Assembly (NCBI RefSeq): GCF_002210345.1
Contig: NZ_MWQI01000003.1
Coordinates: 1 to 64,000, forward strand
Length of the DNA: 64,000 bases
Source: Fibrobacter sp. UWB4
Lineage (GTDB): Bacteria; Fibrobacterota; Fibrobacteria; Fibrobacterales; Fibrobacteraceae
Direction of reading: 5' to 3'
The position numbers and the translations under genes are program-made. The notes under the pieces were generated by a model, which did no database searches, was not told the DNA's origin, and saw only the letters and a program-made list of their open reading frames with translations. Below, piece by piece: positions 1 to 64,000 of this stretch. Every line of letters starts with the position of its first letter. Positions within the stretch are counted from its first letter, which is position 1.

Positions 1-504
1 GAAGGCGAGTCGTTCCGCTTTTTTGAAGACTGGAAAAATCCGGTGCTCCGTGAACTTGCCCCGGCAATGCCTGGAGCAAAGCCTTTGGCGATGGCGCATG
101 CTTGCCGCCCCGAAGTTTCGGCGGCCGAAGTCAGCGAGTCGTTGAACTTTTTAGTCAAGGCGGATTTGCTCAAAAAGGATAAAGACGGCCATTACGCACA
201 AACGGATGAGGTCGTGACAACTGGCCCGATGGATGTTACGCCGCTCGCAGTCCGCGGATTACACCGCCAAATGGGCGAGTTCGCGCTTGATGCTATCGAG
301 AATGTGCCACAAGATGAACGCCATTTTTCGGGCCTTACGATTGGCATTACCCGCGAAGCGTATGAGCAAATCGTGCAGCGGATTGCCGAGTTCCGCAAGG
401 ACATTATCGCGATTGCAACGCGCGATTCTGCAACGGACGAAGTCTATCGCTTGAACGTGCAGTTCTTCCCGATGACGAAAAAAAGTTTAAATAAAAAGGA
501 CTAG
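1..504 (+). CDS. TIGR02147/DUF4423-family protein, 5'-truncated by the window edge
   Basis: The frame is open from base 1, so only the C-terminal ~167 residues of a ~275-residue protein are present. It aligns end to end with the C-terminal part of the complete paralogue at 2780-3610, including PQDERHFSGL and the end MTKKS. The segment around VSAAEVSESLNFLVKADLL reads like a winged-helix fold, so a DNA-binding regulator is plausible, but that is inferred from the predicted fold. Function is not established for the family. The stop codon TAG overlaps the AGGAGG that serves the lipoprotein gene at 514, so the two genes are probably translationally coupled. Bases 1-132 are identical to 3110-3241, whereas the rest is clearly diverged. 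Confidence 0.85.
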   Translation, partial: EGESFRFFEDWKNPVLRELAPAMPGAKPLAMAHACRPEVSAAEVSESLNFLVKADLLKKDKDGHYAQTDEVVTTGPMDVTPLAVRGLHRQMGEFALDAIENVPQDERHFSGLTIGITREAYEQIVQRIAEFRKDIIAIATRDSATDEVYRLNVQFFPMTKKSLNKKD

Positions 505-513
505 GAGGAAACC

Positions 514-2433
514 ATGAAAAATTCAAAGCGAAACACATTTGTGTTTGATTTTATCGGGGCAGCGTTCTGCTTGACGATGGCACTTGCTCTTCTCGTGATG
601 TATTCGGGCTGTTCCGAAGACATTTCTCCGATAAACGATGCTCATGGTGGTGCCGCCGAAGAACAGGGCGTGTATGCTTTGGCGGGGCGAGCTGGCGATG
701 TGTATCCTAAAGTGATGGGATTGGATGGGCTTGACTCAGTTTCTGGAATTAATGATGGACGTTTGGAGGTACCTGAAGGAACTGTCGTCGCTGTTTACGA
801 ATTGAATCCCCTAACTCTTGAACCGAATGGTCGTGTTTTTTTGGATACCATCGACAATGGTGAAGGTCGTTTTGCGTTTGAAAATATTTTTTTGGGTAGC
901 CCGTATGTATTGATTGAAATACGGGATTCTTGCATTGCGTTTGATTGTCAAGAACGTGGTGTGTGGGGCTCTTCGTCTTATCAAACGTATGTTGAAGTTC
1001 CATGCGAATCCGTGATTGATTCCTCTTGGGGAGGAATTTGGCCTACCGATTGTGGCGTTTTGGATTCTACCAAATATCCGGTTTCTTTAGGCGCTATAGT
1101 TGATGTACGGAATTACCAAGAATCAGGTTCTTCGAAAATAAGCATTAACACATTAAGTTATCTGAAAATCCCGTTGTTGAAGAAATACTTTGCCGAAGGG
1201 ATGTCTTTTGCTGCGGCGGGTAAAAAGGCGGAACAAGAAATCTTGGAAAACTTTGGCATTTATGAAGATTTGGGAGAATTTGAAAATGCTGAAAATGTAA
1301 ATGGTGAATTGTCTTATGTTTTGCGGATGATTGTTCGAATTATAACTCTTGGTGATGCTTTCGTTTATAATTTTCCGATACCTTTTGATCGTTATTATTA
1401 CATAACTTTTGCCGCAGCCAATGCTTTTGGGAGTGACATGGAGCAGGTTTATTTGAATAAGATAAAGATGCTTGATTATGGAATAGGCTATTATTTACAA
1501 GAAATTGGTGTTGGTCGATGCACAGAATCTCGTGAAAATGAAGTCTATAAAATACTAGGGCATGAGTATATGTCGGTTGTTTGCCGTTCCGGTAAGTGGA
1601 AACCGGGGCGTAAAAAGTTAGAATACTCTAGCGGAGTGATGACGGACGCGCGCGATGGCAAAACATATAAGACTGTCACGTATAATTGGGGCGATATTAC
1701 GCAGACGTGGATGGCCGAAAATCTGAACTATACAGATGCGACATCTAGTAAAACGTGCTGGGATGGTGATTCTTCTTGTGATTATGGCCGTTATTATACG
1801 TGGCGAACTGCGATGGATTTGGATTGGTCTTCTATAAAAATGACGTCTCGTATTCATGAATTTATATGGAATGATGCCGACAGTACTTATAAGGATAAAT
1901 GGGAAACCGTGGCTGTAGAGGATATGTGTTTGAAGAAAGGTTATCTTGAAGGCGCAAGTGATAGTGTAAAGTATGCTTATTGCTATGTAAAATCACCGGA
2001 TGGCAAATGTGTGGCTAATGATACCGCAGATAACGTTTACAGTTATTGTTATAGAAAGTATGATGGTTGTCACTTGGATTTGTCGGAATCTGTTTTCCGA
2101 ACAAAGCCTGTTGCTTATCGCGGTGTGTGCCCGGAAGGATGGAGAATCCCCAATAAGGAAGATTGGGAAATCTTGGGGCAAAATGTTGCCGCACGAGGAG
2201 CCTCGTTTACCGATGTCTATGGAAGCGGTTTTGGATATACTGCGCCGATGAGCGACGTCAGGTATGCTTTGGTTCCTAGCGAGAATGATGTAGGCCGTAT
2301 CTCCTTTACGGCTTTTGTTGGAAGTGAGAACGTTTCTATAGATATGTATATGAATTTTACAGATGCTCCTAGGAATGCACTCCCGTTCTTTGTGCTAAAT
2401 AATGAAATGTTTGTTCGCTGCATCAAAAATTGA
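514..2433 (+). CDS. FISUMP-domain lipoprotein (639 aa)
   Basis: Predicted surface or periplasmic lipoprotein. The N-terminus has a long hydrophobic stretch ending in a lipobox-like VMYSGC with Cys near residue 33. The middle (about 40-330) is a paralogue-specific region with a carboxypeptidase-regulatory-like flavour (GRFAFENIFLGSPYVLIE), shared with the lipoprotein at 3620. From about residue 375 to the end lies a FISUMP domain (TIGR02145), with DGKTYKTV, TWMAENLNY, the cysteine-rich CWDGDSSCDYGRYYTW, GVCPEGWRIP and a final VRCIKN. The exact role of FISUMP domains is unknown; they are abundant in Fibrobacter exported proteins. AGGAGG at 503-508 fixes the ATG at 514. The gene follows the TIGR02147-type gene directly and ends before a hairpin terminator. 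Confidence 0.85.
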   Translation: MKNSKRNTFVFDFIGAAFCLTMALALLVMYSGCSEDISPINDAHGGAAEEQGVYALAGRAGDVYPKVMGLDGLDSVSGINDGRLEVPEGTVVAVYELNPLTLEPNGRVFLDTIDNGEGRFAFENIFLGSPYVLIEIRDSCIAFDCQERGVWGSSSYQTYVEVPCESVIDSSWGGIWPTDCGVLDSTKYPVSLGAIVDVRNYQESGSSKISINTLSYLKIPLLKKYFAEGMSFAAAGKKAEQEILENFGIYEDLGEFENAENVNGELSYVLRMIVRIITLGDAFVYNFPIPFDRYYYITFAAANAFGSDMEQVYLNKIKMLDYGIGYYLQEIGVGRCTESRENEVYKILGHEYMSVVCRSGKWKPGRKKLEYSSGVMTDARDGKTYKTVTYNWGDITQTWMAENLNYTDATSSKTCWDGDSSCDYGRYYTWRTAMDLDWSSIKMTSRIHEFIWNDADSTYKDKWETVAVEDMCLKKGYLEGASDSVKYAYCYVKSPDGKCVANDTADNVYSYCYRKYDGCHLDLSESVFRTKPVAYRGVCPEGWRIPNKEDWEILGQNVAARGASFTDVYGSGFGYTAPMSDVRYALVPSENDVGRISFTAFVGSENVSIDMYMNFTDAPRNALPFFVLNNEMFVRCIKN

Positions 2434-2480
2434 ATTTGATCCCCAAAAAACATGAGTGTAAGGAGGAAATGTGGGACAGG

Positions 2481-2510
2481 AGACGGGCTTCGGCCCGCCT
2501 TCTTTTTTTT
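2481..2510 (+). terminator. Intrinsic terminator of the first module
   Basis: Stem AGACGGGC / GCCCGCCT with one A-C mismatch and a TTCG loop, followed by TCTTTTTTTT. An almost identical hairpin ends the second module at 5467-5498. Confidence 0.85.
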
Positions 2511-2531
2511 GCTTTGGTCGAAGATGGTGTC

Positions 2532-2552
2532 ATGGCGGACTTGATCCGCCAT
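2532..2552. repeat. REP-like palindrome
   Basis: ATGGCGGA and TCCGCCAT form a perfect 8-bp stem around a 5-nt loop (CTTGA). There is no T-run, so it is more likely a dispersed palindromic repeat than a terminator. Confidence 0.5.
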
Positions 2553-2566
2553 CTCTATACCTATTT

Positions 2567-2600
2567 GCTAATAACTAAAACTAGTAACTATAAACTACTT
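2567..2600. repeat. ACTARTA heptad repeat, locus 1
   Basis: Units read GCTAATA, ACTAAAA, then after a phase slip CTAGTA, ACTATAA and ACTACTT. It belongs to the same heptad family as the larger loci near 17.2, 19.9, 24.7, 30.2, 30.6 and 63.7 kb. Confidence 0.55.
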
Positions 2601-2691
2601 TATTTGTATTATAGAAAATGATAAAATTTTTATAAAAATAACAAAAATGCTTAAATTTAAATAAAAACATAAAATATTTATCCTTAAACTA

Positions 2692-2720
2692 TTGACTTTT
2701 TAAATTTTTTGTTTTATATT
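2692..2720 (+). promoter_or_regulatory. Sigma70-like promoter of the second module
   Basis: TTGACT (2692-2697) and TATATT (2715-2720) are separated by exactly 17 nt in AT-rich DNA. Transcription would start near 2727, giving a leader of about 50 nt before the ATG at 2780. This is the best two-box promoter in the window. Confidence 0.65.
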
Positions 2721-2779
2721 TCATCTTGTAAACGGCTCGGACTTTAAAATCAAGAGGCTGTTTGTGTTAGGAGGAACAA

Positions 2780-3610
2780 ATGAAGGATGTACTTAAGTAC
2801 ACGAATTATCACCAGTATATTGCGGATTACTATGCCGAGAAAAAGGCAAAATCTGCGTTTACTTGGCAGACTTTTACGCGGGCGGCCGGGTTTTCGTCGC
2901 CTGTGTTCCTGAAATACGTGAGCGAAGGCCGCTCGAATCTGGGCGAAGAGACGGCGCGCCAGGTCGCGAATGCAATGGGTCTTGTTGGTTATGAACAAGA
3001 TTATTTTGTCGAAATGGTCAAGTTTGGTCATGCGAAAACGGACGAAGAGAAGAAATCTATTTTCAATAGAATGCTTGCGATTGCCGACATCCACAAAGTG
3101 AGGGTTGTTGAAGGCGAGTCGTTCCGCTTTTTTGAAGACTGGAAAAATCCGGTGCTCCGTGAACTTGCCCCGGCAATGCCTGGAGCAAAGCCTTTGGCGA
3201 TGGCGCATGCTTGCCGCCCCGAAGTTTCGGCGGCCGAAGTCTCTGAAACGCTGAATTTTTTGGTCAAAGCGAATTTGCTCCAGAAGGACAAGGACGGGAA
3301 TTACACCCAGACGGATAAAATCGTGACGAGCGGGCCGATGAATTTTGCTCCGCTCGCGCTTCGCGGGCTGCAGCGCCAAATGGGCGAGATCGCGCTTGGC
3401 GCGATTGAAAATGTCCCGCAGGATGAACGACATTTCTCGGGGCTTACGCTTGGCATCACCCGCGAAGCGTATAAAAAAATCGTGCAGGAAATTGCCGATT
3501 TTCAAAAGCGCGTCATTGCGATTGCAACGAGCGAATCTGCAACAGACGAGGTCTATCGTTTGAACGTGCAGCTCTTCCCGATGACAAAAAAGAGTGTTAA
3601 TAAAGGCTAG
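2780..3610 (+). CDS. TIGR02147/DUF4423-family protein (276 aa), putative regulator
   Basis: Full-length member of a family highly amplified in Fibrobacter. The N-terminal ~90 residues (FTWQTFTRAAGFSSPVFLKY, then EETARQVANAMGL) resemble an Xre-type helix-turn-helix, and about 150-190 resembles a winged helix (VSAAEVSETLNFLVKANLL). DNA binding is therefore a reasonable inference but unproven. AGGAGG lies 8 nt upstream of the ATG. The gene is paired with the FISUMP lipoprotein at 3620, with a 9-nt gap and the SD overlapping its stop codon, matching the preceding module. A typical role might be to control its partner lipoprotein. Bases 3110-3241 are identical to the start of this window. Confidence 0.85.
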   Translation: MKDVLKYTNYHQYIADYYAEKKAKSAFTWQTFTRAAGFSSPVFLKYVSEGRSNLGEETARQVANAMGLVGYEQDYFVEMVKFGHAKTDEEKKSIFNRMLAIADIHKVRVVEGESFRFFEDWKNPVLRELAPAMPGAKPLAMAHACRPEVSAAEVSETLNFLVKANLLQKDKDGNYTQTDKIVTSGPMNFAPLALRGLQRQMGEIALGAIENVPQDERHFSGLTLGITREAYKKIVQEIADFQKRVIAIATSESATDEVYRLNVQLFPMTKKSVNKG

Positions 3611-3619
3611 GAGGAAACT

Positions 3620-5422
3620 ATGAATTTCAATAAAATTACTTTGGCTGCGCTGATGGCGCTCCTTTATGCGGCTTGCACAGACGAAAATGGTTCGCTTGGC
3701 GCGATGGGCGGTGCCGAACAGGATCAGGGCATGTATGCTTTTGTTGGGCAGATTGGCAATATTTACCCAAAGTTGATGAAGGTCGCTGATTCGGCAAATT
3801 CGGAAATCAATCCTTCGGAATATGAAGGTTCCGTGTTTGCGGCGAAAGGCGCGAAAGTGACCGTTTATGAGCTGGATTCGTTGACACTTGAAAAAACGGG
3901 CCGTTCTTTTGCGGGTGCCGTGGATAACGATAGCGGTCGTTTTGCGTTTGAATCGCTGGCTTTGAACAGTCCGTATGTACTGATCGAAACTTTGGATTCT
4001 TGCTATACGGAAGGTTGCCGGGAACGTGGTGTATTTTACGAGAATAATTCGACTTTGCTTGAAAGTGCAATGGATACTGTGGACGTTCCTTTTTATTTGC
4101 AGGTGCAGCAGGCTGTTGTGAATTTGCGGAATGTGAAAAAGGTAAGTGTTAGCACTTTGACGACATTGAAAATCCCGTTGTTGCAAAAGTATTTTGCTGA
4201 AGGGAGGTCTTTTGCTGAAGCAAGCGATTTAGCTGAACGTGAAATCCTTGAAAATTTTGGGATATATGAGAATCTAGGTTCCTTTGAAAATTTGATGGGC
4301 GAAAATTCGGAATTGGCTTTTGTGAATGAGCTTGTTCGAATGGATTTGCTTGATGTGTATAGGGATTTTTTAACAACCTCCCCTATGATTGTTTATGCGA
4401 TACCGCCGAAGTTGTTTGTTGGTCAAGGTGAAACCCGGGAACAGTATTATTTGAATTCGAAAAAAATGATAGACTATAAGATTGGCTATTTGGCGCGATC
4501 GAAAGGTCTTGATCGGTGCACGGATGCTCGTGAAAATGAAACCGGTGTGGTAAAGGGGCCTATCGATGATGATGATATTGCTGTGGTTTGCCACTCCGGA
4601 AAGTGGACCTTGGGATTTAAGACAATCGAACATACCATGGGTTCTATGACAGATGCGCGAGACGGAAAAACTTATAAGACGGTGACGTATAATTGGGGCG
4701 ATGTTACGCAAACGTGGATGGCGGAAAATCTGGATTTCGTGGATACGACATCTTTGAGTGTTGACAGTTCGTTGAGAGCGAATTTATCTGGAAACGTATA
4801 TTGTTATCGAGAAGAATTTGATGATGCGAATTGCAGTATATATGGGCGTGAGTATCAATGGAGTGCCGCGATGAATATTGGGGCTGATGATATAAAAATG
4901 TATTCGGTCGATTCTTTGGGAGATACGACATATTTTGCAGGGCCGGGATCGTCTGAAGGGTATTCTGAAAAATCCTGGACGTGGAATTATACGGATTATA
5001 TCACGCCGTCTAATCATAATGCGTATCAGGGCGTTTGCCCGGATGGATGGAGAATCCCGACGTTTGAAGATTGGAAAACGATGTTGCAAAATATGGGTGC
5101 GCAGTATGGTGTTGAACAAAATGAAGTTCTGCCTGCGCTCTATGATGCGACTGCTACGGGATTTGATTTGAAAGGTTGGGTCAAGGCTAGCATTGCAGAT
5201 GATTTTCGTTTTGTGTATTTAGAAACCTTTATGTACACCAATGAGTTTATTTTAACGGATGTGCCTTTGTATAAATTGGAAGTTTTCAATTGGAGGCCGT
5301 ATGGCTTTGGTTTAGGGTTGTCGGACAAGCATGGCTTTGTGAAGAGAGTTGAAGGCGGGGAATATGATTTTAGCCCTTATGCGCCGAAAACTTCTGCCGC
5401 AGTCCGCTGCATCAAGAACTAA
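3620..5422 (+). CDS. FISUMP-domain lipoprotein (600 aa)
   Basis: Paralogue of the lipoprotein at 514 and the second gene of the second module. The signal peptide ends in the lipobox LLYAAC with Cys at residue 19. The N-terminal half shares blocks with its paralogue, such as GRFAFESLALNSPYVLIE and LKIPLLQKYFAEGRSFAEA. The FISUMP domain runs from about residue 345 to the end (DGKTYKTV, TWMAENLDF, GVCPDGWRIPTFEDW, VRCIKN). Divergence is strongest in the segment between the two conserved FISUMP blocks. AGGAGG at 3609-3614, overlapping the upstream TAG, sets the ATG. A terminator follows at 5467. Function is unknown; export and surface display are inferred. Confidence 0.85.
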   Translation: MNFNKITLAALMALLYAACTDENGSLGAMGGAEQDQGMYAFVGQIGNIYPKLMKVADSANSEINPSEYEGSVFAAKGAKVTVYELDSLTLEKTGRSFAGAVDNDSGRFAFESLALNSPYVLIETLDSCYTEGCRERGVFYENNSTLLESAMDTVDVPFYLQVQQAVVNLRNVKKVSVSTLTTLKIPLLQKYFAEGRSFAEASDLAEREILENFGIYENLGSFENLMGENSELAFVNELVRMDLLDVYRDFLTTSPMIVYAIPPKLFVGQGETREQYYLNSKKMIDYKIGYLARSKGLDRCTDARENETGVVKGPIDDDDIAVVCHSGKWTLGFKTIEHTMGSMTDARDGKTYKTVTYNWGDVTQTWMAENLDFVDTTSLSVDSSLRANLSGNVYCYREEFDDANCSIYGREYQWSAAMNIGADDIKMYSVDSLGDTTYFAGPGSSEGYSEKSWTWNYTDYITPSNHNAYQGVCPDGWRIPTFEDWKTMLQNMGAQYGVEQNEVLPALYDATATGFDLKGWVKASIADDFRFVYLETFMYTNEFILTDVPLYKLEVFNWRPYGFGLGLSDKHGFVKRVEGGEYDFSPYAPKTSAAVRCIKN

Positions 5423-5466
5423 ACTGTTTAAAACCGCATAAAAATTATTTGTTAGGAGGAAAAGGG

Positions 5467-5498
5467 AAGACGGGCTGCGGCCCGCCTTCTTTTTCTTT
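5467..5498 (+). terminator. Intrinsic terminator of the second module
   Basis: AAGACGGGC / GCCCGCCTT with one mismatch, a TGCG loop and a pyrimidine-rich CTTTTTCTTT tail. It is preceded by an orphan AGGAGG at 5454-5459, as at the first module. Confidence 0.8.
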
Positions 5499-5516
5499 GT
5501 CATACTCGTGCGCCTA

Positions 5517-5562
5517 GTCATCCTGAGGGAAAGTCTTGTCATCCTGAGCGAATGCGAAGGAT
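5517..5562. repeat. TCATCCTGAG-type dispersed repeat
   Basis: Two close copies of GTCATCCTGAG, the second continuing as CGAATGCGAAGGATCC. Related copies lie at 14313-14334 and 63650-63744. This resembles widespread REP-type intergenic palindromes. Confidence 0.55.
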
Positions 5563-5670
5563 CCAGTGAAATCTTGATTTGCGATGTTACTTTGGCTTGA
5601 CCAAGAATCTCCTTGTGGAAATATTGTATCTTTACTCTATCTAGCGCATTGTGCGTAAAAAGGAATTGTT

Positions 5671-6426
5671 ATGAAACCTGGTAAGACCGAACTCCGTTTG
5701 AATGCAGAAATCGAGAAGCGTGGGGCATTGTTTGCTGTGCTTTTGGATCCGGATACTTCGGACGAGGCCGCCTTTGTCAAGGCCGGCTCGATGGCTGCGG
5801 AAAATGGTGCGGACTTGCTTTTGGTCGGCGGTTCCTACCTCGGCAATTTCACGCTCCCGAAGCAGGTCGCTGCCCTCAAGGCTACGGTCGATTTGCCGGT
5901 GATTCTTTTCCCGGGTGGAGCTTCGCAGGTCGTTCCTGGCTTTGACGCCATGCTCTTCATGACGCTCGTGAGCGGTCGCAATCCGAACTACCTCATCGAC
6001 GAACAGGTGCGCGGTGGCGCTCTCGTGCGCGCCCTCAACATGGAAGCGATCCCGACGGCGTACCAGCTCATCAACAGCGGCAAGCGCACGACGGTCGAAT
6101 ACATCAGCAATACGATGCCAGTTCCTGCAAACAAGCCGAAGCTCAGCATGGTGAACTCCATTGCCGCAGAACTCATGGGTATGCGTTATGTTTATCTCGA
6201 GGCTGGCAGCGGAGCCGAAGAACCTGTGCCGGTCGAGCATATCGCCTACACTCGCAAGGCTACTGAGATGACCATCATCACAGGTGGTGGCATCAAGGAC
6301 CCGCAGACTGCCGCCGTCCGCGTTGCCGCCGGCGCCCAAATCATCGTCACTGGCACCCTCTGGGAAAAGGTCAACGATCCGGCACTTCTCAAGGAATTCG
6401 CTGCCGCTATCCACGTGAAAGGCTAG
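5671..6426 (+). CDS. Geranylgeranylglyceryl phosphate synthase-like protein (PcrB/GGGPS family, 251 aa)
   Basis: TIM-barrel prenyltransferase of the GGGPS/PcrB family, which joins a polyprenyl diphosphate to sn-glycerol 1-phosphate through an ether bond, the first committed step of archaeal lipid synthesis. Family signatures visible: AVLLDPDTSDE near the N-terminus, LLVGGSYLGN, the YLEAGSGAEEPV block and the phosphate-binding GGGIKDPQTA near residue 210. Length fits the family. Homologues are known in Bacteroidota and other members of the FCB group as well as Archaea. No second-ether enzyme (DGGGP synthase) lies nearby, so the end product is unclear. An AAGGA upstream supports the ATG. It appears to be a single-gene unit. 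Confidence 0.85.
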   Translation: MKPGKTELRLNAEIEKRGALFAVLLDPDTSDEAAFVKAGSMAAENGADLLLVGGSYLGNFTLPKQVAALKATVDLPVILFPGGASQVVPGFDAMLFMTLVSGRNPNYLIDEQVRGGALVRALNMEAIPTAYQLINSGKRTTVEYISNTMPVPANKPKLSMVNSIAAELMGMRYVYLEAGSGAEEPVPVEHIAYTRKATEMTIITGGGIKDPQTAAVRVAAGAQIIVTGTLWEKVNDPALLKEFAAAIHVKG

Positions 6427-6429
6427 CAT

Positions 6430-6460
6430 TGTCATTCCCGCCACCGAGTGGGAATCTCCT
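6430..6460. repeat. GTCATTCCCGCC-type dispersed palindrome
   Basis: GTCATTCCCGCC followed by GTGGGAATCTCC. The same repeat occurs in opposite orientation at 21109-21137. Confidence 0.55.
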
Positions 6461-6583
6461 TATAGAAAAAAGCTAATTCATAATTTTTAATTATGAATCT
6501 AATCGAAAGAAAGTATTAGTCAAAACGGCTAATTCCATCTACATTTGTGCCCGAAAAAAAGAGCTCTTGAAAAATTCATTAAT

Positions 6584-6608
6584 GGCAGCCTCTAGAAATG
6601 GAGGTGCC
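6584..6608. other. Hairpin in the leader of the small FISUMP gene
   Basis: GGCAGCCTC and GGAGGTGCC pair with one G-G mismatch around a 7-nt loop. The hairpin ends about 12 nt before the AAGGAG of the gene at 6636. A role in translation control is possible but unsupported beyond position. Confidence 0.35.
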
Positions 6609-6635
6609 CAAAACAATCTTAAGGAGATTGAACAT

Positions 6636-7160
6636 ATGAAGTTCAAGTTCGTTGCCGTATTGGCTCTTTTTGTAACCGCGATTGCATTTACTGCATGCGA
6701 AAAAGTCGAAAACTGCCATTACGATGAATCCGCCAAGACGCTCAAATGCCAAGGCCAAACCTACTCCACCGTCGAAACGGGTGGCCGCGTGTGGATGGCC
6801 GAAAACGCCAATCTCGTGAATTTCGATTCCAGCTACTGCTACGGCGATAACCTCGACAACTGCAAAAAGTATGGTCGCCTCTATGACTGGAAATCCGCCA
6901 AGGACGCATGCCCCACAGGTTGGGAACTCCCGAAACAGGCCGACTTCGAAAATGCCGACCTCAAGGTTCTCAACATTGGCAAGGATGGCTTCCGCTATTA
7001 CGATGGCAAGTACGTCGATGAAAACGTGAGCGCAAGTTTCTGGACCGCCGATGCTTTCGACGATTCTCGCGCTGTGATGGTTCGTGTACAGGACAAAGTA
7101 ACGTACGAACATTACAACAAGACCATCGCCGCCTCCGTCCGCTGCGTCAAGGCAAAATAG
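6636..7160 (+). CDS. Small FISUMP-domain lipoprotein (174 aa)
   Basis: Short secreted lipoprotein that is almost only a FISUMP domain. The signal peptide MKFKFVAVLALFVTAIAFTAC puts the lipidated Cys at residue 21. The domain shows VWMAENANL, SYCYGDNLDNCKKYGRLYDW, ACPTGWELP and VRCVKAK at the end. I chose the ATG at 6636 because AAGGAG lies 9 nt upstream and the signal peptide begins there; an in-frame upstream start would add 23 hydrophilic residues. It is a stand-alone unit with its own terminator, not paired with a TIGR02147-type gene. Confidence 0.85.
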   Translation: MKFKFVAVLALFVTAIAFTACEKVENCHYDESAKTLKCQGQTYSTVETGGRVWMAENANLVNFDSSYCYGDNLDNCKKYGRLYDWKSAKDACPTGWELPKQADFENADLKVLNIGKDGFRYYDGKYVDENVSASFWTADAFDDSRAVMVRVQDKVTYEHYNKTIAASVRCVKAK

Positions 7161-7186
7161 ACAAACCTCTTAGCTCAATCATAACA

Positions 7187-7224
7187 AGAAGGCCCTGTGG
7201 CATCCCGCTGCAAGGCCTTTTTTG
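7187..7224 (+). terminator. Intrinsic terminator
   Basis: AAGGCC (7189-7194) pairs with GGCCTT (7214-7219) around a loop of about 19 nt, followed by a T-run. Confidence 0.6.
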
Positions 7225-7289
7225 CATGTATTTCGCTTAAAATCGCACGATATTCGCGATTTCGCTAGCCTTTTTCATCTATAAATACA

Positions 7290-7297
7290 TATATTCA
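7290..7297 (+). promoter_or_regulatory. TATATTC box upstream of the 7345-14294 operon
   Basis: TATATTCA lies 55 nt upstream of the ATG at 7345. It matches a box seen before several other genes here. No clear -35 element is visible. Confidence 0.35.
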
Positions 7298-7344
7298 AAA
7301 TGTGAATGCCGTGCGGGTTGTACGGCATCGTTTAGAGGTTTACG

Positions 7345-7665
7345 ATGCAAAAAATTGTGATTGTCACTCATGTGCTGAGGGCGCTCGGTTTTATCTTGGT
7401 TCTGCTTTCGCTCTTTGGCCACGAGATTATTTTGAATGTTTTCCCTGGTCTTGAGGGCAGGTCTATCAACCCGATTTTCTATTCGGGCATTATTGTGTAT
7501 TTGGTCGGTGCTGTCATTTACTTTTTCATCAACAAGAAAGAGAAGGCTGACCGTCGCCGTCGTGAAATCGAGGAATCCTACAAGGCGGCAGGCCTTGACG
7601 ATTCTGATGATGACGCATCTCGTGAAGGTGCTGCGAGCGATTCCGACGAAAATTCTAACAAGTGA
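7345..7665 (+). CDS. Small membrane protein, unknown function (106 aa)
   Basis: Two predicted transmembrane helices (about residues 7-30 and 47-65), then KKEKADRRRREIEESYKAAG and a very acidic, Ser/Asp-rich tail, probably cytoplasmic. I do not recognise a family. It is the first gene of a six-gene operon, and its stop overlaps a possible GTG start of the ABC ATPase gene. A role as an accessory subunit of the exporter is only a guess from position. Confidence 0.65.
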   Translation: MQKIVIVTHVLRALGFILVLLSLFGHEIILNVFPGLEGRSINPIFYSGIIVYLVGAVIYFFINKKEKADRRRREIEESYKAAGLDDSDDDASREGAASDSDENSNK

Positions 7666-7673
7666 TTGCGTGT

Positions 7674-8597
7674 ATGAGTGATTTGATGATTGAAATTGAG
7701 CACCTGCACAAGACGTATCGCAGTGGCTTTACGATGAAGCCTAAGCTTGCGCTCAAGGACGTGAGCTTCAATGTCGAAGCGGGCAAGGTGTATGGATTTA
7801 TTGGACCTAACGGGGCTGGCAAGTCCACCACGATCAAGGTCCTGACGGGACTTTTGAATTTTGATTCGGGCAAGGTGCTTGTAAACGGCATCAGCCCGCG
7901 CGATGTGAAGAGCCGTGAGTATATCGGTTATTCTCCGGAACAGCCGTATTTTTACGATTACCTCTCGGGCCGTGAACTTTTGCGTTTTTACGGGAAGCTC
8001 GTGGGCCTCAAGGGGGCCGAACTCGAATCCCGCATTGGCTGGGCACTTGAACTTTTGCATGCGAACAAGGACTGGATCGACCGCCGCTTGCGTTCGTATT
8101 CCAAGGGCATGATGCAGCGCGTGGGCATTGCGCAGGCGATTCTTGGAAAGCCGAAGCTTTTGATTCTCGACGAGCCGATGAGCGGCCTTGACCCGATGGG
8201 TCGCCGCGACGTGCGCGAAGCTATCCAGCAGCTCAACCGCGATGGCGTGACGATTTTCTATTCGAGCCATTTGCTGAGCGACGTGGAAAGCATCAGCCAC
8301 CGCGTGGCAATGATTGTCGATGGCAAGATCGTCCGCGAAGGGACTGTCGATGATATCACGGAATCCTGCGGTGTCGAATACCATATCCGTACGCGCGAAG
8401 CGATTCTCGGTGCCGACCTGCCGCGAGGCGTTTCTGCAACGGGCCACCCGCAAGAATACATCTGCGCCGACGATGTCGCCCGTGACCGTTTGCTCGGCTT
8501 CTGCCTCTCGAACGGGATTGCCGTAGAAAAGATGGACCACAAGCGTCCAAGTCTCGAAGATATTTTGACGGAGGAAATTGCCCGTGCAGACGCTTAA
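7674..8597 (+). CDS. ABC transporter ATP-binding protein (~307 aa)
   Basis: ATPase subunit of an ABC-2 type exporter. Visible motifs: Walker A GPNGAGKST near residue 44, signature SYSKGMMQRVGIAQA near 142, Walker B LLILDEPMSGLDP near 162 and the switch His in FYSSHLLSD. The C-terminal ~90 residues are the usual accessory domain. The start is uncertain: GTG at 7662 (overlapping the previous stop), ATG at 7674 or ATG at 7686 are in frame and none has a strong SD. The end overlaps the permease gene at 8584, so the two are co-translated. The substrate cannot be read from sequence; the downstream PilT-like and patatin-barrel genes suggest envelope work. Confidence 0.9.
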   Translation: MSDLMIEIEHLHKTYRSGFTMKPKLALKDVSFNVEAGKVYGFIGPNGAGKSTTIKVLTGLLNFDSGKVLVNGISPRDVKSREYIGYSPEQPYFYDYLSGRELLRFYGKLVGLKGAELESRIGWALELLHANKDWIDRRLRSYSKGMMQRVGIAQAILGKPKLLILDEPMSGLDPMGRRDVREAIQQLNRDGVTIFYSSHLLSDVESISHRVAMIVDGKIVREGTVDDITESCGVEYHIRTREAILGADLPRGVSATGHPQEYICADDVARDRLLGFCLSNGIAVEKMDHKRPSLEDILTEEIARADA

Positions 8598-9387
8598 GCA
8601 TATCGGCATTATTGCCCTCAATACGTTCCGCGAATCCATTCGCGACAAGATTCTTTATAACATTGGCTTTTTGGCGATTGCACTTACGCTTTTTAGCATT
8701 GTGCTTGGCGAGTGGTCGGTGTTTGACCGTGCCTATGTGATCAAGTCCACGACGCTTTCCGTGATGAGCCTTTCGGGCCTTCTGATTTCCATCTTTGTGG
8801 GCATTAGCCTTGTGCAAAAGGAAATCCAGCGGCGCACGGTGCTTACGCTTTTGTCAAAACCAATCAGCCGTGCCGCGTTCATCGTGGGCAAGTACTTTGG
8901 GCTTTTGGCGGTTGTCGCGGTGCATCTCGTGCTCCTCACGGGAATCTATTATGCGATTCTCTGGATTACAAGTTCTAGTCCGACGGTGAGCCTCTTGACG
9001 GCAATTTACCTCATCTTCTGCGAGATGGCGGTCGTGATTGCGGTCGCACTCCTGTTCAGCAGCTTCAGTAGCACGGTGCTTTCGGCGCTCTTTACGCTTG
9101 GCGTTTATTTTGCGGGCCATTTGAGCGACCAGCTTATGGAACAGGTCAAGTTTGCAAGCCGCATGGGCGAACTGCAAGGCGCCTCTTCTGCAATTCTTGA
9201 GAAGGCGGCGGTCGTGATTCACGCCGTGTTCCCTGGACTTTATCGCTTTAACGTGACGAACTATGTGGTACATGGGGTTGCGCTCCCGGACATGTATGTG
9301 TTCTGGAACAGCGTCTATGCACTCGGTTACATCGGCGTGTTCTTGGCCATCGCAAGTTGGTGGTTTAGCCGGAGGGATTTCCTATGA
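8584..9387 (+). CDS. ABC-2 type permease (267 aa)
   Basis: Polytopic membrane protein with about six hydrophobic segments. It starts with the typical IALNTFRESIRDKILYNI amphipathic N-terminus, and LSGLLISIFVGISLVQKEI and the KPISRAAFIVGKYFGL coupling segment fit the ABC-2 permease fold. GTG at 8584 is preferred because GGAGG lies 9 nt upstream; a TTG at 8578 would sit on the SD. The gene overlaps the ATPase gene by 14 bp and the next gene by 4 bp (ATGA), giving tight coupling. It is the membrane partner of the ATPase at 7674. Confidence 0.88.
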   Translation: MQTLKHIGIIALNTFRESIRDKILYNIGFLAIALTLFSIVLGEWSVFDRAYVIKSTTLSVMSLSGLLISIFVGISLVQKEIQRRTVLTLLSKPISRAAFIVGKYFGLLAVVAVHLVLLTGIYYAILWITSSSPTVSLLTAIYLIFCEMAVVIAVALLFSSFSSTVLSALFTLGVYFAGHLSDQLMEQVKFASRMGELQGASSAILEKAAVVIHAVFPGLYRFNVTNYVVHGVALPDMYVFWNSVYALGYIGVFLAIASWWFSRRDFL

Positions 9388-11033
9388 GAAATCAGTACAT
9401 GGCAAAGGTCCTTGTGCACAACAAGGTTGTGTCCGAGGACCAGGTCAAGGCCCACTGGGGCGAAATCTCCGACTCGATGGATATCGGTCAGGTTCTTGTT
9501 CGTGCGGGAATCTTGAAACAGTCCATGTACGATAAGGTTCTTGCCTTTGTGAAGAACCTCGAAGCGAAAAACGCGAAGCCTGCTGAAAAGACTGTTGAAA
9601 AAACTGTTGAAAGGCCCGCGGTGTCTCCGTCTGCCGCAGCTCCCGCGCATCCCGCATCATCCCCGGTGCACCCTGCGGTTCCCGCACAGCCCGCTCCTGC
9701 CGCTCCCGCTGTTTCTACCGCGCCTGCTCCCAAGCCGGCGGAAGAACCCGCTATAAAGATTGAAGGCAACAGCAGCCTTTACGGCGAAGCCTCTTCTTCG
9801 ACGGTCGTCATCGAAAAGGTCGAAGGTCTCGAAACGACGAGCATGGCGAGTGTGCAGGTTCCGGTCGAAAGCGAAACTCCCGACGAAGAAACGGCGACCG
9901 AAGAACTTCCGGCGCAGTTCGCCGTTGCTACCGGCGAAGGCAAAGCCGTCGAAGCTCCCGATGTTTTGCACCCGCTTACGCCGCTTGCAAAAATCATCGC
10001 CTATGCCCGCAAGTTTAACGTCACGGACGTTTACCTTTACGCCGACCGCCAGATTACCATGCGTCAGTCGGGTATGCTTTTTATCGCGTCCGAAAAGGTG
10101 CTCGAAAAGACGCACTTGATGGACCGCCTGAGCGAAGCTGCCGAAGGTTTCGCGGACGGCTACAAGATTGTGGTTGGCCGCAATTTCCGCAAGACTTTTG
10201 CGCTCCCCGGTGTTGGCCGTGCCCGCATTTCTGTGACTTGGAACGATGTCACGCCGAGCATTTCCATTCGCGTCATTCCGATGGAATCAGTCGCGCTCGA
10301 GAATCTTTACTTGCCCGAATTCAGCATGCAGTTTGCGACGCTCAATAGCGGGCTTGTGCTCATTGCGGGTCCGTCGTCGAGCGGCCGCTCCACGACGATG
10401 ACCGCCTTTGCCGAGTGCATTGCCGCGAATCGCCAGATGTTCATCCAGACGGTCGAAAAGCCGATTGAACGCTTACTCCAGAATCCGAACGGCTCCATTG
10501 CCCAGCGCGAAGTGGGCTTGCATGTGCGCTCCGGTGCCGCTGGCATCGAGCTTGCCATCCGCACCGGAGCCGACGTGATTCTCTTTGACCATCTCGAAAC
10601 GATGGAAGAGCTTTCCCTGCTCATGCAGGCTTCGAACGCGGGCGCTCTCGTGTTCGCTGTCGCGAGCGGCAACAACATCAACGCGCTTCTTTCGCGCCTC
10701 CTCATGTCCGTGCCGAGCGAGAACCGCAGCGCTTTTGCATGCTCGCTTGCCGATCAGCTCAAGGGCGTCATCGTGCAGCACCTGATTCCGGCTGTGCAAA
10801 ATCAGGGCCTTGTGCTTGCAACCGAGGCGATGAAGGTGACATCGACAATTGCGGGCATGATCCGCAAGTGCGATGTATCGCAGATCCTCTCTGCAATCAG
10901 CAACCAGAAAGATCAAGGTATTACGCTCGATGATTCATTGCAAATGTGCGTAGAATCCGGTTACATCGAAGGCGTCGAAGCCTGGAAACGTGCAAACGAC
11001 AGCCGCCGTTTTGCGTCTTACCGCAAGGTTTAG
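9384..11033 (+). CDS. PilT-like protein with degenerate ATPase motifs (549 aa)
   Basis: Domain order: an N-terminal ~60 residues resembling the N-terminal domain of GspE/PilB ATPases (IGQVLVRAGILKQSMYDKVL), a long Ala/Pro/Glu-rich linker (about 70-195), then a PilT/PilU-like RecA domain. The Walker A motif reads GPSSSGRST near residue 329, with Arg replacing the essential Lys. The Walker B/catalytic stretch reads VILFDHLETMEE where PilT has a Gly-Glu-Met-Arg-Asp core, and the His-box threonines are missing. It is thus probably a non-hydrolysing structural or regulatory relative. It overlaps the permease gene by 4 bp and is followed 11 nt later by a second PilT-like gene. A pilus or gliding role is inference only. 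Confidence 0.8.
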   Translation: MRNQYMAKVLVHNKVVSEDQVKAHWGEISDSMDIGQVLVRAGILKQSMYDKVLAFVKNLEAKNAKPAEKTVEKTVERPAVSPSAAAPAHPASSPVHPAVPAQPAPAAPAVSTAPAPKPAEEPAIKIEGNSSLYGEASSSTVVIEKVEGLETTSMASVQVPVESETPDEETATEELPAQFAVATGEGKAVEAPDVLHPLTPLAKIIAYARKFNVTDVYLYADRQITMRQSGMLFIASEKVLEKTHLMDRLSEAAEGFADGYKIVVGRNFRKTFALPGVGRARISVTWNDVTPSISIRVIPMESVALENLYLPEFSMQFATLNSGLVLIAGPSSSGRSTTMTAFAECIAANRQMFIQTVEKPIERLLQNPNGSIAQREVGLHVRSGAAGIELAIRTGADVILFDHLETMEELSLLMQASNAGALVFAVASGNNINALLSRLLMSVPSENRSAFACSLADQLKGVIVQHLIPAVQNQGLVLATEAMKVTSTIAGMIRKCDVSQILSAISNQKDQGITLDDSLQMCVESGYIEGVEAWKRANDSRRFASYRKV

Positions 11034-11044
11034 CGAGGTTCATC

Positions 11045-12052
11045 ATGGCATCAGAAATTGAATCTCTTTTGGAATACGCCTTGAACATCGGGGCGAGCGA
11101 ATTGATTGTGACCGAGGGCGCTCCTTCGGCGGTCCGCTTTGCAGGCCGCGTCTGTGCAGTTCCGGAATCTTCATCACTCCCGTTTGGTTCTCTGCTTGAA
11201 TTTTTAGGCGCGCTTGATGGCGAATCGGGAACGTTTGTCGGAGGTCCTTGGGTGAACACCAGGTGGCGCGTGAAGTACTTCCGCGAAGCGCATGGCAATG
11301 CGGCAATATTTCGCCCGCTTATGGCCGAATGTCCGGAATTTACGGCGCTTGGCGCACCTACTGCCCTCGATAGCTTGCTTGGTCTCAGTTCCGGTCTCGT
11401 GATTTTTGCAGGGCCAGCGTGCTCCGGGAAAACGGTCTCTGCGGTGTCTTATGTCTCGGCTTTGTGCAGTTCTAGCATTTTGCGGTTCTGCGATCTGGAC
11501 GAAGGTCGTGAGCTGCCTGTGAAAACGGGCGAAAGCTTAAAGCTCGTGAACACGGTCGGTTCGACCTCCGAAAAGCTGGAGCAGGGCCTTCGCAGCGGAA
11601 CAGATCTTTTCTGGCTTGGCGATTTTGACGGCTCGTCGTTGATTTCCATTTTACGTGCCGCAGAATCGGGCGCCTTGGTGGTCATGAACGTGACGGCAGG
11701 TAACACCGTTGGCGTTATTGACGCTCTCCTTTCTGCTGCTACTCCTGAAAATCGAGACCTTGTCCGTACAATGCTTGCTGCAGCTCTCAAGGCTGTTGTC
11801 GTGCAGAGACTTTTGCCCTCGGCCGCTGAAAACGGTGGCGCCGTTTCGGCCTGGGAAATCCTTTTTAACACGCAAAACGTGGCTGCTCACATTCGCAGTG
11901 GTGAACAATTCAAGCTTCCATCCGTTATGGCCTCCTCCGCATCCGAAGGAATGCTTTTGATGGACGATTGCCTAGCTGAATTTGTTCGCTCTGGCTATGT
12001 GACTGCCGAAGAGGCAGGTAGGTATGTTTCCAATCCCGCTCGGCTGGCTTAA
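11045..12052 (+). CDS. Second PilT-like protein (335 aa)
   Basis: Shorter paralogue of the preceding gene without linker or N-terminal domain. Walker A is intact (GPACSGKT near residue 122), but the Walker B/Glu region reads FWLGDFDGSSL, lacking the catalytic Glu, and the His-box is replaced by NVTAGN. Later PilT-like blocks are recognisable (ENRDLVRTMLAAALKAVVVQ, then SGYVTAEEA at the end). ATP may bind but hydrolysis is doubtful. I chose the ATG at 11045, with GAGG 7-10 nt upstream; the longer frame overlaps the previous gene with an Arg-rich, unlikely start. It overlaps the patatin gene by 29 bp. A mixed hexamer with the 9384 product is conceivable. Confidence 0.8.
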   Translation: MASEIESLLEYALNIGASELIVTEGAPSAVRFAGRVCAVPESSSLPFGSLLEFLGALDGESGTFVGGPWVNTRWRVKYFREAHGNAAIFRPLMAECPEFTALGAPTALDSLLGLSSGLVIFAGPACSGKTVSAVSYVSALCSSSILRFCDLDEGRELPVKTGESLKLVNTVGSTSEKLEQGLRSGTDLFWLGDFDGSSLISILRAAESGALVVMNVTAGNTVGVIDALLSAATPENRDLVRTMLAAALKAVVVQRLLPSAAENGGAVSAWEILFNTQNVAAHIRSGEQFKLPSVMASSASEGMLLMDDCLAEFVRSGYVTAEEAGRYVSNPARLA

Positions 12053-14294
12053 AAAATCACTTCTTGTGACGGTGGCGTTTGTTGCCTCCGTTTATGTGGC
12101 GCCTGTGCAGGCGGAGCATTCTGCTGATGAAACGCTTTTGAGCGCCATGCAGCTGGTGCCTGATTCACTCCAGGCCAAGAAGACTAAGACTGTGCTTTAC
12201 CTGGGCGGTGGCGAGCGCTCCCCGTGGTTTCATCTGGGTGTCCTGTATGCATTGGAAGAATACAAGATCCCTGTCGATTCCATCGTGGCTACATCGTGGG
12301 GCGCCTGGATGGGGGCTTTGTGGTCGCTTGGCGTCTCGATAGACGATATCCAGCGCTTGATGCTCGATTCGTACATTGCTGATTATTTAGGGGTCAATGC
12401 GATCCATGCAAAGACGGAACATGACGCGTTTAAGCTCCCGGTTTCGCTGGATGGAGTTCCTTCGCTCCGTCAGAGATTTTCGTTCTATGCCGATACGGCT
12501 GGGCGTGTTTATCGGAGCATGCATGCGCTTGTCCCTGATACCGCTTCCATTGAACGCTCGCTTTCTCGCCTCCGTTTTGAAGAATCCCTTTACCGCCAGC
12601 ATGGGACTTACCGTATTCCCTTTACGCTTCTCACGTGCGATAGCGTTGTGGGAAATCCTTCGTATGCAGATATTGTAAGTTCGCTACCGCTTTCTGGGCA
12701 TGAAAAATCTGGAGAACTCTGTCCGTATTTGGCTCTCCCGCAGACAAAAAATCAGCAAGAGGCTTCGCTGATTGTCGTTGCCGATCCTGTCCGATTTGAT
12801 GTTGATGGAAATGCGGAAACGCGTACCATCAAGAAAAATGTTTTGTCGATGCTTGTGGATCAGGGCATCTTTATAAGGTCTCATTCTATTCGCGATACGT
12901 CTCGCAAGTCCATGATCCAGGCGGGCTTTTCGGCGGTGGAACGTAGCCTGCGCGATATTATTCCTACTGTCGATGGTCGCAGGGAATATGGCGATAAGCA
13001 AAAATCCGAAGCGTGGTTTGAATTTAATCCGATGTTTGATAGCCTTTCTGCAGAACATCATTCATCGGTCCTGTCTTACTGGAATCCCAAGGATACCGGC
13101 TTTACAGCCCCGGTCAATTTTGCCTATTCTATCGCGTCTAAGGCTCCTTATGATACCATCTCGTTCAGCATGCAGCCTGATGGATGTCTTTTGATTGATG
13201 TAGGGGTCCATCCGACGCTGGATGTGGCCGCAGGCGGTTTTGGCTCCAATGTTAATGGGGCGAACGCCTATGGCGAGGTGACCCTAAATTACGTAAACCA
13301 GATGGAAATAAATTTGAAGCTTGCTGGCTTTTATGGGACTTCGTCTTATGGCTTTAGGCCGCGCCTTGAACTTTCGAACTTGATCAGCTATCGCTGGAAA
13401 TTCCGCTTTGGCTATGACTTGATGAAGCTTCGTATTCTAAAGGCTTTTGAAAACGATAATGTTTACGAAGAAAACCGTTTTGAATACGAAAAGCGCAACG
13501 ATCTCTTTTTGTCGGCAAGGTATGCCTTTGATAAAATGCAGTCTATCGAGCTGAAGTTCTTGTTTGGAAGCCGCGAGTTTGAACTGTCTCCGCTTGCGTT
13601 GCCTGAAATGGACTTTTTTGACGATGACGATGATTTTCAGAATTCGAGTTCCAACTACGAGACGAGTCCTGTAACGCAGAGCGTTCGCTATTCTTTGTTG
13701 AACGGTGAAGATGACGACTGGTTTGCGTCAAAGGGATTCGCTGCGAATGCGTATCTGGGCTTAAACTTGATTGGCTACGGCTTCCATCAGAGAGGGCCAA
13801 TCTATGGAACGTACGCTTTGGATGGGCGCTTTTCCTATGCGCCGACGCCACATTCCTCGGTGACTGTTGGGGCCGCTGTTGGGCTGGATGCGTTCCGAGA
13901 TGGGGGGCGTTTTAAGTTCCCTGAAAACTTTGGAAATACAGCGATGGAAGACCGCTATCGCTTGCATGTGACGCCAACGCCATGGTCTGAAGATTGGCTT
14001 GACCCGGAGCTTTCGACGCATGGGTATGCGATGATTCGCGTGAACGGCGGCGTTCATCGCCATGGATTTGGCGCCTGGCTTTCGTTTGCGTATATACACG
14101 ATTTCGAGGACAAGTCAACCGCACGGTTGAATTCAAACAAGTTTGTGTTTGAGCCTGCTCTCCGCTATCAATATCGGTCGTTTACGATTTACGCTGGACT
14201 GAATCGCATTGTCGATACGGAGACCTTTGGCGATGTGAAGGATTTTAAGAATTACAGATACTTTATCCGTATCGGTGATTATAATCTGTTCTAA
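12024..14294 (+). CDS. Patatin-like protein with C-terminal outer-membrane barrel (756 aa)
   Basis: The architecture resembles type Vd (PlpD-like) autotransporters: signal peptide (cleavage near PVQA-EHS), patatin-like domain (about 50-330) and a β-rich C-terminal region (about 380-756) of alternating hydrophobic strands ending in a short aromatic-terminated strand. The oxyanion loop reads LGGGERSPWFHLGVL near residue 60. The nucleophile elbow reads ATSWGA with Ser near 89, replacing the usual first Gly. I could not find the DGG/DGA motif that carries the catalytic Asp, so lipase activity is uncertain. It starts inside the previous gene with AGGTAGGT before the ATG. As last gene of the operon it is probably the outer-membrane component. 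Confidence 0.75.
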   Translation: MFPIPLGWLKKSLLVTVAFVASVYVAPVQAEHSADETLLSAMQLVPDSLQAKKTKTVLYLGGGERSPWFHLGVLYALEEYKIPVDSIVATSWGAWMGALWSLGVSIDDIQRLMLDSYIADYLGVNAIHAKTEHDAFKLPVSLDGVPSLRQRFSFYADTAGRVYRSMHALVPDTASIERSLSRLRFEESLYRQHGTYRIPFTLLTCDSVVGNPSYADIVSSLPLSGHEKSGELCPYLALPQTKNQQEASLIVVADPVRFDVDGNAETRTIKKNVLSMLVDQGIFIRSHSIRDTSRKSMIQAGFSAVERSLRDIIPTVDGRREYGDKQKSEAWFEFNPMFDSLSAEHHSSVLSYWNPKDTGFTAPVNFAYSIASKAPYDTISFSMQPDGCLLIDVGVHPTLDVAAGGFGSNVNGANAYGEVTLNYVNQMEINLKLAGFYGTSSYGFRPRLELSNLISYRWKFRFGYDLMKLRILKAFENDNVYEENRFEYEKRNDLFLSARYAFDKMQSIELKFLFGSREFELSPLALPEMDFFDDDDDFQNSSSNYETSPVTQSVRYSLLNGEDDDWFASKGFAANAYLGLNLIGYGFHQRGPIYGTYALDGRFSYAPTPHSSVTVGAAVGLDAFRDGGRFKFPENFGNTAMEDRYRLHVTPTPWSEDWLDPELSTHGYAMIRVNGGVHRHGFGAWLSFAYIHDFEDKSTARLNSNKFVFEPALRYQYRSFTIYAGLNRIVDTETFGDVKDFKNYRYFIRIGDYNLF

Positions 14295-14430
14295 TGTACT
14301 AATGTAGGCTGCGTCATCCTGAGCGCAGCGAAGACAACTCAAAAGGCGAGTGTCGCGACCATGCTTGCATGGGCATGACCGAGCCAAGGAGTTGGGGCTT
14401 GCCCCATCCAGTCAATTCTTGAGGTTAAAC
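14295..14430. other. Convergent intergenic region
   Basis: Holds a TCATCCTGAG-type repeat copy (14313-14334) and the small palindrome TGGGGC/GCCCCA (14393-14406) without a T-run. No clear terminator is seen for either converging gene. Confidence 0.45.
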
Positions 14431-15444
14431 TTATTTCTTCTCGCCGCGGTTCTTGGCGGCGACATCCTTGTACTTGTTGTGGTCGGCGAGATTCGTGCTG
14501 AAGAAATGCGTGTGCGAACCGTCGTCTTTTGCAACAAAGTAAAGGGCTTCCGTCTTCGCCGGGAAAAGCGTTGCTTCTATCGCCTTGCGGCCTGGATTTG
14601 AAATAGGTCCAGGCATGAGTCCCGGGAACTTGCGGGTGTTGTACGGACTGTCGCTATTCAACTGGCTCTTGTAGATAGGGCCTGTCAAGTTCTTGAAGAT
14701 GAACCGCACCGTCGGGTCTGCCCCGAGCGGCATACCGATGTCCAGTCTGTTGTGGAATACGCCAGCAATCAGCGGTCGCTCGTCTGGAATGCCAGTTTCT
14801 TCTTCGACTACGCTTGCAAGTGTCAACACCCGGTGCCAGTTTTTGAGTTTATCCCACATGGGGCTTTTACGTGCTTTCATCTCGTCGCGCACCTTGAAGT
14901 TTGCGGCGACCATCTGTCGCAGTATGGATTCTTCGTCGGAGTTGATGGCGAAGGGGTAGGTGTCTGGCAGCAGATAGCCTTCGAGCGAGTTCCCTTCGAT
15001 GCCGAGCGATCGGGCGAACTTCGGGTCCTGGACTAGTTTGTTCCAACGGGCCGTGTCGAGGTCCGGGAAGCTCTTCTGGAGGTAGGCCGGGATTTCCCAG
15101 GAGGCTCGACCTTCGGGGATGGTCACCTTTCGGACTGCATTCTTTCCGCTTTCGAACAGTTCGGCAAGTTCATCGAGTGTCTGGTGGGCGGGGACCTCGT
15201 AAAAACCCGCTTTGAGGGCTGGCTTATTCAATTTGCACCATAAAGTGAATGCAAAATCGTCTTTCCAGATCCCTTTCGCTTGTAAAATTTGTAAAACTTT
15301 TGTAGGGGAACTGCCTTTTGGAATCTCCAAAATGACGGTATTTTCGTTGAGTGAAACGGCGCTCAACCGTTGATTTACGTGGAAATACGCAAAAACAGCA
15401 GTTAGAACGAGGATGATGGCGGTAATTGAAAAAATCTTCTTCAT
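14431..15444 (-). CDS. mltG: MltG endolytic murein transglycosylase (337 aa)
   Basis: Inner-membrane lytic transglycosylase of the YceG/MltG family, which cuts nascent glycan strands and so sets peptidoglycan strand length. One N-terminal membrane helix (about 4-22), a LysM-like segment (ILEIPKGSSPTKVLQIL) and then the YceG domain. The catalytic Glu lies in LASVVEEETGIPDERPLIAG, and the substrate-binding blocks GMPLGADPTV, SPYNTRKFPGLMPGPISNPG and LYFVAKDDGSHTHFF are present. The longer open frame begins inside the divergent gene, so I chose the ATG at 15444, where a standard membrane anchor begins. Length and motifs fit the family well. Confidence 0.93.
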   Translation of the reverse strand: MKKIFSITAIILVLTAVFAYFHVNQRLSAVSLNENTVILEIPKGSSPTKVLQILQAKGIWKDDFAFTLWCKLNKPALKAGFYEVPAHQTLDELAELFESGKNAVRKVTIPEGRASWEIPAYLQKSFPDLDTARWNKLVQDPKFARSLGIEGNSLEGYLLPDTYPFAINSDEESILRQMVAANFKVRDEMKARKSPMWDKLKNWHRVLTLASVVEEETGIPDERPLIAGVFHNRLDIGMPLGADPTVRFIFKNLTGPIYKSQLNSDSPYNTRKFPGLMPGPISNPGRKAIEATLFPAKTEALYFVAKDDGSHTHFFSTNLADHNKYKDVAAKNRGEKK

Positions 15445-15491
15445 TGCGTAAAAATTTAAAAGAAAATGCAACGGATTGGCAAAATAAAAGG

Positions 15492-15499
15492 TATATTCG
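15492..15499 (+). promoter_or_regulatory. TATATTC box upstream of the 15541 gene
   Basis: TATATTCG lies 49 nt before the ATG at 15541, within the divergent region with mltG. No matching -35 box is evident. Confidence 0.3.
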
Positions 15500-15540
15500 T
15501 ATAGCATTGTTGAATATTTCCCTTGTTTTGAGGATTCGCT

Positions 15541-15984
15541 ATGAAAATGATGAAAAAAATTATGTTTGTCGCCTTCGCTTTGCTGGTTGCTTCTTCTTTT
15601 GCAGCCAAGAAGGTTAAGTCCAAGCTGGGCGATGTGGAACTCACCAAAGAAAAAGATGGTGGCTCCGTTGTCTGCACGGCTGGCTTTAACGACGAACTGA
15701 CGGTCTTGAAGGAAGCTGATACCGAAGTCCTCGTGAAGGGTAGCTGCGGTCAGGGCTGGGTTCCGAAGTCCAAGGTTGAATACGTTGCCCAGAAGGCTGG
15801 CGACAAGTCCATGAAGTTGGAAGACGTGGACATTGTGGGCTGGCTCGATAACCCGAGCGCCGTGTTCGTGTTGGAAAACGACGACATCGACTTTGACGGT
15901 GTGAACATCGACCGTGACTTCAAGGAATACTTGCAGCACACGATGGACCGTGAAACGATGGAAATGCGCAACGGCGAAAACTAG
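15541..15984 (+). CDS. Small secreted protein of unknown function (147 aa)
   Basis: Signal peptide (hydrophobic 5-20, cleavage near SSFA-AKK). The mature part has an SH3-like feel (DELTVLKEADTEVLVKGSCGQGWVPKSKVEYV), with two Cys that could form a disulfide, followed by a short acidic α-helical tail. I do not recognise a named family; cell-wall or surface binding would fit an SH3-like fold but is inferred. It is divergent from mltG by under 100 nt and has its own terminator. Confidence 0.7.
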   Translation: MKMMKKIMFVAFALLVASSFAAKKVKSKLGDVELTKEKDGGSVVCTAGFNDELTVLKEADTEVLVKGSCGQGWVPKSKVEYVAQKAGDKSMKLEDVDIVGWLDNPSAVFVLENDDIDFDGVNIDRDFKEYLQHTMDRETMEMRNGEN

Positions 15985-16007
15985 TTGTTGAACATTTCAG
16001 AATGTTT

Positions 16008-16039
16008 GACCCGTGGCTTAACGCTGCGGGCTTTTTTTA
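16008..16039 (+). terminator. Intrinsic terminator
   Basis: CCCGTGGC pairs with GCTGCGGG (two G-T wobbles) around a TTAAC loop, followed by CTTTTTTT. Confidence 0.75.
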
Positions 16040-16149
16040 TGTGGTAAACTGCGCCTTTTGCTTGGTGTCTTGTGTAACTTCGTACTCCCTACAATTTTTG
16101 CATGTATTTAAATATTTGCATAAATTCCCCGCGAGCCGCCTAAAAATAC

Positions 16150-16157
16150 TATCTTTG
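16150..16157 (+). promoter_or_regulatory. TATCTTTG box 13 nt before azlC
   Basis: The box starts 13 nt before the ATG and no SD is visible, so the predicted transcription start coincides with the start codon (leaderless). Confidence 0.4.
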
Positions 16158-16162
16158 CGCCC

Positions 16163-16873
16163 ATGAGTTATTTGAAGGGTTTAAAAGACGGTTCCCCGAT
16201 TGGGCTTGGCTACTTTGCCGTCTCGTTCTCTTTTGGTATTGCAGGCTCGAAGATCTTTTCGTGGCCGCTTGTGACGCTTATATCCATGACGAACTTGACC
16301 TCGGCAGGTCAGTTTGCAGGACTCCAGATCATGGCAGATGCCGCCGGCACGTTTATCGAGATGGCGCTTGCGACGTTCTTTATTAACCTCCGCTATTCGC
16401 TGATGGCAATTTCCCTGTCCCAGAAGGTTTCGCCCGATTTTGGTACGGTGAAGCGCCTTTTGCTTGCGACGGGCATCACGGACGAGATTTTTGCGGTGGC
16501 GATGTCGCAGAAGCGCGTGACGCCGATATACTTCCTTGGGCTTTCGACGCTCCCTTACATTGGCTGGTCGCTTGGGACGATGGTCGGCGCGATCTGCGGT
16601 GAAATTCTCCCGGCAATAGTGACAAACGCCCTTGGCGTTGCGCTTTATGGCATGTTTGTTGCGATTGTGGTGCCGCAGATGAAGGTGCATGGCCCGACGG
16701 TTTTCGCTGTCGTGATTGCTGTTGCGCTTAGCTGTGCGTTCAAGTTCTTCCCGCCGCTGAGCGGCGTGTCTGTCGGTTTTGCGATTATCATTTGTGCGCT
16801 TGTGGCGTCCTTTGTTGCGGCGTGGTTCTTCCCGATGGCAAACGTCAATGATGATGACGAGGAGGCCAAATGA
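16163..16873 (+). CDS. azlC: AzlC-family branched-chain amino acid exporter subunit (236 aa)
   Basis: Large subunit of the AzlCD (LIV-E) export family. It shows the family N-terminus (GLKDGSPIGLGYFAVSFSFGI), the NLTSAGQFAGLQIMA block, FFINLRYSLMA, and several transmembrane helices over its length. The end overlaps azlD by 4 bp (ATGA), as expected for the pair. Substrates in characterised relatives are branched-chain amino acids and analogues; substrate here is inferred. No SD before the ATG, but a TATCTTTG box is correctly placed for a leaderless start. Confidence 0.9.
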   Translation: MSYLKGLKDGSPIGLGYFAVSFSFGIAGSKIFSWPLVTLISMTNLTSAGQFAGLQIMADAAGTFIEMALATFFINLRYSLMAISLSQKVSPDFGTVKRLLLATGITDEIFAVAMSQKRVTPIYFLGLSTLPYIGWSLGTMVGAICGEILPAIVTNALGVALYGMFVAIVVPQMKVHGPTVFAVVIAVALSCAFKFFPPLSGVSVGFAIIICALVASFVAAWFFPMANVNDDDEEAK

Positions 16874-17190
16874 ATATCGACATGCAGACTTACCTGATTT
16901 ACTTGCTCGTAATGGCTGGCGTGACGCTCTTCTTGCGTGCTGTGCCGTTCATTTTGCTGCGCAAGAAGCTCAAGAGCGTGTTCTGGAGTTCGTTCCTCGC
17001 TTACGTGCCATACACTGTGCTCAGTGCGATGACCGTGCCTGCCATCTTCTTTGCGACGGATAGTCGTTTGACGGGCGCCTGCGCGCTTTTTGCTGCCGTG
17101 GTCGCTTCGCTCCTCGGCGGTGGCCTCGTGACCGTTGCTGCGGTTTCGTGCCTTACCGTTCTTGGCGTTGACGGACTCATGCTTCTGTGA
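16870..17190 (+). CDS. azlD: AzlD-family transporter subunit (106 aa)
   Basis: Small partner of AzlC with about four hydrophobic segments. TLFLRAVPFILLRKK near the start and SFLAYVPYTVLSAMTVPAIFF are typical AzlD blocks. GAGG in the end of azlC precedes its ATG, and the 4-bp overlap indicates translational coupling. It ends just before the heptad repeat locus at 17191. Confidence 0.9.
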   Translation: MNIDMQTYLIYLLVMAGVTLFLRAVPFILLRKKLKSVFWSSFLAYVPYTVLSAMTVPAIFFATDSRLTGACALFAAVVASLLGGGLVTVAAVSCLTVLGVDGLMLL

Positions 17191-17268
17191 GTTTGAAGTT
17201 AAGAGTTACTAGAAATGTTTATATCGCAATCTCTAGTAACTACTAACTATTAACTAGTAACTAAGTTC
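17191..17268. repeat. ACTARTA heptad inverted repeat, locus 2
   Basis: The left arm read on the minus strand is CTAGTA-ACTCTTA-ACTTCAA; the right arm on the plus strand (from 17233) is CTAGTA-ACTACTA-ACTATTA-ACTAGTA-ACTAAGT. The arms face each other across about 20 nt. It lies between azlD and the BatA gene. Confidence 0.7.
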
Positions 17269-17324
17269 AAGCCTTTTAACATTTATTTTTTATTGAAATG
17301 CGGTTTTCTGCATTCGCTAAATTG

Positions 17325-17334
17325 TATATTCTTG
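17325..17334 (+). promoter_or_regulatory. TATATTCTTG box upstream of BatA
   Basis: The box lies exactly 47 nt before the ATG. The identical ten bases occur 47 nt before the BatB gene. No clear -35 box. Confidence 0.45.
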
Positions 17335-17371
17335 CGTGTAATTTACCGTTTTTCGTTATTTTGGAGCTGAA

Positions 17372-18475
17372 ATGGATATTGGAACCCTTCATTTTCAAAA
17401 TCCCGAAGCCTTTTGGCTGTTGTTGTTCGTTCCGCTGTTGATTGCGCTTTATGTTTACCGTCAGCAGCGTCGCAAGAGCACGATCAAGTTCCCGGCGCTC
17501 GCGCTTGCAAAGAAGGCTGTGCCGAGCCGTCGTGTAAAGTTTAGGCATATCGTCCCGGCTCTTCGTTTGGCGGCCCTTGTTTGCTTTGTTGTGGCGCTTG
17601 CCCGCCCGCAGAATGCGATGGAAGTCGAATACACTTCGACCGATGGCGTTGATATCATGCTTGCGCTTGACGTTTCGGGATCGATGGGTACGCTTGACAT
17701 GCTTACCCGCACCGAACAGGCAAAGCTTGGTACGATGAATGCTGAAAAATTCTTGAAACGCGGCGAATACTGGAAGTTCAGCCGCCTGGGCTACGCGCAG
17801 GACGTGATTGCCGAATTCATTGGCAAGCGCCATAGCGACCGCATTGGTCTTTCGGCTTTTGGTGCCCGCTCGTTTACGCAGTGTCCGCTCACGATGGATT
17901 ACGGTTCCCTGCTCGAAATCCTGAAGGCTAGTGACGACCTCGCTCGCGATACGCTTGTGAATAACAGGACCGCTATTGGCGATGGGCTTATGAACGCCCT
18001 TGCAAGGCTCAAGATGTCCGACGCCAAGTCTCGCGTGGTGATTCTTTTGACTGATGGTCGCGATAACGCGAGTGTCGTCCCGCCGGTGCGCGCCGCCGAA
18101 GTGGCAAAGTCCCTGGGTGTAAAGGTTTATACAGTCGGCGTCGGCAAAAAGTCTGGCAAGATTCTTTCGTTCCAGCAGAACCCGTGGACGGGAGAAATCT
18201 CCTGGGGCGAACGCGACATCACGCCTGAGGAAGGCATTGACGAAGGCGTTCTCAAGGCGATTGCGTCAAAGACGGGTGGGCGTTTCTACCGTGCCGAAAA
18301 CAAGGCCGAACTTGAAAAGATTTATTCTGAAATCGATGAACTCGAAAAGACGGAAATCGAGACGATCGCTTATGCCCGCTATGCCGAAAAGTTCTACCCG
18401 TGGCTCCTGGTCGGTGCACTCCTCATTTTGCTGGAACTCATCCTCGCGAACACCAGATTCGTGAGAATCCCGTGA
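17372..18475 (+). CDS. BatA-type von Willebrand factor A membrane protein (367 aa)
   Basis: Bat (Bacteroides aerotolerance-like) protein. Two N-terminal membrane helices (about 11-28 and 57-75) flank a basic loop, then a periplasmic VWA domain and a C-terminal helix (about 337-357). The metal-ion MIDAS residues are intact: DVSGSMG near residue 100, RTAIGDGL for the Thr, and LTDGRDN for the third site. Between the first MIDAS motif and the next strand is an insertion of about 30 residues (TEQAKLGTMNAEKFLKRGEY), unusual among Bat proteins. BatA and BatB are normally adjacent; here a minus-strand GGDEF-like gene separates them. Confidence 0.85.
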   Translation: MDIGTLHFQNPEAFWLLLFVPLLIALYVYRQQRRKSTIKFPALALAKKAVPSRRVKFRHIVPALRLAALVCFVVALARPQNAMEVEYTSTDGVDIMLALDVSGSMGTLDMLTRTEQAKLGTMNAEKFLKRGEYWKFSRLGYAQDVIAEFIGKRHSDRIGLSAFGARSFTQCPLTMDYGSLLEILKASDDLARDTLVNNRTAIGDGLMNALARLKMSDAKSRVVILLTDGRDNASVVPPVRAAEVAKSLGVKVYTVGVGKKSGKILSFQQNPWTGEISWGERDITPEEGIDEGVLKAIASKTGGRFYRAENKAELEKIYSEIDELEKTEIETIAYARYAEKFYPWLLVGALLILLELILANTRFVRIP

Positions 18476-18481
18476 TTATAT

Positions 18482-18571
18482 AGACGAGAGAACGGACCTG
18501 AGGTCCTACAGACGAGAGTGGGTAGTGGCGAAGCTGTGTTGTATTTTTCTTTCGCCTTTCGTCTCTCGTCT
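18482..18571. repeat. AGACGAGAG repeat with inverted copy and inner palindrome
   Basis: AGACGAGAG at 18482-18490 and 18510-18518 and its inverse CTCTCGTCT at 18563-18571, with GGACCTGAGGTCC between the direct copies. It fills the gap between the convergent BatA and GGDEF-like genes and may serve as a transcription barrier, though the T-run is weak. Confidence 0.5.
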
Positions 18572-18574
18572 AAT

Positions 18575-19747
18575 TTACTCTTTCGGTGCCGGGGTTTCGG
18601 GCTTGTAGCAGTTCTTTTTGGCTTCCGCGAAGAACTGGGAAATGTTGCTTGTGGAAATGTTCGAAATTTCAGCGTAGTGGAGGCTGAAAGAAATTTTCCA
18701 GGCTGTCATGATGTCAGACTGCATGCTGTCGCGGTCGCAATCGCGTACAAGCTTTTGGCAGAACGATTCAATTTCAGAAACTTCATCGCGTTCCATGACG
18801 ATCACAAACTGGTTTTCACCCGTTCTGGCCAGGAATGCGTTTTGCCCTCGGCACTGTCGCTTGAAAAATGAAGCCAGGTCCGCGATCACGCGGTCGGACA
18901 TTTCGTAACCAAAGTTGCGTACGATAGCCTTAAAGTAGTCTACTTCCATAACCAGGAAGAACAGTCGCTTGCTTGGATCCTGATGTTGCGTGATGTACTG
19001 GAGATAGTCTATCAGTCGGATCTTGTTGTTTACGTTAGTCAGCGGGTCCGATGTGATTCTGTACTTCAACAGTGTGACATAGACGTGCAGGAGCGTAAGC
19101 GCGAAAATCGGGTCGGTGAGCGGGATGTCCGGGATGAAGCACTGAAGGATGCATGCGCTGCTCGGTACAAGGGCTATAAATGAGAGATAGAACGCTTCTT
19201 TTCGGTTGGTTGAATTTTTTTGCACGATGGCATGCTGGATGCCAAGAACCATGGTCGCGATAATGTAGATGAAGTTCAGCCCGATAAGGAACGGCATAAG
19301 CCTTTTGAACTGGAGCGACGTCGTATGGCAGTCGTTTGTAAATCCGTAAATGCTGATGCCGATGCAGATGAATATACCGATGATGCTAGGTGTCGAGAAC
19401 AGCGGAAACAAGTGCTTGTAAGAATAGATGCTCTTGCGTATGCGGAGGAATATAAAGGAAAACCACAGCTGGGCAAGTAGGAGCGACGAACTCAAGCTTA
19501 ATGCATACATGACGGCGTAAATAACGCAGATTTTCTGGTTGCTTGAATAAAGATCGCTTTGCACGTGGACCGAATACAGCATTTTCGTGACTGTACTCAG
19601 CACGATGTAAATGATGGTGTCGATGATGGTAAAGCCGAGAATGCGTTCTTCGAGGTGCCTGAGGATACTATCCTTGAACTGTAGTAGTGTAATAAGAAGT
19701 ACTACTATACAGATGACGTTAATTTCTATTAAACCTATGTAGGACAT
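18575..19747 (-). CDS. Membrane protein with degenerate GGDEF domain (390 aa)
   Basis: The N-terminal ~220 residues hold about six to seven transmembrane helices. The rest has the layout of a GGDEF domain: DPLTNVNNKIRLIDYL, then FFLVMEVDYFKAIVRNFGYEMSDRVIADLASFF, then the signature position. There the motif reads RTGENQF instead of RxGGDEF, so diguanylate cyclase activity is unlikely; GTP or c-di-GMP sensing is possible. The gene is inserted in reverse orientation between BatA and BatB and is flanked by repeats on both sides. No partner gene is evident. Confidence 0.75.
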   Translation of the reverse strand: MSYIGLIEINVICIVVLLITLLQFKDSILRHLEERILGFTIIDTIIYIVLSTVTKMLYSVHVQSDLYSSNQKICVIYAVMYALSLSSSLLLAQLWFSFIFLRIRKSIYSYKHLFPLFSTPSIIGIFICIGISIYGFTNDCHTTSLQFKRLMPFLIGLNFIYIIATMVLGIQHAIVQKNSTNRKEAFYLSFIALVPSSACILQCFIPDIPLTDPIFALTLLHVYVTLLKYRITSDPLTNVNNKIRLIDYLQYITQHQDPSKRLFFLVMEVDYFKAIVRNFGYEMSDRVIADLASFFKRQCRGQNAFLARTGENQFVIVMERDEVSEIESFCQKLVRDCDRDSMQSDIMTAWKISFSLHYAEISNISTSNISQFFAEAKKNCYKPETPAPKE

Positions 19748-19827
19748 TCTCGCAACCTAAACCTTAACTTGAAATATAACTATTTGAAAGCTTTTCGTAT
19801 GATGAGCTTATGAAAAGAATTTTGAAC

Positions 19828-19941
19828 TTAGTCAATGGTTGTTGGTCTATGGTCAATAGTTCTTAGAATCGCGTCGTAGGCACCTGACTAAAGGCTAATA
19901 ACTAAAGACTAATGACTAACTACTAATAACCAACAGCTAAC
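19828..19941. repeat. ACTARTA heptad inverted repeat, locus 3
   Basis: The right arm (19886-19941) reads in perfect 7-nt phase: ACTAAAG, GCTAATA, ACTAAAG, ACTAATG, ACTAACT, ACTAATA, ACCAACA, GCTAAC. The left arm (19828-19865) is an imperfect inverse, and about 20 nt separate them. It lies upstream of BatB. Confidence 0.7.
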
Positions 19942-19960
19942 TTTTTCCTTTGCACTTTTG

Positions 19961-19970
19961 TATATTCTTG
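19961..19970 (+). promoter_or_regulatory. TATATTCTTG box upstream of BatB
   Basis: Same ten bases and same 47-nt distance to the ATG as for BatA, so the two genes probably share regulation despite being separated. Confidence 0.45.
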
Positions 19971-20007
19971 GTGCTTGCTGATGCAAGATGTTTTACTGGA
20001 GTAGATA

Positions 20008-21036
20008 ATGAGATTTGCCGAACCGAATTTTTTGTGGGGCCTTTTTACTCTGCCTCTGTTTGCGCTTTTGTTTGTCTATGCGTATCATCGTCGCAAGAAG
20101 CTTGCGGCCCGCTTTGTTTCGCTTTCGATGCTTTCTAAACTTTCTACGAGTGTCTCGCCGTGGAGGCGCCTGACTAAGGTCTTGTTGCTGCTCCTTGCCA
20201 TTGCATTTTTGTTTGTGGCGCTCGCCCGTCCGCAGTGGGGCCGTAAAATGGAACATGTGGAGCGCCGTGGCCAGGATCTCGTGCTTTTGCAGGATGTTTC
20301 CTTGTCGATGCTTGCTGAGGATGTGAAACCGAACCGCCTGGTGCGTAGCCGTCACGAGATTTCGGCATTCCTTGAATCGCTGACGGGAGACCGAGTGGGC
20401 CTTGTGGCGTTTAGCGGTGAAGCCCAGGTGATGGTGCCCCTTACTCTTGATTACGGGACCGTGCAGATGGTGCTCCGCGAACTCACTCCGGGGTGGCTCA
20501 TGCCGGGTACAAACCTGGAAAGCGCCATCCGCAAGGGTATGACTTTGTTCAAAAATTCCGGCGGCGTAAGCCAGCATTCCGTGATGATTCTCATGAGCGA
20601 TGGCGAAGAGCTTGAGGCTGCTGCGGTCAATGCGGCGAAGGAAGCGGCTGAACTCGGCATCAAGATTTATACGATTGGCATTGGGTCTCGCGAAGGAGTG
20701 CCTATACCGCTCAAGGATAAGAACGGCGGTAGCGTCTACAAGAAGGACATGCAAGGGAACATCGTGACAACCCGCCTTGAAGAAGGGACGCTACAGGAAA
20801 TTGCAAATGTGACGGGCGCACTTTATTTTTACGCAAGCCCTGGCGAGTTCCAGTTGCAAAAGGTCCTGACCGAAATTTCGACACTTGAAAAGAAGGACCA
20901 GAGCAGTGACCGTATGGAAAATTACCAGGACCGCTACCAGATTTTCCTCGGGCTTGCCGCTCTCCTTTTCCTGATCGAGGCTGTTATCTCGGAACGCGGA
21001 CGCCGCCGCAAGCAGCTCAATGGACGTTTTAGCTAG
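20008..21036 (+). CDS. BatB-type von Willebrand factor A membrane protein (342 aa)
   Basis: Partner of the BatA protein. Two N-terminal helices (about 9-25 and 54-72), a VWA domain with first MIDAS motif DVSLSM near residue 96, PGTNLESAI for the Thr and MSDGEEL for the third site, and a C-terminal helix (about 311-330). The segment MLAEDVKPNRLVRSRHEISAFL right after the MIDAS motif is characteristic of BatB. No BatC/TPR gene follows. The stop TAG begins a half heptad repeat, and a terminator follows at 21073. Confidence 0.87.
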   Translation: MRFAEPNFLWGLFTLPLFALLFVYAYHRRKKLAARFVSLSMLSKLSTSVSPWRRLTKVLLLLLAIAFLFVALARPQWGRKMEHVERRGQDLVLLQDVSLSMLAEDVKPNRLVRSRHEISAFLESLTGDRVGLVAFSGEAQVMVPLTLDYGTVQMVLRELTPGWLMPGTNLESAIRKGMTLFKNSGGVSQHSVMILMSDGEELEAAAVNAAKEAAELGIKIYTIGIGSREGVPIPLKDKNGGSVYKKDMQGNIVTTRLEEGTLQEIANVTGALYFYASPGEFQLQKVLTEISTLEKKDQSSDRMENYQDRYQIFLGLAALLFLIEAVISERGRRRKQLNGRFS

Positions 21037-21065
21037 TTGCTGATCAATGGTTATTAGTCATTAGA
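21034..21065. repeat. Single heptad-type arm, locus 4
   Basis: The left-type arm begins at the BatB stop codon and ends ATTAGTCATTAG. No opposing arm is seen nearby. Confidence 0.45.
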
Positions 21066-21072
21066 TATGTCT

Positions 21073-21097
21073 TGCCCGCATGAATTGCGGGCATTTT
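21073..21097 (+). terminator. Intrinsic terminator after BatB
   Basis: TGCCCGC and GCGGGCA form a perfect 7-bp stem around a 7-nt loop, followed by TTTTC. Confidence 0.75.
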
Positions 21098-21108
21098 CAA
21101 TTTTAAGA

Positions 21109-21137
21109 AGGAGATTCCCGCTCAAGGCGGGAATGAC
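21109..21137. repeat. GTCATTCCCGCC-type palindrome, inverted copy
   Basis: GGAGATTCCCGC and GCGGGAATGAC. It is the reverse complement of the copy at 6430-6460 apart from loop bases. Confidence 0.55.
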
Positions 21138-21151
21138 ATAGAGTGGAAATG

Positions 21152-21186
21152 AAAAAAGGCCCGGCGCGCTCGCGTCGGGTCTTTTT
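21152..21186. terminator. Bidirectional intrinsic terminator
   Basis: An 11-bp GC-rich stem (21158-21168 with 21171-21181, two G-T wobbles) is flanked by six A on the left and five T on the right, so it could stop transcription from either side. Confidence 0.7.
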
Positions 21187-21196
21187 CATAGGAGGG

Positions 21197-21298
21197 ATTG
21201 AAGAAGCCTTCCTGGTGGGGCTGTGTCTCGACTGGAGAACTGTGCGGAAGCCGGAGGTTGGCTTACTACGCGTGTTGTGGCCACTAGGAAGGCTCAAT
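21197..21298. ncRNA. Candidate structured RNA (orientation unresolved)
   Basis: A 14-bp closing helix joins 21205-21218 to 21281-21294 with a single G-T wobble, extended after a left bulge by ATTG/CAAT. Inside are the hairpins TCTC-GACTG-GAGA (21226-21238) and AAGCC-GGAGGTT-GGCTT (21248-21264), the latter on a possible stem 21242-21246/21269-21273 with two wobbles. On the plus strand these wobbles are G-U; on the minus strand they would be mismatches, which favours plus. Yet on the minus strand a TATATT box (21308-21303) would start RNA at 21295, the base of the helix, and the bidirectional terminator lies just downstream. It matches no RNA family I recognise, including SRP RNA, 6S, T-box and common riboswitches. 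Confidence 0.45.
21198..21287 (+). CDS. Possible 29-residue Cys-rich peptide, very uncertain
   Basis: A TTG-initiated frame just after AGGAGG (21190-21195) would encode a peptide beginning MKKPSWWGCVSTGE with four Cys and paired Trp, Tyr and Cys codons, ending in CCGH. Composition and size recall RiPP precursors, but no maturase lies in the window. The SD is only 2 nt from the TTG, which is too close, and the reading frame lies wholly within the strong fold described at 21197-21298. It may be accidental. Confidence 0.2.
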   Translation: MKKPSWWGCVSTGELCGSRRLAYYACCGH

Positions 21299-21302
21299 TA
21301 TT

Positions 21303-21395
21303 AATATATGTCTATTTGCAGAATGGGGTACGATAAACCTTAAATTGATTGGTCTATTTTGGAATGTTCCTAATTAGTTTGCTATTTTCTACTTG
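21303..21395. other. Region before the M16-like gene
   Basis: Holds the minus-strand TATATT box at 21303-21308, and TATTTT (21383-21388) starting 13 nt before the ATG at 21396, a candidate leaderless promoter box. Nothing else is recognised. With the elements above it accounts for the 359-bp gap after BatB. Confidence 0.4.
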
Positions 21396-22916
21396 ATGAA
21401 AACGAATTATTTGATCCCTGCTGCGGCCTTTGCGGCTTTGGTGGCTTTGACGTCATGTTCCATGATGCCTAAAAAAGCATCTCATGTTAAACATGTTCCG
21501 GATATGTATGCATCCGCTACGGAAAGTTCTAGTTCGGCTTTTGTTGCCGTGAGCGACTTGCCGGAACACTATAGCAAGATTGGATTCCCGGAATACAAGT
21601 ATGTTGCTCCGTATCCGAAAGATTTTCGGGTAGAAATCGCCGATGGCATTACCGGTTACATTGTGAGCGACAACTCGCTTCCGCTTGTGGATTTTACGGT
21701 CTATTTTGAAGAAAGCAATTTGCCGCAGGTCTTGAAGGACGAGGCTGCTTTTGAAATGGTCGGTTCCATGATCCGTCGTGGTGCAGGCGGTGGCATTACG
21801 CCGCATGTACTTGAGGATTCCCTGGAATTTGTCAGTGCATCGATTTCGACGAGCGTTGGCACCTATCTTTCGGCTTTCGACATCAATTGCCTTTCGAAGG
21901 ATTTCCCTTCGATGCTTGAACTTTCGAAGAAGGTGCTTACGGATCCTTCATTCGACAAGACTCAGCTTGAAATCGTCAAGGCGAATTTTGTGACTGCATA
22001 CGAGCGCCGTTATGAAACGCCTGCGAAGGTGCTGTCTGCCCTTAAGTCCAAGGTGAACTATGCGCCGAACCCGAGACTCTGGGATGCCAATTCCGCCGAG
22101 TACAAGGCGGTGACTGCCGCTGACGTGAAACGCCTTGCCAAGGGCGTGTTCTCTTCCAAGCGTATTGTCTTTGCTCTCGCTGGCGATGTGGACCGGGATT
22201 CTGCGGTGACCGTGCTCAAGCAGTTCTTTGCGGACTGGAATGTTGAAAAGCCGAAGGCGGAACGTCCGAAGCCAGAACCGCTTGCTTTTGCCAGGAAGCC
22301 TGGCGTCTATGTGGTCGATAAGGATATCACGCAGGCAAACATTACGATGAACCAGCCGTTTGTGAAACGTCCGCATCCGGATTATTATCCGACAGCGGTG
22401 GCTAGCTTTATTCTCGGCGGTGGCAGCTTTAGTTCCAGGCTCATGAACCGTGTCCGTAGCGATGAAGGCCTTGCCTATAGTGTCTATAGCACCGTGGGTA
22501 ACGACTACCGCGATACGGCGATGACGACGATTGCGCTTCAGACGAAGGTCGAAACGGTAGATTTTGCCATGAAGCTCATTTTTGAGGAAGTGGAGAAGCT
22601 TGCGAAGGAAGGCCCGACTCCCGAAGAACTCGTGCAGGCGAAAAAATCCCTGGTGGAGAGCTTGCCGAGCCTGTTTGATTCTCCTGCATCGACGGCATCT
22701 ATCTTTGCGAAGGGCGAACTTCTTGGCAAAACGGATAATCATTATATAGATTATGTGACAGAAATCAATGCGGTGACGGCAGAACAGGTCAAGGCGATGA
22801 TCGCTAAGTATTTTGATAAGGAGAAAATGACGATTTCGATTGTTGGCCCTGTAGCCATGTTCGATTCGCTGAAACCGTTTACAGTAGTTCCCCTGGACAG
22901 TCTTGAGTTCAGGTAA
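21396..22916 (+). CDS. M16-family (insulinase-like) lipoprotein lacking the zinc motif (506 aa)
   Basis: Lipobox LTSC near residue 21, then two M16 half-domains. The N-terminal half aligns where active enzymes carry HxxEH, but reads DEAAFEMVGSMIRRGAGGG, so the zinc ligands are absent. The C-terminal half keeps the R/Y signature (GGSFSSRLMNRVRSDEGLAY), as in the non-catalytic partner subunits of two-chain M16 proteases. No catalytic partner gene is nearby. An ATG follows a TTG directly; I chose the ATG, which has no SD but a TATTTT box 13 nt upstream. It may act as a chaperone or scaffold in the periplasm (inference). Confidence 0.82.
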   Translation: MKTNYLIPAAAFAALVALTSCSMMPKKASHVKHVPDMYASATESSSSAFVAVSDLPEHYSKIGFPEYKYVAPYPKDFRVEIADGITGYIVSDNSLPLVDFTVYFEESNLPQVLKDEAAFEMVGSMIRRGAGGGITPHVLEDSLEFVSASISTSVGTYLSAFDINCLSKDFPSMLELSKKVLTDPSFDKTQLEIVKANFVTAYERRYETPAKVLSALKSKVNYAPNPRLWDANSAEYKAVTAADVKRLAKGVFSSKRIVFALAGDVDRDSAVTVLKQFFADWNVEKPKAERPKPEPLAFARKPGVYVVDKDITQANITMNQPFVKRPHPDYYPTAVASFILGGGSFSSRLMNRVRSDEGLAYSVYSTVGNDYRDTAMTTIALQTKVETVDFAMKLIFEEVEKLAKEGPTPEELVQAKKSLVESLPSLFDSPASTASIFAKGELLGKTDNHYIDYVTEINAVTAEQVKAMIAKYFDKEKMTISIVGPVAMFDSLKPFTVVPLDSLEFR

Positions 22917-22936
22917 CCTTTAAGAGGGAGGCCTTT

Positions 22937-24010
22937 ATGCAGAGTAAGAGTTTGCTGGTTTCATTTATGGGCGTGTGCGTTGCTGTTGTGCTCGTACTGG
23001 GCTCTTCTCTGTCGTATGCGGCCAAAAGCGTTCCTGTATCGGAGGTCTCTCGTCGGCAGCTTCTGGTGAAAATGCACAACAAAGATGACGACATGCGCTC
23101 GTTCTGTGCAGGAATGAACAAGTGTCTTGGCATCAAGTACGAAGCTTGCACCGAAGCCGAACTGAAGCCTTGGCAAAAGATCGAGTACAATAATGAATTC
23201 TGCGCTCCGTACAAGGAGATTGTAAAGCGCGGCTTCTCGACGGATATCAAGGCACCCATGATGACGGAAGTCTTTATGCGTCTGGGGCGCCAGTATAGGG
23301 CTATCTACGAAAGCGAAGGAACGCTTCCGCTCGAAGTCAACGAAATTACGTTCTTGTTCGATAACATGCCGTTTACGGCAGACTTGATTAACGCATATCT
23401 GGAGTCTGAATATACGCTGGAGTACAATAGCATGAATCGTCGCTATTTCTCGGGCGGTAACGGTCATGGGCTTTCTGGCGATTTCTACTGGGCTTTGCAG
23501 GATAGCGCTGGCGCAAAGACGATGCTTCGCAACATGTTCTTTGGATATGGCTATGCTGAGATTTTGAAGTGGTCCTTGAAGGGTACGGCCATTGCCTATC
23601 TGGATATGGACCTGGTTGCGCCCCGGAAACTTAAGTACAAACTTACTGCGGTTGTGTTCCCGGGCAATTCTGTGCTGAATTCCATCATGCAGATGCGCGT
23701 CTTCAAGAGCGTTGTGAACTCGAAGATCGATGATGTCGTGAACGATATCAAGAAGGCTGCATCGATGTTCTACAACGGAAACAGAAAACCGCTTAAGACA
23801 AATGAAAAATTGAAAACGCCTGAAAATCAGCGCCATATAGCAGAGTTTGACAAGGTCGTGTCCGGCGGCTCCTGGAAACTGGGCGATGCTGAACGTCTCG
23901 AACGTTCCCGGATGGAACTCAGCACCCCGAAGCCTCAGCCGGCCAAGCCTGCGGAACCTAAGGAAGAACCCGCTGAAATCAAGGCAAATACTTTTATAAA
24001 AAAGGACTAG
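22937..24010 (+). CDS. Exported protein of unknown function (357 aa)
   Basis: Signal peptide with cleavage near LSYAA-K, so periplasmic or secreted. The mature protein has a charged N-terminal region with four Cys in about 40 residues (FCAGMNKCLGIKYEACTEAE and a later FCAPYKE), a central αβ part, and a Pro/Lys/Glu-rich C-terminal tail (from about 325) of the kind that spans the periplasm or binds wall polymers. I do not recognise the family. GAGGGAGG precedes the ATG. It lies between the M16-like and TrmH-type genes, 20 and 3 nt away, so the three are probably co-transcribed. Confidence 0.75.
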   Translation: MQSKSLLVSFMGVCVAVVLVLGSSLSYAAKSVPVSEVSRRQLLVKMHNKDDDMRSFCAGMNKCLGIKYEACTEAELKPWQKIEYNNEFCAPYKEIVKRGFSTDIKAPMMTEVFMRLGRQYRAIYESEGTLPLEVNEITFLFDNMPFTADLINAYLESEYTLEYNSMNRRYFSGGNGHGLSGDFYWALQDSAGAKTMLRNMFFGYGYAEILKWSLKGTAIAYLDMDLVAPRKLKYKLTAVVFPGNSVLNSIMQMRVFKSVVNSKIDDVVNDIKKAASMFYNGNRKPLKTNEKLKTPENQRHIAEFDKVVSGGSWKLGDAERLERSRMELSTPKPQPAKPAEPKEEPAEIKANTFIKKD

Positions 24011-24013
24011 AAA

Positions 24014-24670
24014 ATGAGTGAACCTAAGGATTTGGAAACTTTACTTGCTCGTGTTACGGAACGCCGCCGCGAACTCCTGACTTCTGTTGTGAATCGCCGT
24101 ACGCGTCATTTCTGCATGGTGCTTGAAGATTTGTTTGACCCGCACAATATTTCTGCCGTGATTCGCACCGCCGAAGTATTTGGTCTCCAGGATGTTCACA
24201 TCATTGAAGAAGACAATGCCTACAGCGTGAACAAGTCTATATTGAAGGGTTCCTACAAGTGGATGAGCCTTTATCTGTACAAGAAGCGCATGCTCTGCAT
24301 GGAAAAGCTTCGCGAAAAGGGTTACAAGATTGCTGTTGCTAGCACGAATACGACGAACTCCGTGCTTGACCTGGATTTGAGCCAGCCGATGGCTTTCTAC
24401 CTGGGCAGCGAGTTCCATGGAAACCACCCGGATACGCTTGCCCATGCGGACTATGAATTTAAGCTCCCGCAGTACGGCATTACGGAATCGATGAACGTCT
24501 CTGTTGCTGGTGGCGTGTTGATGACTTATCTTGACGTGTTCATGCAGAAAGAGGGCCGTGAAAAGTTTGCGCTCCCGCAGGCGGAAAGGGACGCCTTGTT
24601 GCTCGACTGGCTGGACCGCCATGTGAACGGCATCGAGACGAACAGCCCCATCGTGAGGGTTGAAGGGTAG
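24014..24670 (+). CDS. TrmH-type tRNA/rRNA 2'-O-methyltransferase (218 aa)
   Basis: SPOUT-fold methyltransferase that methylates a ribose 2'-OH using S-adenosylmethionine. The three conserved SpoU motifs are clear: DPHNISAVIRTAEVFG near residue 42, FYLGSEFHGNHPD near 132 and ESMNVSVAGGVLMTY near 158. Length and the C-terminal tail fit TrmH, which makes Gm18 in tRNA, but the exact RNA target cannot be told from sequence alone. The start follows the previous stop by 3 nt. A heptad-repeat region follows. Confidence 0.88.
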   Translation: MSEPKDLETLLARVTERRRELLTSVVNRRTRHFCMVLEDLFDPHNISAVIRTAEVFGLQDVHIIEEDNAYSVNKSILKGSYKWMSLYLYKKRMLCMEKLREKGYKIAVASTNTTNSVLDLDLSQPMAFYLGSEFHGNHPDTLAHADYEFKLPQYGITESMNVSVAGGVLMTYLDVFMQKEGREKFALPQAERDALLLDWLDRHVNGIETNSPIVRVEG

Positions 24671-24836
24671 CGGCTTTACCGCTCGTTAGTTACTAAGTGC
24701 CTTCGGCACAGTTACTAGTTAATAGTTAGTAGTTACTAGAATTCTTGATATGAAATTCTCTAGTAACTAGTAACTTGGAACTCACAACTGTTGCGAAGCA
24801 ACCTCAGTAACTAGTAACTCGGAACTAGTAACTTGA
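24669..24836. repeat. ACTARTA heptad repeat cluster, locus 5
   Basis: Inverted heptad arms meet at 24741-24760 (AGTTACTAGAATTC against GAAATTCTCTAGTAACT). Three small perfect hairpins are interspersed: AGCGG/CCGCT (24669-24683), GTGCC/GGCAC (24698-24709) and GTTGC/GCAAC (24790-24802). The right side continues with CTAGTA, ACTAGTA, ACTTGGA and ACTCACA units. It fills most of the gap between the methyltransferase and MCE genes. Confidence 0.7.
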
Positions 24837-24900
24837 TTCTTCCCTTATTTTTTTATACGCCTCCAATGCCAATCGCAAAATATGCTAGATTGTTTTTAGG

Positions 24901-25821
24901 ATGAAAAAGAATACCGCTTTATATTTCTCTGTCGGACTTGTCGTTCTTTTGGCCATTTTCATTTTGATATTTGGCATGATTTTCTTGAACGAGAAGGATC
25001 TGCGTGAAACTTTTGATGTGTACCATTTGCGCTTTACGCAGGTGAGTACGCTTGTCTTGGATGACCCTGTCAAGATCAATGGTGTTAAACTTGGTCGCGT
25101 TGAATCCATCGAACTTGCGGGGCACCGCGTTGTTGTGACGGTTCGCCTTAAATCGAACGTGAAAATCCCGAAGGATTCAGAAATTCGTGTTCAGAATATC
25201 GGCATCATGGGCGAACGCCAGATTGGCATGATTCTCGGCGATTCTGAAGAATACTATGTGCCGGGCGATACAATCACGGGCCAGTTCGATGCGGGCATTG
25301 CCGAAGCGCTTGGCCTTGCCGGTGAAGTTTGTGATTCGACGAAGGTGCTTCTGGAAGCGGTAAAGACTGCCTTGAACGGGACGATTGCCAACCCGGATTT
25401 TCAGGACCGCTTCAAGACGCTCCTCGTGAAGGCCGAAAATCTTGAAGATCGCCTGATGTCGCTTGTGGTAACGACTGATCCGCAGCTCAAGAAGAGCCTT
25501 GCGAACTTGAACAAGGTGACCGTCAAGGTGAACGAACTTGTTGATGGCGTCAAGGAACCGATCAACGGCCTCTTTGCCGGGACGGACAAGGTTATGGGAA
25601 ATGCCAACCAGCTTATCTCTGAACTGGAAGGTGTCACCAGGCACTTGGATGGTCTGATCGCGAAAGTGCAGGCTAAGATGGATTCGAAGGACAATACCGT
25701 TGGTATCTTGCTGAATGATAGACAGCTGCACGACGATCTTGTCAAGACGGTACATTCTGCGGACAGTCTGTTCAAGATCATCCTCCAGGATGGCCTTGAT
25801 ATAAATGTGGATTTTTTCTGA
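24901..25821 (+). CDS. MlaD/MCE-domain lipid transport protein (306 aa)
   Basis: An N-terminal membrane helix (about 8-29) is followed by an MCE domain (about 38-115: VSTLVLDDPVKINGVKLGRV, then GIMGERQIGMILGD) and a long helical C-terminal region, the layout of MlaD-type proteins that shuttle phospholipids between the membranes. The usual partners MlaE (permease) and MlaF (ATPase) are not adjacent, so they must lie elsewhere if the system is complete. No strong SD before the ATG. HPr follows after 7 nt. Confidence 0.87.
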   Translation: MKKNTALYFSVGLVVLLAIFILIFGMIFLNEKDLRETFDVYHLRFTQVSTLVLDDPVKINGVKLGRVESIELAGHRVVVTVRLKSNVKIPKDSEIRVQNIGIMGERQIGMILGDSEEYYVPGDTITGQFDAGIAEALGLAGEVCDSTKVLLEAVKTALNGTIANPDFQDRFKTLLVKAENLEDRLMSLVVTTDPQLKKSLANLNKVTVKVNELVDGVKEPINGLFAGTDKVMGNANQLISELEGVTRHLDGLIAKVQAKMDSKDNTVGILLNDRQLHDDLVKTVHSADSLFKIILQDGLDINVDFF

Positions 25822-25828
25822 GGAATTG

Positions 25829-26101
25829 ATGATTACAAAGTTATTTACTGTTTCCAACAAACTGGGCATCCATGCTCGTCCGGCCGGTATGATTGTTGAT
25901 ATCACGGGTCAGGCCAAAAGCGACGTGTCCATTGTATTTGATGGGTCCAAGGCCAATGCGAAGAGCATCCTTAATGTGATGATGCTTGCTATCCCGGCTG
26001 GTTCCGAAGTGAAATTCGAAATCGATGGCGAGGATGAAGAGTTAGTCGTTCAGCAGTTGGAAAAGCTTTTTGATGACCACTTCAACGAAGAACCCTGCTG
26101 A
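25829..26101 (+). CDS. ptsH: HPr phosphocarrier protein (90 aa)
   Basis: Histidine-containing phosphocarrier. The active-site His is at position 15 (LGIHARPAG), and Ser46 (NAKSILNVMML) is conserved at the site that HPr kinase/phosphorylase modifies in many bacteria, so regulatory phosphorylation is possible. I chose the ATG at 25829 because GAGGA lies just upstream and HPr starts at this point; the longer frame overlaps the MCE gene. The 3' end overlaps ptsI by 29 bp. No enzyme II genes occur in the window. Confidence 0.93.
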   Translation: MITKLFTVSNKLGIHARPAGMIVDITGQAKSDVSIVFDGSKANAKSILNVMMLAIPAGSEVKFEIDGEDEELVVQQLEKLFDDHFNEEPC

Positions 26102-27911
26102 TTTTGTGGCAAAAGCTCCCGATGAGTCTTCCCGGAAATCTCCGAGGACCGAACTTGTCGGTGTGCCGTCTTCCCCAGGCTTTGCTATGGGGACGGTGTT
26201 CCCTGTTGCAAACCGTGAATTTTCTGTAGTAGATGAAACGCTTCCGGAGAGCCGTCTTGCTGCGGAAGAACAAATGTTTTTGAAGGCGATCAGTAAGACC
26301 TCCAAAGAAATTGCTCAGATTAAGGAAATTTCAGAGACTAGAGCAGGCATCAAGGACAGCCTGATCTTTGCGACCCACTTGATGATTTTGCAGGATCCGG
26401 GACTTGTTAACGGCGTCCTCGACAAGATCAGAAAAAAGCACAAGAATGCGAAGTGGGCGGTGCATGTCGTGTTTAACGCATACATCGAAAAGTTTGAAAA
26501 AATTGACTCGCCCGCTATGCGCGATAAGGCGGCAGACCTTAGGGACCTGTATAACCGCCTGATGTCTGCAATGGACGACTCCGGACCTGTATTGGAGGAC
26601 GTGTCTGACGAAGAAGGCATTGTCCTTGTGGCTCATGAGTTTGTTCCAAGCTTCCTGATGACTCTCAAGCCTGGACAAGTTAACGCCATCGTGATGGATA
26701 CGGGTGGCCGCACGAGCCATGTTGCGATCTTGTCTAGAGCGCTTCAGATTCCTGCTGTGTCCGGCCTTAGGAACGTTGCAGCCCTTGTGAAAAGCGGCGA
26801 TACGATTATCGTCGATGGTGCTGATGGTAAAGTTATCATCAACCCGAACGAAGAGGATATCCGCAAGTTCCATGAACGCCAGGAAATGTTCGAACGCCAG
26901 CGCCGTGAACTTTTTACGATGCGCCAGCTGGAACCGATGACTCGCGATGGCAAGTACATTGTGTTGCATGCGAATATCGAAATTCCGACGGAAGCAGATA
27001 AGGTAACGGACTTTGGCGCTACGGGTATTGGCCTTTACCGTTCGGAATTCCTGTTCTTTAAAAAGGATACTCCGACTGAAAAGGAACAGGAAAGCGCTTA
27101 CAGGCATATTCTTGAAAAAATGGATCCGTATCCGGTCGTGATTCGTACGCTTGATGCGGGTGGCGACAAGCTTGTTTCGGGAGTTTCTGCGGTGAACGAA
27201 TCAAACCCGTTTATGGGTTGGCGTTCGATTCGCGTGTGCCTTGACCGTGAAGACATCTTCATTACGCAGCTGCGCGCTCTTTTGCTTGCCAATACTAAAG
27301 GCAACTTGCGTATCCTTTTGCCGATGATTTCGAGCATGACGGAACTTAGACGCGCAAAGGCGTGCATTGCCAAGGCTCGTAAACAGCTTGAGGATGAAGG
27401 CCATAAACTCCCTGTCGTGAAAATTGGTTCGATGATCGAAGTCCCTGCGGCTGTGATGATTGTGGACAAGCTTGCTAAGGAAGTGGACTTCTTTAGCTTG
27501 GGTACAAATGACTTGATCCAGTTCACGCTTGCTGTTGACCGTACGAACGAACTTATTACGAATATGTTCCAGCCGCATCATCCGTCTGTGCTGAGCATGA
27601 TTTACCAGACTGTGGTGGCTGCGCATCGCGAAGGAATTCCGGTTGCAGTCTGCGGTGAAATGTGTACAGACCCGATGAGTGTACTTTTGCTTGTCGGGCT
27701 TGGTGTCGATGAACTTTCGATGACTCCGTGGAGCGTCATGACCACGAAGAAGATTATTCGTTCCATCAACTTTGAAGATGTTCGTGAAACGGCGTTGACG
27801 GTCCTGCAAATGGATGATGCCGAGAGCGTAAATGAGTTTTTGCATAAAAAGTATGCACAAACGATCATGGAACTCGGTATATCTGGTTTTGTGGGACAGG
27901 TTGAAAAATAA
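26073..27911 (+). CDS. ptsI: Phosphoenolpyruvate-protein phosphotransferase, enzyme I (612 aa)
   Basis: Takes phosphate from PEP and passes it to HPr. The N-terminal ~30 residues are a Ser/Lys-rich extension not seen in typical 570-residue enzymes I. Then come the HPr-binding and phospho-His domains, with active His in TGGRTSHVAILSRAL near residue 215, and the PEP-binding TIM barrel with GIGLYRSEFLFF, GSMIEVPAA, SLGTNDLIQF and the active Cys in VCGEMCTDP near 528. I chose the ATG at 26073, inside the end of ptsH. With no sugar permease nearby, a regulatory (PTS-Ntr-like) role is possible but not shown. Confidence 0.93.
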   Translation: MTTSTKNPADFVAKAPDESSRKSPRTELVGVPSSPGFAMGTVFPVANREFSVVDETLPESRLAAEEQMFLKAISKTSKEIAQIKEISETRAGIKDSLIFATHLMILQDPGLVNGVLDKIRKKHKNAKWAVHVVFNAYIEKFEKIDSPAMRDKAADLRDLYNRLMSAMDDSGPVLEDVSDEEGIVLVAHEFVPSFLMTLKPGQVNAIVMDTGGRTSHVAILSRALQIPAVSGLRNVAALVKSGDTIIVDGADGKVIINPNEEDIRKFHERQEMFERQRRELFTMRQLEPMTRDGKYIVLHANIEIPTEADKVTDFGATGIGLYRSEFLFFKKDTPTEKEQESAYRHILEKMDPYPVVIRTLDAGGDKLVSGVSAVNESNPFMGWRSIRVCLDREDIFITQLRALLLANTKGNLRILLPMISSMTELRRAKACIAKARKQLEDEGHKLPVVKIGSMIEVPAAVMIVDKLAKEVDFFSLGTNDLIQFTLAVDRTNELITNMFQPHHPSVLSMIYQTVVAAHREGIPVAVCGEMCTDPMSVLLLVGLGVDELSMTPWSVMTTKKIIRSINFEDVRETALTVLQMDDAESVNEFLHKKYAQTIMELGISGFVGQVEK

Positions 27912-27928
27912 AACATTTTGGTTTGCTG

Positions 27929-30208
27929 ATGAAATTATTTTATTCGTTGTTATTTGTTTGCACTGCTGCTTTGTATGCGCAGGTGGATGGCTCCGTATAT
28001 TCTACGTACAAGTCGCCTTTTGCGGAACAGGAAATGATTGCTCCGGACCAGTTCCAGGATGCGGTTATCCGTGCGGCCCGTGCAAAAAAAACAATGAACG
28101 ATATTTCAATTTCGCAGAACCACCGCGATTTTGCCCGTGCGGCCTATTTCTATTACAGTGGACAGTGGGATAGCGCTTATGTGGCCTATAATTCCTTGCG
28201 CCACCGTGAGCCTGAATTGATGGGGACTGTAGTGCTGCGCATGGCGAAGGCGAACTTTAAACAGGAAAAGTTTGCCAAAATGCGCGAGACGCTGCGCCTT
28301 GAAAAGAGTCTGGAAAACGATAGGGCCTGGCGCGATGCCGCTGACCGCTTGAGAATTGAAGCGACAATGGCTGATTATTCGCTGAACGATGTGGCCCGTG
28401 CGGATTCGTTGATGGTCTACCTCAATGGAAATCCGGATGGCGATGATGTGGATCCGCTCAAGTACCGCTATGCCCGTTATTTGGAAGATTCATACCAGCT
28501 GAAGCAGGCGAAGCGCATGTACATGAAGCTTTTGACGAGCCGTACATCGTACAAGGATTCTGCTTATGCTTCTGTGCGCCGCTTGAGAGAAGTGCTTGGC
28601 GCCCCGGAATCGCTTGCGGAAAAGGTCGCGTATGCGAAGATGGCCTGCACGAAGGACGAAATGAAAAGCTGTCTGGAGTTGCTTGATTCCATCCAGATTC
28701 TGGATGCCCAGCAGGTCCAGAAAAATCCAGCCTCGGCCGTGGTGCTTGACGATCCGGCCTATGCCCGCTTGAAAAAGAGCACTCTGGATTTGAACACCCG
28801 CATTACGCTGTGGGAAAAACGTGCGGCTGCACTCCGCTCGCTGAACCGTAATGCAGATGCTATTGAACAGTACCGCTTCCTGATCGAAAATGTGGACCCG
28901 CGCCCGTCCTGGATCCAGGCGATTCTCAAGCTTTACCGCAAGGAAGCTGCGGGGCTTTTTGACGAAGAAATCCACAGCTATGATTCGCTTTTGCAGGATG
29001 TGAGCCAGTTCAGCAACGAGAATGCGAACAACCTCTGGTTGCGTGGCTTTGAATTTGAACAGAAGCTGATGTATGACAAGGCGATAGAATGCTACAAGAA
29101 GCTCATCCACAAGCGTTTCAAGAGCAATCTGAGGCGCCAGTGGGCGAGATTCCGCATTGGCTACTGCTACTTTAAGCGTGGCATGTGGGTGGAAGCTTCG
29201 GCCTATTTCCGCGATGCGATGAAGGATCCGTTCCTTTGGAGCGGCAGTGCATCCAGGATGTTCCTTGGCGATACGTACATGAAGATGGGCGAGGATTCGC
29301 TTGCCCGTGCAGCCTACCTCGACTGCATCAAGGATTTCCCGCTTTCGTACTATGCCCACCGCAGCCGCACGAAGCTCTTGGATAATCGCCTGCTGCCGTC
29401 GGAAAAGATTCCTTACGCTCATGGAGTGCCGATGTCCCATGCGGCGACAATCGACTGGATCCGCTCCGTAAACAAGCTCGGAAAGCCGGACGCCTCGTAC
29501 AGCAAGGAACGCTACGAACGTATCAAGAAGCTTTTCCTCTACGGATTTGAAGAGGAAGCCTTCAGACTCTATGAAGAGATCAAGAAGAAAAACTTCAAGC
29601 GCATGGATTTCCTGTATGAATACGGGAAGCTGTTCTACGAAATGGGCGAAACGGCTGCCGGTTACAGGCTTGCGCGCCAGTTCCAGGCGAAGATGGATAG
29701 GCGCTTGTTTATGTCTCCTCCGCTTGACGTGCTTCATTACCTCTTCCCGGTACCGTATGCTGACCCTGTGGTTTACTATTCGGGCACGAGCATTGACCCG
29801 TTCTTTGTCTATAGCGTGATGCGCCAGGAATCCATTTTCGATTTCCAGATTACATCGCCTGCGGGCGCCTGCGGCCTTTTGCAGATTATGCCTGCGACGG
29901 GCAAGATGCTTGCCGACAAGGAGGAAATCTCGGACTTTAATCCGAAGCGCCTGTACAATGCCTACATGAACATCCGCCTGGGTATCCGCTACCTTGTGGA
30001 CCTCAAGGACGAATACAAAAACGACTACATGTACGTGCTTTGCAACTACAATGCGGGCCCGAAGCCGACAAGGCGCTGGCAGTCCGAAAGCGAAGGCCTC
30101 CCGTGGGATTTGCGTGTCGAAGACATCAGCTACTGGGAAACCCGCGACTACGTCAAGCGCGTCATGGGAAATTACTGGATCTATCAGGAAATATATCGAG
30201 ATAAGTAG
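27929..30208 (+). CDS. Soluble lytic transglycosylase-like protein with tetratricopeptide-like repeats (759 aa)
   Basis: Exported murein hydrolase that cleaves the MurNAc-GlcNAc bond to form anhydro ends. Signal peptide (cleavage near ALYA-QVD), then about 600 residues of helical repeats of the Slt70 superhelix type (AIECYKKLIHKRFKSNLRRQ, FRDAMKDPFLWSGSASRMFL), and a C-terminal SLT domain from about 610. The catalytic Glu is in VMRQESIFDF near residue 633, followed by the conserved GLLQIMPATGK, YNAYMNIRLGIRYL and CNYNAGP. An ATG in frame with and 6 nt after a TTG marks the start. It may be co-transcribed with ptsHI. Its stop codon lies in a heptad arm. Confidence 0.92.
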   Translation: MKLFYSLLFVCTAALYAQVDGSVYSTYKSPFAEQEMIAPDQFQDAVIRAARAKKTMNDISISQNHRDFARAAYFYYSGQWDSAYVAYNSLRHREPELMGTVVLRMAKANFKQEKFAKMRETLRLEKSLENDRAWRDAADRLRIEATMADYSLNDVARADSLMVYLNGNPDGDDVDPLKYRYARYLEDSYQLKQAKRMYMKLLTSRTSYKDSAYASVRRLREVLGAPESLAEKVAYAKMACTKDEMKSCLELLDSIQILDAQQVQKNPASAVVLDDPAYARLKKSTLDLNTRITLWEKRAAALRSLNRNADAIEQYRFLIENVDPRPSWIQAILKLYRKEAAGLFDEEIHSYDSLLQDVSQFSNENANNLWLRGFEFEQKLMYDKAIECYKKLIHKRFKSNLRRQWARFRIGYCYFKRGMWVEASAYFRDAMKDPFLWSGSASRMFLGDTYMKMGEDSLARAAYLDCIKDFPLSYYAHRSRTKLLDNRLLPSEKIPYAHGVPMSHAATIDWIRSVNKLGKPDASYSKERYERIKKLFLYGFEEEAFRLYEEIKKKNFKRMDFLYEYGKLFYEMGETAAGYRLARQFQAKMDRRLFMSPPLDVLHYLFPVPYADPVVYYSGTSIDPFFVYSVMRQESIFDFQITSPAGACGLLQIMPATGKMLADKEEISDFNPKRLYNAYMNIRLGIRYLVDLKDEYKNDYMYVLCNYNAGPKPTRRWQSESEGLPWDLRVEDISYWETRDYVKRVMGNYWIYQEIYRDK

Positions 30209-30237
30209 TTACTAGTTATGAGTTACTAGTTACTAGA
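30204..30237. repeat. Heptad inverted arm, left side of the four-helix gene (locus 6)
   Basis: Read on the minus strand: CTAGTA, ACTAGTA, ACTCATA, ACTAGTA, ACTACTT. It overlaps the stop codon of the transglycosylase gene and faces the arm at 30608-30641. Confidence 0.7.
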
Positions 30238-30247
30238 TTTTTTGATT

Positions 30248-30601
30248 ATGGCTGTTTCGAATTATCAAAATTTAATTGTTTGGCGTAAAGCGATGGATTT
30301 GGCTAAGGAAGTTTATGCTATAGTAAAGTTACTTCCCAAAGAAGAGCTTTTTGCTTTGTCAGATCAAATCAGAAGAGCTGTTGTATCAATACCATCTAAT
30401 ATTGCAGAAGGCTGTGGACGTGAATCTAAAAGTCAAATGATGAATTTTCTGAGAATCGCTAAGGGGTCTGCAGCAGAATTAGAGACTCAGTTATTATTAT
30501 GCAAAGAAATCGGATATATTGATGAAATAAAATTAAAAATGCCATTAATTCTTTTAGATGAAATTAGCCGAATGATTCGTTCTCTTATGCAAAAGGGATG
30601 A
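30248..30601 (+). CDS. Four-helix-bundle (S23/Avd-like) protein (117 aa)
   Basis: Small all-helical protein of the TIGR02436/S23 superfamily. Diagnostic blocks: YQNLIVWRKAMDLAKEVY at the start, LSDQIRRAVVSIPSNIAEG, and NFLRIAKGSAAELETQL. Relatives are encoded as intervening sequences in 23S rRNA genes and, as Avd, beside diversity-generating retroelements, where they assist the reverse transcriptase; many others stand alone with unknown role. Base composition is more AT-rich than the neighbours. It is enclosed by inverted heptad arms only about 10 nt from each end. No reverse transcriptase is nearby. ATG chosen over an upstream TTG. Confidence 0.88.
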   Translation: MAVSNYQNLIVWRKAMDLAKEVYAIVKLLPKEELFALSDQIRRAVVSIPSNIAEGCGRESKSQMMNFLRIAKGSAAELETQLLLCKEIGYIDEIKLKMPLILLDEISRMIRSLMQKG

Positions 30602-30607
30602 ATTTTC

Positions 30608-30641
30608 TAGTAACTATAAACTAGTAACTAGTAACTTACTA
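30608..30641. repeat. Heptad inverted arm, right side of the four-helix gene (locus 7)
   Basis: CTAGTA, ACTATAA, ACTAGTA, ACTAGTA, ACTTACT. Inverse of the arm at 30204-30237. It abuts the ATG of the next gene at 30641. Confidence 0.7.
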
Positions 30642-31477
30642 TGCTCTTTCTTCTTCTTACCATTGGTCCTGCGTTTTTATTTGCTTGTGGAAACATCCTG
30701 GAGAAATCTGGGGTGTCCACTGTTGGCAAGCGCACGGGCGGCACATCGAATCCTTGGGAATTTTTCAAGGGCATTGTTACGAATAAATTTTGGTGGCTTG
30801 GAATTGCTTGTTCCGGGCTTGCAACGCTTGGCTATTACATCGCTATGGCGCAGTACGATCTTTCGCAAGTGCAGCCGATGATGGTCCTGAATCCGGTACT
30901 GACGGCGCTTATGGGGTTCTGTATCTTGAAGGAAGTTTTGACCAAGCGCATTGTGGTCGCGATTTGCTTTGTCGTGGCAGGCCTCCTTTACTCTGTTGAA
31001 AATCTCGGTGAATCGACTGCGGTGCAGAATGTCGGAACGCTCTGGCTGTATGCGGGCGGGCTTAGCTTTGCAACGCTGATTGCGCACCTCTGGGTGAAAG
31101 ACCGCGAAATGGTGGACTCGCTCATCATGGGAGTTGGCTTTGGACTCTCGGCGGCTTTTTACAAGAGCCTCGCGATGGATTTTGACCTCGACAATATCGA
31201 ATTTTCGTCGGTGGCGAACCTGCTTGTGGATTTCAGGACGCTTGGCTATATTGCTACTTACGGTATCGCTTTTTTGTATTCGCAGGTATCGTTCTCGCGC
31301 GGGCGTGCGCTGTTCATTATCCCGTTTAGCGCTGCTGTCGGTGCTGCGGTTCCGACGCTTGCAGGTGCGCTCGTTTTCTACGAAGCGTTCCCGATGGGCA
31401 AGGTGGTTTCTGTATCGCTCGTGCTGATTGGCGCCTGCCTCTTTATTATTCGCAGACCGCGTAGGAAAAAATCCTGA
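30641..31477 (+). CDS. EamA/DMT-superfamily membrane transporter (278 aa)
   Basis: About ten hydrophobic segments in two repeats, with typical DMT features: a Pro in LSQVQPMMVLNPVLTALMG followed by FCILKEVLTKR in the first half, and SFSRGRALFIIPFSAAVGAAVPTLAG with a second FYEAFPMGK in the second half. A metabolite exporter or uptake role is likely, but the substrate cannot be inferred. The ATG immediately follows the heptad repeat and lacks an SD. Confidence 0.8.
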   Translation: MLFLLLTIGPAFLFACGNILEKSGVSTVGKRTGGTSNPWEFFKGIVTNKFWWLGIACSGLATLGYYIAMAQYDLSQVQPMMVLNPVLTALMGFCILKEVLTKRIVVAICFVVAGLLYSVENLGESTAVQNVGTLWLYAGGLSFATLIAHLWVKDREMVDSLIMGVGFGLSAAFYKSLAMDFDLDNIEFSSVANLLVDFRTLGYIATYGIAFLYSQVSFSRGRALFIIPFSAAVGAAVPTLAGALVFYEAFPMGKVVSVSLVLIGACLFIIRRPRRKKS

Positions 31478-31605
31478 GTTGATTTTTAATCTGTCAAATG
31501 ATCCTTTTTGACTAAGTTCTACTTACAATCAACTGACATAACGTGTCATTTCTTACTTAAATCTTTTATGACGCGGTGCGACATTCGCGCATTCATTTAA
31601 GAATA

Positions 31606-31613
31606 TATATTCA
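31606..31613 (+). promoter_or_regulatory. TATATTCA box 13 nt before the CotH/LTD gene
   Basis: The box starts 13 nt before ATG 31619; there is no SD. The predicted RNA start falls at the start codon. Confidence 0.4.
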
Positions 31614-31618
31614 CGCCT

Positions 31619-34393
31619 ATGGTGTGGATGGATTATCGTTTTGTCGCTTTTTGCATAGCGCTTATTGTGGCGTCGTGCTCGGATTCGAATCCTGTTGTCG
31701 CGGGTTCAAAAGATATTCCGAACGAACCGCAACCGATTTCAAAACTCCCGTATGTAGGGAATTCTTCGGTGGTTTTCTCCGAGATCAATTCTGTAAATCT
31801 GGTGTATAAAGACCATGAAGGTTCCGACGCTGGCTGGGTTGAGCTTTTTAACCAGTCCTCTGATACGGTTGATTTGGCGGGAACATATCTGACGGATAAT
31901 CTCGATGAACCTGTTAAATGGAAATTTGGGAATGTAAAAATTGCACCGAATGATTTTATGCTTGTGTTCATGTCTGGAAAGGATTTGCGAGACTTTCAGC
32001 CTCCGCATGATTCAGTGAATATGGTTGGCCCCGGTTGCTGGGTTTGGACAGATGCGCAAAATGAAGACGTTCCCGGAGAAAGTTATGCGGATCCGCTTGA
32101 CGGCAAGAAAAAGTTTTGCTTTAAGGAAAATGGCAAGTCCATGTTCGGCACGAAAATGCGGCTTGGGGAAAATGACGATCTAGGATGGTCATCGATATCT
32201 GCGTTTGTCGGGACAGGGTCTTCGGATAAGTCGGATGATGTGGATATTTCTGCCGCAAACGAAATTCTTTTGCATGCTTTTGTTACGAAAGATCGCAAGG
32301 TGTCGATGCGCCTTGCGCAGCCTGATGTGGATGACTGGAAAGGTTATGAATTTGTCTTGACTGGAACGGGCGATTCTTCGACGGTATATCGCTTGATCTT
32401 GCCTCAGAATCTGACATTTCCTGATTTGGCGCATATTTACGGCACTCGCTTCAGCCCGGAAAAACGTGAAAAGAAGGAGGTCGTGATGAAGACCTTCTCG
32501 TTCATTGCCAGGAATCGTGGGCATGAGCCGCATGCGAATTTTAAGCTTGGTAAAAAAGGTGGCAGCCTTTATCTCGTCAATGAAAATCAAGAAATTCTGG
32601 ATTCTGTCGCATACCCGAAATTGCCTCCTGAAAAATCATGGTCGCTAGGATCCTTGGACGACGCGGGGGCTTTGGGCTTCGGCTATGGTGAGCCGTCTCC
32701 CTATGGGGCTTCTGCTGGTGCTGTTGTCCCGGCTCGTTCGCCTTCGATAGATTCCTTGGTGGAATTCCCTCCTTCAGGTTTTTATACAGACGCGTTTACG
32801 GTGAATTTCACGCAGGATGTTCCGGTCCGCTGTGCTGTTGGGGGCCTTGCTCCTACAGAAGAGAGTCCTTTGACATCATCGATAAAGGTCGATTCTACGA
32901 TGACAATCCGTTGCGCTTCTTTTTCTGCGGGGGCTTTTCGCGGTGAAGAACTTGTCCGTACCTATGTCTTTGAAAATGCGCCGTCGATCCCTGCCGTATT
33001 TTTGACTACAGATCCTAATTCCCTTTTTGATCCAGATTCTGGAATTTATGAGAGGGGAAATTTTGCGGACGGTGTTATCCCCTATTATGGGGCAAATTAC
33101 TGGCTTGATAAGGAAATCCCCGTGACGGTGGAGTTGATGGAGCCGGGAACGAGTTCGCCGGCGTTTGCAAAATCGGCCGGGCTCAAGATATTTGGAAATT
33201 ACAGCCGTACCCAAAATAAAAAGTCTGTTGCGGTAACTTTCCGTGAAAAATATGGCGATAAGCGCCTTAATTACAGGTTGTTCCCGGATTATCCGGATCT
33301 GGACAAGTTTAAGGGCTTTATCTTGCGCAACAATGGCAATAATTTTGGAAAGGACTACATCCGGGATAGGCTTGCAAGTTCTATAAGTGAAGGGCTTGGC
33401 GTTGACTATCAGCGTGGAAGGCCTGCGGTTGTGTATTACAATGGCGAGTGCTATGGCATACACGATATCCGTGAGCGTTCTAACGAGTATTATTTCGAAA
33501 CGCATTATGGGATGGATGAAGATGAAATTGATTTGCTAGATGCGGAAAATTCTGTTTTGGCCGGTTCGTCAATTGATTACACGGCCCTTATGGATTGGCT
33601 TGAATCGAACACTCTCGATGTCGATGAAAATTATGCTTATGTCGCATCGCAAATTGATATTGATAATTTCCTTAACTATGTGCATACGGAGCTGTTTGCC
33701 GATAATCGTGACTGGCCTGCGAATAACCTCAAGAAGTGGCGCGGTAAAAGGACGTCCGTGAAATGGAAATGGGTCCTTTACGATATGGATTTCGGTTTTG
33801 ATAGCGGAAGTAATTCGTGTTCGAATAACATTTTTGAATATGCGACTGCGGAAGATGGCGATTCCTGGCCGAACGGCCCTGAACATACGTTGCTTTTGCG
33901 CCGGTTGCTTGAAAATGAAAGTTTCAAGGCTGCGTTTGTCAATCGGATGGCGGTGCTTTTGCAAATGAATTTTGAAAGCTCGCGGGTGCTTGCCCGTATC
34001 GAGGGAATGATGGCCGAGATCCAGTCGGAGATTCCCCGTGACCAGAAACGCTGGAAGCTGAGCGCCTCGAAGATGACAAAACAGCTGAACGTCATCAAGG
34101 ACTTTGCTAAGGAGCGCCCTGGCATTGTATTTGACGAAATGCAGGAATTCTTTTCGCTTGGGAAAAAGGCTTCTGTGACTTTGTCTGTAGACGGTCCAGG
34201 CAGGATCCTTGTGCATAATCTCCCCGTCAATGAAGAGAAAATGGCTGTGAATTTCTTCGAAGATTATCCGGTGACGCTCTATGCGGAACCCCTTTCTGGA
34301 AGTACTTTTGTAGGGTGGAGCGACGGCGAAACTGCGCCATTGCGTATAATACGGCCGCAATACGTAAACGAAGTCGAGGCGCTGTTTAAATAG
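31619..34393 (+). CDS. Lamin-tail and CotH-kinase-domain lipoprotein (924 aa)
   Basis: Exported lipoprotein (lipobox IVASC near residue 20). Domains: a lamin-tail domain (about 42-205: VVFSEINSVNLVYKDHEGSD, GWVELFNQSSDTVDLAGTYL), a chitobiase-like β-sandwich (about 380-450, starting near PPSGFYTDAFTVNFT) and a CotH kinase domain (about 490-820) with LKIFGNYSRTQNKKSVAV, FILRNNGNNFGKDYIRDRLA and the metal-binding YDMDFGFDSG near 720. Spore-coat CotH is an atypical protein kinase, and Fibrobacter-type relatives probably phosphorylate exported targets or play a cell-surface role. It lies just upstream of the glycan locus. A second ATG (31631) could be used. Confidence 0.85.
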   Translation: MVWMDYRFVAFCIALIVASCSDSNPVVAGSKDIPNEPQPISKLPYVGNSSVVFSEINSVNLVYKDHEGSDAGWVELFNQSSDTVDLAGTYLTDNLDEPVKWKFGNVKIAPNDFMLVFMSGKDLRDFQPPHDSVNMVGPGCWVWTDAQNEDVPGESYADPLDGKKKFCFKENGKSMFGTKMRLGENDDLGWSSISAFVGTGSSDKSDDVDISAANEILLHAFVTKDRKVSMRLAQPDVDDWKGYEFVLTGTGDSSTVYRLILPQNLTFPDLAHIYGTRFSPEKREKKEVVMKTFSFIARNRGHEPHANFKLGKKGGSLYLVNENQEILDSVAYPKLPPEKSWSLGSLDDAGALGFGYGEPSPYGASAGAVVPARSPSIDSLVEFPPSGFYTDAFTVNFTQDVPVRCAVGGLAPTEESPLTSSIKVDSTMTIRCASFSAGAFRGEELVRTYVFENAPSIPAVFLTTDPNSLFDPDSGIYERGNFADGVIPYYGANYWLDKEIPVTVELMEPGTSSPAFAKSAGLKIFGNYSRTQNKKSVAVTFREKYGDKRLNYRLFPDYPDLDKFKGFILRNNGNNFGKDYIRDRLASSISEGLGVDYQRGRPAVVYYNGECYGIHDIRERSNEYYFETHYGMDEDEIDLLDAENSVLAGSSIDYTALMDWLESNTLDVDENYAYVASQIDIDNFLNYVHTELFADNRDWPANNLKKWRGKRTSVKWKWVLYDMDFGFDSGSNSCSNNIFEYATAEDGDSWPNGPEHTLLLRRLLENESFKAAFVNRMAVLLQMNFESSRVLARIEGMMAEIQSEIPRDQKRWKLSASKMTKQLNVIKDFAKERPGIVFDEMQEFFSLGKKASVTLSVDGPGRILVHNLPVNEEKMAVNFFEDYPVTLYAEPLSGSTFVGWSDGETAPLRIIRPQYVNEVEALFK

Positions 34394-34483
34394 GCCTGAA
34401 AAGATTTTTGAAGACTTATAAAAAACGCATATTTTGAGTACTTGGAATAATTGTATACACTGTAATTGCTATCTTTTATAATC

Positions 34484-35854
34484 ATGAGTCTGGAAACTAA
34501 AATTGTGTGCATTGGTGCAGGCTATGTCGGCGGGCCTACAATGACCGTTATTGCCGACAAGTGCCCTGATGTCAAGGTTACTGTTGTCGATATTAACCAG
34601 TCGCGTATTGATGCCTGGAATAGCGAAAACCTTCCGATTTTTGAACCTGGTTTGGATGATGTTGTTAAGCGCGCACGTGGCCGTAATCTGTTTTTTAGTA
34701 CGGATATCCCGGCGGCGATCAAGGAAGCGGACATTATTTTTGTATCGGTGAATACCCCGACGAAAACTTTTGGGCATGGCGCAGGAAAGGCTTCCGACTT
34801 GCAGTACTGGGAAAAAACGGCTCGCAACATTCTGGAAATTGCAGACGAAGGGAAGATCATCGTCGAAAAGTCTACGCTCCCGGTCCGCACTGCGGCTGCA
34901 ATGGAACGTATCCTGAATTCTAATGACAAGGGACTCCATTTCGAAGTGCTTTCTAATCCCGAGTTCCTTGCTGAAGGTACGGCGATTAACGACTTGTTTG
35001 AGCCGGACCGTGTGCTCATTGGTAGCCACCAGACGGAATCGGGACTTGCTGCATGTAAGAAGCTTGTGGACATCTATGCCCATTGGGTGCCGCGTGACCG
35101 CATCCTCACGACGAACCTCTGGAGTTCCGAACTCACGAAACTTACGGCGAATGCCTTCCTTGCACAGAGAATCAGTTCCATCAACTCCATTAGCGCGCTT
35201 TGTGAACGCACGGGCGCCGATATCGATGAAGTGGCTTATGTTATGGGAAAGGACCGCCGCATCGGTTCCAAGTTCCTCAAGGCTTCCATCGGTTTTGGCG
35301 GTAGCTGTTTCAAGAAGGATATCTTGAACCTCGTCTACCTTTGCGGCTACTATGGACTGCCGGAGGTGGCTGCCTACTGGGAAAGCGTCGTGAAGATCAA
35401 TGAATGGCAGACGCACCGTGTGGTGGACCGCATGCTTGAAACCATGTTCAATACGATTGCGGGCAAGAAAATTGCCGTGTTCGGTTTTGCATTCAAGGCA
35501 AATACGGGCGATACCCGCGAAAGTCCGGCGAACCTCGTGGTGCGCGACTTGCTTGCTGAACATGCCGAGCCTGTCGTGACCGATCCGAAGGCGATTCCTG
35601 ATGCCAAGCGTGACCTGAAGGACGTTCTTGAAAAGGTGAAGTTCGAAGAAGATCCTTATAAGGCTGTTGAAGGCGCTCATGCTGTTGTTGTCTGTACGGA
35701 GTGGAAATGCTTTGCGGAACTCGACTGGAATCGCATTTACAGCGTGATGACGAAGCCTGCATTTGTATTTGATGGCCGTAATATTTTGGATGCCGATGCT
35801 CTTCGCAGGATTGGGTTTGAAGTGACCTGCATCGGTAAGGGTAAAGCGGAGTAA
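34484..35854 (+). CDS. UDP-glucose 6-dehydrogenase (456 aa)
   Basis: Oxidises UDP-glucose to UDP-glucuronate with two NAD+, supplying acidic sugar for the surface glycan. It has the NAD-binding [11 protein letters not shown] motif near residue 9, [27 protein letters not shown], the [11 protein letters not shown] block, and the catalytic Cys in [10 protein letters not shown] near 275. GHGAGKA and the overall length (about 456) are closer to animal-type enzymes than to the shorter bacterial Ugd. I chose the ATG at 34484; a TATCTT box begins 14 nt upstream and no SD is seen. First gene of the plus-strand glycan block. Confidence 0.92.
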
Positions 35855-35866
35855 GGGTATTTTGTA

Positions 35867-36613
35867 ATGTCGAAAGTCCGTTTTTTGAATGTGATGATTG
35901 ATAGCCTTTTTATGGATGAGGCTATCGCTGTCGCTGATGAATTGGTAAAGAAAAGGAATAACTCTTTTATTGTAACGCCAAACGTCGATCATCTTGTTCT
36001 TCTGGAATCGAGTCAGGAGCTGCGCGATGCCTATAGCAAGGCGGACCTGGTCCTTGCAGATGGTATGCCTATAGTGTGGCTCTCCAAGTATTATGGTGGC
36101 GTGATTAAGGAAAAAATATCGGGATCTGATTTTTTGCCTAAGCTGTGCGAACTTTCTGCTCAAAGAGGGTATAAAGTATTCTTTTTGGGGGCTGCTCCTG
36201 GCGTTGCGGAGAAAGCTGCCGAGAACATGCGACAGCAGTATGAAGGCTTGCAGGTCGTGGGCTGCCTGTCGCCAGATTTTGATTTTGAAACGGATCCTCA
36301 GAAAATCGAAAAGGTTTTGGAACAGATCAAGGCTGCAAAACCGGATATTCTGGTTGTTGCTTTTGGCTGCCCGAAGCAGGAAGTGTTTATCAGCAAGTAT
36401 AAGGACGTGCTGAATGTTCCTGTATGCATTGGTGTCGGCGCGAGCCTTGATTTTGCGGCAGGCCTGAAGAAGCGTGCCCCCAAGTGGATGTCTGATTATG
36501 GTCTCGAATGGTTCTTCCGTATGTGGCAAGAACCGGGGCGCATGTTCAAGAGATATGTGCTGAGGGATTGGCGCTTTTTGAAGTTGCTGTGGAAGTATCG
36601 AAAGCAAAAGTAA
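35867..36613 (+). CDS. WecG/TagA/CpsF-family glycosyltransferase (248 aa)
   Basis: GT26 family, which adds the second sugar (commonly N-acetylmannosamine or its uronic acid) to lipid-linked GlcNAc in teichoic-acid linkage or enterobacterial common antigen synthesis. Diagnostic blocks: FIVTPNVDHLVLLESSQELRDAY, LVLADGMPIVWLSKY, VFFLGAAPGVAEKAAENM, LVVAFGCPKQEVFI and IGVGASLDFAAGLKKRAPKW near 205, GLEWFFRM. It follows the UDP-glucose dehydrogenase gene by 12 nt. Its presence argues that the polymer is built on an undecaprenyl-linked primer. Confidence 0.92.
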   Translation: MSKVRFLNVMIDSLFMDEAIAVADELVKKRNNSFIVTPNVDHLVLLESSQELRDAYSKADLVLADGMPIVWLSKYYGGVIKEKISGSDFLPKLCELSAQRGYKVFFLGAAPGVAEKAAENMRQQYEGLQVVGCLSPDFDFETDPQKIEKVLEQIKAAKPDILVVAFGCPKQEVFISKYKDVLNVPVCIGVGASLDFAAGLKKRAPKWMSDYGLEWFFRMWQEPGRMFKRYVLRDWRFLKLLWKYRKQK

Positions 36614-36632
36614 TTTCTCGGGAATTGAACTT

Positions 36633-37928
36633 TTGGAAAAATTTTTAGTCAACATTGTCAAATACTATTACTGGTATTTAGTTGCGATAGCCGCAAGTTT
36701 AATGTTTGGCTTTAGAGATGTTTCTTTTGTTTTAATTCTTGTTGTCGTTGGCACCGTCCTGGTCAGCTATTCCTCGATTCGGTGGAAATGGTTCGACGGC
36801 GTCGTCTTTGTCTATCTGCTTTACAGTCTTGTCAGCTATTTCTTTGTTGAATATGCCTACTCGTTCAGGTTGTACTATCTGGGAATAAGGGCTCAGATTA
36901 TTCCATTGCTTTTTTATTTTATTGCAAGAAGCAAGCATTTTAAGACGGATGCATTTTTCGAAAATTTCCGGCAGCCGCTGTTTTTCGCGATGCTGTGCGG
37001 TGTCTACTTTTATTTTTTCCAGCCTTATTTTTATGTGAGCTATAAGGCTGATGTTATTTGGAATAATTTTGATTCGAATGTAAACGACCTCTCTGGAAAG
37101 CTGCTGTATGAGTTTACCAGAATGTCCTCGTTCTGGCCGCATTCTTACTTTATTGGCTATTCGTCATTGTTCTTGTTTATGTATGCCGCCAAGAAAATTG
37201 TTGTAGACAATTGCTATCGGAAATTTGATTTGGCATGCTTTGCGCTGAGCTTTTTCTGCCTGTTTTTTGCGCAGCAGCGTGTGTCGATTGCATTTGGAGT
37301 GCTGTTCCTTGTGGCGTTGACGTTCTATGCGACAATGAAAAAGTTGCCGGCCCGTAATTTGCTCTATATGCTCTGGGGTGGAACTATTGTTTTTGGAATT
37401 GGAATTTTCTTTATTGTGATGAACTATCTCGATGTCGATTTTATTGAATACATATTGAACCGCTCGGTGAACTACGAAGGTAGCCTTGTGGGGGACCGTT
37501 TTGCGCTATTCGACACGTTCTTTAAGGATATTTCGTTCTTTGGCAGTGGGCTTGGGCGCTATGGGCATGGCGCTGTGGAAGAAGGCTATATGGGAATCCC
37601 TGATAGCGATTATATTCGCGTTGCCGCAGAACTCGGTATTTTCGGTCTTGTTCTTCTTCTGGGCATTTGTCTTTATACGCTTTCTTGCGGACTGAAGATT
37701 TTTAAATATGCCTTTTTTGAATTTTGCACACTTTGCTTTTGCTTGGTGGCCATGATTGGCGCCGCCGTTTGGGAATTGGGAACTTTGCAGCCGTTCCTTT
37801 ACTGGTTCTGTATCGGGCATATTCAAAGCAAGTTTGACCGTAGGGAAGAACTGCAAGCTGAATACGAAACGTATTTTGAAAAATTACGAAGACAGGATGA
37901 CGAGGATGCCGTGGAGGAAGACGAATGA
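36633..37928 (+). CDS. Wzy/O-antigen-polymerase-like membrane protein (431 aa)
   Basis: Polytopic protein with about ten helices and a long periplasmic loop in the second half, typical of Wzy/WaaL-type enzymes. GSLVGDRFALFDTFF followed by GSGLGRYGHGAVEEGY and DSDYIRVAAELGIFGLVLLL matches the conserved region of the O-antigen ligase/polymerase fold. The very acidic C-terminus (from about 410) is cytoplasmic. It starts with TTG at 36633, as no in-frame ATG occurs before residue 24, with a weak upstream GGGA. The next gene overlaps by 4 bp. It probably polymerises the repeat units delivered by the flippase at 51999. Confidence 0.8.
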   Translation: MEKFLVNIVKYYYWYLVAIAASLMFGFRDVSFVLILVVVGTVLVSYSSIRWKWFDGVVFVYLLYSLVSYFFVEYAYSFRLYYLGIRAQIIPLLFYFIARSKHFKTDAFFENFRQPLFFAMLCGVYFYFFQPYFYVSYKADVIWNNFDSNVNDLSGKLLYEFTRMSSFWPHSYFIGYSSLFLFMYAAKKIVVDNCYRKFDLACFALSFFCLFFAQQRVSIAFGVLFLVALTFYATMKKLPARNLLYMLWGGTIVFGIGIFFIVMNYLDVDFIEYILNRSVNYEGSLVGDRFALFDTFFKDISFFGSGLGRYGHGAVEEGYMGIPDSDYIRVAAELGIFGLVLLLGICLYTLSCGLKIFKYAFFEFCTLCFCLVAMIGAAVWELGTLQPFLYWFCIGHIQSKFDRREELQAEYETYFEKLRRQDDEDAVEEDE

Positions 37929-38842
37929 GTTCCTCTGTTTGTGTTTCTGTCGTTATCGTTAGCTTTAATACTTGTGACTTGTTGCGGGACTGCCTGCGCT
38001 CCGTTTACGAAAAAACAAGAGACGTGTCTTTTGAAGTGATTGTTTCGGATAACGGATCTGCTGATGGTTCTGTTGAAATGGTCCGTAGAGAGTTTCCGCA
38101 AGTTGTGCTTGTCGAGAATAAGGCCAATTTGGGCTTTGGCACGGCGAACAACCGTGGGCTGGATGTTGCCCGGGGTGAATTTGTCTTTTACTTGAATAGC
38201 GATACGCTTTTGCTCAATAACGCCATCAAGGAATTTTACGATTACTGGAAAGCTCATGATGGCGAAAGCCTGGGCGCACTGGGTTGCAACTTGCTAGATG
38301 CCGACGGGAAGCTGACTTTGTCGTATGGCGGGTTTCCGCAGAAGTTTCAGTTGCTCAAGGCTGGGTTGCATCACTTGCTTGCGTTTTACGTAAAGAATGT
38401 GATGAAATTTTTGCGTATGGATATTTCAAGACTTCGTCCCGTGCCTGTTTACGGAAAGATTGTCGGCGATGTCGATTTCGTAAATGGCGCCGCCCTGTTT
38501 GTAAAGAATTCTCCTCATGCGCGATTTGATGAAGATTTCTTTTTGTATTACGAAGAAACGAATATGCAATGGCACATGAAAAATATCGGCCTGAAACGTA
38601 GAATCATTGAAGGTCCTTCTGTGGTGCATCTTGTCCGCGGCGGTCGCGGAAAGCTGGATGATGTTGATCGTTATGGTTCTTTTTCGATAATACAGTCGGA
38701 AATTTCAAAAGTCCGCTATACGAAAAAGAACTTGTCTTCAGTTGTGGCGGTGCTTTTGAAAATGCTGATTGTTGTGCAGTGGATTTCCCCATACATATTC
38801 AGGAATACTCGAAAATTTTTTAGATCTCTGTGGAGCGTGTAG
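37925..38842 (+). CDS. GT2-family glycosyltransferase (305 aa)
   Basis: GT-A fold enzyme. It starts CVSVVIVSFNTCDLLRDCL, followed by VSDNGSADGSVEMV, NLGFGTANNRGL and the DxD-type YLNSDTLLL near residue 94. FVNGAALFVK and FDEDFFLYYEETNMQWHMK are characteristic of rhamnosyltransferase-like GT2 enzymes. A hydrophobic stretch near the C-terminus may bind the membrane. The gene overlaps the polymerase gene by 4 bp and abuts the next one, so it is co-translated in the block. Confidence 0.87.
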   Translation: MSSSVCVSVVIVSFNTCDLLRDCLRSVYEKTRDVSFEVIVSDNGSADGSVEMVRREFPQVVLVENKANLGFGTANNRGLDVARGEFVFYLNSDTLLLNNAIKEFYDYWKAHDGESLGALGCNLLDADGKLTLSYGGFPQKFQLLKAGLHHLLAFYVKNVMKFLRMDISRLRPVPVYGKIVGDVDFVNGAALFVKNSPHARFDEDFFLYYEETNMQWHMKNIGLKRRIIEGPSVVHLVRGGRGKLDDVDRYGSFSIIQSEISKVRYTKKNLSSVVAVLLKMLIVVQWISPYIFRNTRKFFRSLWSV

Positions 38843-39664
38843 ATGATTCCTAAGAAGATACATTACCTTTGGATGTCCGAAAAGAAAGACGAAACGGTGT
38901 TGCGCTGTTTGCAGTCTTGGCGTGAACATTTGGAAGGTTATGAAATTGTAGAATGGAACGCGAGTAACTTTCCCTACCAGGATTTCTTGTATGCCCGTGA
39001 AGCCTATTCCCGAAAGAAATGGGCGTTTGTGACGGACTATTTCCGCTTGTGGGTGCTTGACAAGTTTGGAGGAATATACCTGGATGCCGATGTTACGGTC
39101 AACGGTAATTTTGACAAGTTCCTCGAAAACAAACTGTTTATCGGTACGGAATTTACCGACCAGATTGCGGCTCACGCCATTGGTGCTGAACCGGGGCACC
39201 CTTTTATAAAGAAGTGCCTCGAATACTACCATGACAGGCATTTTATTTTGCCGAATGGGAAATGCGACTTGAATGCAATGCCGTGCATTATTACCAAGGT
39301 GTTCATGGACATGTATGGCTATAAGGGGACCTTGGTCCATTTTGATGGCAAACCTCTGGTATTTGCGGATATGAAAATCTATCCGGATTCATATTTTACC
39401 ATCAACACCTATGACGGCAACAATGTCTGCGTGCATAACGGATTGGGAAGTTGGCGTGATGCCGGATCCGAAAACCCGGTCCTTGAAAAGGTGGTGGGCT
39501 CCTATTTCTGGAAAAAGTTCTGCCGCAGGGACATCCTTTCTTTTGGCTTTGTCAAAAAATGGATTTACCTGTTGCTCCCGATGTGGATGGTCGTCTTGAT
39601 TTCTAGGCACGCCTCCAAGATAAAGAATAACAAGCGTGTCGGACGGATAAAATTGGGCCGTTGA
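38843..39664 (+). CDS. GT32-family (OCH1-like) glycosyltransferase (273 aa)
   Basis: Begins with the GT32 signature PKKIHYLWMS, continues with FVTDYFRLWVLDKFGGIYLD and has the DxD motif in YLDADVTV near residue 80. Relatives transfer mannose or galactose-type sugars in capsules and the yeast outer chain. The C-terminus has a short hydrophobic helix and a basic tail, suggesting membrane association. Start codon follows the previous stop directly. It lies in the centre of the plus-strand glycan block. Confidence 0.87.
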   Translation: MIPKKIHYLWMSEKKDETVLRCLQSWREHLEGYEIVEWNASNFPYQDFLYAREAYSRKKWAFVTDYFRLWVLDKFGGIYLDADVTVNGNFDKFLENKLFIGTEFTDQIAAHAIGAEPGHPFIKKCLEYYHDRHFILPNGKCDLNAMPCIITKVFMDMYGYKGTLVHFDGKPLVFADMKIYPDSYFTINTYDGNNVCVHNGLGSWRDAGSENPVLEKVVGSYFWKKFCRRDILSFGFVKKWIYLLLPMWMVVLISRHASKIKNNKRVGRIKLGR

Positions 39665-39675
39665 TTTGTCGCGAT

Positions 39676-40875
39676 ATGAAGAGCCTGTCTAAAATTTTTG
39701 AATGGCGCAAGTTCTCGCTTCCTTTGGTGGGGATTATTTTTCACCTTTTAAAGCTGCTCCCTTTTCGGAACAAGAAAATTTGGGTTTTTGGCTGCTGGAT
39801 GGGGAGCAAGTACGATGACAATGCGAAGTTCCTTTTTGAATATGTGAACAAGAATCATCCGGGGGTGCGCTGTGTTTGGCTTTCGCGTAATCCTGCGGTT
39901 GTAAAACAGGTTCGCGCCCTCGGCTACGAAGTATACCTCAGTACCTCTTTTCGGGGAATTGCCGTGGCGCTGCGGTGCGGTGTCGCTATCATGACGAATG
40001 GCCTTGAAGATTTTGGAAGGATCCCTTTGGTGGGTGGGGCCAAGGTCGTTTCGCTATGGCATGGTGTAGGTGGATTCAAAAAGATCTACAATGAAAATTA
40101 TCATGGCAAAAAGCTCATAATGAAAAAGACGGTAGACTTGTTTTTTAACTGGGTCTATCGCGATTTGTCTCTTGCGACTTCGGAATATACGGCGGAGCGC
40201 ACGATGGAGCAGTTTGGCGTGAAGCGCGAATCTATTGTCATAACGGGGCAGCCGCGTAACGATTTGTTCTTTTCTAATGTGCAGAAGCGGGATTTGCTGT
40301 CGGATGTCGATGTTGACACTTTTTCAAAGGTCGTCCTTTACATGCCTACATACCGCGTAAGCCCGAATACCCACCGTGATATGGTTAAGGATATCCTTGA
40401 TGAATTGGCGGCAAGCAAAAAGTTCAAAGACTTTTTGGAAACGCATAACATCCTTTTCCTGGTGAAGCTTCATCCGCTGACTTCGTTCAAGATGGATTCC
40501 TCTAATCCGAATTTCCGTGTCCTTGGTGACAAAAACGTGAAATCGGTCCAGCATTTGCTTATGGCCGCCGACTGCCTCGTGACGGATTATTCCAGCTGCA
40601 GCGTCGATTACGCCTTGTTAAAGCGTCCCGTTGTGTTCTTTGTGCCTGACGAAGAAGATTACCTGTCGTATTCCTCGTTGAACGATGCGTACGGCCGCGT
40701 TGTAAAGGATCGCGCGAAGTCTGTAGACGAACTCATTGGATTGATTGAATCGGGAAACATGACGCCGACGAATCTGCTGAACGACTTGTTCGAGGACCCG
40801 TCAATTACAGGGACGTGCTATAGCGAAAATATGTATCGTGCAATCTGTGACCGCTATAAAGTGGAGGTGGAATGA
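39676..40875 (+). CDS. CDP-glycerol:poly(glycerophosphate) glycerophosphotransferase-family protein (399 aa)
   Basis: TagB/TagF-like fold (GT-B, Pfam Glyphos_transf), which moves polyol-phosphate from a CDP-activated donor to a glycan. Visible: VFGCWMGSKYDDNAKFLFEY, HPGVRCVWLSRN, VVSLWHGVGGFKKIY with the conserved His, PRNDLFF, VLYMPTYR, FLVKLHPLTSF and the motif CLVTDYSSCSVDYALLKRP near residue 300. I chose the ATG at 39676 instead of a TTG at 39661 overlapping the previous gene. This is the best evidence on the plus strand that the polymer contains phosphodiester-linked polyols. Confidence 0.88.
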   Translation: MKSLSKIFEWRKFSLPLVGIIFHLLKLLPFRNKKIWVFGCWMGSKYDDNAKFLFEYVNKNHPGVRCVWLSRNPAVVKQVRALGYEVYLSTSFRGIAVALRCGVAIMTNGLEDFGRIPLVGGAKVVSLWHGVGGFKKIYNENYHGKKLIMKKTVDLFFNWVYRDLSLATSEYTAERTMEQFGVKRESIVITGQPRNDLFFSNVQKRDLLSDVDVDTFSKVVLYMPTYRVSPNTHRDMVKDILDELAASKKFKDFLETHNILFLVKLHPLTSFKMDSSNPNFRVLGDKNVKSVQHLLMAADCLVTDYSSCSVDYALLKRPVVFFVPDEEDYLSYSSLNDAYGRVVKDRAKSVDELIGLIESGNMTPTNLLNDLFEDPSITGTCYSENMYRAICDRYKVEVE

Positions 40876-41699
40876 TTTCGGTTGTTCTTCCGTCCTATAA
40901 CAGGGCGCATATCTTGCCTAGGGCCATCGAAAGCATCCTTGGTCAAACTTACAAGGATATTGAACTCATCATTGTCGATGACGGGTCGTCTGACAATACT
41001 GCCGAGGTTGTAGGGAGCTTTAGCGATAGCCGGATTGTTTATGTGCGCCAAGAAAATGCGGGCGCCTGTGCTGCACGGAATAACGGCATCGCACATGCCC
41101 GGGGCGACTATATCGCTTTCCAGGACAGCGATGACATCTGGCATCAGGATAAGCTTGAAAAGCAGCTGGCGACGCTCCAGAATACGGGTGCCGACGTTGT
41201 TTTCTGCCGGATGAACAGAATGGTCGGTGGAGAAAAGGTGGGGCTGGTCTCGGACTACTTTCACGAAGGGTTCTTGCCGAAAGATGAAGTGCCGATGTCC
41301 ATAGGGACGCAGACTCTGGTCGGCAAAAGCGAAGTATTCAAGCAGGAACGCTTTGATTCCGAAATGCCTCGTTTTCAAGAGTTCGAGATGCTGGTGCGTG
41401 CACAAAAAAGTTTTTCCATTTATTGCATTGAAGAACCTCTGGTGGATTATTGCTTGCAAAAGGATTCCATTTCGGTCAAGCCGTCGTCTGTACTGACGGC
41501 CTGGAATCTTATACTAAAAAAACACCCTGATTTCTTCAGGGTGTACGGCTCATCGCGTGAACGCATTGCCAGAGATGTTCAGCTAAACGCGAAATCTGTT
41601 TCTGATTTTGCGAAGCGTTGGCGACTTGCCTTGTTTTCTTTTAAATTCAGCAAATCGCCAAAGACGCTTGCCCGCTTTATCAAGTGGTTTGTGCTGTGA
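40872..41699 (+). CDS. GT2-family glycosyltransferase (275 aa)
   Basis: Classical GT2: ISVVLPSYNRAHILPRAIES at the start, LIIVDDGSSDNT, NAGACAARNNGIAHARGDY and the DxD motif in FQDSDDIWH near residue 82. Last gene of the plus-strand glycan block, with a 4-bp overlap with the previous gene. The stretch encoding LKKHPDFFRVYG contains a perfect 9-bp hairpin whose minus-strand copy ends in seven U (41516-41544). The coding sequence therefore also carries the terminator of the convergent operon. Confidence 0.88.
   Translation: MISVVLPSYNRAHILPRAIESILGQTYKDIELIIVDDGSSDNTAEVVGSFSDSRIVYVRQENAGACAARNNGIAHARGDYIAFQDSDDIWHQDKLEKQLATLQNTGADVVFCRMNRMVGGEKVGLVSDYFHEGFLPKDEVPMSIGTQTLVGKSEVFKQERFDSEMPRFQEFEMLVRAQKSFSIYCIEEPLVDYCLQKDSISVKPSSVLTAWNLILKKHPDFFRVYGSSRERIARDVQLNAKSVSDFAKRWRLALFSFKFSKSPKTLARFIKWFVL
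41516..41544 (-). terminator. Minus-strand intrinsic terminator embedded in the convergent GT2 gene
   Basis: On the minus strand ACACCCTGA, loop AGAAA, TCAGGGTGT, then TTTTTT. It lies 195 nt beyond the last stop codon of the minus-strand operon (41739) and within codons 215-225 of the plus-strand GT2 gene. No other terminator is seen in the 39-nt gap between the two genes. Confidence 0.8.
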
Positions 41700-41738
41700 T
41701 GTTGTCTGATTAAAGAGTCTGTGTGAAATTGGATTGCG

Positions 41739-43511
41739 CTATAGATTGATTTTAAAGTGTGCGGCGCATGCTTGTATATATTGGTCGTTTTGGTTTTCTT
41801 TTAAATTTGTTTTAAAGAGTGCAGACTCTTTTATCTGATTGTCAAAAATGGTTATCGGATGACATTGCTTGTTTGGAACCCATACAACAGGAGTTCCTTG
41901 GATGGCTTCTAGATATTTTAACCAGATGTCATCTGCGTTTAGGCAAATCTCTTTTATATCAGTTACGTTGAAATATTGAATACTGCTGTCAAATATATGC
42001 GGTGGATATAGAACGCCTCCGACACCAATAGCGACGAGGTTCATGGAAGGCTGAAGAATGCTTTTGCATTCTAATTCCCAGTGTTGGTAAGAAACAGCTT
42101 TGTTGTTTATGTCTCTCGTAATTCGGTGCACTCGTCTTGCTGAAATGCAATTGGGGTGTTGCAAATAGCTTTTGTATAACGAGTCGAGCCAGTCTTTCGG
42201 ATAAATGACGTCGTCGTCAGCGGTAACGACAATGGAATCCTTGAATTCTTGAATGGCGTAAAAGTATTTCTTGTGGGGCTTAAGATCTTCACAGTTGTTT
42301 CTGATCTCCAGACCATATCTTTGCAGTTTTAACAGTGACTTTGGAAGAGAATCAATTTGGATGTCTTTGGATAGATATAAAATGATTTTAGATGCTGGCA
42401 ATTTCTGATTCAATAAGCTTTTGATGCAAATATCAAGAGTTTTGAATCTTGCTGGATAGCTGGTCAAGGAGACAATGATGGATTTGTCTGTGTTGCTAGA
42501 CTTCTTTTTTCTGAAAAAGAGGTGTCTTGTTGCCCATGTGATAATTTTGGGCTTGATACTTTCTATGTATAGGTGCTTTTTTTTCTGGTGAATCCAGTTC
42601 TTAATGAATAGTAATGGGAAACGGGTGACCGTTTTTAAAAATAATTTTCGTTCGTTAGCTTTGTCGCCCTTTTTTCTTGCTGCAATTCGCCCTTGTTGAA
42701 AGTCGTGAAATAGAATTTTGTCGCGTACTTTACGGACTCTTCTGGATGGCTTGTAAAATTTGTTTATTTCGTTGTTGAATTCTTCGCTTAGGTAACTCCA
42801 TCTGATTTTGTTGTTTTCGGTCACGCCGGAGCCGCGGCGATAGACCGAAGAAATGACGGGATTGTAGTGAATTTTTCCCTTTGTAGATAGGAATGCCCAC
42901 TGACTGGTGTCAAATCTTGGTGCATCCTGATCGAGGAATTCTAGCAGATGGGTGCGGCTAAATAGAACAGAAGCTGTTGGGAAACGTCGCCTGATAAGAA
43001 GATCGTCCAAAGAAAAATCTCGCTCAGGTTCATTTGAAAAAGGCTGAATGACGCCAGTTTCGGTAAATAAAATGTTTCCGTTTTCTGCAGATAAAGAATA
43101 ATCGGGGTGAGATTCCAGAAAATCAACTTGTCTTTGTAATTTGTTAGGATCGGTCCAATAGTCGTCGCCTTCGCATTCCGCTACATATTTTCCTTTCAAG
43201 GGTGCGTTAGAGGCGCGGGTGAGGGATCCGTCATGTTTTGAGTATTGGTTTTCCGTTTGGTAAATCGGCTTGACGATAAGGGGGTATTTCTTTTCGTATT
43301 CCCGAAGAATGGCCGCGGTTTTGTCTGTAGATGCATCGTCATGAACAATGATTTCAAATGGGAAATTGGTTTCCTGCATTAGGAAACTGTCCATGGTCTG
43401 TGCAATATATTCTTCTTGATTGAATGCCAAGCATTTTATAGATACCAAGGGATGCTCGGTATCCATGCTTTTCCAGTTGGCTGTAATTTCTTCTTGGGAC
43501 TTGTTTAGCAT
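41739..43511 (-). CDS. Two-domain glycosyltransferase (590 aa)
   Basis: Residues 20-250 are a GT2 domain (VSIKCLAFNQEEYIAQTMDS, IIVHDDASTDKT, ECEGDDYWTDP with DxD near 117). After a basic helical linker, a second GT-A-like domain spans about 345-590: SIIVSLTSYPARFKTLDICI, TADDDVIYPKDWLDSLYKSY and NADDIWLKYLEA. Such bifunctional transferases add two sugars or use one domain for priming. Base composition is more AT-rich than the earlier genes, which may indicate acquisition. It is the last gene of the minus-strand operon, 19 nt downstream of LicD, and is followed by the embedded terminator. Confidence 0.83.
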   Translation of the reverse strand: MLNKSQEEITANWKSMDTEHPLVSIKCLAFNQEEYIAQTMDSFLMQETNFPFEIIVHDDASTDKTAAILREYEKKYPLIVKPIYQTENQYSKHDGSLTRASNAPLKGKYVAECEGDDYWTDPNKLQRQVDFLESHPDYSLSAENGNILFTETGVIQPFSNEPERDFSLDDLLIRRRFPTASVLFSRTHLLEFLDQDAPRFDTSQWAFLSTKGKIHYNPVISSVYRRGSGVTENNKIRWSYLSEEFNNEINKFYKPSRRVRKVRDKILFHDFQQGRIAARKKGDKANERKLFLKTVTRFPLLFIKNWIHQKKKHLYIESIKPKIITWATRHLFFRKKKSSNTDKSIIVSLTSYPARFKTLDICIKSLLNQKLPASKIILYLSKDIQIDSLPKSLLKLQRYGLEIRNNCEDLKPHKKYFYAIQEFKDSIVVTADDDVIYPKDWLDSLYKSYLQHPNCISARRVHRITRDINNKAVSYQHWELECKSILQPSMNLVAIGVGGVLYPPHIFDSSIQYFNVTDIKEICLNADDIWLKYLEAIQGTPVVWVPNKQCHPITIFDNQIKESALFKTNLKENQNDQYIQACAAHFKINL

Positions 43512-43530
43512 GATTTTTTGGAATGTGTTA

Positions 43531-44454
43531 TTAATACTCTATACTAAACATTTCTTTGTACAATTGCTTGTAGGGAATTTCCGGATAGAATTCCAATGAA
43601 TGCCAGTTTCCGCGTTTTTCCACAGGCGGGAATTCCATGTAGTTGCCGTAATAGATGGTCATCAGTTCATGGAAACCTGCGGGTACGCGGATGGAAATGG
43701 ACTCGAAGGGAATGTCCTTGTAGGAATCAAAAATGCTTTTGGGGAATATGTTCTTGGAGGGTGCGAATATCGTGGTGACAATTGTGGACCAGTAGCCGGT
43801 TTCAATGCCGTTGTCTGCTGTGGCTTCTTTGTTGATTTCGTTCCACACGTCAATGGGTTTCATGTTCGGATCAAGGAACTCTTTGATCTTTTGTAAGTCG
43901 TTCTCGCTTTTTTGGGGAAAGTTCTTGCGCATGTAAGCGGAATTCTTGTGAATCAATTTTTCAATTTTTTGCATGCGGGGGGCGATGTCTTCCATGGTGG
44001 CGTTGTCCAGCGGGAAGATGTCAATATAGATCCCCTGATTGAACATAGCATGGGTGAATGGTTTTACGACAACCGCTGTGTTTGAGTTGCGCAAACGCAT
44101 GAAAGAATATCCGTATTCGGGATCCGTAACCGTAGATTGCAAGAAATAAGGATCCTTGAATTCGCTTGCCAGCTGGTGCAATTTTTCGTAATCTTCGCGA
44201 GGAACGCAAATGTCGAGATCATCATCCCAGGGAATGAATCCTTTGTGGCGGACGCCTCCTAGTGTTGTTCCGCCATCGGTGAAGTAGCGCAGGTTGTGCT
44301 TGTTGAGAATCCGGGTCACTTCCCTGTATAGGTCCATTTCGATGGCCCATACTTTTTTCATTTCGGCAGATACAAAATACTCGTCTCGAATTTCCTCAGC
44401 CCAGAAATTTTCCGGGAGCCAACCTTCTTGTTTGATTCTTTCGATTTCAGTCAT
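43531..44454 (-). CDS. LicD-family phosphotransferase (307 aa)
   Basis: Nucleotidyltransferase-fold enzyme of the LicD/fukutin family, which transfers a phospho-alcohol from a CDP donor to a glycan. The core motif is TDGGTTLGGVRHKGFIPWDD followed by DLDICVPREDY, with the catalytic aspartates near residues 75-82. Known donors in the family are CDP-choline (LicD1) and CDP-ribitol (fukutin, FKRP). The neighbouring cytidylyltransferase and RpiB genes make a CDP-polyol donor likely here, but this is an inference. It sits between the SMP-30-like gene and the two-domain GT. Confidence 0.88.
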   Translation of the reverse strand: MTEIERIKQEGWLPENFWAEEIRDEYFVSAEMKKVWAIEMDLYREVTRILNKHNLRYFTDGGTTLGGVRHKGFIPWDDDLDICVPREDYEKLHQLASEFKDPYFLQSTVTDPEYGYSFMRLRNSNTAVVVKPFTHAMFNQGIYIDIFPLDNATMEDIAPRMQKIEKLIHKNSAYMRKNFPQKSENDLQKIKEFLDPNMKPIDVWNEINKEATADNGIETGYWSTIVTTIFAPSKNIFPKSIFDSYKDIPFESISIRVPAGFHELMTIYYGNYMEFPPVEKRGNWHSLEFYPEIPYKQLYKEMFSIEY

Positions 44455-44490
44455 TTGAAGTTTCGGTTGTAAATGCTTTTAAAAACGTCG

Positions 44491-45306
44491 CTAGAACTTG
44501 TCAGCGACAAAAAGTCCGCCGGCCATCGGTTCGCTTGATGTTCCGTCGTCGTGCATGGCTGTCGTGATGTAGAGCTTGTTGCCCGCGATACATACGGAGG
44601 TGACGTTGAGGGCTGGGATTGCAAGCGTTCCGATTTTTTGCCCGTTCTGGTTGTACTTCTCTATGCGCGAACCGCCCCAAATGGCAATGTAGAGGTTACC
44701 TTGGTCGTCGATGTCCATGCCGTCAGGGACGCCCGATCCTTCGATAGTTACGATGTACTTGTCGAAGGTTACGTCTCCGTTTTCGTTGTAAAGGTACCGG
44801 CCTACTTTACGTGTCGGTGTGTCGATGAAGAACAGGTAGTTCTTATAAAATCCGATGCCGTTGGAAATGCTTGTGCCGCTGACTAAGACTTTGGCGGATT
44901 TCCCGTCATGGCTATATAGGGCGCATTGATTTTCCTTGAAGCACTTGTAGCCCGTTGTCCCTAAAAGGAGTCGGCCTTTCGGATCCCACTTCCCGTCGTT
45001 GTAGCGGATTTGCGGATCGTTTATCAGATGGTAGAGGAATGTCTCTTCGCCGGTCAATATGTCCAGACGGAATACGCCCTCGTAGGCGGCGTAGATAATG
45101 TGCCTATCGTCTTCGAAAACGGCAAAGCCAACTTGTCCGCGGGTCTTGAATGTCTTTACGGTTTGTTCGCTTGGATTAATGAGAAATATGCGTTCCTGTT
45201 CAATTGAAACGCATAAAACGGTATTCAAGTCTTTGCTGAAGGTGGGGCCTTCGAGTAAGGTTGATTGTGCAAAAAAGACAAGCTTTGGAGAGTTGACCTG
45301 TGCCAT
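44491..45306 (-). CDS. SMP-30/gluconolactonase-like β-propeller protein (271 aa)
   Basis: Six-bladed propeller of the SMP-30/regucalcin type, which hydrolyses sugar lactones with a divalent metal. Typical blocks: LLEGPTFSKD with the metal-ligand Glu, YNDGKWDPKGRLLLGTT with the Asn/Asp pair, ISNGIGFYKNYLFFIDTPTR and VPDGMDIDDQGNLYIAIWGG. No signal peptide, so cytoplasmic. Overlap is absent, but only 3 nt separate it from rpiB. A sugar-acid lactone intermediate could be its substrate in the local pathway (inference). Confidence 0.85.
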   Translation of the reverse strand: MAQVNSPKLVFFAQSTLLEGPTFSKDLNTVLCVSIEQERIFLINPSEQTVKTFKTRGQVGFAVFEDDRHIIYAAYEGVFRLDILTGEETFLYHLINDPQIRYNDGKWDPKGRLLLGTTGYKCFKENQCALYSHDGKSAKVLVSGTSISNGIGFYKNYLFFIDTPTRKVGRYLYNENGDVTFDKYIVTIEGSGVPDGMDIDDQGNLYIAIWGGSRIEKYNQNGQKIGTLAIPALNVTSVCIAGNKLYITTAMHDDGTSSEPMAGGLFVADKF

Positions 45307-45309
45307 GGT

Positions 45310-45744
45310 TTAGTCTTCGAACATGTCGATACGGACCTTGTGCTTACCACCCATGAAGTCCGTTTCAAGGAACTTTTTCGTGATCTGTTCACAAAGTTCA
45401 TAGGAAATAATGCGGGCACCCATGCAGAGCACGTTTGCATCGTTGTGGAGTCTCGTAAATTCGCTCGACTTGAGGTCGCCACAGACGGCGGCTCGGATGC
45501 CTTTGTGCTTGTTTGCCGCCATGCTCATGCCGATGCCTGTGCCGCAGATGAGGATTCCGCAATCGGCTTCCTTGGAGGTAACCTTGTCACAGACCTTGTT
45601 TGCATAAATAGGGTAGTCGCAAGCATCTGTAGAATCTGTACCCATGTTCAGTACAGTATAACCTTGTTCTTGCAGATATGCCCTTAGCTTTTCTTTGTAT
45701 TCTACAGCAGCGTGGTCACAGCCGATGGCAATAGTCTTGAACAT
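45310..45744 (-). CDS. RpiB/LacAB-family sugar-phosphate isomerase (144 aa)
   Basis: Ribose-5-phosphate isomerase B type enzyme. Residues of the active site are visible: GCDHAAVEYK (His and Asp near 9-10), GILICGTGIGMSMAANK (Cys near 66, loop 67-71) and TRLHNDANVLCMGAR. The domain fits full length. I chose the ATG at 45744, with GGAGT just upstream, because the longer frame enters the cytidylyltransferase gene. A dedicated copy within a glycan operon suggests it supplies ribulose-5-phosphate or a related pentulose phosphate for a CDP-polyol, although allose- or other hexose-phosphates cannot be excluded. Confidence 0.9.
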   Translation of the reverse strand: MFKTIAIGCDHAAVEYKEKLRAYLQEQGYTVLNMGTDSTDACDYPIYANKVCDKVTSKEADCGILICGTGIGMSMAANKHKGIRAAVCGDLKSSEFTRLHNDANVLCMGARIISYELCEQITKKFLETDFMGGKHKVRIDMFED

Positions 45745-45758
45745 TTTTACTCCTGGAA

Positions 45759-46475
45759 TTACGAGTTGAACAGATCGTCTTCGCTGAACAGCATCAAGGA
45801 CTTGCAAAGAGGAATGTCTTCTTTTCTTGTAATCTTGATGTTGTTTGTAAAGCCTTTCGAAAAATAGATGCGCTTGCCGTAGTAGATGGCAACGAGATCT
45901 GCGTAAATGAAATCGTGCTTGTTGTCCTTTTCGGCCTGTTCATAAAGTTCGCGGATGAACTTGTAATTATAGGCCTGCGGGGTTTGCACACGCATGATTG
46001 AGCTGCGGTCAAGTTCCTTGTCACCGCTCTTGCCGTCGTTCGTGAAAAGCACCGTCTCGTGGCAGGGAATGGCGAGAGAGGCGTTCCCTTTTTCGTGGGA
46101 AATGCGGAGCATTTCGTTGATGGCTGCTTGCGGAAGGATCGGACGGGCGGCATCGTGAATAATGACCTGGTCTCCGTCCTCAAGCTTGTCGCGAAGGAAG
46201 AAGATTCCGTTTCTCGTGGAATCATGCGAGGTGTCGCCGCCAGCGACAACCCACTTCACCTTCGTGATTTTGTATTCGTCGAGAATTTCTTTCAAGTGGT
46301 CGATCCAGTCTTCTACGCATACAACGACGATGCTGTCGATATTCTCGTTTCTCTGGAAATTTTCGAGAGTGTAGACAATGACTGGCTTATCGTTCAAGGA
46401 GAGAAACTGCTTGGGCATGGAACCGCCCATTCGCTTTCCGACTCCGCCGGCAAGGATGATCGCAATGTGCTTCAT
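45759..46475 (-). CDS. IspD/TarI-like cytidylyltransferase, copy 1 (238 aa)
   Basis: CTP-dependent nucleotidyltransferase. IILAGGVGKRMGGSMPKQFL binds CTP, then VIIHDAARPILP and QTPQAYNY. The family contains MEP cytidylyltransferase (IspD) and ribitol/glycerol-phosphate enzymes (TarI). Placement next to rpiB and LicD argues for a polyol- or amino-alcohol-phosphate substrate rather than the isoprenoid pathway. It lies 10 nt downstream of the aminotransferase gene and 14 nt upstream of rpiB. A paralogue lies at 53540-54265. Confidence 0.87.
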   Translation of the reverse strand: MKHIAIILAGGVGKRMGGSMPKQFLSLNDKPVIVYTLENFQRNENIDSIVVVCVEDWIDHLKEILDEYKITKVKWVVAGGDTSHDSTRNGIFFLRDKLEDGDQVIIHDAARPILPQAAINEMLRISHEKGNASLAIPCHETVLFTNDGKSGDKELDRSSIMRVQTPQAYNYKFIRELYEQAEKDNKHDFIYADLVAIYYGKRIYFSKGFTNNIKITRKEDIPLCKSLMLFSEDDLFNS

Positions 46476-46485
46476 TAATCTGCTC

Positions 46486-47544
46486 CTATGCTACGTCGAT
46501 GTCGACGAGTTCTTTCATGAACATTTCCATGTACTTCTTGTCCCAGATGGTAACGCGCAGGAACCCTGCGGAGTCGCCCTTGCCGCAGAAGATAAGGATG
46601 CCGCGGTTCTTGAGCTCGTCCGTGATGTATTCCGCGGTCTTGTGCTTCGGGGTGATGCAGATGAAGCAGCCTTCCGTCGGGATGTAGGAGTATCCGGTCT
46701 TGTCGAGGGCTTCGAGCAGGCACTTCTTGCCGGCTTCGAACTTTTCGGTGAGTTCCTTGACGACTCGGTCGTAGTTTGCAACCATTTCTTCGGCGACGGC
46801 GAGTGCAACCGCATTGACGGTGTAGTGCGGCTTGTAGTTGCGAATGTACTGGACATTTTCAGGATTGGAAATGACAACGCCGATGCGCAGGCCCGGCATG
46901 GAAAGCATCTTCGAGAACGTGCGCAGAATGACCATGTTGTCGTATTCCTTCAACAGGTCGAGAGCGGTTTCCTTGTGGAACAAATAGTAGGCTTCATCGA
47001 TAATGACAAGTGCATTGTTTGCTTTTGCCTTGTCCAGAACCTTGCGGATTTCATCGAGAGTGTAGGCGTTGCCTATAGGCATGTTCGGATTGACGATAGA
47101 AACAAGGCTTGTATTTTCGTTGATCTCGGCGAGAAGCTTTTCGATGTCGAATGTGTAATCGCTTTCGTAGTGGACGAACTTGGTGTTCATCCCTTGCATG
47201 TCGGCGTAGACCTTGTACATGCCGAATGTCGGCGTAACGCAGATCAAATCCTTGCCCGGTTCGCCAAACACCTTGATGACATAGCCCATGGCGACGACGC
47301 TTCCGTCGGTGAGGGCGATATTGTCGGCGGTGAGGCCGATGACCTTCGCATATTCTTCAGTCAGCTTGGATTCTTCGGGGTAGATGGAAAGGTATTCCGG
47401 CGTAACTTTAGCCATAGCCTTGTCGAAGAGCCATTGCGGGATTCCATCCGGATTTTCGTTCTGATCGAGCCTTACATATTTACCGCGGCCTTCAGGCTGG
47501 TTGGTGCGGAAGAAACTCTTGATAATCGGGTTAACGTAGTACAT
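46486..47544 (-). CDS. HisC-like class I/II PLP aminotransferase (352 aa)
   Basis: Fold-type I aminotransferase close in layout to histidinol-phosphate aminotransferase: RLDQNENPDG near the start, SIYPEESKLTEEYA, CVTPTFGMYKVYAD, NPNMPIGNAYT, VIIDEAYYLF and the PLP lysine in LRTFSKMLSMPGLRIGVVIS near residue 224. No other his genes are nearby, and it heads a gene group with a cytidylyltransferase, RpiB and LicD. It may therefore aminate a small phosphorylated ketose or triose for the glycan (inference). The minus-strand box TATATTTT at 47599-47592 lies upstream. Confidence 0.87.
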   Translation of the reverse strand: MYYVNPIIKSFFRTNQPEGRGKYVRLDQNENPDGIPQWLFDKAMAKVTPEYLSIYPEESKLTEEYAKVIGLTADNIALTDGSVVAMGYVIKVFGEPGKDLICVTPTFGMYKVYADMQGMNTKFVHYESDYTFDIEKLLAEINENTSLVSIVNPNMPIGNAYTLDEIRKVLDKAKANNALVIIDEAYYLFHKETALDLLKEYDNMVILRTFSKMLSMPGLRIGVVISNPENVQYIRNYKPHYTVNAVALAVAEEMVANYDRVVKELTEKFEAGKKCLLEALDKTGYSYIPTEGCFICITPKHKTAEYITDELKNRGILIFCGKGDSAGFLRVTIWDKKYMEMFMKELVDIDVA

Positions 47545-47591
47545 AATGCCAATATTGTGTTTTGTTAAATGTGGTGCGCAACTGTTTTCTT

Positions 47592-47599
47592 AAAATATA
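47592..47599 (-). promoter_or_regulatory. TATATTTT box upstream of the aminotransferase
   Basis: Located in the 132-bp gap between the GT2 and aminotransferase genes, 48-55 nt before the start. It may give an internal promoter of the minus-strand block. No -35 box is clear. Confidence 0.35.
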
Positions 47600-47676
47600 G
47601 ATTTTTACAGCTGATGAAAAAACAAGAGCTCTTGAAAATGGTTCTGTTCAGCGGTTTTGATGTTATATCTGTAAAG

Positions 47677-48819
47677 CTATAACAAAGAGACTACTTTTTT
47701 AGGGTCAATACCGTATTTGTTAAGGACTGCTAAATTCTTGTTGATGCTTGTTTCGTCAAGGTTCGCAATGACGATGATGTCGAATTCGGTTTTGGGAATA
47801 TCTTCAATATTCTGTACTTTCAAACCCTGAGCACGATAGATTTCGGCATCTCTGTCGAACCAGCCGGTGATGGTGCCTATCTTTTTGGAAGCAAAAATGG
47901 AATAGATGTTCTGACCCACGATTCCACCGCTGAAGATGGCGACTCGGTCTGTGGGGGCCGCATCAAATAGGTGGTTTCTTGGGGAGGTTTCCTTTTCTCC
48001 ATAACGGATGATTTTAAGGCCGTCTATGTAGCGTTCAATTTGTTTGCCTAAATGGTATTTGTCGAGATGGTCCTTCATGGCTTTGTTAAGATAATTGTTG
48101 AGCCAGGTGACCTTCTCTTTTTCCTTTTCCAAAGAGCCTACGCTCTTCAACATGGAATATGCTTTTTGGTAATAGTGGTAACTGTTGTTCTCGCTGATGT
48201 AGAGCGTGTTCGCTTTGAGTAGTACTGGGAATACCACGCATGTGTCTTCGCCGATGGAAATGCGTGAATCTACCGCCATTTGGCAATCGTAAAGCAATTC
48301 TTTCTTGAATAGTTTGTTCCAAACGTAGGAGCAGACGCCGAAATAGAAGTAGGGGCCAGCGCAAATCATTCTTGGATAGACTTCGGCAATCATTCTTGTC
48401 TTGTCGTAAAAACCAGAAGAAATGACATTCGTAAATCTTTCGGAATCGTCCCCGATGTCTTTGGCAAAACCGGCAGCGACAATATCGACGTTGTATTTTT
48501 GCTGGCAGTCTACGAGATTTTGGATAAAGTCCTCTTCAATCCAGTCGTCGCCATCGACGTAAGAAATGAATCGACCCGTTGATCTTTCAAGACCGCTTTT
48601 GCGTGCATTGACTAGGCCTCCATTTTCTTTGTGGATGACCACGATGCGGTTGTCCTTGCTCGCGAATTCGTCGCAGATGGCGCCACTGTTGTCGGGGGAG
48701 CCGTCATCGACAAGAATGACCTCGATGTCTTTGTAGGTTTGTGCTAAAATACTGGAAACGCATTTGCGTAATTCCGCTTCGACATTATAGATGGGAACGA
48801 TTATGCTTACGGTAGCCAT
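47677..48819 (-). CDS. GT2 glycosyltransferase with C-terminal Rossmann-like domain (380 aa)
   Basis: The N-terminal GT2 domain shows VSIIVPIYNVEAELRKCVSS, VILVDDGSPDNSG, ENGGLVNARKSGLERSTGRF and the DxD motif in YVDGDDWIEED near residue 90. The C-terminal ~100 residues (from about 285) read like a nucleotide-binding domain (DRVAIFSGGIVGQNIYSIFA, then GWFDRDAEIYRAQGLKV, FDIIVIANLDE), resembling those appended to sugar-modifying enzymes. Its role is unknown. The gene lies 4 nt after the SDR gene. Confidence 0.83.
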   Translation of the reverse strand: MATVSIIVPIYNVEAELRKCVSSILAQTYKDIEVILVDDGSPDNSGAICDEFASKDNRIVVIHKENGGLVNARKSGLERSTGRFISYVDGDDWIEEDFIQNLVDCQQKYNVDIVAAGFAKDIGDDSERFTNVISSGFYDKTRMIAEVYPRMICAGPYFYFGVCSYVWNKLFKKELLYDCQMAVDSRISIGEDTCVVFPVLLKANTLYISENNSYHYYQKAYSMLKSVGSLEKEKEKVTWLNNYLNKAMKDHLDKYHLGKQIERYIDGLKIIRYGEKETSPRNHLFDAAPTDRVAIFSGGIVGQNIYSIFASKKIGTITGWFDRDAEIYRAQGLKVQNIEDIPKTEFDIIVIANLDETSINKNLAVLNKYGIDPKKVVSLL

Positions 48820-48823
48820 GAGG

Positions 48824-49594
48824 TTAGATCAGTTCTCCGCCGTTGACTTTGAATTCGGTGGCCGTTACCATGGAGGATATGTCGCTAAGCAAATAGACCA
48901 TGGCGGGAACAATGTCGGATGTCTCTGTCATTCTGCCCATGGGAATTGCCTTTGCCGCTTCTTTGCGGAGTTCCTGTTCAGACATGCCTTGGGACTTCCG
49001 TAAAGCGAGTTCGCCATCTGTGGGCGTCCAGCCCATGACGAGATAATTGCAGCGAATCTTGTCTTCGGCATAGTGCTTGCCGATGTGGTTGGAAAGCGTA
49101 TAGAGTGCTCCCTTGGCGCAGGCGTAAGCCGTACGATCCTTGTTGCCTCTGGTATGGTGTGTGGAACCGACTAAGATAATGGAACCACCGCCTGATTTCT
49201 GCATGAGCTTTACAGCTTCCTGGCAGCAGAAAAAGGCCGCCTTGATATCGATGTCAAAGACGTCGTCAAAAAGGGCTTCGGAACATTCTGTGAGGCTTGC
49301 TGCGGGTGTGATACCGGCATAGTTTACAAAGCCATCGAGCTTGTTGTATTTCTCGGCGACATAGGCGAAAAGGTTGCGAATAGAATCGACGCTGTGCAAG
49401 TCCGTTTTTTTGAATTCAATGGAGCCTGGGGCGTTTTTAGCTGCGCTCACAATGCCTGTGGCGCTAGCTTCGTCACGACCGGAAATGATGACGTACGCGC
49501 CGTCAGCTGCGCATTGCAGGGCGAGTTGCTTACCGACGCCCTTTGTACCGCCTGAAATGACAATGACTTTTTTGTCCAGTGAAACGTTCATCAT
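48824..49594 (-). CDS. Short-chain dehydrogenase/reductase (256 aa)
   Basis: NAD(P)-dependent SDR: cofactor motif SGGTKGVGKQLAL near residue 14, NYAGIT (replacing the usual NNAG), catalytic Ser in LVGSTHHT, and Tyr/Lys in YACAKGAL near 158. Substrate is unknown; with a cytidylyltransferase in the operon, reduction of a pentulose phosphate, as in Haemophilus Bcs1 where an SDR domain is fused to an IspD domain, is a candidate. Two tandem ATGs occur at 49594 and 49591. AGGAG overlapping the upstream TAG fits 49591 better by spacing. Confidence 0.85.
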   Translation of the reverse strand: MMNVSLDKKVIVISGGTKGVGKQLALQCAADGAYVIISGRDEASATGIVSAAKNAPGSIEFKKTDLHSVDSIRNLFAYVAEKYNKLDGFVNYAGITPAASLTECSEALFDDVFDIDIKAAFFCCQEAVKLMQKSGGGSIILVGSTHHTRGNKDRTAYACAKGALYTLSNHIGKHYAEDKIRCNYLVMGWTPTDGELALRKSQGMSEQELRKEAAKAIPMGRMTETSDIVPAMVYLLSDISSMVTATEFKVNGGELI

Positions 49595-49599
49595 TTCTC

Positions 49600-50865
49600 C
49601 TACATGACGCTTAAAAGGGATGGTAGAATTAAGCTTTCGCCGTTTTCGTTGGTTACAGCCAAACGGTCCTGAAAATCCTGGAGAATGGCAGTAAGTTCAT
49701 CTTTACTTTTGCAGTGCATGAAAATTCGCAGGAATACCTGGCGTTCTGTACCCAACATATTCGGGGTAACTTCGTCGCCAACGTTAAAACGGTCAATGAC
49801 AAAATCAACGGAGGGGTGGCTCTTGACAAACTCCAGTCCCTTGATGTTGGCTATTTTTCCGTTCTTCAATAGGAACCATACGACTGCGGCGCTTTTGCCG
49901 TGCATGTTTGCATCGTTCTTTTCGCCAAAGTTCCCACCGGTGGTTTTTGCGTAGTCCATGGAACCGGTAAGGGCGAAGTTCACTAGCATTTGGCGTTGGT
50001 CAAAACCGTTCATGTACTTGAGAATCAAGTGGAATCCGCCGCCCTGCAGACGAAAACCGGGGTCGTAAACGTAGAAGTGGCCGTCTTCGCAGAAGGCGGA
50101 AACATAAAGCACTCCGTTTTTCAAACCCAGTTCGTTGAACATCTTCACATATTTAGGATGCTCGTTCTTTACAAATTCGTCGTAGTACTTGGAAACAAAG
50201 ACGTCGCCTACACAAATGGGGGTTGCGCTAGTATTGGTGCGCAATGTGTAACGGTCCGACAGACTCGACAGGTATACTTGGCCATCGACAATGGTGTAGT
50301 AGATGCTCAGGTCATCGCATTCCATGTAACGTTCAATCAGGACGGTCTGTGTCCGGGATTCCTTTTGGGCACGTTCAATAGAACTGTCCAATTCTTCACG
50401 GCTGCGGCAAAGCGTGATGCCTTTGCCGGAATTGCTATCGGCAGGCTTGACGATGACGGGGAACTTGATATCATCCTTGTTGTCGATTGCGTATTCGGGA
50501 ATGCCTTCGATTCCGAATTTCTTGCAGGTTTCCTTGAAGTGGCGCTTGTTTGTAAATGCCTTTACCGTTTCTTCGTTGCCGTAGCAAGGGACTCCAAGGC
50601 GGGCGCAAAGCTTCTGGTAAGGTGCAATTAGAGGGTCTGCAACTCCGACAAGGATCCCGTCCACTTTCTCGCGGATTGCCATATCGTAAAGGGCATCGAC
50701 GTCCATGGCGTCGATGTTGTAGCTGATGTCGGATACTTTCTTGGCAGGAGCTTGCGGATCATAATCGGTAACGATGGTTGTGACGCCCATTTCCTGTGCC
50801 ACTTTAACGATGTTCGCTGTTTCCGGATTTGCTCCAAGAATAAGAAGTTTTTTGCCCTTGAACAT
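49600..50865 (-). CDS. ATP-grasp domain protein (421 aa)
   Basis: Carboxylate-amine/thiol ligase of the ATP-grasp superfamily, close to carbamoyl-phosphate-synthase-like members. A pre-ATP-grasp domain begins KKLLILGANPETANIVKVA. The ATP-binding parts are FPVIVKPADSNSGKGITLC near residue 135, VLIERYMECDD, and the later DPGFRLQGGGFH block with metal ligands. It could attach an amino acid to an acidic sugar or join small acids to amines in the glycan precursor (inference). Spacing of 14 nt to the DegT gene and 5 nt to SDR marks one operon. Confidence 0.85.
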   Translation of the reverse strand: MFKGKKLLILGANPETANIVKVAQEMGVTTIVTDYDPQAPAKKVSDISYNIDAMDVDALYDMAIREKVDGILVGVADPLIAPYQKLCARLGVPCYGNEETVKAFTNKRHFKETCKKFGIEGIPEYAIDNKDDIKFPVIVKPADSNSGKGITLCRSREELDSSIERAQKESRTQTVLIERYMECDDLSIYYTIVDGQVYLSSLSDRYTLRTNTSATPICVGDVFVSKYYDEFVKNEHPKYVKMFNELGLKNGVLYVSAFCEDGHFYVYDPGFRLQGGGFHLILKYMNGFDQRQMLVNFALTGSMDYAKTTGGNFGEKNDANMHGKSAAVVWFLLKNGKIANIKGLEFVKSHPSVDFVIDRFNVGDEVTPNMLGTERQVFLRIFMHCKSKDELTAILQDFQDRLAVTNENGESLILPSLLSVM

Positions 50866-50879
50866 GCTCGTGTACCTTT

Positions 50880-51992
50880 TTACCTAGTGGCAATAACTTT
50901 GATTGTTCTGTCTATATCTTCGTCTGTGAGACCTGCAAACATGGGCAGGCAAAGCACCTGGTCGGCGAGTTTATGGGCCACAGGCAGGTTTGCCGGATTG
51001 GCTGAATCGAGACCCTTGTAAGCGCTGAACGTGCTGATGAGCGGGTAGAAGTAGCGGCGTCCGTAAATGTTGTGTTCCTTCAGTTTCTCATAAAGGGCGT
51101 CACGGCTGATGCCGTATTCGGCGCTGATGAAAATCGGGAAGTAGGCGTAGTTGTGGTGTACACCTTCGATATCGTTCAGGAAACGGATGCCCGGAACATC
51201 TTTTAACGCAGCCCTGTATTTCTCGGCGGTGGCCTTGCGTTTTGCGATAGCGTCATCTACTTGTTTCAGGTTCAGTAGCCCGTAGGCGGCGCGAATTTCG
51301 TCCATTTTGCTATTGATTCCGGGGGCGACAACTGTTGTTTCTCCTGCGAAACCAAAGTTCTTGAGATAATCGATGCGCTTCTTGGTTGCTTCGTCATGGC
51401 AAACGAGCGCTCCGCCCTCGACTGTGTTGTACACCTTGGTCGCGTGGAAACTGAGTGTGCTCATGTCGCCGGCCTTCAAGACGGATTCGCCGTTCTTTTT
51501 GACTCCGAAGGCGTGTGCTGCATCGTAGATGACCTTGAGGCCGTAGATGTCGGCGATTTCCTGGATGCGCTTCATGTTGCAGGGCGTACCATAAACATGT
51601 ACAGGCATGATTGCTGTAGTGTGCGGCGTGATGGCTGCTTCGATTTTTTCGGGATCGATGTTGCCGGTTTCTTCCTCTACATCGACGAATACTGGCTTTA
51701 GGCCGTTCCACCAGATAGAATGGGTGGTTGCCACAAAACTGTAAGGTGTAGTGATTACTTCACCCGAGATGCGCAATGCCTGCAGGGCCGTGATCAGTGG
51801 GAGCGTTCCATTGGTAAACAGGCTGATGTACTGGACACCCAGATAGTCTGCTAGGGCTTTTTCGAGTTCCTTGTGGTAATGACCGTTGTTCGTTAACCAT
51901 TTTCTGTCCCAAATATCCTGGAGCATCGGGATAAAATCTTCCAGTTTCGGGAGAAGGGGAGACGTGACTGTGATCAATTTGTTTTCGCTCAT
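50880..51992 (-). CDS. DegT/DnrJ/EryC1/StrS-family sugar aminotransferase (370 aa)
   Basis: PLP-dependent enzyme that aminates nucleotide-linked keto-sugars. Visible: WDRKWLTNNGHYHKELEKAL, SLFTNGTLPLITALQAL, TTPYSFVATTHSI, VIYDAAHAFGV and the PLP lysine in LSFHATKVYNTVEGGAL near residue 183, LKNFGFAGE and NSKMDEIRAAYGLLNL. This resembles the subgroup acting on dTDP- or UDP-4-keto-sugars (VioA-like). The required nucleotide-sugar dehydratase is not in the window. It lies 6 nt downstream of the flippase gene. Confidence 0.9.
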   Translation of the reverse strand: MSENKLITVTSPLLPKLEDFIPMLQDIWDRKWLTNNGHYHKELEKALADYLGVQYISLFTNGTLPLITALQALRISGEVITTPYSFVATTHSIWWNGLKPVFVDVEEETGNIDPEKIEAAITPHTTAIMPVHVYGTPCNMKRIQEIADIYGLKVIYDAAHAFGVKKNGESVLKAGDMSTLSFHATKVYNTVEGGALVCHDEATKKRIDYLKNFGFAGETTVVAPGINSKMDEIRAAYGLLNLKQVDDAIAKRKATAEKYRAALKDVPGIRFLNDIEGVHHNYAYFPIFISAEYGISRDALYEKLKEHNIYGRRYFYPLISTFSAYKGLDSANPANLPVAHKLADQVLCLPMFAGLTDEDIDRTIKVIATR

Positions 51993-51998
51993 GATAAT

Positions 51999-53441
51999 CT
52001 ACGACTTATTTTTTTTGCTCACGAGATCTAGCAGTTCTTTGACTGTTGCCCTGTTAAATATACAATTGCTTGCAATGTAGTAAATGACTCCTGTGACAAT
52101 TCCGAGGGCTAGTTGCAAGGCATGTTCCTGTTCAGGAAGAAGCTTGGTTACGCCGATGCAGATTGCACCCATGACCAAAGAATTTAGAAGGGTGGGAATG
52201 TACATCTTAAGCTGCGTCAAAAGTCCGGCGTTTAGTAGTTTCCCAGAGTAGTAGGTGTTTACTACAAGGCTAAAGCATGTGCTGACCCACTGGCCGTAAC
52301 ATAGGGCAATAATTCCATGGGGAATCGTCACGACTAGAATGGTAATGCCTGCGATTTTTTTGATAATTTCCAATTTCAGGAACAAGTCGGAACGTCCAAG
52401 CACCTGTAGAATGTTCAGATTGATGGCGTGTACGGGATACCACATTTGGGCGATGCAGATGATTTGCAAAATCAGGATGACGTTAAACCATTTTTCGGTA
52501 AGTACCAAAAGTACAAATGGTTTTGCAATCGCAGCAAGACCGATCATTAGCGGGAATATAATCAATGTAGCCATGTTCAAAAATTTCAAGTAACCGAGTC
52601 TCAGCTTTTCTGGGTCGTTTTGGATCTTGCTTAGAACAGGGTAGGTAACTCTCTGGAAAATTCCGGTGATGTTGCTGGAAGGAAAGTTTGCTAAATGGGA
52701 AGCTCTGCTAAAATTTCCGAGAGTTGCTGCAGAAAAAACTTTACCGATAATCAAATCGTAGGCATTGTCGTATACGGTGTTCAGCAGACCGGAAATCAAT
52801 AGCTTGGAACCAAAACCAAACATGTTCTTGAAAGATGCCTTGCTGAAAAAACATTTGGGGCGCCAGTGGACTAGAATCCAAAACAGAAGTACTCTGGTGG
52901 ATGTTGTGGTCATTTGTTGAACGACAAGCGACCAAACGCCAAGTCCGTTGTAAGCGCATAGAAGACCTACAGCCCCACCAACAATGGCTCCGATAAAAGA
53001 AACTTTTGCCAGTGTTTTGAAATTCAGGTCAATGGTTAGGTTTAAATGTTGGATGGAACCAAATGCCTGAATGATAAGGTTTATGGCGAGGACTCTAAGG
53101 ATGTCCACAAGCTGGGGCATTTCGTAGAACTTGGCTACAAAAGGTGCGCCCAAGAAGATGATTGCATAGCAGACAATCGCCATAAAGATATTGAAAAAGA
53201 ATACCGTAGCCTTGTCGGCCTCACTGCGGTCCGGTTTTCGGACGAGAGCGTTTCCAAAACCACTGTCAATAAATGTTTGGCTCACCGCCATAAAGATGGC
53301 GAGCATGGCGATCGTGCCATAGTCGTTCGGCGTCAAAAGTCTAGCTAAGAGAATACCGAACAGGAATTGGACTCCCTGGGTAGAGAATCTTTCTACAGCA
53401 CTCCAAATGACGCCTTTGAAGGTTTTTTGTTTCAAAGACAT
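51999..53441 (-). CDS. Wzx-type polysaccharide flippase (480 aa)
   Basis: MOP/MATE-superfamily lipopolysaccharide exporter (WzxC-like) that moves lipid-linked repeat units across the inner membrane. About 12-14 hydrophobic segments, with the typical start KGVIWSAVERFSTQGVQFLFGI, LLARLLTPNDYGTIAMLAIF, FIDSGFGNALVRK and VFSAATLGNFSRASHLANFP. It pairs functionally with the Wzy-like protein at 36633 and the Wzc-like protein at 59148. A TATATTTT box sits close to the start at 53457-53450, and no SD is evident. Confidence 0.9.
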   Translation of the reverse strand: MSLKQKTFKGVIWSAVERFSTQGVQFLFGILLARLLTPNDYGTIAMLAIFMAVSQTFIDSGFGNALVRKPDRSEADKATVFFFNIFMAIVCYAIIFLGAPFVAKFYEMPQLVDILRVLAINLIIQAFGSIQHLNLTIDLNFKTLAKVSFIGAIVGGAVGLLCAYNGLGVWSLVVQQMTTTSTRVLLFWILVHWRPKCFFSKASFKNMFGFGSKLLISGLLNTVYDNAYDLIIGKVFSAATLGNFSRASHLANFPSSNITGIFQRVTYPVLSKIQNDPEKLRLGYLKFLNMATLIIFPLMIGLAAIAKPFVLLVLTEKWFNVILILQIICIAQMWYPVHAINLNILQVLGRSDLFLKLEIIKKIAGITILVVTIPHGIIALCYGQWVSTCFSLVVNTYYSGKLLNAGLLTQLKMYIPTLLNSLVMGAICIGVTKLLPEQEHALQLALGIVTGVIYYIASNCIFNRATVKELLDLVSKKNKS

Positions 53442-53449
53442 AATCGTTT

Positions 53450-53457
53450 AAAATATA
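53450..53457 (-). promoter_or_regulatory. TATATTTT box before the flippase gene
   Basis: The box starts 16 nt before the ATG on the minus strand. It would give a leader of only a few nucleotides and may be a promoter for the wzx-degT group. Confidence 0.35.
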
Positions 53458-53539
53458 GAATTATACGCTTTCGTCAACTTTGAGCATTCATGCTTCATAT
53501 CGTTTTTGAAAACATCTCGCTTGCTTTCAGAATTGCTGT

Positions 53540-54265
53540 TTACTCCAATCCGTAAATCTGGGCGTCCTCTTTGACTTGCAGGATTGCTCTCATGGTGTAG
53601 AAATCATCGGGCGTTGTTATCTTGATGTTTTCGTATGGACCGTCAGTCATATGGAGACTGTAACCATAATGCTTCATGATGGTGCAGGAATCAATGAAGT
53701 CATGGATGTTCTCGGAAAGTGCCCTCTGATGTGCGTCAAGAATGTCCTTGAGCCAAAAACTTTGAGGAGCCTTTGCGACTCGGGAATGAGCCCTGTCGGG
53801 AACCAGGACAACGCCCCCATTGTCGTCAATCTCGACAATGGTTTCTTTTACAATCGCGCCCGTTATGGATGACCCGAACTGCTTCACGTTCTGGATGTTC
53901 TGCGAAAGCAGCTGCGGGTTTATTAGCGGTCGTACGCCATCGTGGATCAAGACGATGGATGGTTCCTCTTTTGCAATTTCCTTTGCGGCACAAAGCCCGT
54001 TATAGATGGATAGCTGGCCGGTTTTTCCGCCTTCAATGACTGCCCTTATCTTTTTTAGATGGTGTTTTTCTATGAGGCTGTTCAAAAAGTCTATCCATTC
54101 TTTCACGCAAACGACGACAACGGCGTCTATGTCGGCGCAGTTTTCAAAATGACTCAGGGTATGGATAATAATGGGCTTGTCGTGAATTTTTAAAAACTGC
54201 TTCGGCAAGTCTCTGCTGTGCATACGAGATCCAACGCCGCCTGCGAAAATGACGCCAATATTCAT
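53540..54265 (-). CDS. IspD/TarI-like cytidylyltransferase, copy 2 (241 aa)
   Basis: Paralogue of the 45759 gene. CTP-binding FAGGVGSRMHSRDLPKQFL, then KPIIIHTL, IHDGVRPLINP and AKAPQSFW; the layout is that of TarI-like polyol-phosphate cytidylyltransferases. I chose the ATG at 54265 because AAGGA lies about 9 nt upstream and it starts the Rossmann fold; the longer frame adds an unrelated 23-residue lead. A TATCTTTT box precedes it on the minus strand (54297-54290). It may act with the SDR at 48824 as a split version of IspD-SDR fusion enzymes. Confidence 0.85.
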   Translation of the reverse strand: MNIGVIFAGGVGSRMHSRDLPKQFLKIHDKPIIIHTLSHFENCADIDAVVVVCVKEWIDFLNSLIEKHHLKKIRAVIEGGKTGQLSIYNGLCAAKEIAKEEPSIVLIHDGVRPLINPQLLSQNIQNVKQFGSSITGAIVKETIVEIDDNGGVVLVPDRAHSRVAKAPQSFWLKDILDAHQRALSENIHDFIDSCTIMKHYGYSLHMTDGPYENIKITTPDDFYTMRAILQVKEDAQIYGLE

Positions 54266-54289
54266 AATATGATCCTTCTTTAATGTCCT

Positions 54290-54297
54290 AAAAGATA
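54290..54297 (-). promoter_or_regulatory. TATCTTTT box before cytidylyltransferase 2
   Basis: Lies 25-32 nt upstream of the ATG at 54265, with the AAGGA Shine-Dalgarno between the two. Confidence 0.35.
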
Positions 54298-54317
54298 GAT
54301 AATTATTAGGATTTGAT

Positions 54318-55532
54318 TTAAAGATGCTCGTCAATCCATTGTATACGCTGCTTGGTCCATTTCTTCAGGCTGTCTACGGCATCGCTGTAGCTCTTGTATG
54401 AATCGACAAATGGCCAGTGGTCATCGTTTTCGAGAACAGGCCAGCGCTTAAATTCGTTTTTTGAAGCCTTTTGCAAAATCTTTGATGACGACTGGATGGA
54501 ATCCGGTAAATTTTCGAAAAATGCCCGATGTGATTTCCAGTATTTGCGGACATGTTCCGTGAAAGTCTTGTTTTTAAACAGGTATTTGTACCATCCCTGA
54601 TAACGGACGTACCAGCTGTATGGACTTGTCTTTTGCTTATTGCCTATGCCGTAGGCGAGGTCGAAATCCCAGACGGGTCCCATCTGGAAAGGCTCTCCGT
54701 CTTGCCACGTGATGAATATGCTGCGGCCGAAGGCTCCGTCTATGTTCTTAGAGAATTCCTGAATCCAATAGTAGCGGACAAAGTCATCGATATCAATCCA
54801 TTGTTTTAGGTCGATATCGCCTTTTTCTAGATTTTGTTCAAAGTCGTCTACGTGATTTTTTAGAAAATCGGTGATATTTGCGTTTGCGTCTTTAGGATAG
54901 CGTATGATGAATGAATTGTTGAGATAGCTCTTGAAGAAGACCTCGTCATCGTCAAGGTCCCTAGTCTTTTCAAAGAAAAAACTCGAGTCGCTTTCTGTGA
55001 GGTCAATGCGGTCCTTGGAAACTTTCTGGTGTTCTACAAGCTGGTAGACTCCGATATATTCTCTGTTGAAAAACACTTCGACAAACTGGCTTCGAGGGGA
55101 ATAGTCGTCTCCCAGAATTTGTGCGAGCTGGTAGGTGATGTAGTTTCTCAGCATGCTTTTGTCGCGCTGGTTTGCGATCAGGTCCCATTCCTTGTCTTGG
55201 GGCATTCCAAAGAGGGCCTGCTTTTTCTTGAACTTGAGCTTGATCCCGTATTTTGCCATCGTAAAACTGGAACTTCCGCGACCCTTGACCGTCAAATCCA
55301 GCACATCGCTCTCTGGGCTGTTTTTGCCGTAGATTTGAAGCTTGGCCGGAATCTTGGTTTCCTTGTTTCTGATTTGGGCGAAGTTTTCCGTTTCAATGAC
55401 TAGACGCGGCAAGTCCACGTATGGATATTCCGAATCATCTAGCGGTAGATAGCTAGGATTGCTGTCTATGTCGCTCCAAACGCAGGAGCATAGCATGCCG
55501 CAGATGAAAAGGAATATTGATAATCGTACCAC
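54318..55532 (-). CDS. CotH-kinase-domain lipoprotein (404 aa)
   Basis: Short signal peptide with lipobox MLCSC near residue 17, followed by a CotH domain over nearly the whole length: VKGRGSSSFTMAKYGIKLKF for the ATP-phosphate region, WDLIANQRDKSMLRNYITY, FFNREYIGVYQLVEHQKV and the metal-binding VWDFDLAYGIG near residue 295. CotH proteins are atypical kinases that phosphorylate exported proteins in spore formers. Here it sits inside the glycan operon, between cytidylyltransferase 2 and the TIGR02171 lipoprotein, and may phosphorylate exported glycan-locus proteins or glycans (inference). It lacks the lamin-tail domain of the 31619 paralogue. Confidence 0.85.
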   Translation of the reverse strand: MVRLSIFLFICGMLCSCVWSDIDSNPSYLPLDDSEYPYVDLPRLVIETENFAQIRNKETKIPAKLQIYGKNSPESDVLDLTVKGRGSSSFTMAKYGIKLKFKKKQALFGMPQDKEWDLIANQRDKSMLRNYITYQLAQILGDDYSPRSQFVEVFFNREYIGVYQLVEHQKVSKDRIDLTESDSSFFFEKTRDLDDDEVFFKSYLNNSFIIRYPKDANANITDFLKNHVDDFEQNLEKGDIDLKQWIDIDDFVRYYWIQEFSKNIDGAFGRSIFITWQDGEPFQMGPVWDFDLAYGIGNKQKTSPYSWYVRYQGWYKYLFKNKTFTEHVRKYWKSHRAFFENLPDSIQSSSKILQKASKNEFKRWPVLENDDHWPFVDSYKSYSDAVDSLKKWTKQRIQWIDEHL

Positions 55533-55556
55533 TTCGAGAAATTTAGAATTTGCTTT

Positions 55557-58235
55557 TTATTTCCAGTTGATGTCGAGTGTCTGGATCAGGGAATCCAGGC
55601 GATGGGTAAGTTTGGCGGCTCCTAGTTCGGATAGATGGTCGGCATCCATGGCCATCTCGTCTGTATAGTCGTGATCTCCCATTTTATTTTCATCGACCAG
55701 GATGAAATTCGGGTATTTCTCCATGAAATCGTCCAGAATCTTCATGTATTTTGGAACGGCGCTTCTTAGGAGTCCGTGACGTCCGAATGCTCCTGTTTCC
55801 TTGTAGGCCGGATTTTGCGGCGTGATCACGCCTATTACGGTAATCTTTTCCTCGTTGCATTTTTGCAACAGCTTCTCGAAGGTTTCGATTTTTCCCTCAA
55901 ATACTGTTCTGCTGCTTTCCCAGTTGATCCAATTGGAGTCCATAACAAAAATGGGAGAACCCCACTGATTGGAACTTTGCGGATAAAATCCTCGGTTAGG
56001 ACGTAATGCGGATGCGTATTTCGGAGCTCCTGGAGAATTGAATGTAGCTTTGTATAGTCTGTCTGTTTCTTTGCCCACCCAGAAGTCGTGATTTTTATCG
56101 TAAACGTAGCCTGGATAGGATTTGTATGAATCATAGAAAATATTATCTTTTGTTGTTCCTGGGTAGTGCCCGCGGTCTAGGTCTACAGAAGTAATGAGGA
56201 GTTTTAATTTTTTGTAATGGGGCAGAATGTAGTCGTAAAAAAGAGTGCTGTTGCCAATGATGCTTGATGAAGACACCGACAGATTGACGGCGGTAATTTC
56301 TTTATTGAACAGAAGAGGATTTATTCCGAAGTAAGAACGCGAAGAACCTATAATTACGGTGTTCGAAGAATCCTTGAATTGCCATAATAATTCCATTTTA
56401 TATCTGAATACAATTGCGTTGGGGCAGGCTCCCGATGTGTTGTAATACATCCCAGCACTATCGGGATCGAATACGAAATCGTTGTCGTCTCTGGCTGTCT
56501 TTTTCTTGATCCAGAAACAGGGATGCCATAGTTCTTCGCCTTCTGCAAGATCGATGTTCTTGTTTTTGGCAAGATTCATCAGAGAAATTCTTTTGTGTGC
56601 CCCGCTGGAATTGACAAGCGTGGCGACCATGTTGTCGTTTGTTTCTCCAACAGCCCATTCGCTGTGATCGAACGTGTAGCCTGTTGGCGCTTGTATGTAC
56701 TGTTTGAGCTTTCCCGTGCTATCGGCAATGAGAATGTATTGGTGCGTGGCGTAATCTTTCCCGATGAAGTCCTTGCCTGTTTTGCCCGCGAAGTCCAGGA
56801 ATGCGGTCCGTTTACTGCTGTCTTTTGCAAGGGATGCATTGCAGGCTTGTTCTTTGTTATACCAAATGGTATCCTTGCCCTTGACTCTTGCTCGCAATAG
56901 TTTTGCTCCTGTTACGGACAAATTTTCGTCTTCGCTGATGCCTCCGTGATAGGCTCCGTTGAATAGTTTTTTAGGTGTCCCAAATTTTCCGTTTGCAAAA
57001 GGGACTTGCCAAGTGCTGTAGCTTTGGAATGCGTCGTTGTCCTTGTTGTTCCCTGGATTTGAAACATATGTAATTACGGTATCGCCGTTTTTCAAAACAT
57101 CCCAGCGCGGAATGGCAGCGCTTTTGACATCCAGCTTGATTAGCTTGGATCCTGCGGAATCCAGATTTCGTACGTAAAGACTGGATTGATTTGTAAGCCC
57201 CTCAAGCCCGGTGCAGAAGGCGACTTTTTTACCGTCGGGTGAAATGTCGGGGTGGTAAGCGGATATTGTATCGACGATCTCAATGATGCTGCTTTCGTCT
57301 TTCGCATAGTCGATGTAGGCGAGATTGCCTGTTATGTCGTTGCGGAATACAAGCTTCATGCCGGTTGTCTTTGTGTAATCCCATAAATCTCCTGTCTTGG
57401 CGAGAAGCAATACAGGAGATTCCAGAACGCGTCCCTGGTTGTCTAGCCAGGTGGCTTCAGGGATTGCTCCGAGTGCCAGCCTGAATCCGATGTAGTCTGC
57501 ATGTGAGGCCGATGTCACCGTGTAGACATCGCCTCGTGAATACAAGTTTAATTTGCCAGAATCGGAATTGTATCCTTTAACGACTCGTTCCCCAAGATCG
57601 TTAGAGTTTTTTGCTCCCGCAAAGTTGACAATGGTTGTGTCCTTGAGTTTTCCAAGATAGTCGTTTGTCCATTCTATAAGCTTGCCGGAGAAGTCTTTAA
57701 ATTTGTATGAACTTGTCGCGGCCTTGACCCATTCGGCTTCAGTTGGGAGGCGGTAACCTTTGCTGTCTGCGTCGTAAATGAAACCGCTCAGATTTGTGCA
57801 GTGACCTTCATCGTCAAAGGTTGCGCTTGAGTATTCGTAGACGCTGTCAAGAGATTCGTTTTTGCTTTTCTTATTTGCGAAAAGTACGGCATCGAAAAAG
57901 GTAATGTCGGTGACGGGGCCATCCTTATCGCAATCGATGGCTTTGGCTATCTTTTCGCCTTTCATGACCTTTTTAAATTCGTTGCAGGTCACTTCGGTAG
58001 CATCCATGAAGTAGTCGTAATTCAGGATGGCCTTGAGTTCAGGCGTCTCGCTTTCTTTGGCGCCTTTTTTGTTTGTTCCGAGCGTGATGGCTTTTTTGGA
58101 GCCTTCGACCAGAATCATTCCCGCGTGAGATTCTGGAGTCTTGTTGCTAGGATCGTTTGCGGTACTGCCCGGATTGTCGCTACAGGCGACTAATGTGCAA
58201 ATAATTGCTATATAAGTCGAAAGATACTTTACCAT
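55557..58235 (-). CDS. TIGR02171-like lipoprotein with FGE-sulfatase, β-propeller and SGNH-like parts (892 aa)
   Basis: Lipobox LVACS near residue 18. Residues about 35-255 form an FGE-sulfatase/SUMF1-like domain (YFMDATEVTCNEF, GYRLPTEAEWVKA, IGFRLALG). About 265-620 looks like a TolB-type propeller (YHPDISPDGKKVAFCTGLEG). The last ~270 residues look like an SGNH hydrolase: GSSRSYFGINPLLF, VDLDRGHYPGTT and a final ADHLSELGAAKL carrying the DxxH-type motif. The family is lineage-specific in Fibrobacter with unknown function. Being in a glycan operon, deacetylation or acetylation of the polymer is an inference. It may be leaderless, with TATATTTT 13 nt before ATG. Confidence 0.8.
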   Translation of the reverse strand: MVKYLSTYIAIICTLVACSDNPGSTANDPSNKTPESHAGMILVEGSKKAITLGTNKKGAKESETPELKAILNYDYFMDATEVTCNEFKKVMKGEKIAKAIDCDKDGPVTDITFFDAVLFANKKSKNESLDSVYEYSSATFDDEGHCTNLSGFIYDADSKGYRLPTEAEWVKAATSSYKFKDFSGKLIEWTNDYLGKLKDTTIVNFAGAKNSNDLGERVVKGYNSDSGKLNLYSRGDVYTVTSASHADYIGFRLALGAIPEATWLDNQGRVLESPVLLLAKTGDLWDYTKTTGMKLVFRNDITGNLAYIDYAKDESSIIEIVDTISAYHPDISPDGKKVAFCTGLEGLTNQSSLYVRNLDSAGSKLIKLDVKSAAIPRWDVLKNGDTVITYVSNPGNNKDNDAFQSYSTWQVPFANGKFGTPKKLFNGAYHGGISEDENLSVTGAKLLRARVKGKDTIWYNKEQACNASLAKDSSKRTAFLDFAGKTGKDFIGKDYATHQYILIADSTGKLKQYIQAPTGYTFDHSEWAVGETNDNMVATLVNSSGAHKRISLMNLAKNKNIDLAEGEELWHPCFWIKKKTARDDNDFVFDPDSAGMYYNTSGACPNAIVFRYKMELLWQFKDSSNTVIIGSSRSYFGINPLLFNKEITAVNLSVSSSSIIGNSTLFYDYILPHYKKLKLLITSVDLDRGHYPGTTKDNIFYDSYKSYPGYVYDKNHDFWVGKETDRLYKATFNSPGAPKYASALRPNRGFYPQSSNQWGSPIFVMDSNWINWESSRTVFEGKIETFEKLLQKCNEEKITVIGVITPQNPAYKETGAFGRHGLLRSAVPKYMKILDDFMEKYPNFILVDENKMGDHDYTDEMAMDADHLSELGAAKLTHRLDSLIQTLDINWK

Positions 58236-58240
58236 GCGTC

Positions 58241-58248
58241 AAAATATA
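58241..58248 (-). promoter_or_regulatory. TATATTTT box before the TIGR02171-like gene
   Basis: The first base of the box is exactly 13 nt upstream of the ATG on the minus strand. It is the most upstream signal of the minus-strand glycan block and there is no SD. Confidence 0.4.
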
Positions 58249-58320
58249 ACAACCGTAAAAATGAAAATGTAAGAATACAATAAGACTTTCTAGATTTTTT
58301 TATTTTATCAGCGGTACTTG

Positions 58321-59151
58321 ATGATTATGCTTCTTAAAAGGATTTTTTTCTTTTTGCTTTTGCCTAGCTCGTTTGTCTTGTTTGCGCGCGAGCCGGTTTT
58401 TCCGGTGCATTCCCCTGAAAGTTTTGTGCAGTTGGGAGGGCTTGGTGAACTCCGTGATGACGTCTATAGCGCTGATCTGAACTTGGCTGGAGCGTATGCG
58501 CCTTGCAAGTGCTTTAGCGTTTTTGGCGATTTTGCGTACCGTTTTGTGAGTTATGAATACAACCTCGAACTCCATGACCAAATTCACGAAGTGATGGATT
58601 TGCGTGTGAATGGCCTGAACGAATCCTACGTGGGCGTTAAGATGATGCCGTTTCCGCTTTGGGGCGTCGATGTGAATTGGCGATTCCCGCCACGCGGCGG
58701 TTCCCAGGTAAACCGATTCCACCGATTTGGAATTTCTCCGTTTGGCCTTTACGAGCTAACGCAAAATATGACGCTTGGCGCGGCGATTGAATTTTTTACG
58801 TTTCTTGAAAAAAGCGGATTCCGTCCTGGAGATGAACTGGGGCTGAAGGGGTCTATTTTGTGGACGCTGCCGTGGTATCGCAGTGACCGTTCCGGATGGA
58901 AGCTGGACTATGTTTTCCTGTACCGTTGGCGCATCCAGGAATCAGAAAACTTGAATCTCAATAAGCCGTACCGTAAAATGGACGACCTGTATCGAGGTTT
59001 CAAGATGCATGTCGATGCGGTCCGCTATTTCACTTTGCTCAAAAGAATCTTCGAGATATCGCTATCCTACGAAATAAATCGCGGATACCTGTTTGGAGTG
59101 GAAACAGGTCACGCGTTTGGTTTTAATGCAAGGATGAATTTCGGGGACTAG
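58321..59151 (+). CDS. Probable outer-membrane β-barrel protein, unknown function (~276 aa)
   Basis: Signal peptide (hydrophobic LLKRIFFFLLLPSSFVLFA), then alternating β-strand pattern with frequent aromatic residues (FGDFAYRFVSYEYNLEL, GWKLDYVFLYRWRIQE) and a terminal [10 protein letters not shown] strand, as expected of an outer-membrane barrel. I do not recognise the family. Its position between the glycan operon and Wzc suggests a part in export. ATG at 58321 or 58327 are both possible. The 3' end overlaps that of the convergent Wzc-like gene by 4 bp. Confidence 0.65.
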   Translation: MIMLLKRIFFFLLLPSSFVLFAREPVFPVHSPESFVQLGGLGELRDDVYSADLNLAGAYAPCKCFSVFGDFAYRFVSYEYNLELHDQIHEVMDLRVNGLNESYVGVKMMPFPLWGVDVNWRFPPRGGSQVNRFHRFGISPFGLYELTQNMTLGAAIEFFTFLEKSGFRPGDELGLKGSILWTLPWYRSDRSGWKLDYVFLYRWRIQESENLNLNKPYRKMDDLYRGFKMHVDAVRYFTLLKRIFEISLSYEINRGYLFGVETGHAFGFNARMNFGD

Positions 59152-61244
59152 TATTTGCCGTACTTGTAGCCATAGCCGTCGTTGTGGCCATGCTCGTACT
59201 TGTTGATGACAAAGCTTGCATGTGCCGTGTTGTTGCCCTTCAAAAGCTGCTTCATGCCGTCCTGGATGGCGTCGATACTGTGCTTGTTGTATTCGATGAC
59301 CATGACGATCTGTGCGGCAACGCGGCAGGCGAGAGCGGCGTCCGTTACAAGCATGATCGGCGGCGTGTCGATGATGATCAGGTCGTACCTGCTCTTGAGT
59401 TCCTGGATCAAGTCGTTATAGCGCTTGGATCCCAGTAGTTCGGAAGGATTGCTGGGAACATTTCCGCAGGGGATTATTTCCAGGTTTTCAACTTCGGTCT
59501 TGCTGATCACTTCTTCTGCTGTTGCGGTGTGCAACAACACCTGAGAAAGCCCCTTGCCGCGCTTGATCCCGAATTCCTTGTGCAGGCGTCCTTTGCGAAG
59601 GTCGGCATCAATAAGCAGAACCTTCTTGCCGAGTCCTGCGTATAGGGCGGCGAGGTTTACGGAAATAAAGCTCTTGCCTACGCCGGGGATAAGACCGCTG
59701 ATGCCGATGATTGGGCTTGAACCTTCGTCCATGCTGAACTCGAGAGAACTGCGCAATGTGCGGAGCGATTCGATGGCGACATCGTCTGGTTCGACCACGG
59801 CAAGCGGACACGTGCCCTTGGTGCCCTTGGGATTGCCTTTGGGAACTTTGGCGTAGACGCTGAAGCCGGTTTCGCGTTCGATGAAGTGCGCATCGCGAAC
59901 GCCGTTGCTGAACTTGCTCTTAAGCAGTGCAATGCATGCTCCCAGAAGAACTCCAAAGAACAAGGCTATGCATACGATAACGGTTTTTCTTGGCTTTGAA
60001 GGCTTTTTGACTTCTTCGGCGAAGTCTATAATGCGGACTGAACCCACTTCGCCGGCCGAAACGAGTTTAAGCTGCTGGATGTTGTTGAGCATGGTCGTGT
60101 ACATGATCTTGCTCATGTCAACTTCGTTTGTGAGCTTGAGTACTTCTTGCTGCGTTGCCGGAAGCTTCTTTGTTTCGTTGGAATTTAAAGCCAGTTCACG
60201 TTTGATGGCGGCTTCCTGTTCTTCGAGCGTCTTGATTGTTGGATGCTCCGGCTGGAACAGGCGAATGGCGCTCTGTTTCTTTTGTTGCAATTCAAGCAGG
60301 CTCTGCTGGAGACGAGTGCGCTTTTCAAGGACGAGCCTTGTTTCAGCATCGATGTCGATGGAGCCGACCTTGTTTCTGTAGGTGTTGAATTTGAGGAGCG
60401 AGCTGTCCATTTGCGCTTTGACGTCGGGCAGCTGCTTTTCCAGGAATTCCAGAGTCTTTTGGGCTTCGGCGTTTCTCTGTTCTACGTTTTGGCGCAAGTA
60501 CGTCGTGGCGATTTCGTTTACGATTTTTGTGGCGCGGTCAGGATAAATATCCTGGTAGCTGAATTCCAGTATGCCTGTTTTCTTGCCCCTTTCCTTGACT
60601 TCGAAAGCGCCTTTAAACTTTGCAATGGCGTCCAGACGATCCAGTTTTGTAAGTTCGAATTTTTGCCCGGCTACGGCTTCCATGTTGAATACGCTGAAAA
60701 TCACAGTATCCCTTGCATATGGAATCCTGTATGTTTGTCCGATAACACCTGTCAGGATCTTCTTGTCGTTGTGGTCGTAAAGTTCAAAAGAAAGGCTGTC
60801 GATGGCCTTTGCGATCCAGGGCTTGATTTTTTCGTCCGTAGGAATGCTGTCCCATGGAACTTCAAAAGCGCTGAGTTCCATGCGGCCTTCATGATGCGTC
60901 AGTCTATCCAGCTTGTTGATGGGGTCTGCGATGTATTGCAGGTGCATCTTCTCGACAGCCTCACCGATGATCTGACGGCTGTTGATGAGTTCGATTTCTG
61001 TGGCAGCCGGGCTTGTCGAAGCGAATAAATTGCCAAGGCCACCCATGAGGCTGAGGCTTTTGCTATTTTTCGATTCGATTTGCAGCAAGGCGTCTACTTT
61101 ATAAACAGGGCGGATCCACATGGCGACAAAGACGCCGATGATTCCAGACAAAATGATGCTTGGAATCATGATTTTCCAATTTTTAGCCAGTTCTTTCAGT
61201 AAATCGAAAAGGTCTGTTTCTTCTTTTTTAGAAGATGAAGCCAT
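59148..61244 (-). CDS. Wzc-type polysaccharide co-polymerase with tyrosine-kinase domain (698 aa)
   Basis: Inner-membrane bacterial tyrosine kinase that controls chain length and export in Wzy-dependent capsule synthesis. N-terminal membrane helix about 28-46, a large periplasmic Wzz domain with coiled coil (about 55-415), second helix near 425-445, then a cytoplasmic BY-kinase domain. The latter has Walker [11 protein letters not shown] near residue 517, Walker A' [14 protein letters not shown] near 545 and Walker [11 protein letters not shown]. The C-terminal tail carries a cluster of five Tyr ([17 protein letters not shown]), the autophosphorylation site. GGTGG precedes the ATG. Confidence 0.93.
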
Positions 61245-61315
61245 ATAACCACCACTGTGTTAAATTTTTTCCTACACTCGAAAACCAAAATAGCAATTTT
61301 TCTATTATATCATTG

Positions 61316-63613
61316 ATGAGAAAATTTATAATACCGCTATTTGCATTTACTACGTCGGTTTTTGCCTATCTTCCTGGCGAATCAGGTTTTGTTTCACTTG
61401 ATGGTGGCCATGGCGTTTTCGGGAACCCGGCCGGGCTTTCGGCTCTGGATTCCAAGGGGGCGCTTCTCACTTACCAATATGACGACGGCATTACCGAACT
61501 TCGCGTGGGCGGCAATCTGGACCGCTTTGGTGCGGGTTTTGAGTACCGCTTTGACGGCAAGGGAATGGATGAGTCCCGCTGGAATCTGACCCACGGATTT
61601 CCGCTTTTTGACCGTAGCGTGTTCTGGGGCGGTCGCGTCACGGCGTTTCGCAGCGCGGATTTTAAAGGAACGGAGTGGACCTATTCTCCGGGTATATTGA
61701 TTCGCCCTTTCACCATGCTCTCGCTGGGGTATTCCTGTGAGAACTTGCTGTACGTTGGCCCGTCTTCGATGGAACGTATCCACAATGCTGGTGCCACGAT
61801 CCGTATGGGTGATTTTCTCAATGTGAGTTACGATGTCGAAAACTGGAAAGAGCATCGATTGCTTCTGGAACTTTCGCTTTACGGTTACCGTTTTGGATTC
61901 AAGGTCCCGCTCTACGGCGATGACGATGAATATACGCTTACTCTTTCTACTTCGTTTGGCGGGCATGTCGATGCATCCCTTAAGATCTTCGATGATTTCT
62001 TGCCGAAGGGCGGTAGCATAGGGTTTCATGCAGCCCGCAATCCGCGCTCGTCGCATGTGGGGCAGATTGTGCGTGTGCCGCTCAACATGGACGTGACCGA
62101 AGTCGAAAAGAAATTCCTGTTCTTCGAGCCGACTTCCATTGGCCTGATGAAGGTTCGAAACTTGTTCGAATATTTGCTCAGGGATCCGTCTGCAGGGCTT
62201 GTTGTGCTTGACTTCTCGGGCTATAAGGGCAATATGGCGATTTCTGAAGAGATCAATCGCTATGTCAAGAAAATTAAGGCTCGCGGCGGTCTTGTGATTG
62301 CCTACATGGATGATGTGCGTCCATCGGATTTGATGGCGGCTGCAAATGTGGACCGCATCGTTGTCGAACCTTCGGCTCATTTTACCTGGCTTGGGATTGG
62401 CGGCGGAATTGTATTCTACAAGGGACTTTTGGATAAATTAGGTGTCAAGGTGGAATTTTTGCGCCATGGGGCCTACAAGTCTGCGGTAGAACCTTATATG
62501 GAAGATTCCTTGTCTGTGAATGCACGTAGCAACATGGAATCGCTATATAAGGATCTTTGGGAAATTCTCCGTATGCGGGTTGCTGAGCGGATAAAGACGG
62601 GATCTTCGACTGAGAGCCTGAAAATGCTTGATTCGCTTGCGCAAAAGCCGGTCATCACCGCGATTGGGGCGAAAAAGGCTGGGCTGGTAGATACTTTGCT
62701 TTACATTGACCAGGTTCCTGCTTACGCCCTAAAAACTTTTTTCGATATGGATGCCCCTCCTCATGTGGGCTTTAGGACGTGGTCTCCGTCGAACATGAAA
62801 ATATTTGACGAAAGCTGGAAACATAGGGCTAAGGTTGCGCTCCTGAACATCAATGGAACAATTGATTCGCGCATGGGCGAGGTGGTTCTTGATAATTTGC
62901 GCCGTCTCCCCGGAATGGGCGTGAAGGCTTTGCTTGTGCGGATTTCTTCGCCGGGGGGAGATGCGATTGCTTCGGATAAAATCTGGGGCGCGCTCAAGAA
63001 CTTGAAGCGGTTTGACATTCCTATCGTGGCAAGTGTCGGAAACGTTGGTGCTTCGGGCGCCTACTACATTGCCTGCGGTGCGGATAAGATTGTTGCAGAA
63101 CCTTTTGCTATTGTCGGGAGTATTGGAATTTACGGTGGAAAAATTGACGCTTCTGGCTTGATGCAAAAAATCGGGTTAAAAACCGAATCGGTGAAGACGA
63201 ATGATTATGCTGACGCGCGTTCGTTCACTCGCCCGTGGACTGATACCGAAAAGGCTGCGCTCCAGGAATATATGGATGATTTCTATGACCGCTTTACAGG
63301 AGTCGTGTCGCAGGCGACGGGAATTGACCAGGCTGTTGTGGATTCCGCGTATGGTGGCGGTCGCGTGATGGTCGGCTGGAAGGCTAAGGAGGCCGGGCTT
63401 GTGCAAAGCTTGGGCGGATTTGACGATGCCCTTGACGAAGTCCGTGAACTTGCCGGCATCCCGAAGTCTACGGATATCGAACTGATGCAGTTGAATACGG
63501 ATGAGTCCTTTGTTGAATCGTTTGTGAATGCAAAATCAATGGGAGATTTTATCCGCGACATAGAACGCACACAGTTCTGGGCGATAGAACCTGCTTTAGT
63601 TAATGGCTATTAG
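61316..63613 (+). CDS. sppA: SppA-type signal peptide peptidase with N-terminal barrel-like extension (765 aa)
   Basis: The C-terminal ~500 residues form a duplicated S49 protease as in the 67-kDa SppA. The catalytic Lys lies in [12 protein letters not shown] near residue 386, and the Ser in [13 protein letters not shown] near 578. Preceding this, after a cleavable signal ([11 protein letters not shown]), about 230 residues of alternating strands ([34 protein letters not shown]) look like part of an outer-membrane barrel rather than the single helix of SppA. ATG 61316 lacks an SD but has TATTAT 13 nt upstream, and fits the signal peptide. The substrate is unknown. Confidence 0.87.
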
Positions 63614-63810
63614 TCAATGGTCAGTAGCTATGTTGTTCTCGTGCATTTTGTCATCCTGAGCGAAGCCGTTAGGCGAAGTCGAAGGATCTAGTAATTTTTT
63701 AGAGGAATATAACTGGATCCTTCCACTTTCAGTGTCAGGATGACGTTGTAAAGAAATTGCTATTAATTAACTATTGACTAATGACTAAATACTAATGACT
63801 ATAGACTAGA
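63603..63810. repeat. Nested repeat: heptad arms around a TCATCCTGAG palindrome (locus 8)
   Basis: The outer left arm (63603-63637) and outer right arm (63768-63810; ACTATTG, ACTAATG, ACTAAAT, ACTAATG, ACTATAG units) face each other. Inside lies a long imperfect inverted repeat, TCATCCTGAG ... GGATCTAG against CTGGATCC ... CAGGATGAC (63650-63744). It fills the gap between sppA and the next gene. Confidence 0.65.
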
Positions 63811-63812
63811 TT

Positions 63813-64000
63813 ATGTTTGAAATTGCATTAACTGTTTTTTGTTGTCTTGCGGCTTCGGCGTTCTGCTCTGTGACCGAAGCCTCGTTCTATAGCGTCCCGC
63901 CTTCGACGGTGGAAGTCTTGGAACGCCAGAAGAAGTTTACCGCGCGTTACCTGAAGCACGTGAAGAATAATATCGACCGCTACATCGCATCGGTGCTTGT
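63813..64000 (+). CDS. CNNM/CBS-domain (HlyC/CorC-family) membrane protein, 3'-truncated by the window edge
   Basis: The first 62 residues are present: an N-terminal membrane helix, then CSVTEASFYSVPPSTVEVLE, which matches the start of the CNNM (DUF21) domain of CorB/CorC-like proteins linked to magnesium homeostasis. The CBS domains would lie beyond the edge. TATAGA lies 13 nt before the ATG in the heptad repeat and no SD is evident. Confidence 0.7.
   Translation, partial: MFEIALTVFCCLAASAFCSVTEASFYSVPPSTVEVLERQKKFTARYLKHVKNNIDRYIASVL

Follow-up and report, generated by a model that had tools for sequence, protein, structure and literature searches.

Why does a small gene in a Fibrobacter genome lie between two opposing arrays of seven-nucleotide repeats, fitted tightly between two host genes, and does the protein that it encodes belong to these arrays? 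We analyzed this locus within a stretch of 64,000 nucleotides of Fibrobacter sp. UWB4 (the window; its genome is G000 below). The locus is laid out as follows:

27923..30208, + strand: upstream host gene, lytic transglycosylase-like (named by reading the sequence, with no family search)
about 30206..30236, + strand: left arm, 4.4 heptads of TAGTTAC
30248..30601, + strand: S23 / 23S_rRNA_IVP four-helix-bundle gene, 117 aa, from the ATG at 30248 to a TGA (PF05635, 133 bits)
about 30607..30636, - strand: right arm, inverted, 4.3 heptads (CTAGTAA on the + strand)
30641..31477, + strand: downstream host gene, EamA-like transporter (named in the same way)

The opposing heptad arms that the preliminary description placed around the S23 gene are real. 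Their inverted pairing spans 31 nt on each side (30207-30237 and 30606-30636) and is 87% complementary, and the TAGTTAC heptad pattern has 21 matches in the window, compared to 0.12 expected. The left arm opens with the TAG stop codon of the upstream host gene (30206-30208), and the downstream host gene starts 4 nt past the right arm. The gene lies 11 nt from the left arm and 5 nt from the right arm, where about 10 nt on either side had initially been given, and it is, as had been noted, more AT-rich than its neighbors (GC content of 34% vs 52% and 51%). Folded as RNA, the arms pair into a stem that holds the S23 gene in its loop (z -3.5). The site lies between two protein-coding genes and outside rRNA, and a comparison of the window with Rfam returned no match to any known RNA family. 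We rejected a chance inverted repeat on the basis of the excess of heptad matches, the complementarity of each S23 gene's own flanks, and the rarity of such arms around control ORFs. Elsewhere in the window, at 2568-2597, an AT-rich spacer holds a degenerate TAGTTAC-like array that may be an old remnant.

To which family does the protein belong? It scores 133 bits against PF05635 (23S_rRNA_IVP; cut-off of 33.8) and falls under the cut-offs of the Avd model (33 vs 80 bits) and the bAvd model (31 vs 40 bits). Because of these low Avd and bAvd scores, S23 is the right family name and Avd only a structural cousin, so that the original label of an 'Avd/S23-like' gene is half retained. An AF2 model of the protein (pLDDT 95) adopts the four-helix-bundle fold, with 2gsc (TM 0.92, rmsd 0.8) and 2rld as best structural matches and Avd next (TM about 0.79). 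The structure 2gsc (XCC0516) has been described as five four-helix bundles in one assembly. We infer that S23 is a ring-shaped nucleic-acid binder. To our knowledge, it contains no recognized catalytic domain and no known nuclease or recombinase domain. A PADLOC search did not identify it as a known defense protein, and a PHROGs search returned Avd as the sole annotation. S23 is a widespread family with two solved structures and no assigned function.

The gene is not the lone representative of its family in this genome, as had been stated: G000 encodes one more PF05635 gene, which also lies between inverted arms but with the heptad GTAGACA/TAGGAAG, unlike the TAGTTAC of the window. Among the relatives, nearly all S23 genes have inverted heptad arms, with a heptad that varies by element. 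Beyond the relatives, we gathered at least 80 loci in other phyla and another 52 in viral contigs; a conserved S23 peptide served as query in the genome scan, which therefore under-represents divergent subfamilies. A 7-nt periodicity (score of at least 12 on at least one side) was found for 71% of 167 S23 genes and for 3% of control segments, and the runner-up spacing in these genes was 8 nt (5-7% per side), with 9 nt in a few. The S23 gene of Flavobacterium piscinae (L082), for example, is flanked by 8-nt rather than 7-nt repeats. The complementarity of the flanks averaged 15.2 for own pairs and 7.5 for mismatched pairs. In a non-redundant set of 123 S23 genes spanning many phyla, 57% are enclosed by complementary arms, vs 2.9% of 625 control ORFs, so that the check proposed earlier, whether other S23 genes lie within heptad arms, has a positive answer here as well as in the second G000 copy. 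Under relaxed thresholds, 106 of the 167 S23 genes have both heptads and complementary flanks, 48 have one of these signs, and 13 have neither. Most of these 13 retain visible remnants, with two distant phage proteins standing out as clear exceptions. These counts strongly support the original suggestion that the gene belongs to a heptad element. Plasmid copies are included: two from cyanobacteria have clear heptad arms, and one from Gemmatirosa has a clear right array and an unclear left side. The median arm length across S23 loci is 28 nt, and the number of heptads per arm peaks at 4-5, with a range of 3 to over 10. Because of this spread, the correspondence between five heptads and a pentamer is only suggestive, and we rejected a strict rule of five heptads per pentamer.

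Although the heptad varies, it does so within a common signature. Phase alignment of 101 non-redundant loci gave NNNTNRG on the upstream strand, with the last G present in 96% of the loci and the purine in 91% (A 64%, G 27%), and with the other positions variable. The information content of this signature is 3.0 bits, and none of 15 column-shuffled controls exceeded 2.29. Heptad similarity is positively correlated with protein similarity (Mantel r 0.24, p 0.0005): the heptad is common to 31% of pairs at 60-75% protein identity and to 0-2% of pairs below 50%. This correlation fits either recognition of the heptad by the protein or joint inheritance of the two.

The arms are placed with respect to host genes in a consistent manner. 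Where the upstream neighbor is co-directional, the arm begins a median of 3.5 nt past its stop codon. The reconstructed insertion gaps are 18.5 nt (vs 45 nt in the background), and 4 of 84 elements lie in divergent, promoter-bearing gaps. Within operons, 46 elements are in sense and 24 in antisense orientation (roughly 2:1). We found that 58% of the stops adjoining arms are TAG, compared to 24% in control genes; when counting only stops outside the arm, the share of TAG is 50% (p 0.0003). Among arrays that follow a TAG, 22 out of 33 have their purine-G in register with it (1 in 7 expected), as do 13 out of 25 gene-less arrays, with the proviso that some in-register stops lie within the array and are hence trivially in register. 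The junction of the element is at the host stop codon, the AG of which could be of host or element origin, as read from simple stop-to-stop ORF calls and from relatives that are diverged (dS near 1).

Does this placement result from insertion? Following the earlier proposal to look for orthologous empty sites, we found true empty alleles at three Fibrobacter loci. Sites that are empty in some genomes are filled in others, in each case at a stop codon and with S23 genes and heptads that differ. At the window site, the two host genes of empty relatives are separated by a gap of usually 3 nt. The site is occupied by the TAGTTAC-S23 element in G000 and G018, by another S23 with other heptads in G002 and G015, and by gene-less hairpins with still other heptads in G008 and G010. 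The S23 found in this gap at G002 C6:15929 and G015 C9:35007 (L202 and L205) belongs to a second subfamily, of the SGTSIGAN type. Because most outgroups are empty at this site, insertion is the simplest polarity, and a perfect empty allele in G001 suggests that loss or replacement may occur too. No target-site duplication was seen at the window site in the comparison of G001 with G018, although these relatives are too diverged (dS near 1) for a firm reading. Between lysS and lolC, the gap is 3-6 nt in most empty alleles, and the filled alleles comprise three S23/heptad types and one gene-less hairpin. There, an inverted copy of the host 3' end (e.g. GAAGTCTAGCagaGCTAGACTTC) precedes the heptad arm in G005 (L042), G009 (L045), G018 (L040), and G023 (L053), which looks like fold-back copying. 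At the third site, after a FloA-like gene (again a name from sequence reading), the empty gap is 3-5 nt and the fillings are of four heptad types, with S23 genes from two or more clades; most empty alleles have a TAA stop here, and the filled alleles have TAG. Neither of the two situations that the preliminary description had named as contradicting it, gene copies without arms and the lack of an empty-site allele, was what we found.

In addition to the S23 locus, the window holds arrays that enclose no S23 gene:

17186..17263, unstranded: gene-less TAGTTAC hairpin with a 20-nt spacer; site without hairpin in G001 and G013
18482..18571, unstranded: gene-less AGACGAG-type arms; present in G001
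19828..19941, unstranded: gene-less TTAGTCA-type hairpin; absent in G013, with a TAGTTAC hairpin instead in G018
24690..24833, unstranded: gene-less TAGTTAC hairpin with mini-hairpins within the arms; site without hairpin in G001, G013, and G018
63596..63808, unstranded: TTAGTCA-type arms around a palindromic GTCATCCTGAGCG repeat

The hairpins at 17186-17263 and 24690-24833, and others elsewhere in G000, confirm the earlier impression of empty versions with a spacer of about 20 nt. Such gene-less hairpins are polymorphic (present or absent) among relatives. TAGTTAC doublets number 84 in G000, 252 in G018, whose S23 arms are TAGTTAC like those of the window element, and zero in many relatives. 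The AGACGAG arms of the gene-less copy at 18482..18571 recur around the S23 gene of G001 at lysS-lolC. Across 39 genomes, CAGCTATCAGCTAT was counted 78 and 40 times in the genomes of L070 and L091, whose S23 carries CAGCTATCAGCTAT, 10 times in that of L092 (which has CAGCTAT in part of its arms), and between 0 and 6 times in each remaining genome. The reversed control pattern of CAGCTATCAGCTAT is the complement of the L083 heptad and has 70 copies in the L083 genome; it is also frequent in G047 and G066. Overall, the tested heptads are dispersed as gene-less hairpins mainly where the genome's S23 carries the same heptad. Hairpins in G000 also carry the heptads of its second S23 and those of S23 elements known only in relatives, and G011 and G013 contain many hairpins in genomes where an S23 gene was not detected; hairpins can outlive the S23 gene. 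Because the gene-less arrays are scattered and come and go among relatives, this system looks like an overlooked mobile element. The gene-bearing copies of this element code for S23 only, with no transposase partner inside. As for the origin of the gene-less hairpins, internal deletion of the S23 element proved a weak explanation.

Several smaller features accompany the arrays. Mini-hairpins such as CGGCTTCGCCG and GTGCCTTCGGCAC lie between the host stop and the array, or within the arms, at 24675-24709 of the window and at other loci. The palindromic GTCATCCTGAGCG...CGAAGGATC repeat is bordered or enclosed by heptad arms also near positions 857331, 862165, and 960131 of G000 C1, and for 5 out of the 26 copies found in 384 kb of G000, a heptad array is no more than 120 nt away. 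At G000 C1:902593-903396, a gene of ~750 nt has a TAGTTAC hairpin at either end.

Both the protein and the arms are conserved. For the S23 gene at the window site, the comparison of G000 with G018 gave a dN/dS of 0.09 at a dS of 1.10 (0.97 for the neighboring host gene), and other same-site S23 ortholog pairs gave mostly 0.03-0.12, with one very recent pair being uninformative. With arm segments located by their shared motif, 60 out of 61 arm positions are kept between G000 and G018 at the window site, and 67 out of 67 at lysS-lolC in the comparison with G009, compared to ~46% identity expected for neutral sequence over the same divergence. This conservation in the face of saturating silent sites suggests that arms and protein are both maintained. 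For the arms, selection is one explanation, and homogenization by the dispersed copies is another.

We propose, with confidence evenly balanced, that this locus represents a widespread selfish S23-heptad element, in which S23 would bind its own heptads and thereby aid spread or persistence. The S23 ring, a pentamer in solved relatives, would bind the purine-G heptads of its own element, possibly one per subunit, and this binding to the arms may help both the element and its gene-less derivatives to spread or persist. The role of mobility factor that had been suggested for S23 is plausible. Because S23 has no catalytic domain known to us, the genome has no reverse transcriptase (a search of G000 for RVT_1 gave no match), and Y1 transposases fail to track the element, we assign DNA cutting and joining to host enzymes, which would be the weakest step of the mechanism. 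Upon transcription, the arms would pair into a long stem that has the S23 gene as its loop, which is also the layout of rRNA intervening sequences (IVSs). The location between operon genes together with this RNA stem suggests cutting of the transcripts by RNase III, which may release the stem-loop as it does for rRNA IVSs (PMC4990558) and would thereby render insertion between operon genes harmless. The rRNA IVSs may then be the same element landed in rRNA. We infer this link, since no S23 gene inside 23S rRNA was found among the sampled loci in which to look for heptads in IVS stems. A much broader version, in which S23 elements form a bacterium-wide, transposase-free mobile class, we consider doubtful. 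Here, each subunit of a five-subunit ring would take one purine-G heptad, arrays would be added at host stops in register with the host purine-G by templated extension or joining, and orphan heptamer repeats (cyanobacteria, Beggiatoa, Geobacter, and Xanthomonas) as well as rRNA IVSs would be its products.

Several points weigh against a selfish S23-heptad element: the correlation between heptad and protein can arise from joint inheritance, neither a target-site duplication nor an exact breakpoint could be read, S23 has no recognized catalytic domain to which the chemistry could be assigned, and G011 and G013 have their many hairpins without a detected S23 gene. The last of these would fit S23 as a passenger or beneficiary: something else, such as a recombinase of the host or of an element, would move the hairpins, and S23 would be cargo that binds the RNA of the arms, either to regulate itself or as an RNA chaperone, and that protects the hairpin or the transcript of the host. 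Arms that enclose other sequence too, such as the GTCATCCTGAGCG repeats, and the lack of a catalytic domain point in the same direction, but control genes are rarely found within such arms (2.9%) and the heptad tracks the genome's S23, and we consider this explanation possible although somewhat unlikely. Alternatively, the hairpins might arise at the ends of genes through replication slippage or template switching and then be retained for a role as terminators or processing signals, with S23 being separate and tolerant of them. We disfavor this as improbable: while the arrays do lie directly after stop codons, and inverted host 3'-end copies and mini-hairpins do occur beside some arms, slippage does not account for one heptad at tens of unrelated sites per genome that matches that genome's S23, for left and right arms that agree with each other and not with other loci, or for arms around S23 and not around other genes.

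The Avd fold of S23, the RNA stem formed by the arms, and the sense-strand bias in operons (46 vs 24) would all suit an element that acts at the RNA level, with the released stem-loop RNA being reverse-transcribed into DNA and S23 in the role that Avd has in diversity-generating retroelements. Given that neither G000 nor most S23-bearing Fibrobacter genomes searched have a reverse transcriptase domain, and that about one-third of the elements between co-directional genes are antisense, this is very improbable. Members of the IS200/IS605-REP/RAYT group have hairpin ends and no obvious target duplication, and the elements described here are similar; G000 also encodes two Y1 genes, so that a Y1 transposase might mobilize the hairpins in trans. 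However, Y1 is absent from G002, G005, G007, G009, G010, G011, and G013, all of which carry S23 elements or hairpins. We rejected the Y1 transposase as mobilizer because its presence does not track the elements, and regard this type of mobilization as extremely improbable.

How does the proposed selfish S23-heptad element relate to known systems? The closest described system is the S23 IVS of 23S rRNA, known for example from Coxiella burnetii, where an inverted-repeat stem of ~28 bp closes the loop that holds the S23 ORF (PMC4990558). Both have an S23 ORF in an inverted-repeat stem and a total size of about 430 nt, and the IVS is likewise regarded as selfish; the element here differs in being intergenic, in having arms of tandem heptads, and in having gene-less copies dispersed through the genome. 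In our best reading, it is the intergenic counterpart of rRNA IVSs. It resembles REP/REPIN-RAYT systems and MITEs in having one gene between terminal hairpin repeats and many gene-less copies per genome, and has the MITE traits of terminal inverted repeats, many gene-less copies, and insertion polymorphism. Unlike these, it has no transposase, and its repeats are heptad arrays whose sequence changes by element. With Avd of diversity-generating retroelements, a small accessory nucleic-acid protein, S23 has the four-helix fold in common, but the genome has no reverse transcriptase and the Avd model score is under its cut-off.

The arms also resemble the STRRs of cyanobacteria and TAACTGA-type repeats, which are tandem 7-nt units across many intergenic places. 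In the passages that we draw on, such dispersed heptanucleotide repeats comprise TAACTGA of Beggiatoaceae, often just before start codons (PMC4679880), GGACCGG and MTYCTGA of Geobacter (PMC2700814), and GGGAATC of Xanthomonas and Nostoc (PMC4692102). Unlike the element here, they are described there as regulatory or unexplained, and one of these passages suggests that the mobile part is an unknown protein that binds the repeats (PMC4679880). No link to S23 was found in the passages and terms searched of these three papers, and our literature search, which extended to sources other than subscription papers and preprints, found none between S23 and heptads. Heptamer repeats and S23 IVSs have each been reported on their own, and a link between them through S23 and its heptads is proposed here. 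With a defined nucleic-acid target, the function of S23 becomes directly testable. If our proposal is true, it would give one origin to the heptamer repeats of cyanobacteria, Beggiatoa, and Geobacter and to the S23 ORFs in rRNA IVSs, and would extend the known mobile elements by one that moves with no recognized transposase; if S23 were shown to drive the movement, this would be a new class of mobile elements. Finally, we observed that two of the published repeats, TAACTGA and MTYCTGA, when read on the complementary strand, give heptads that conform to the NNNTNRG signature.
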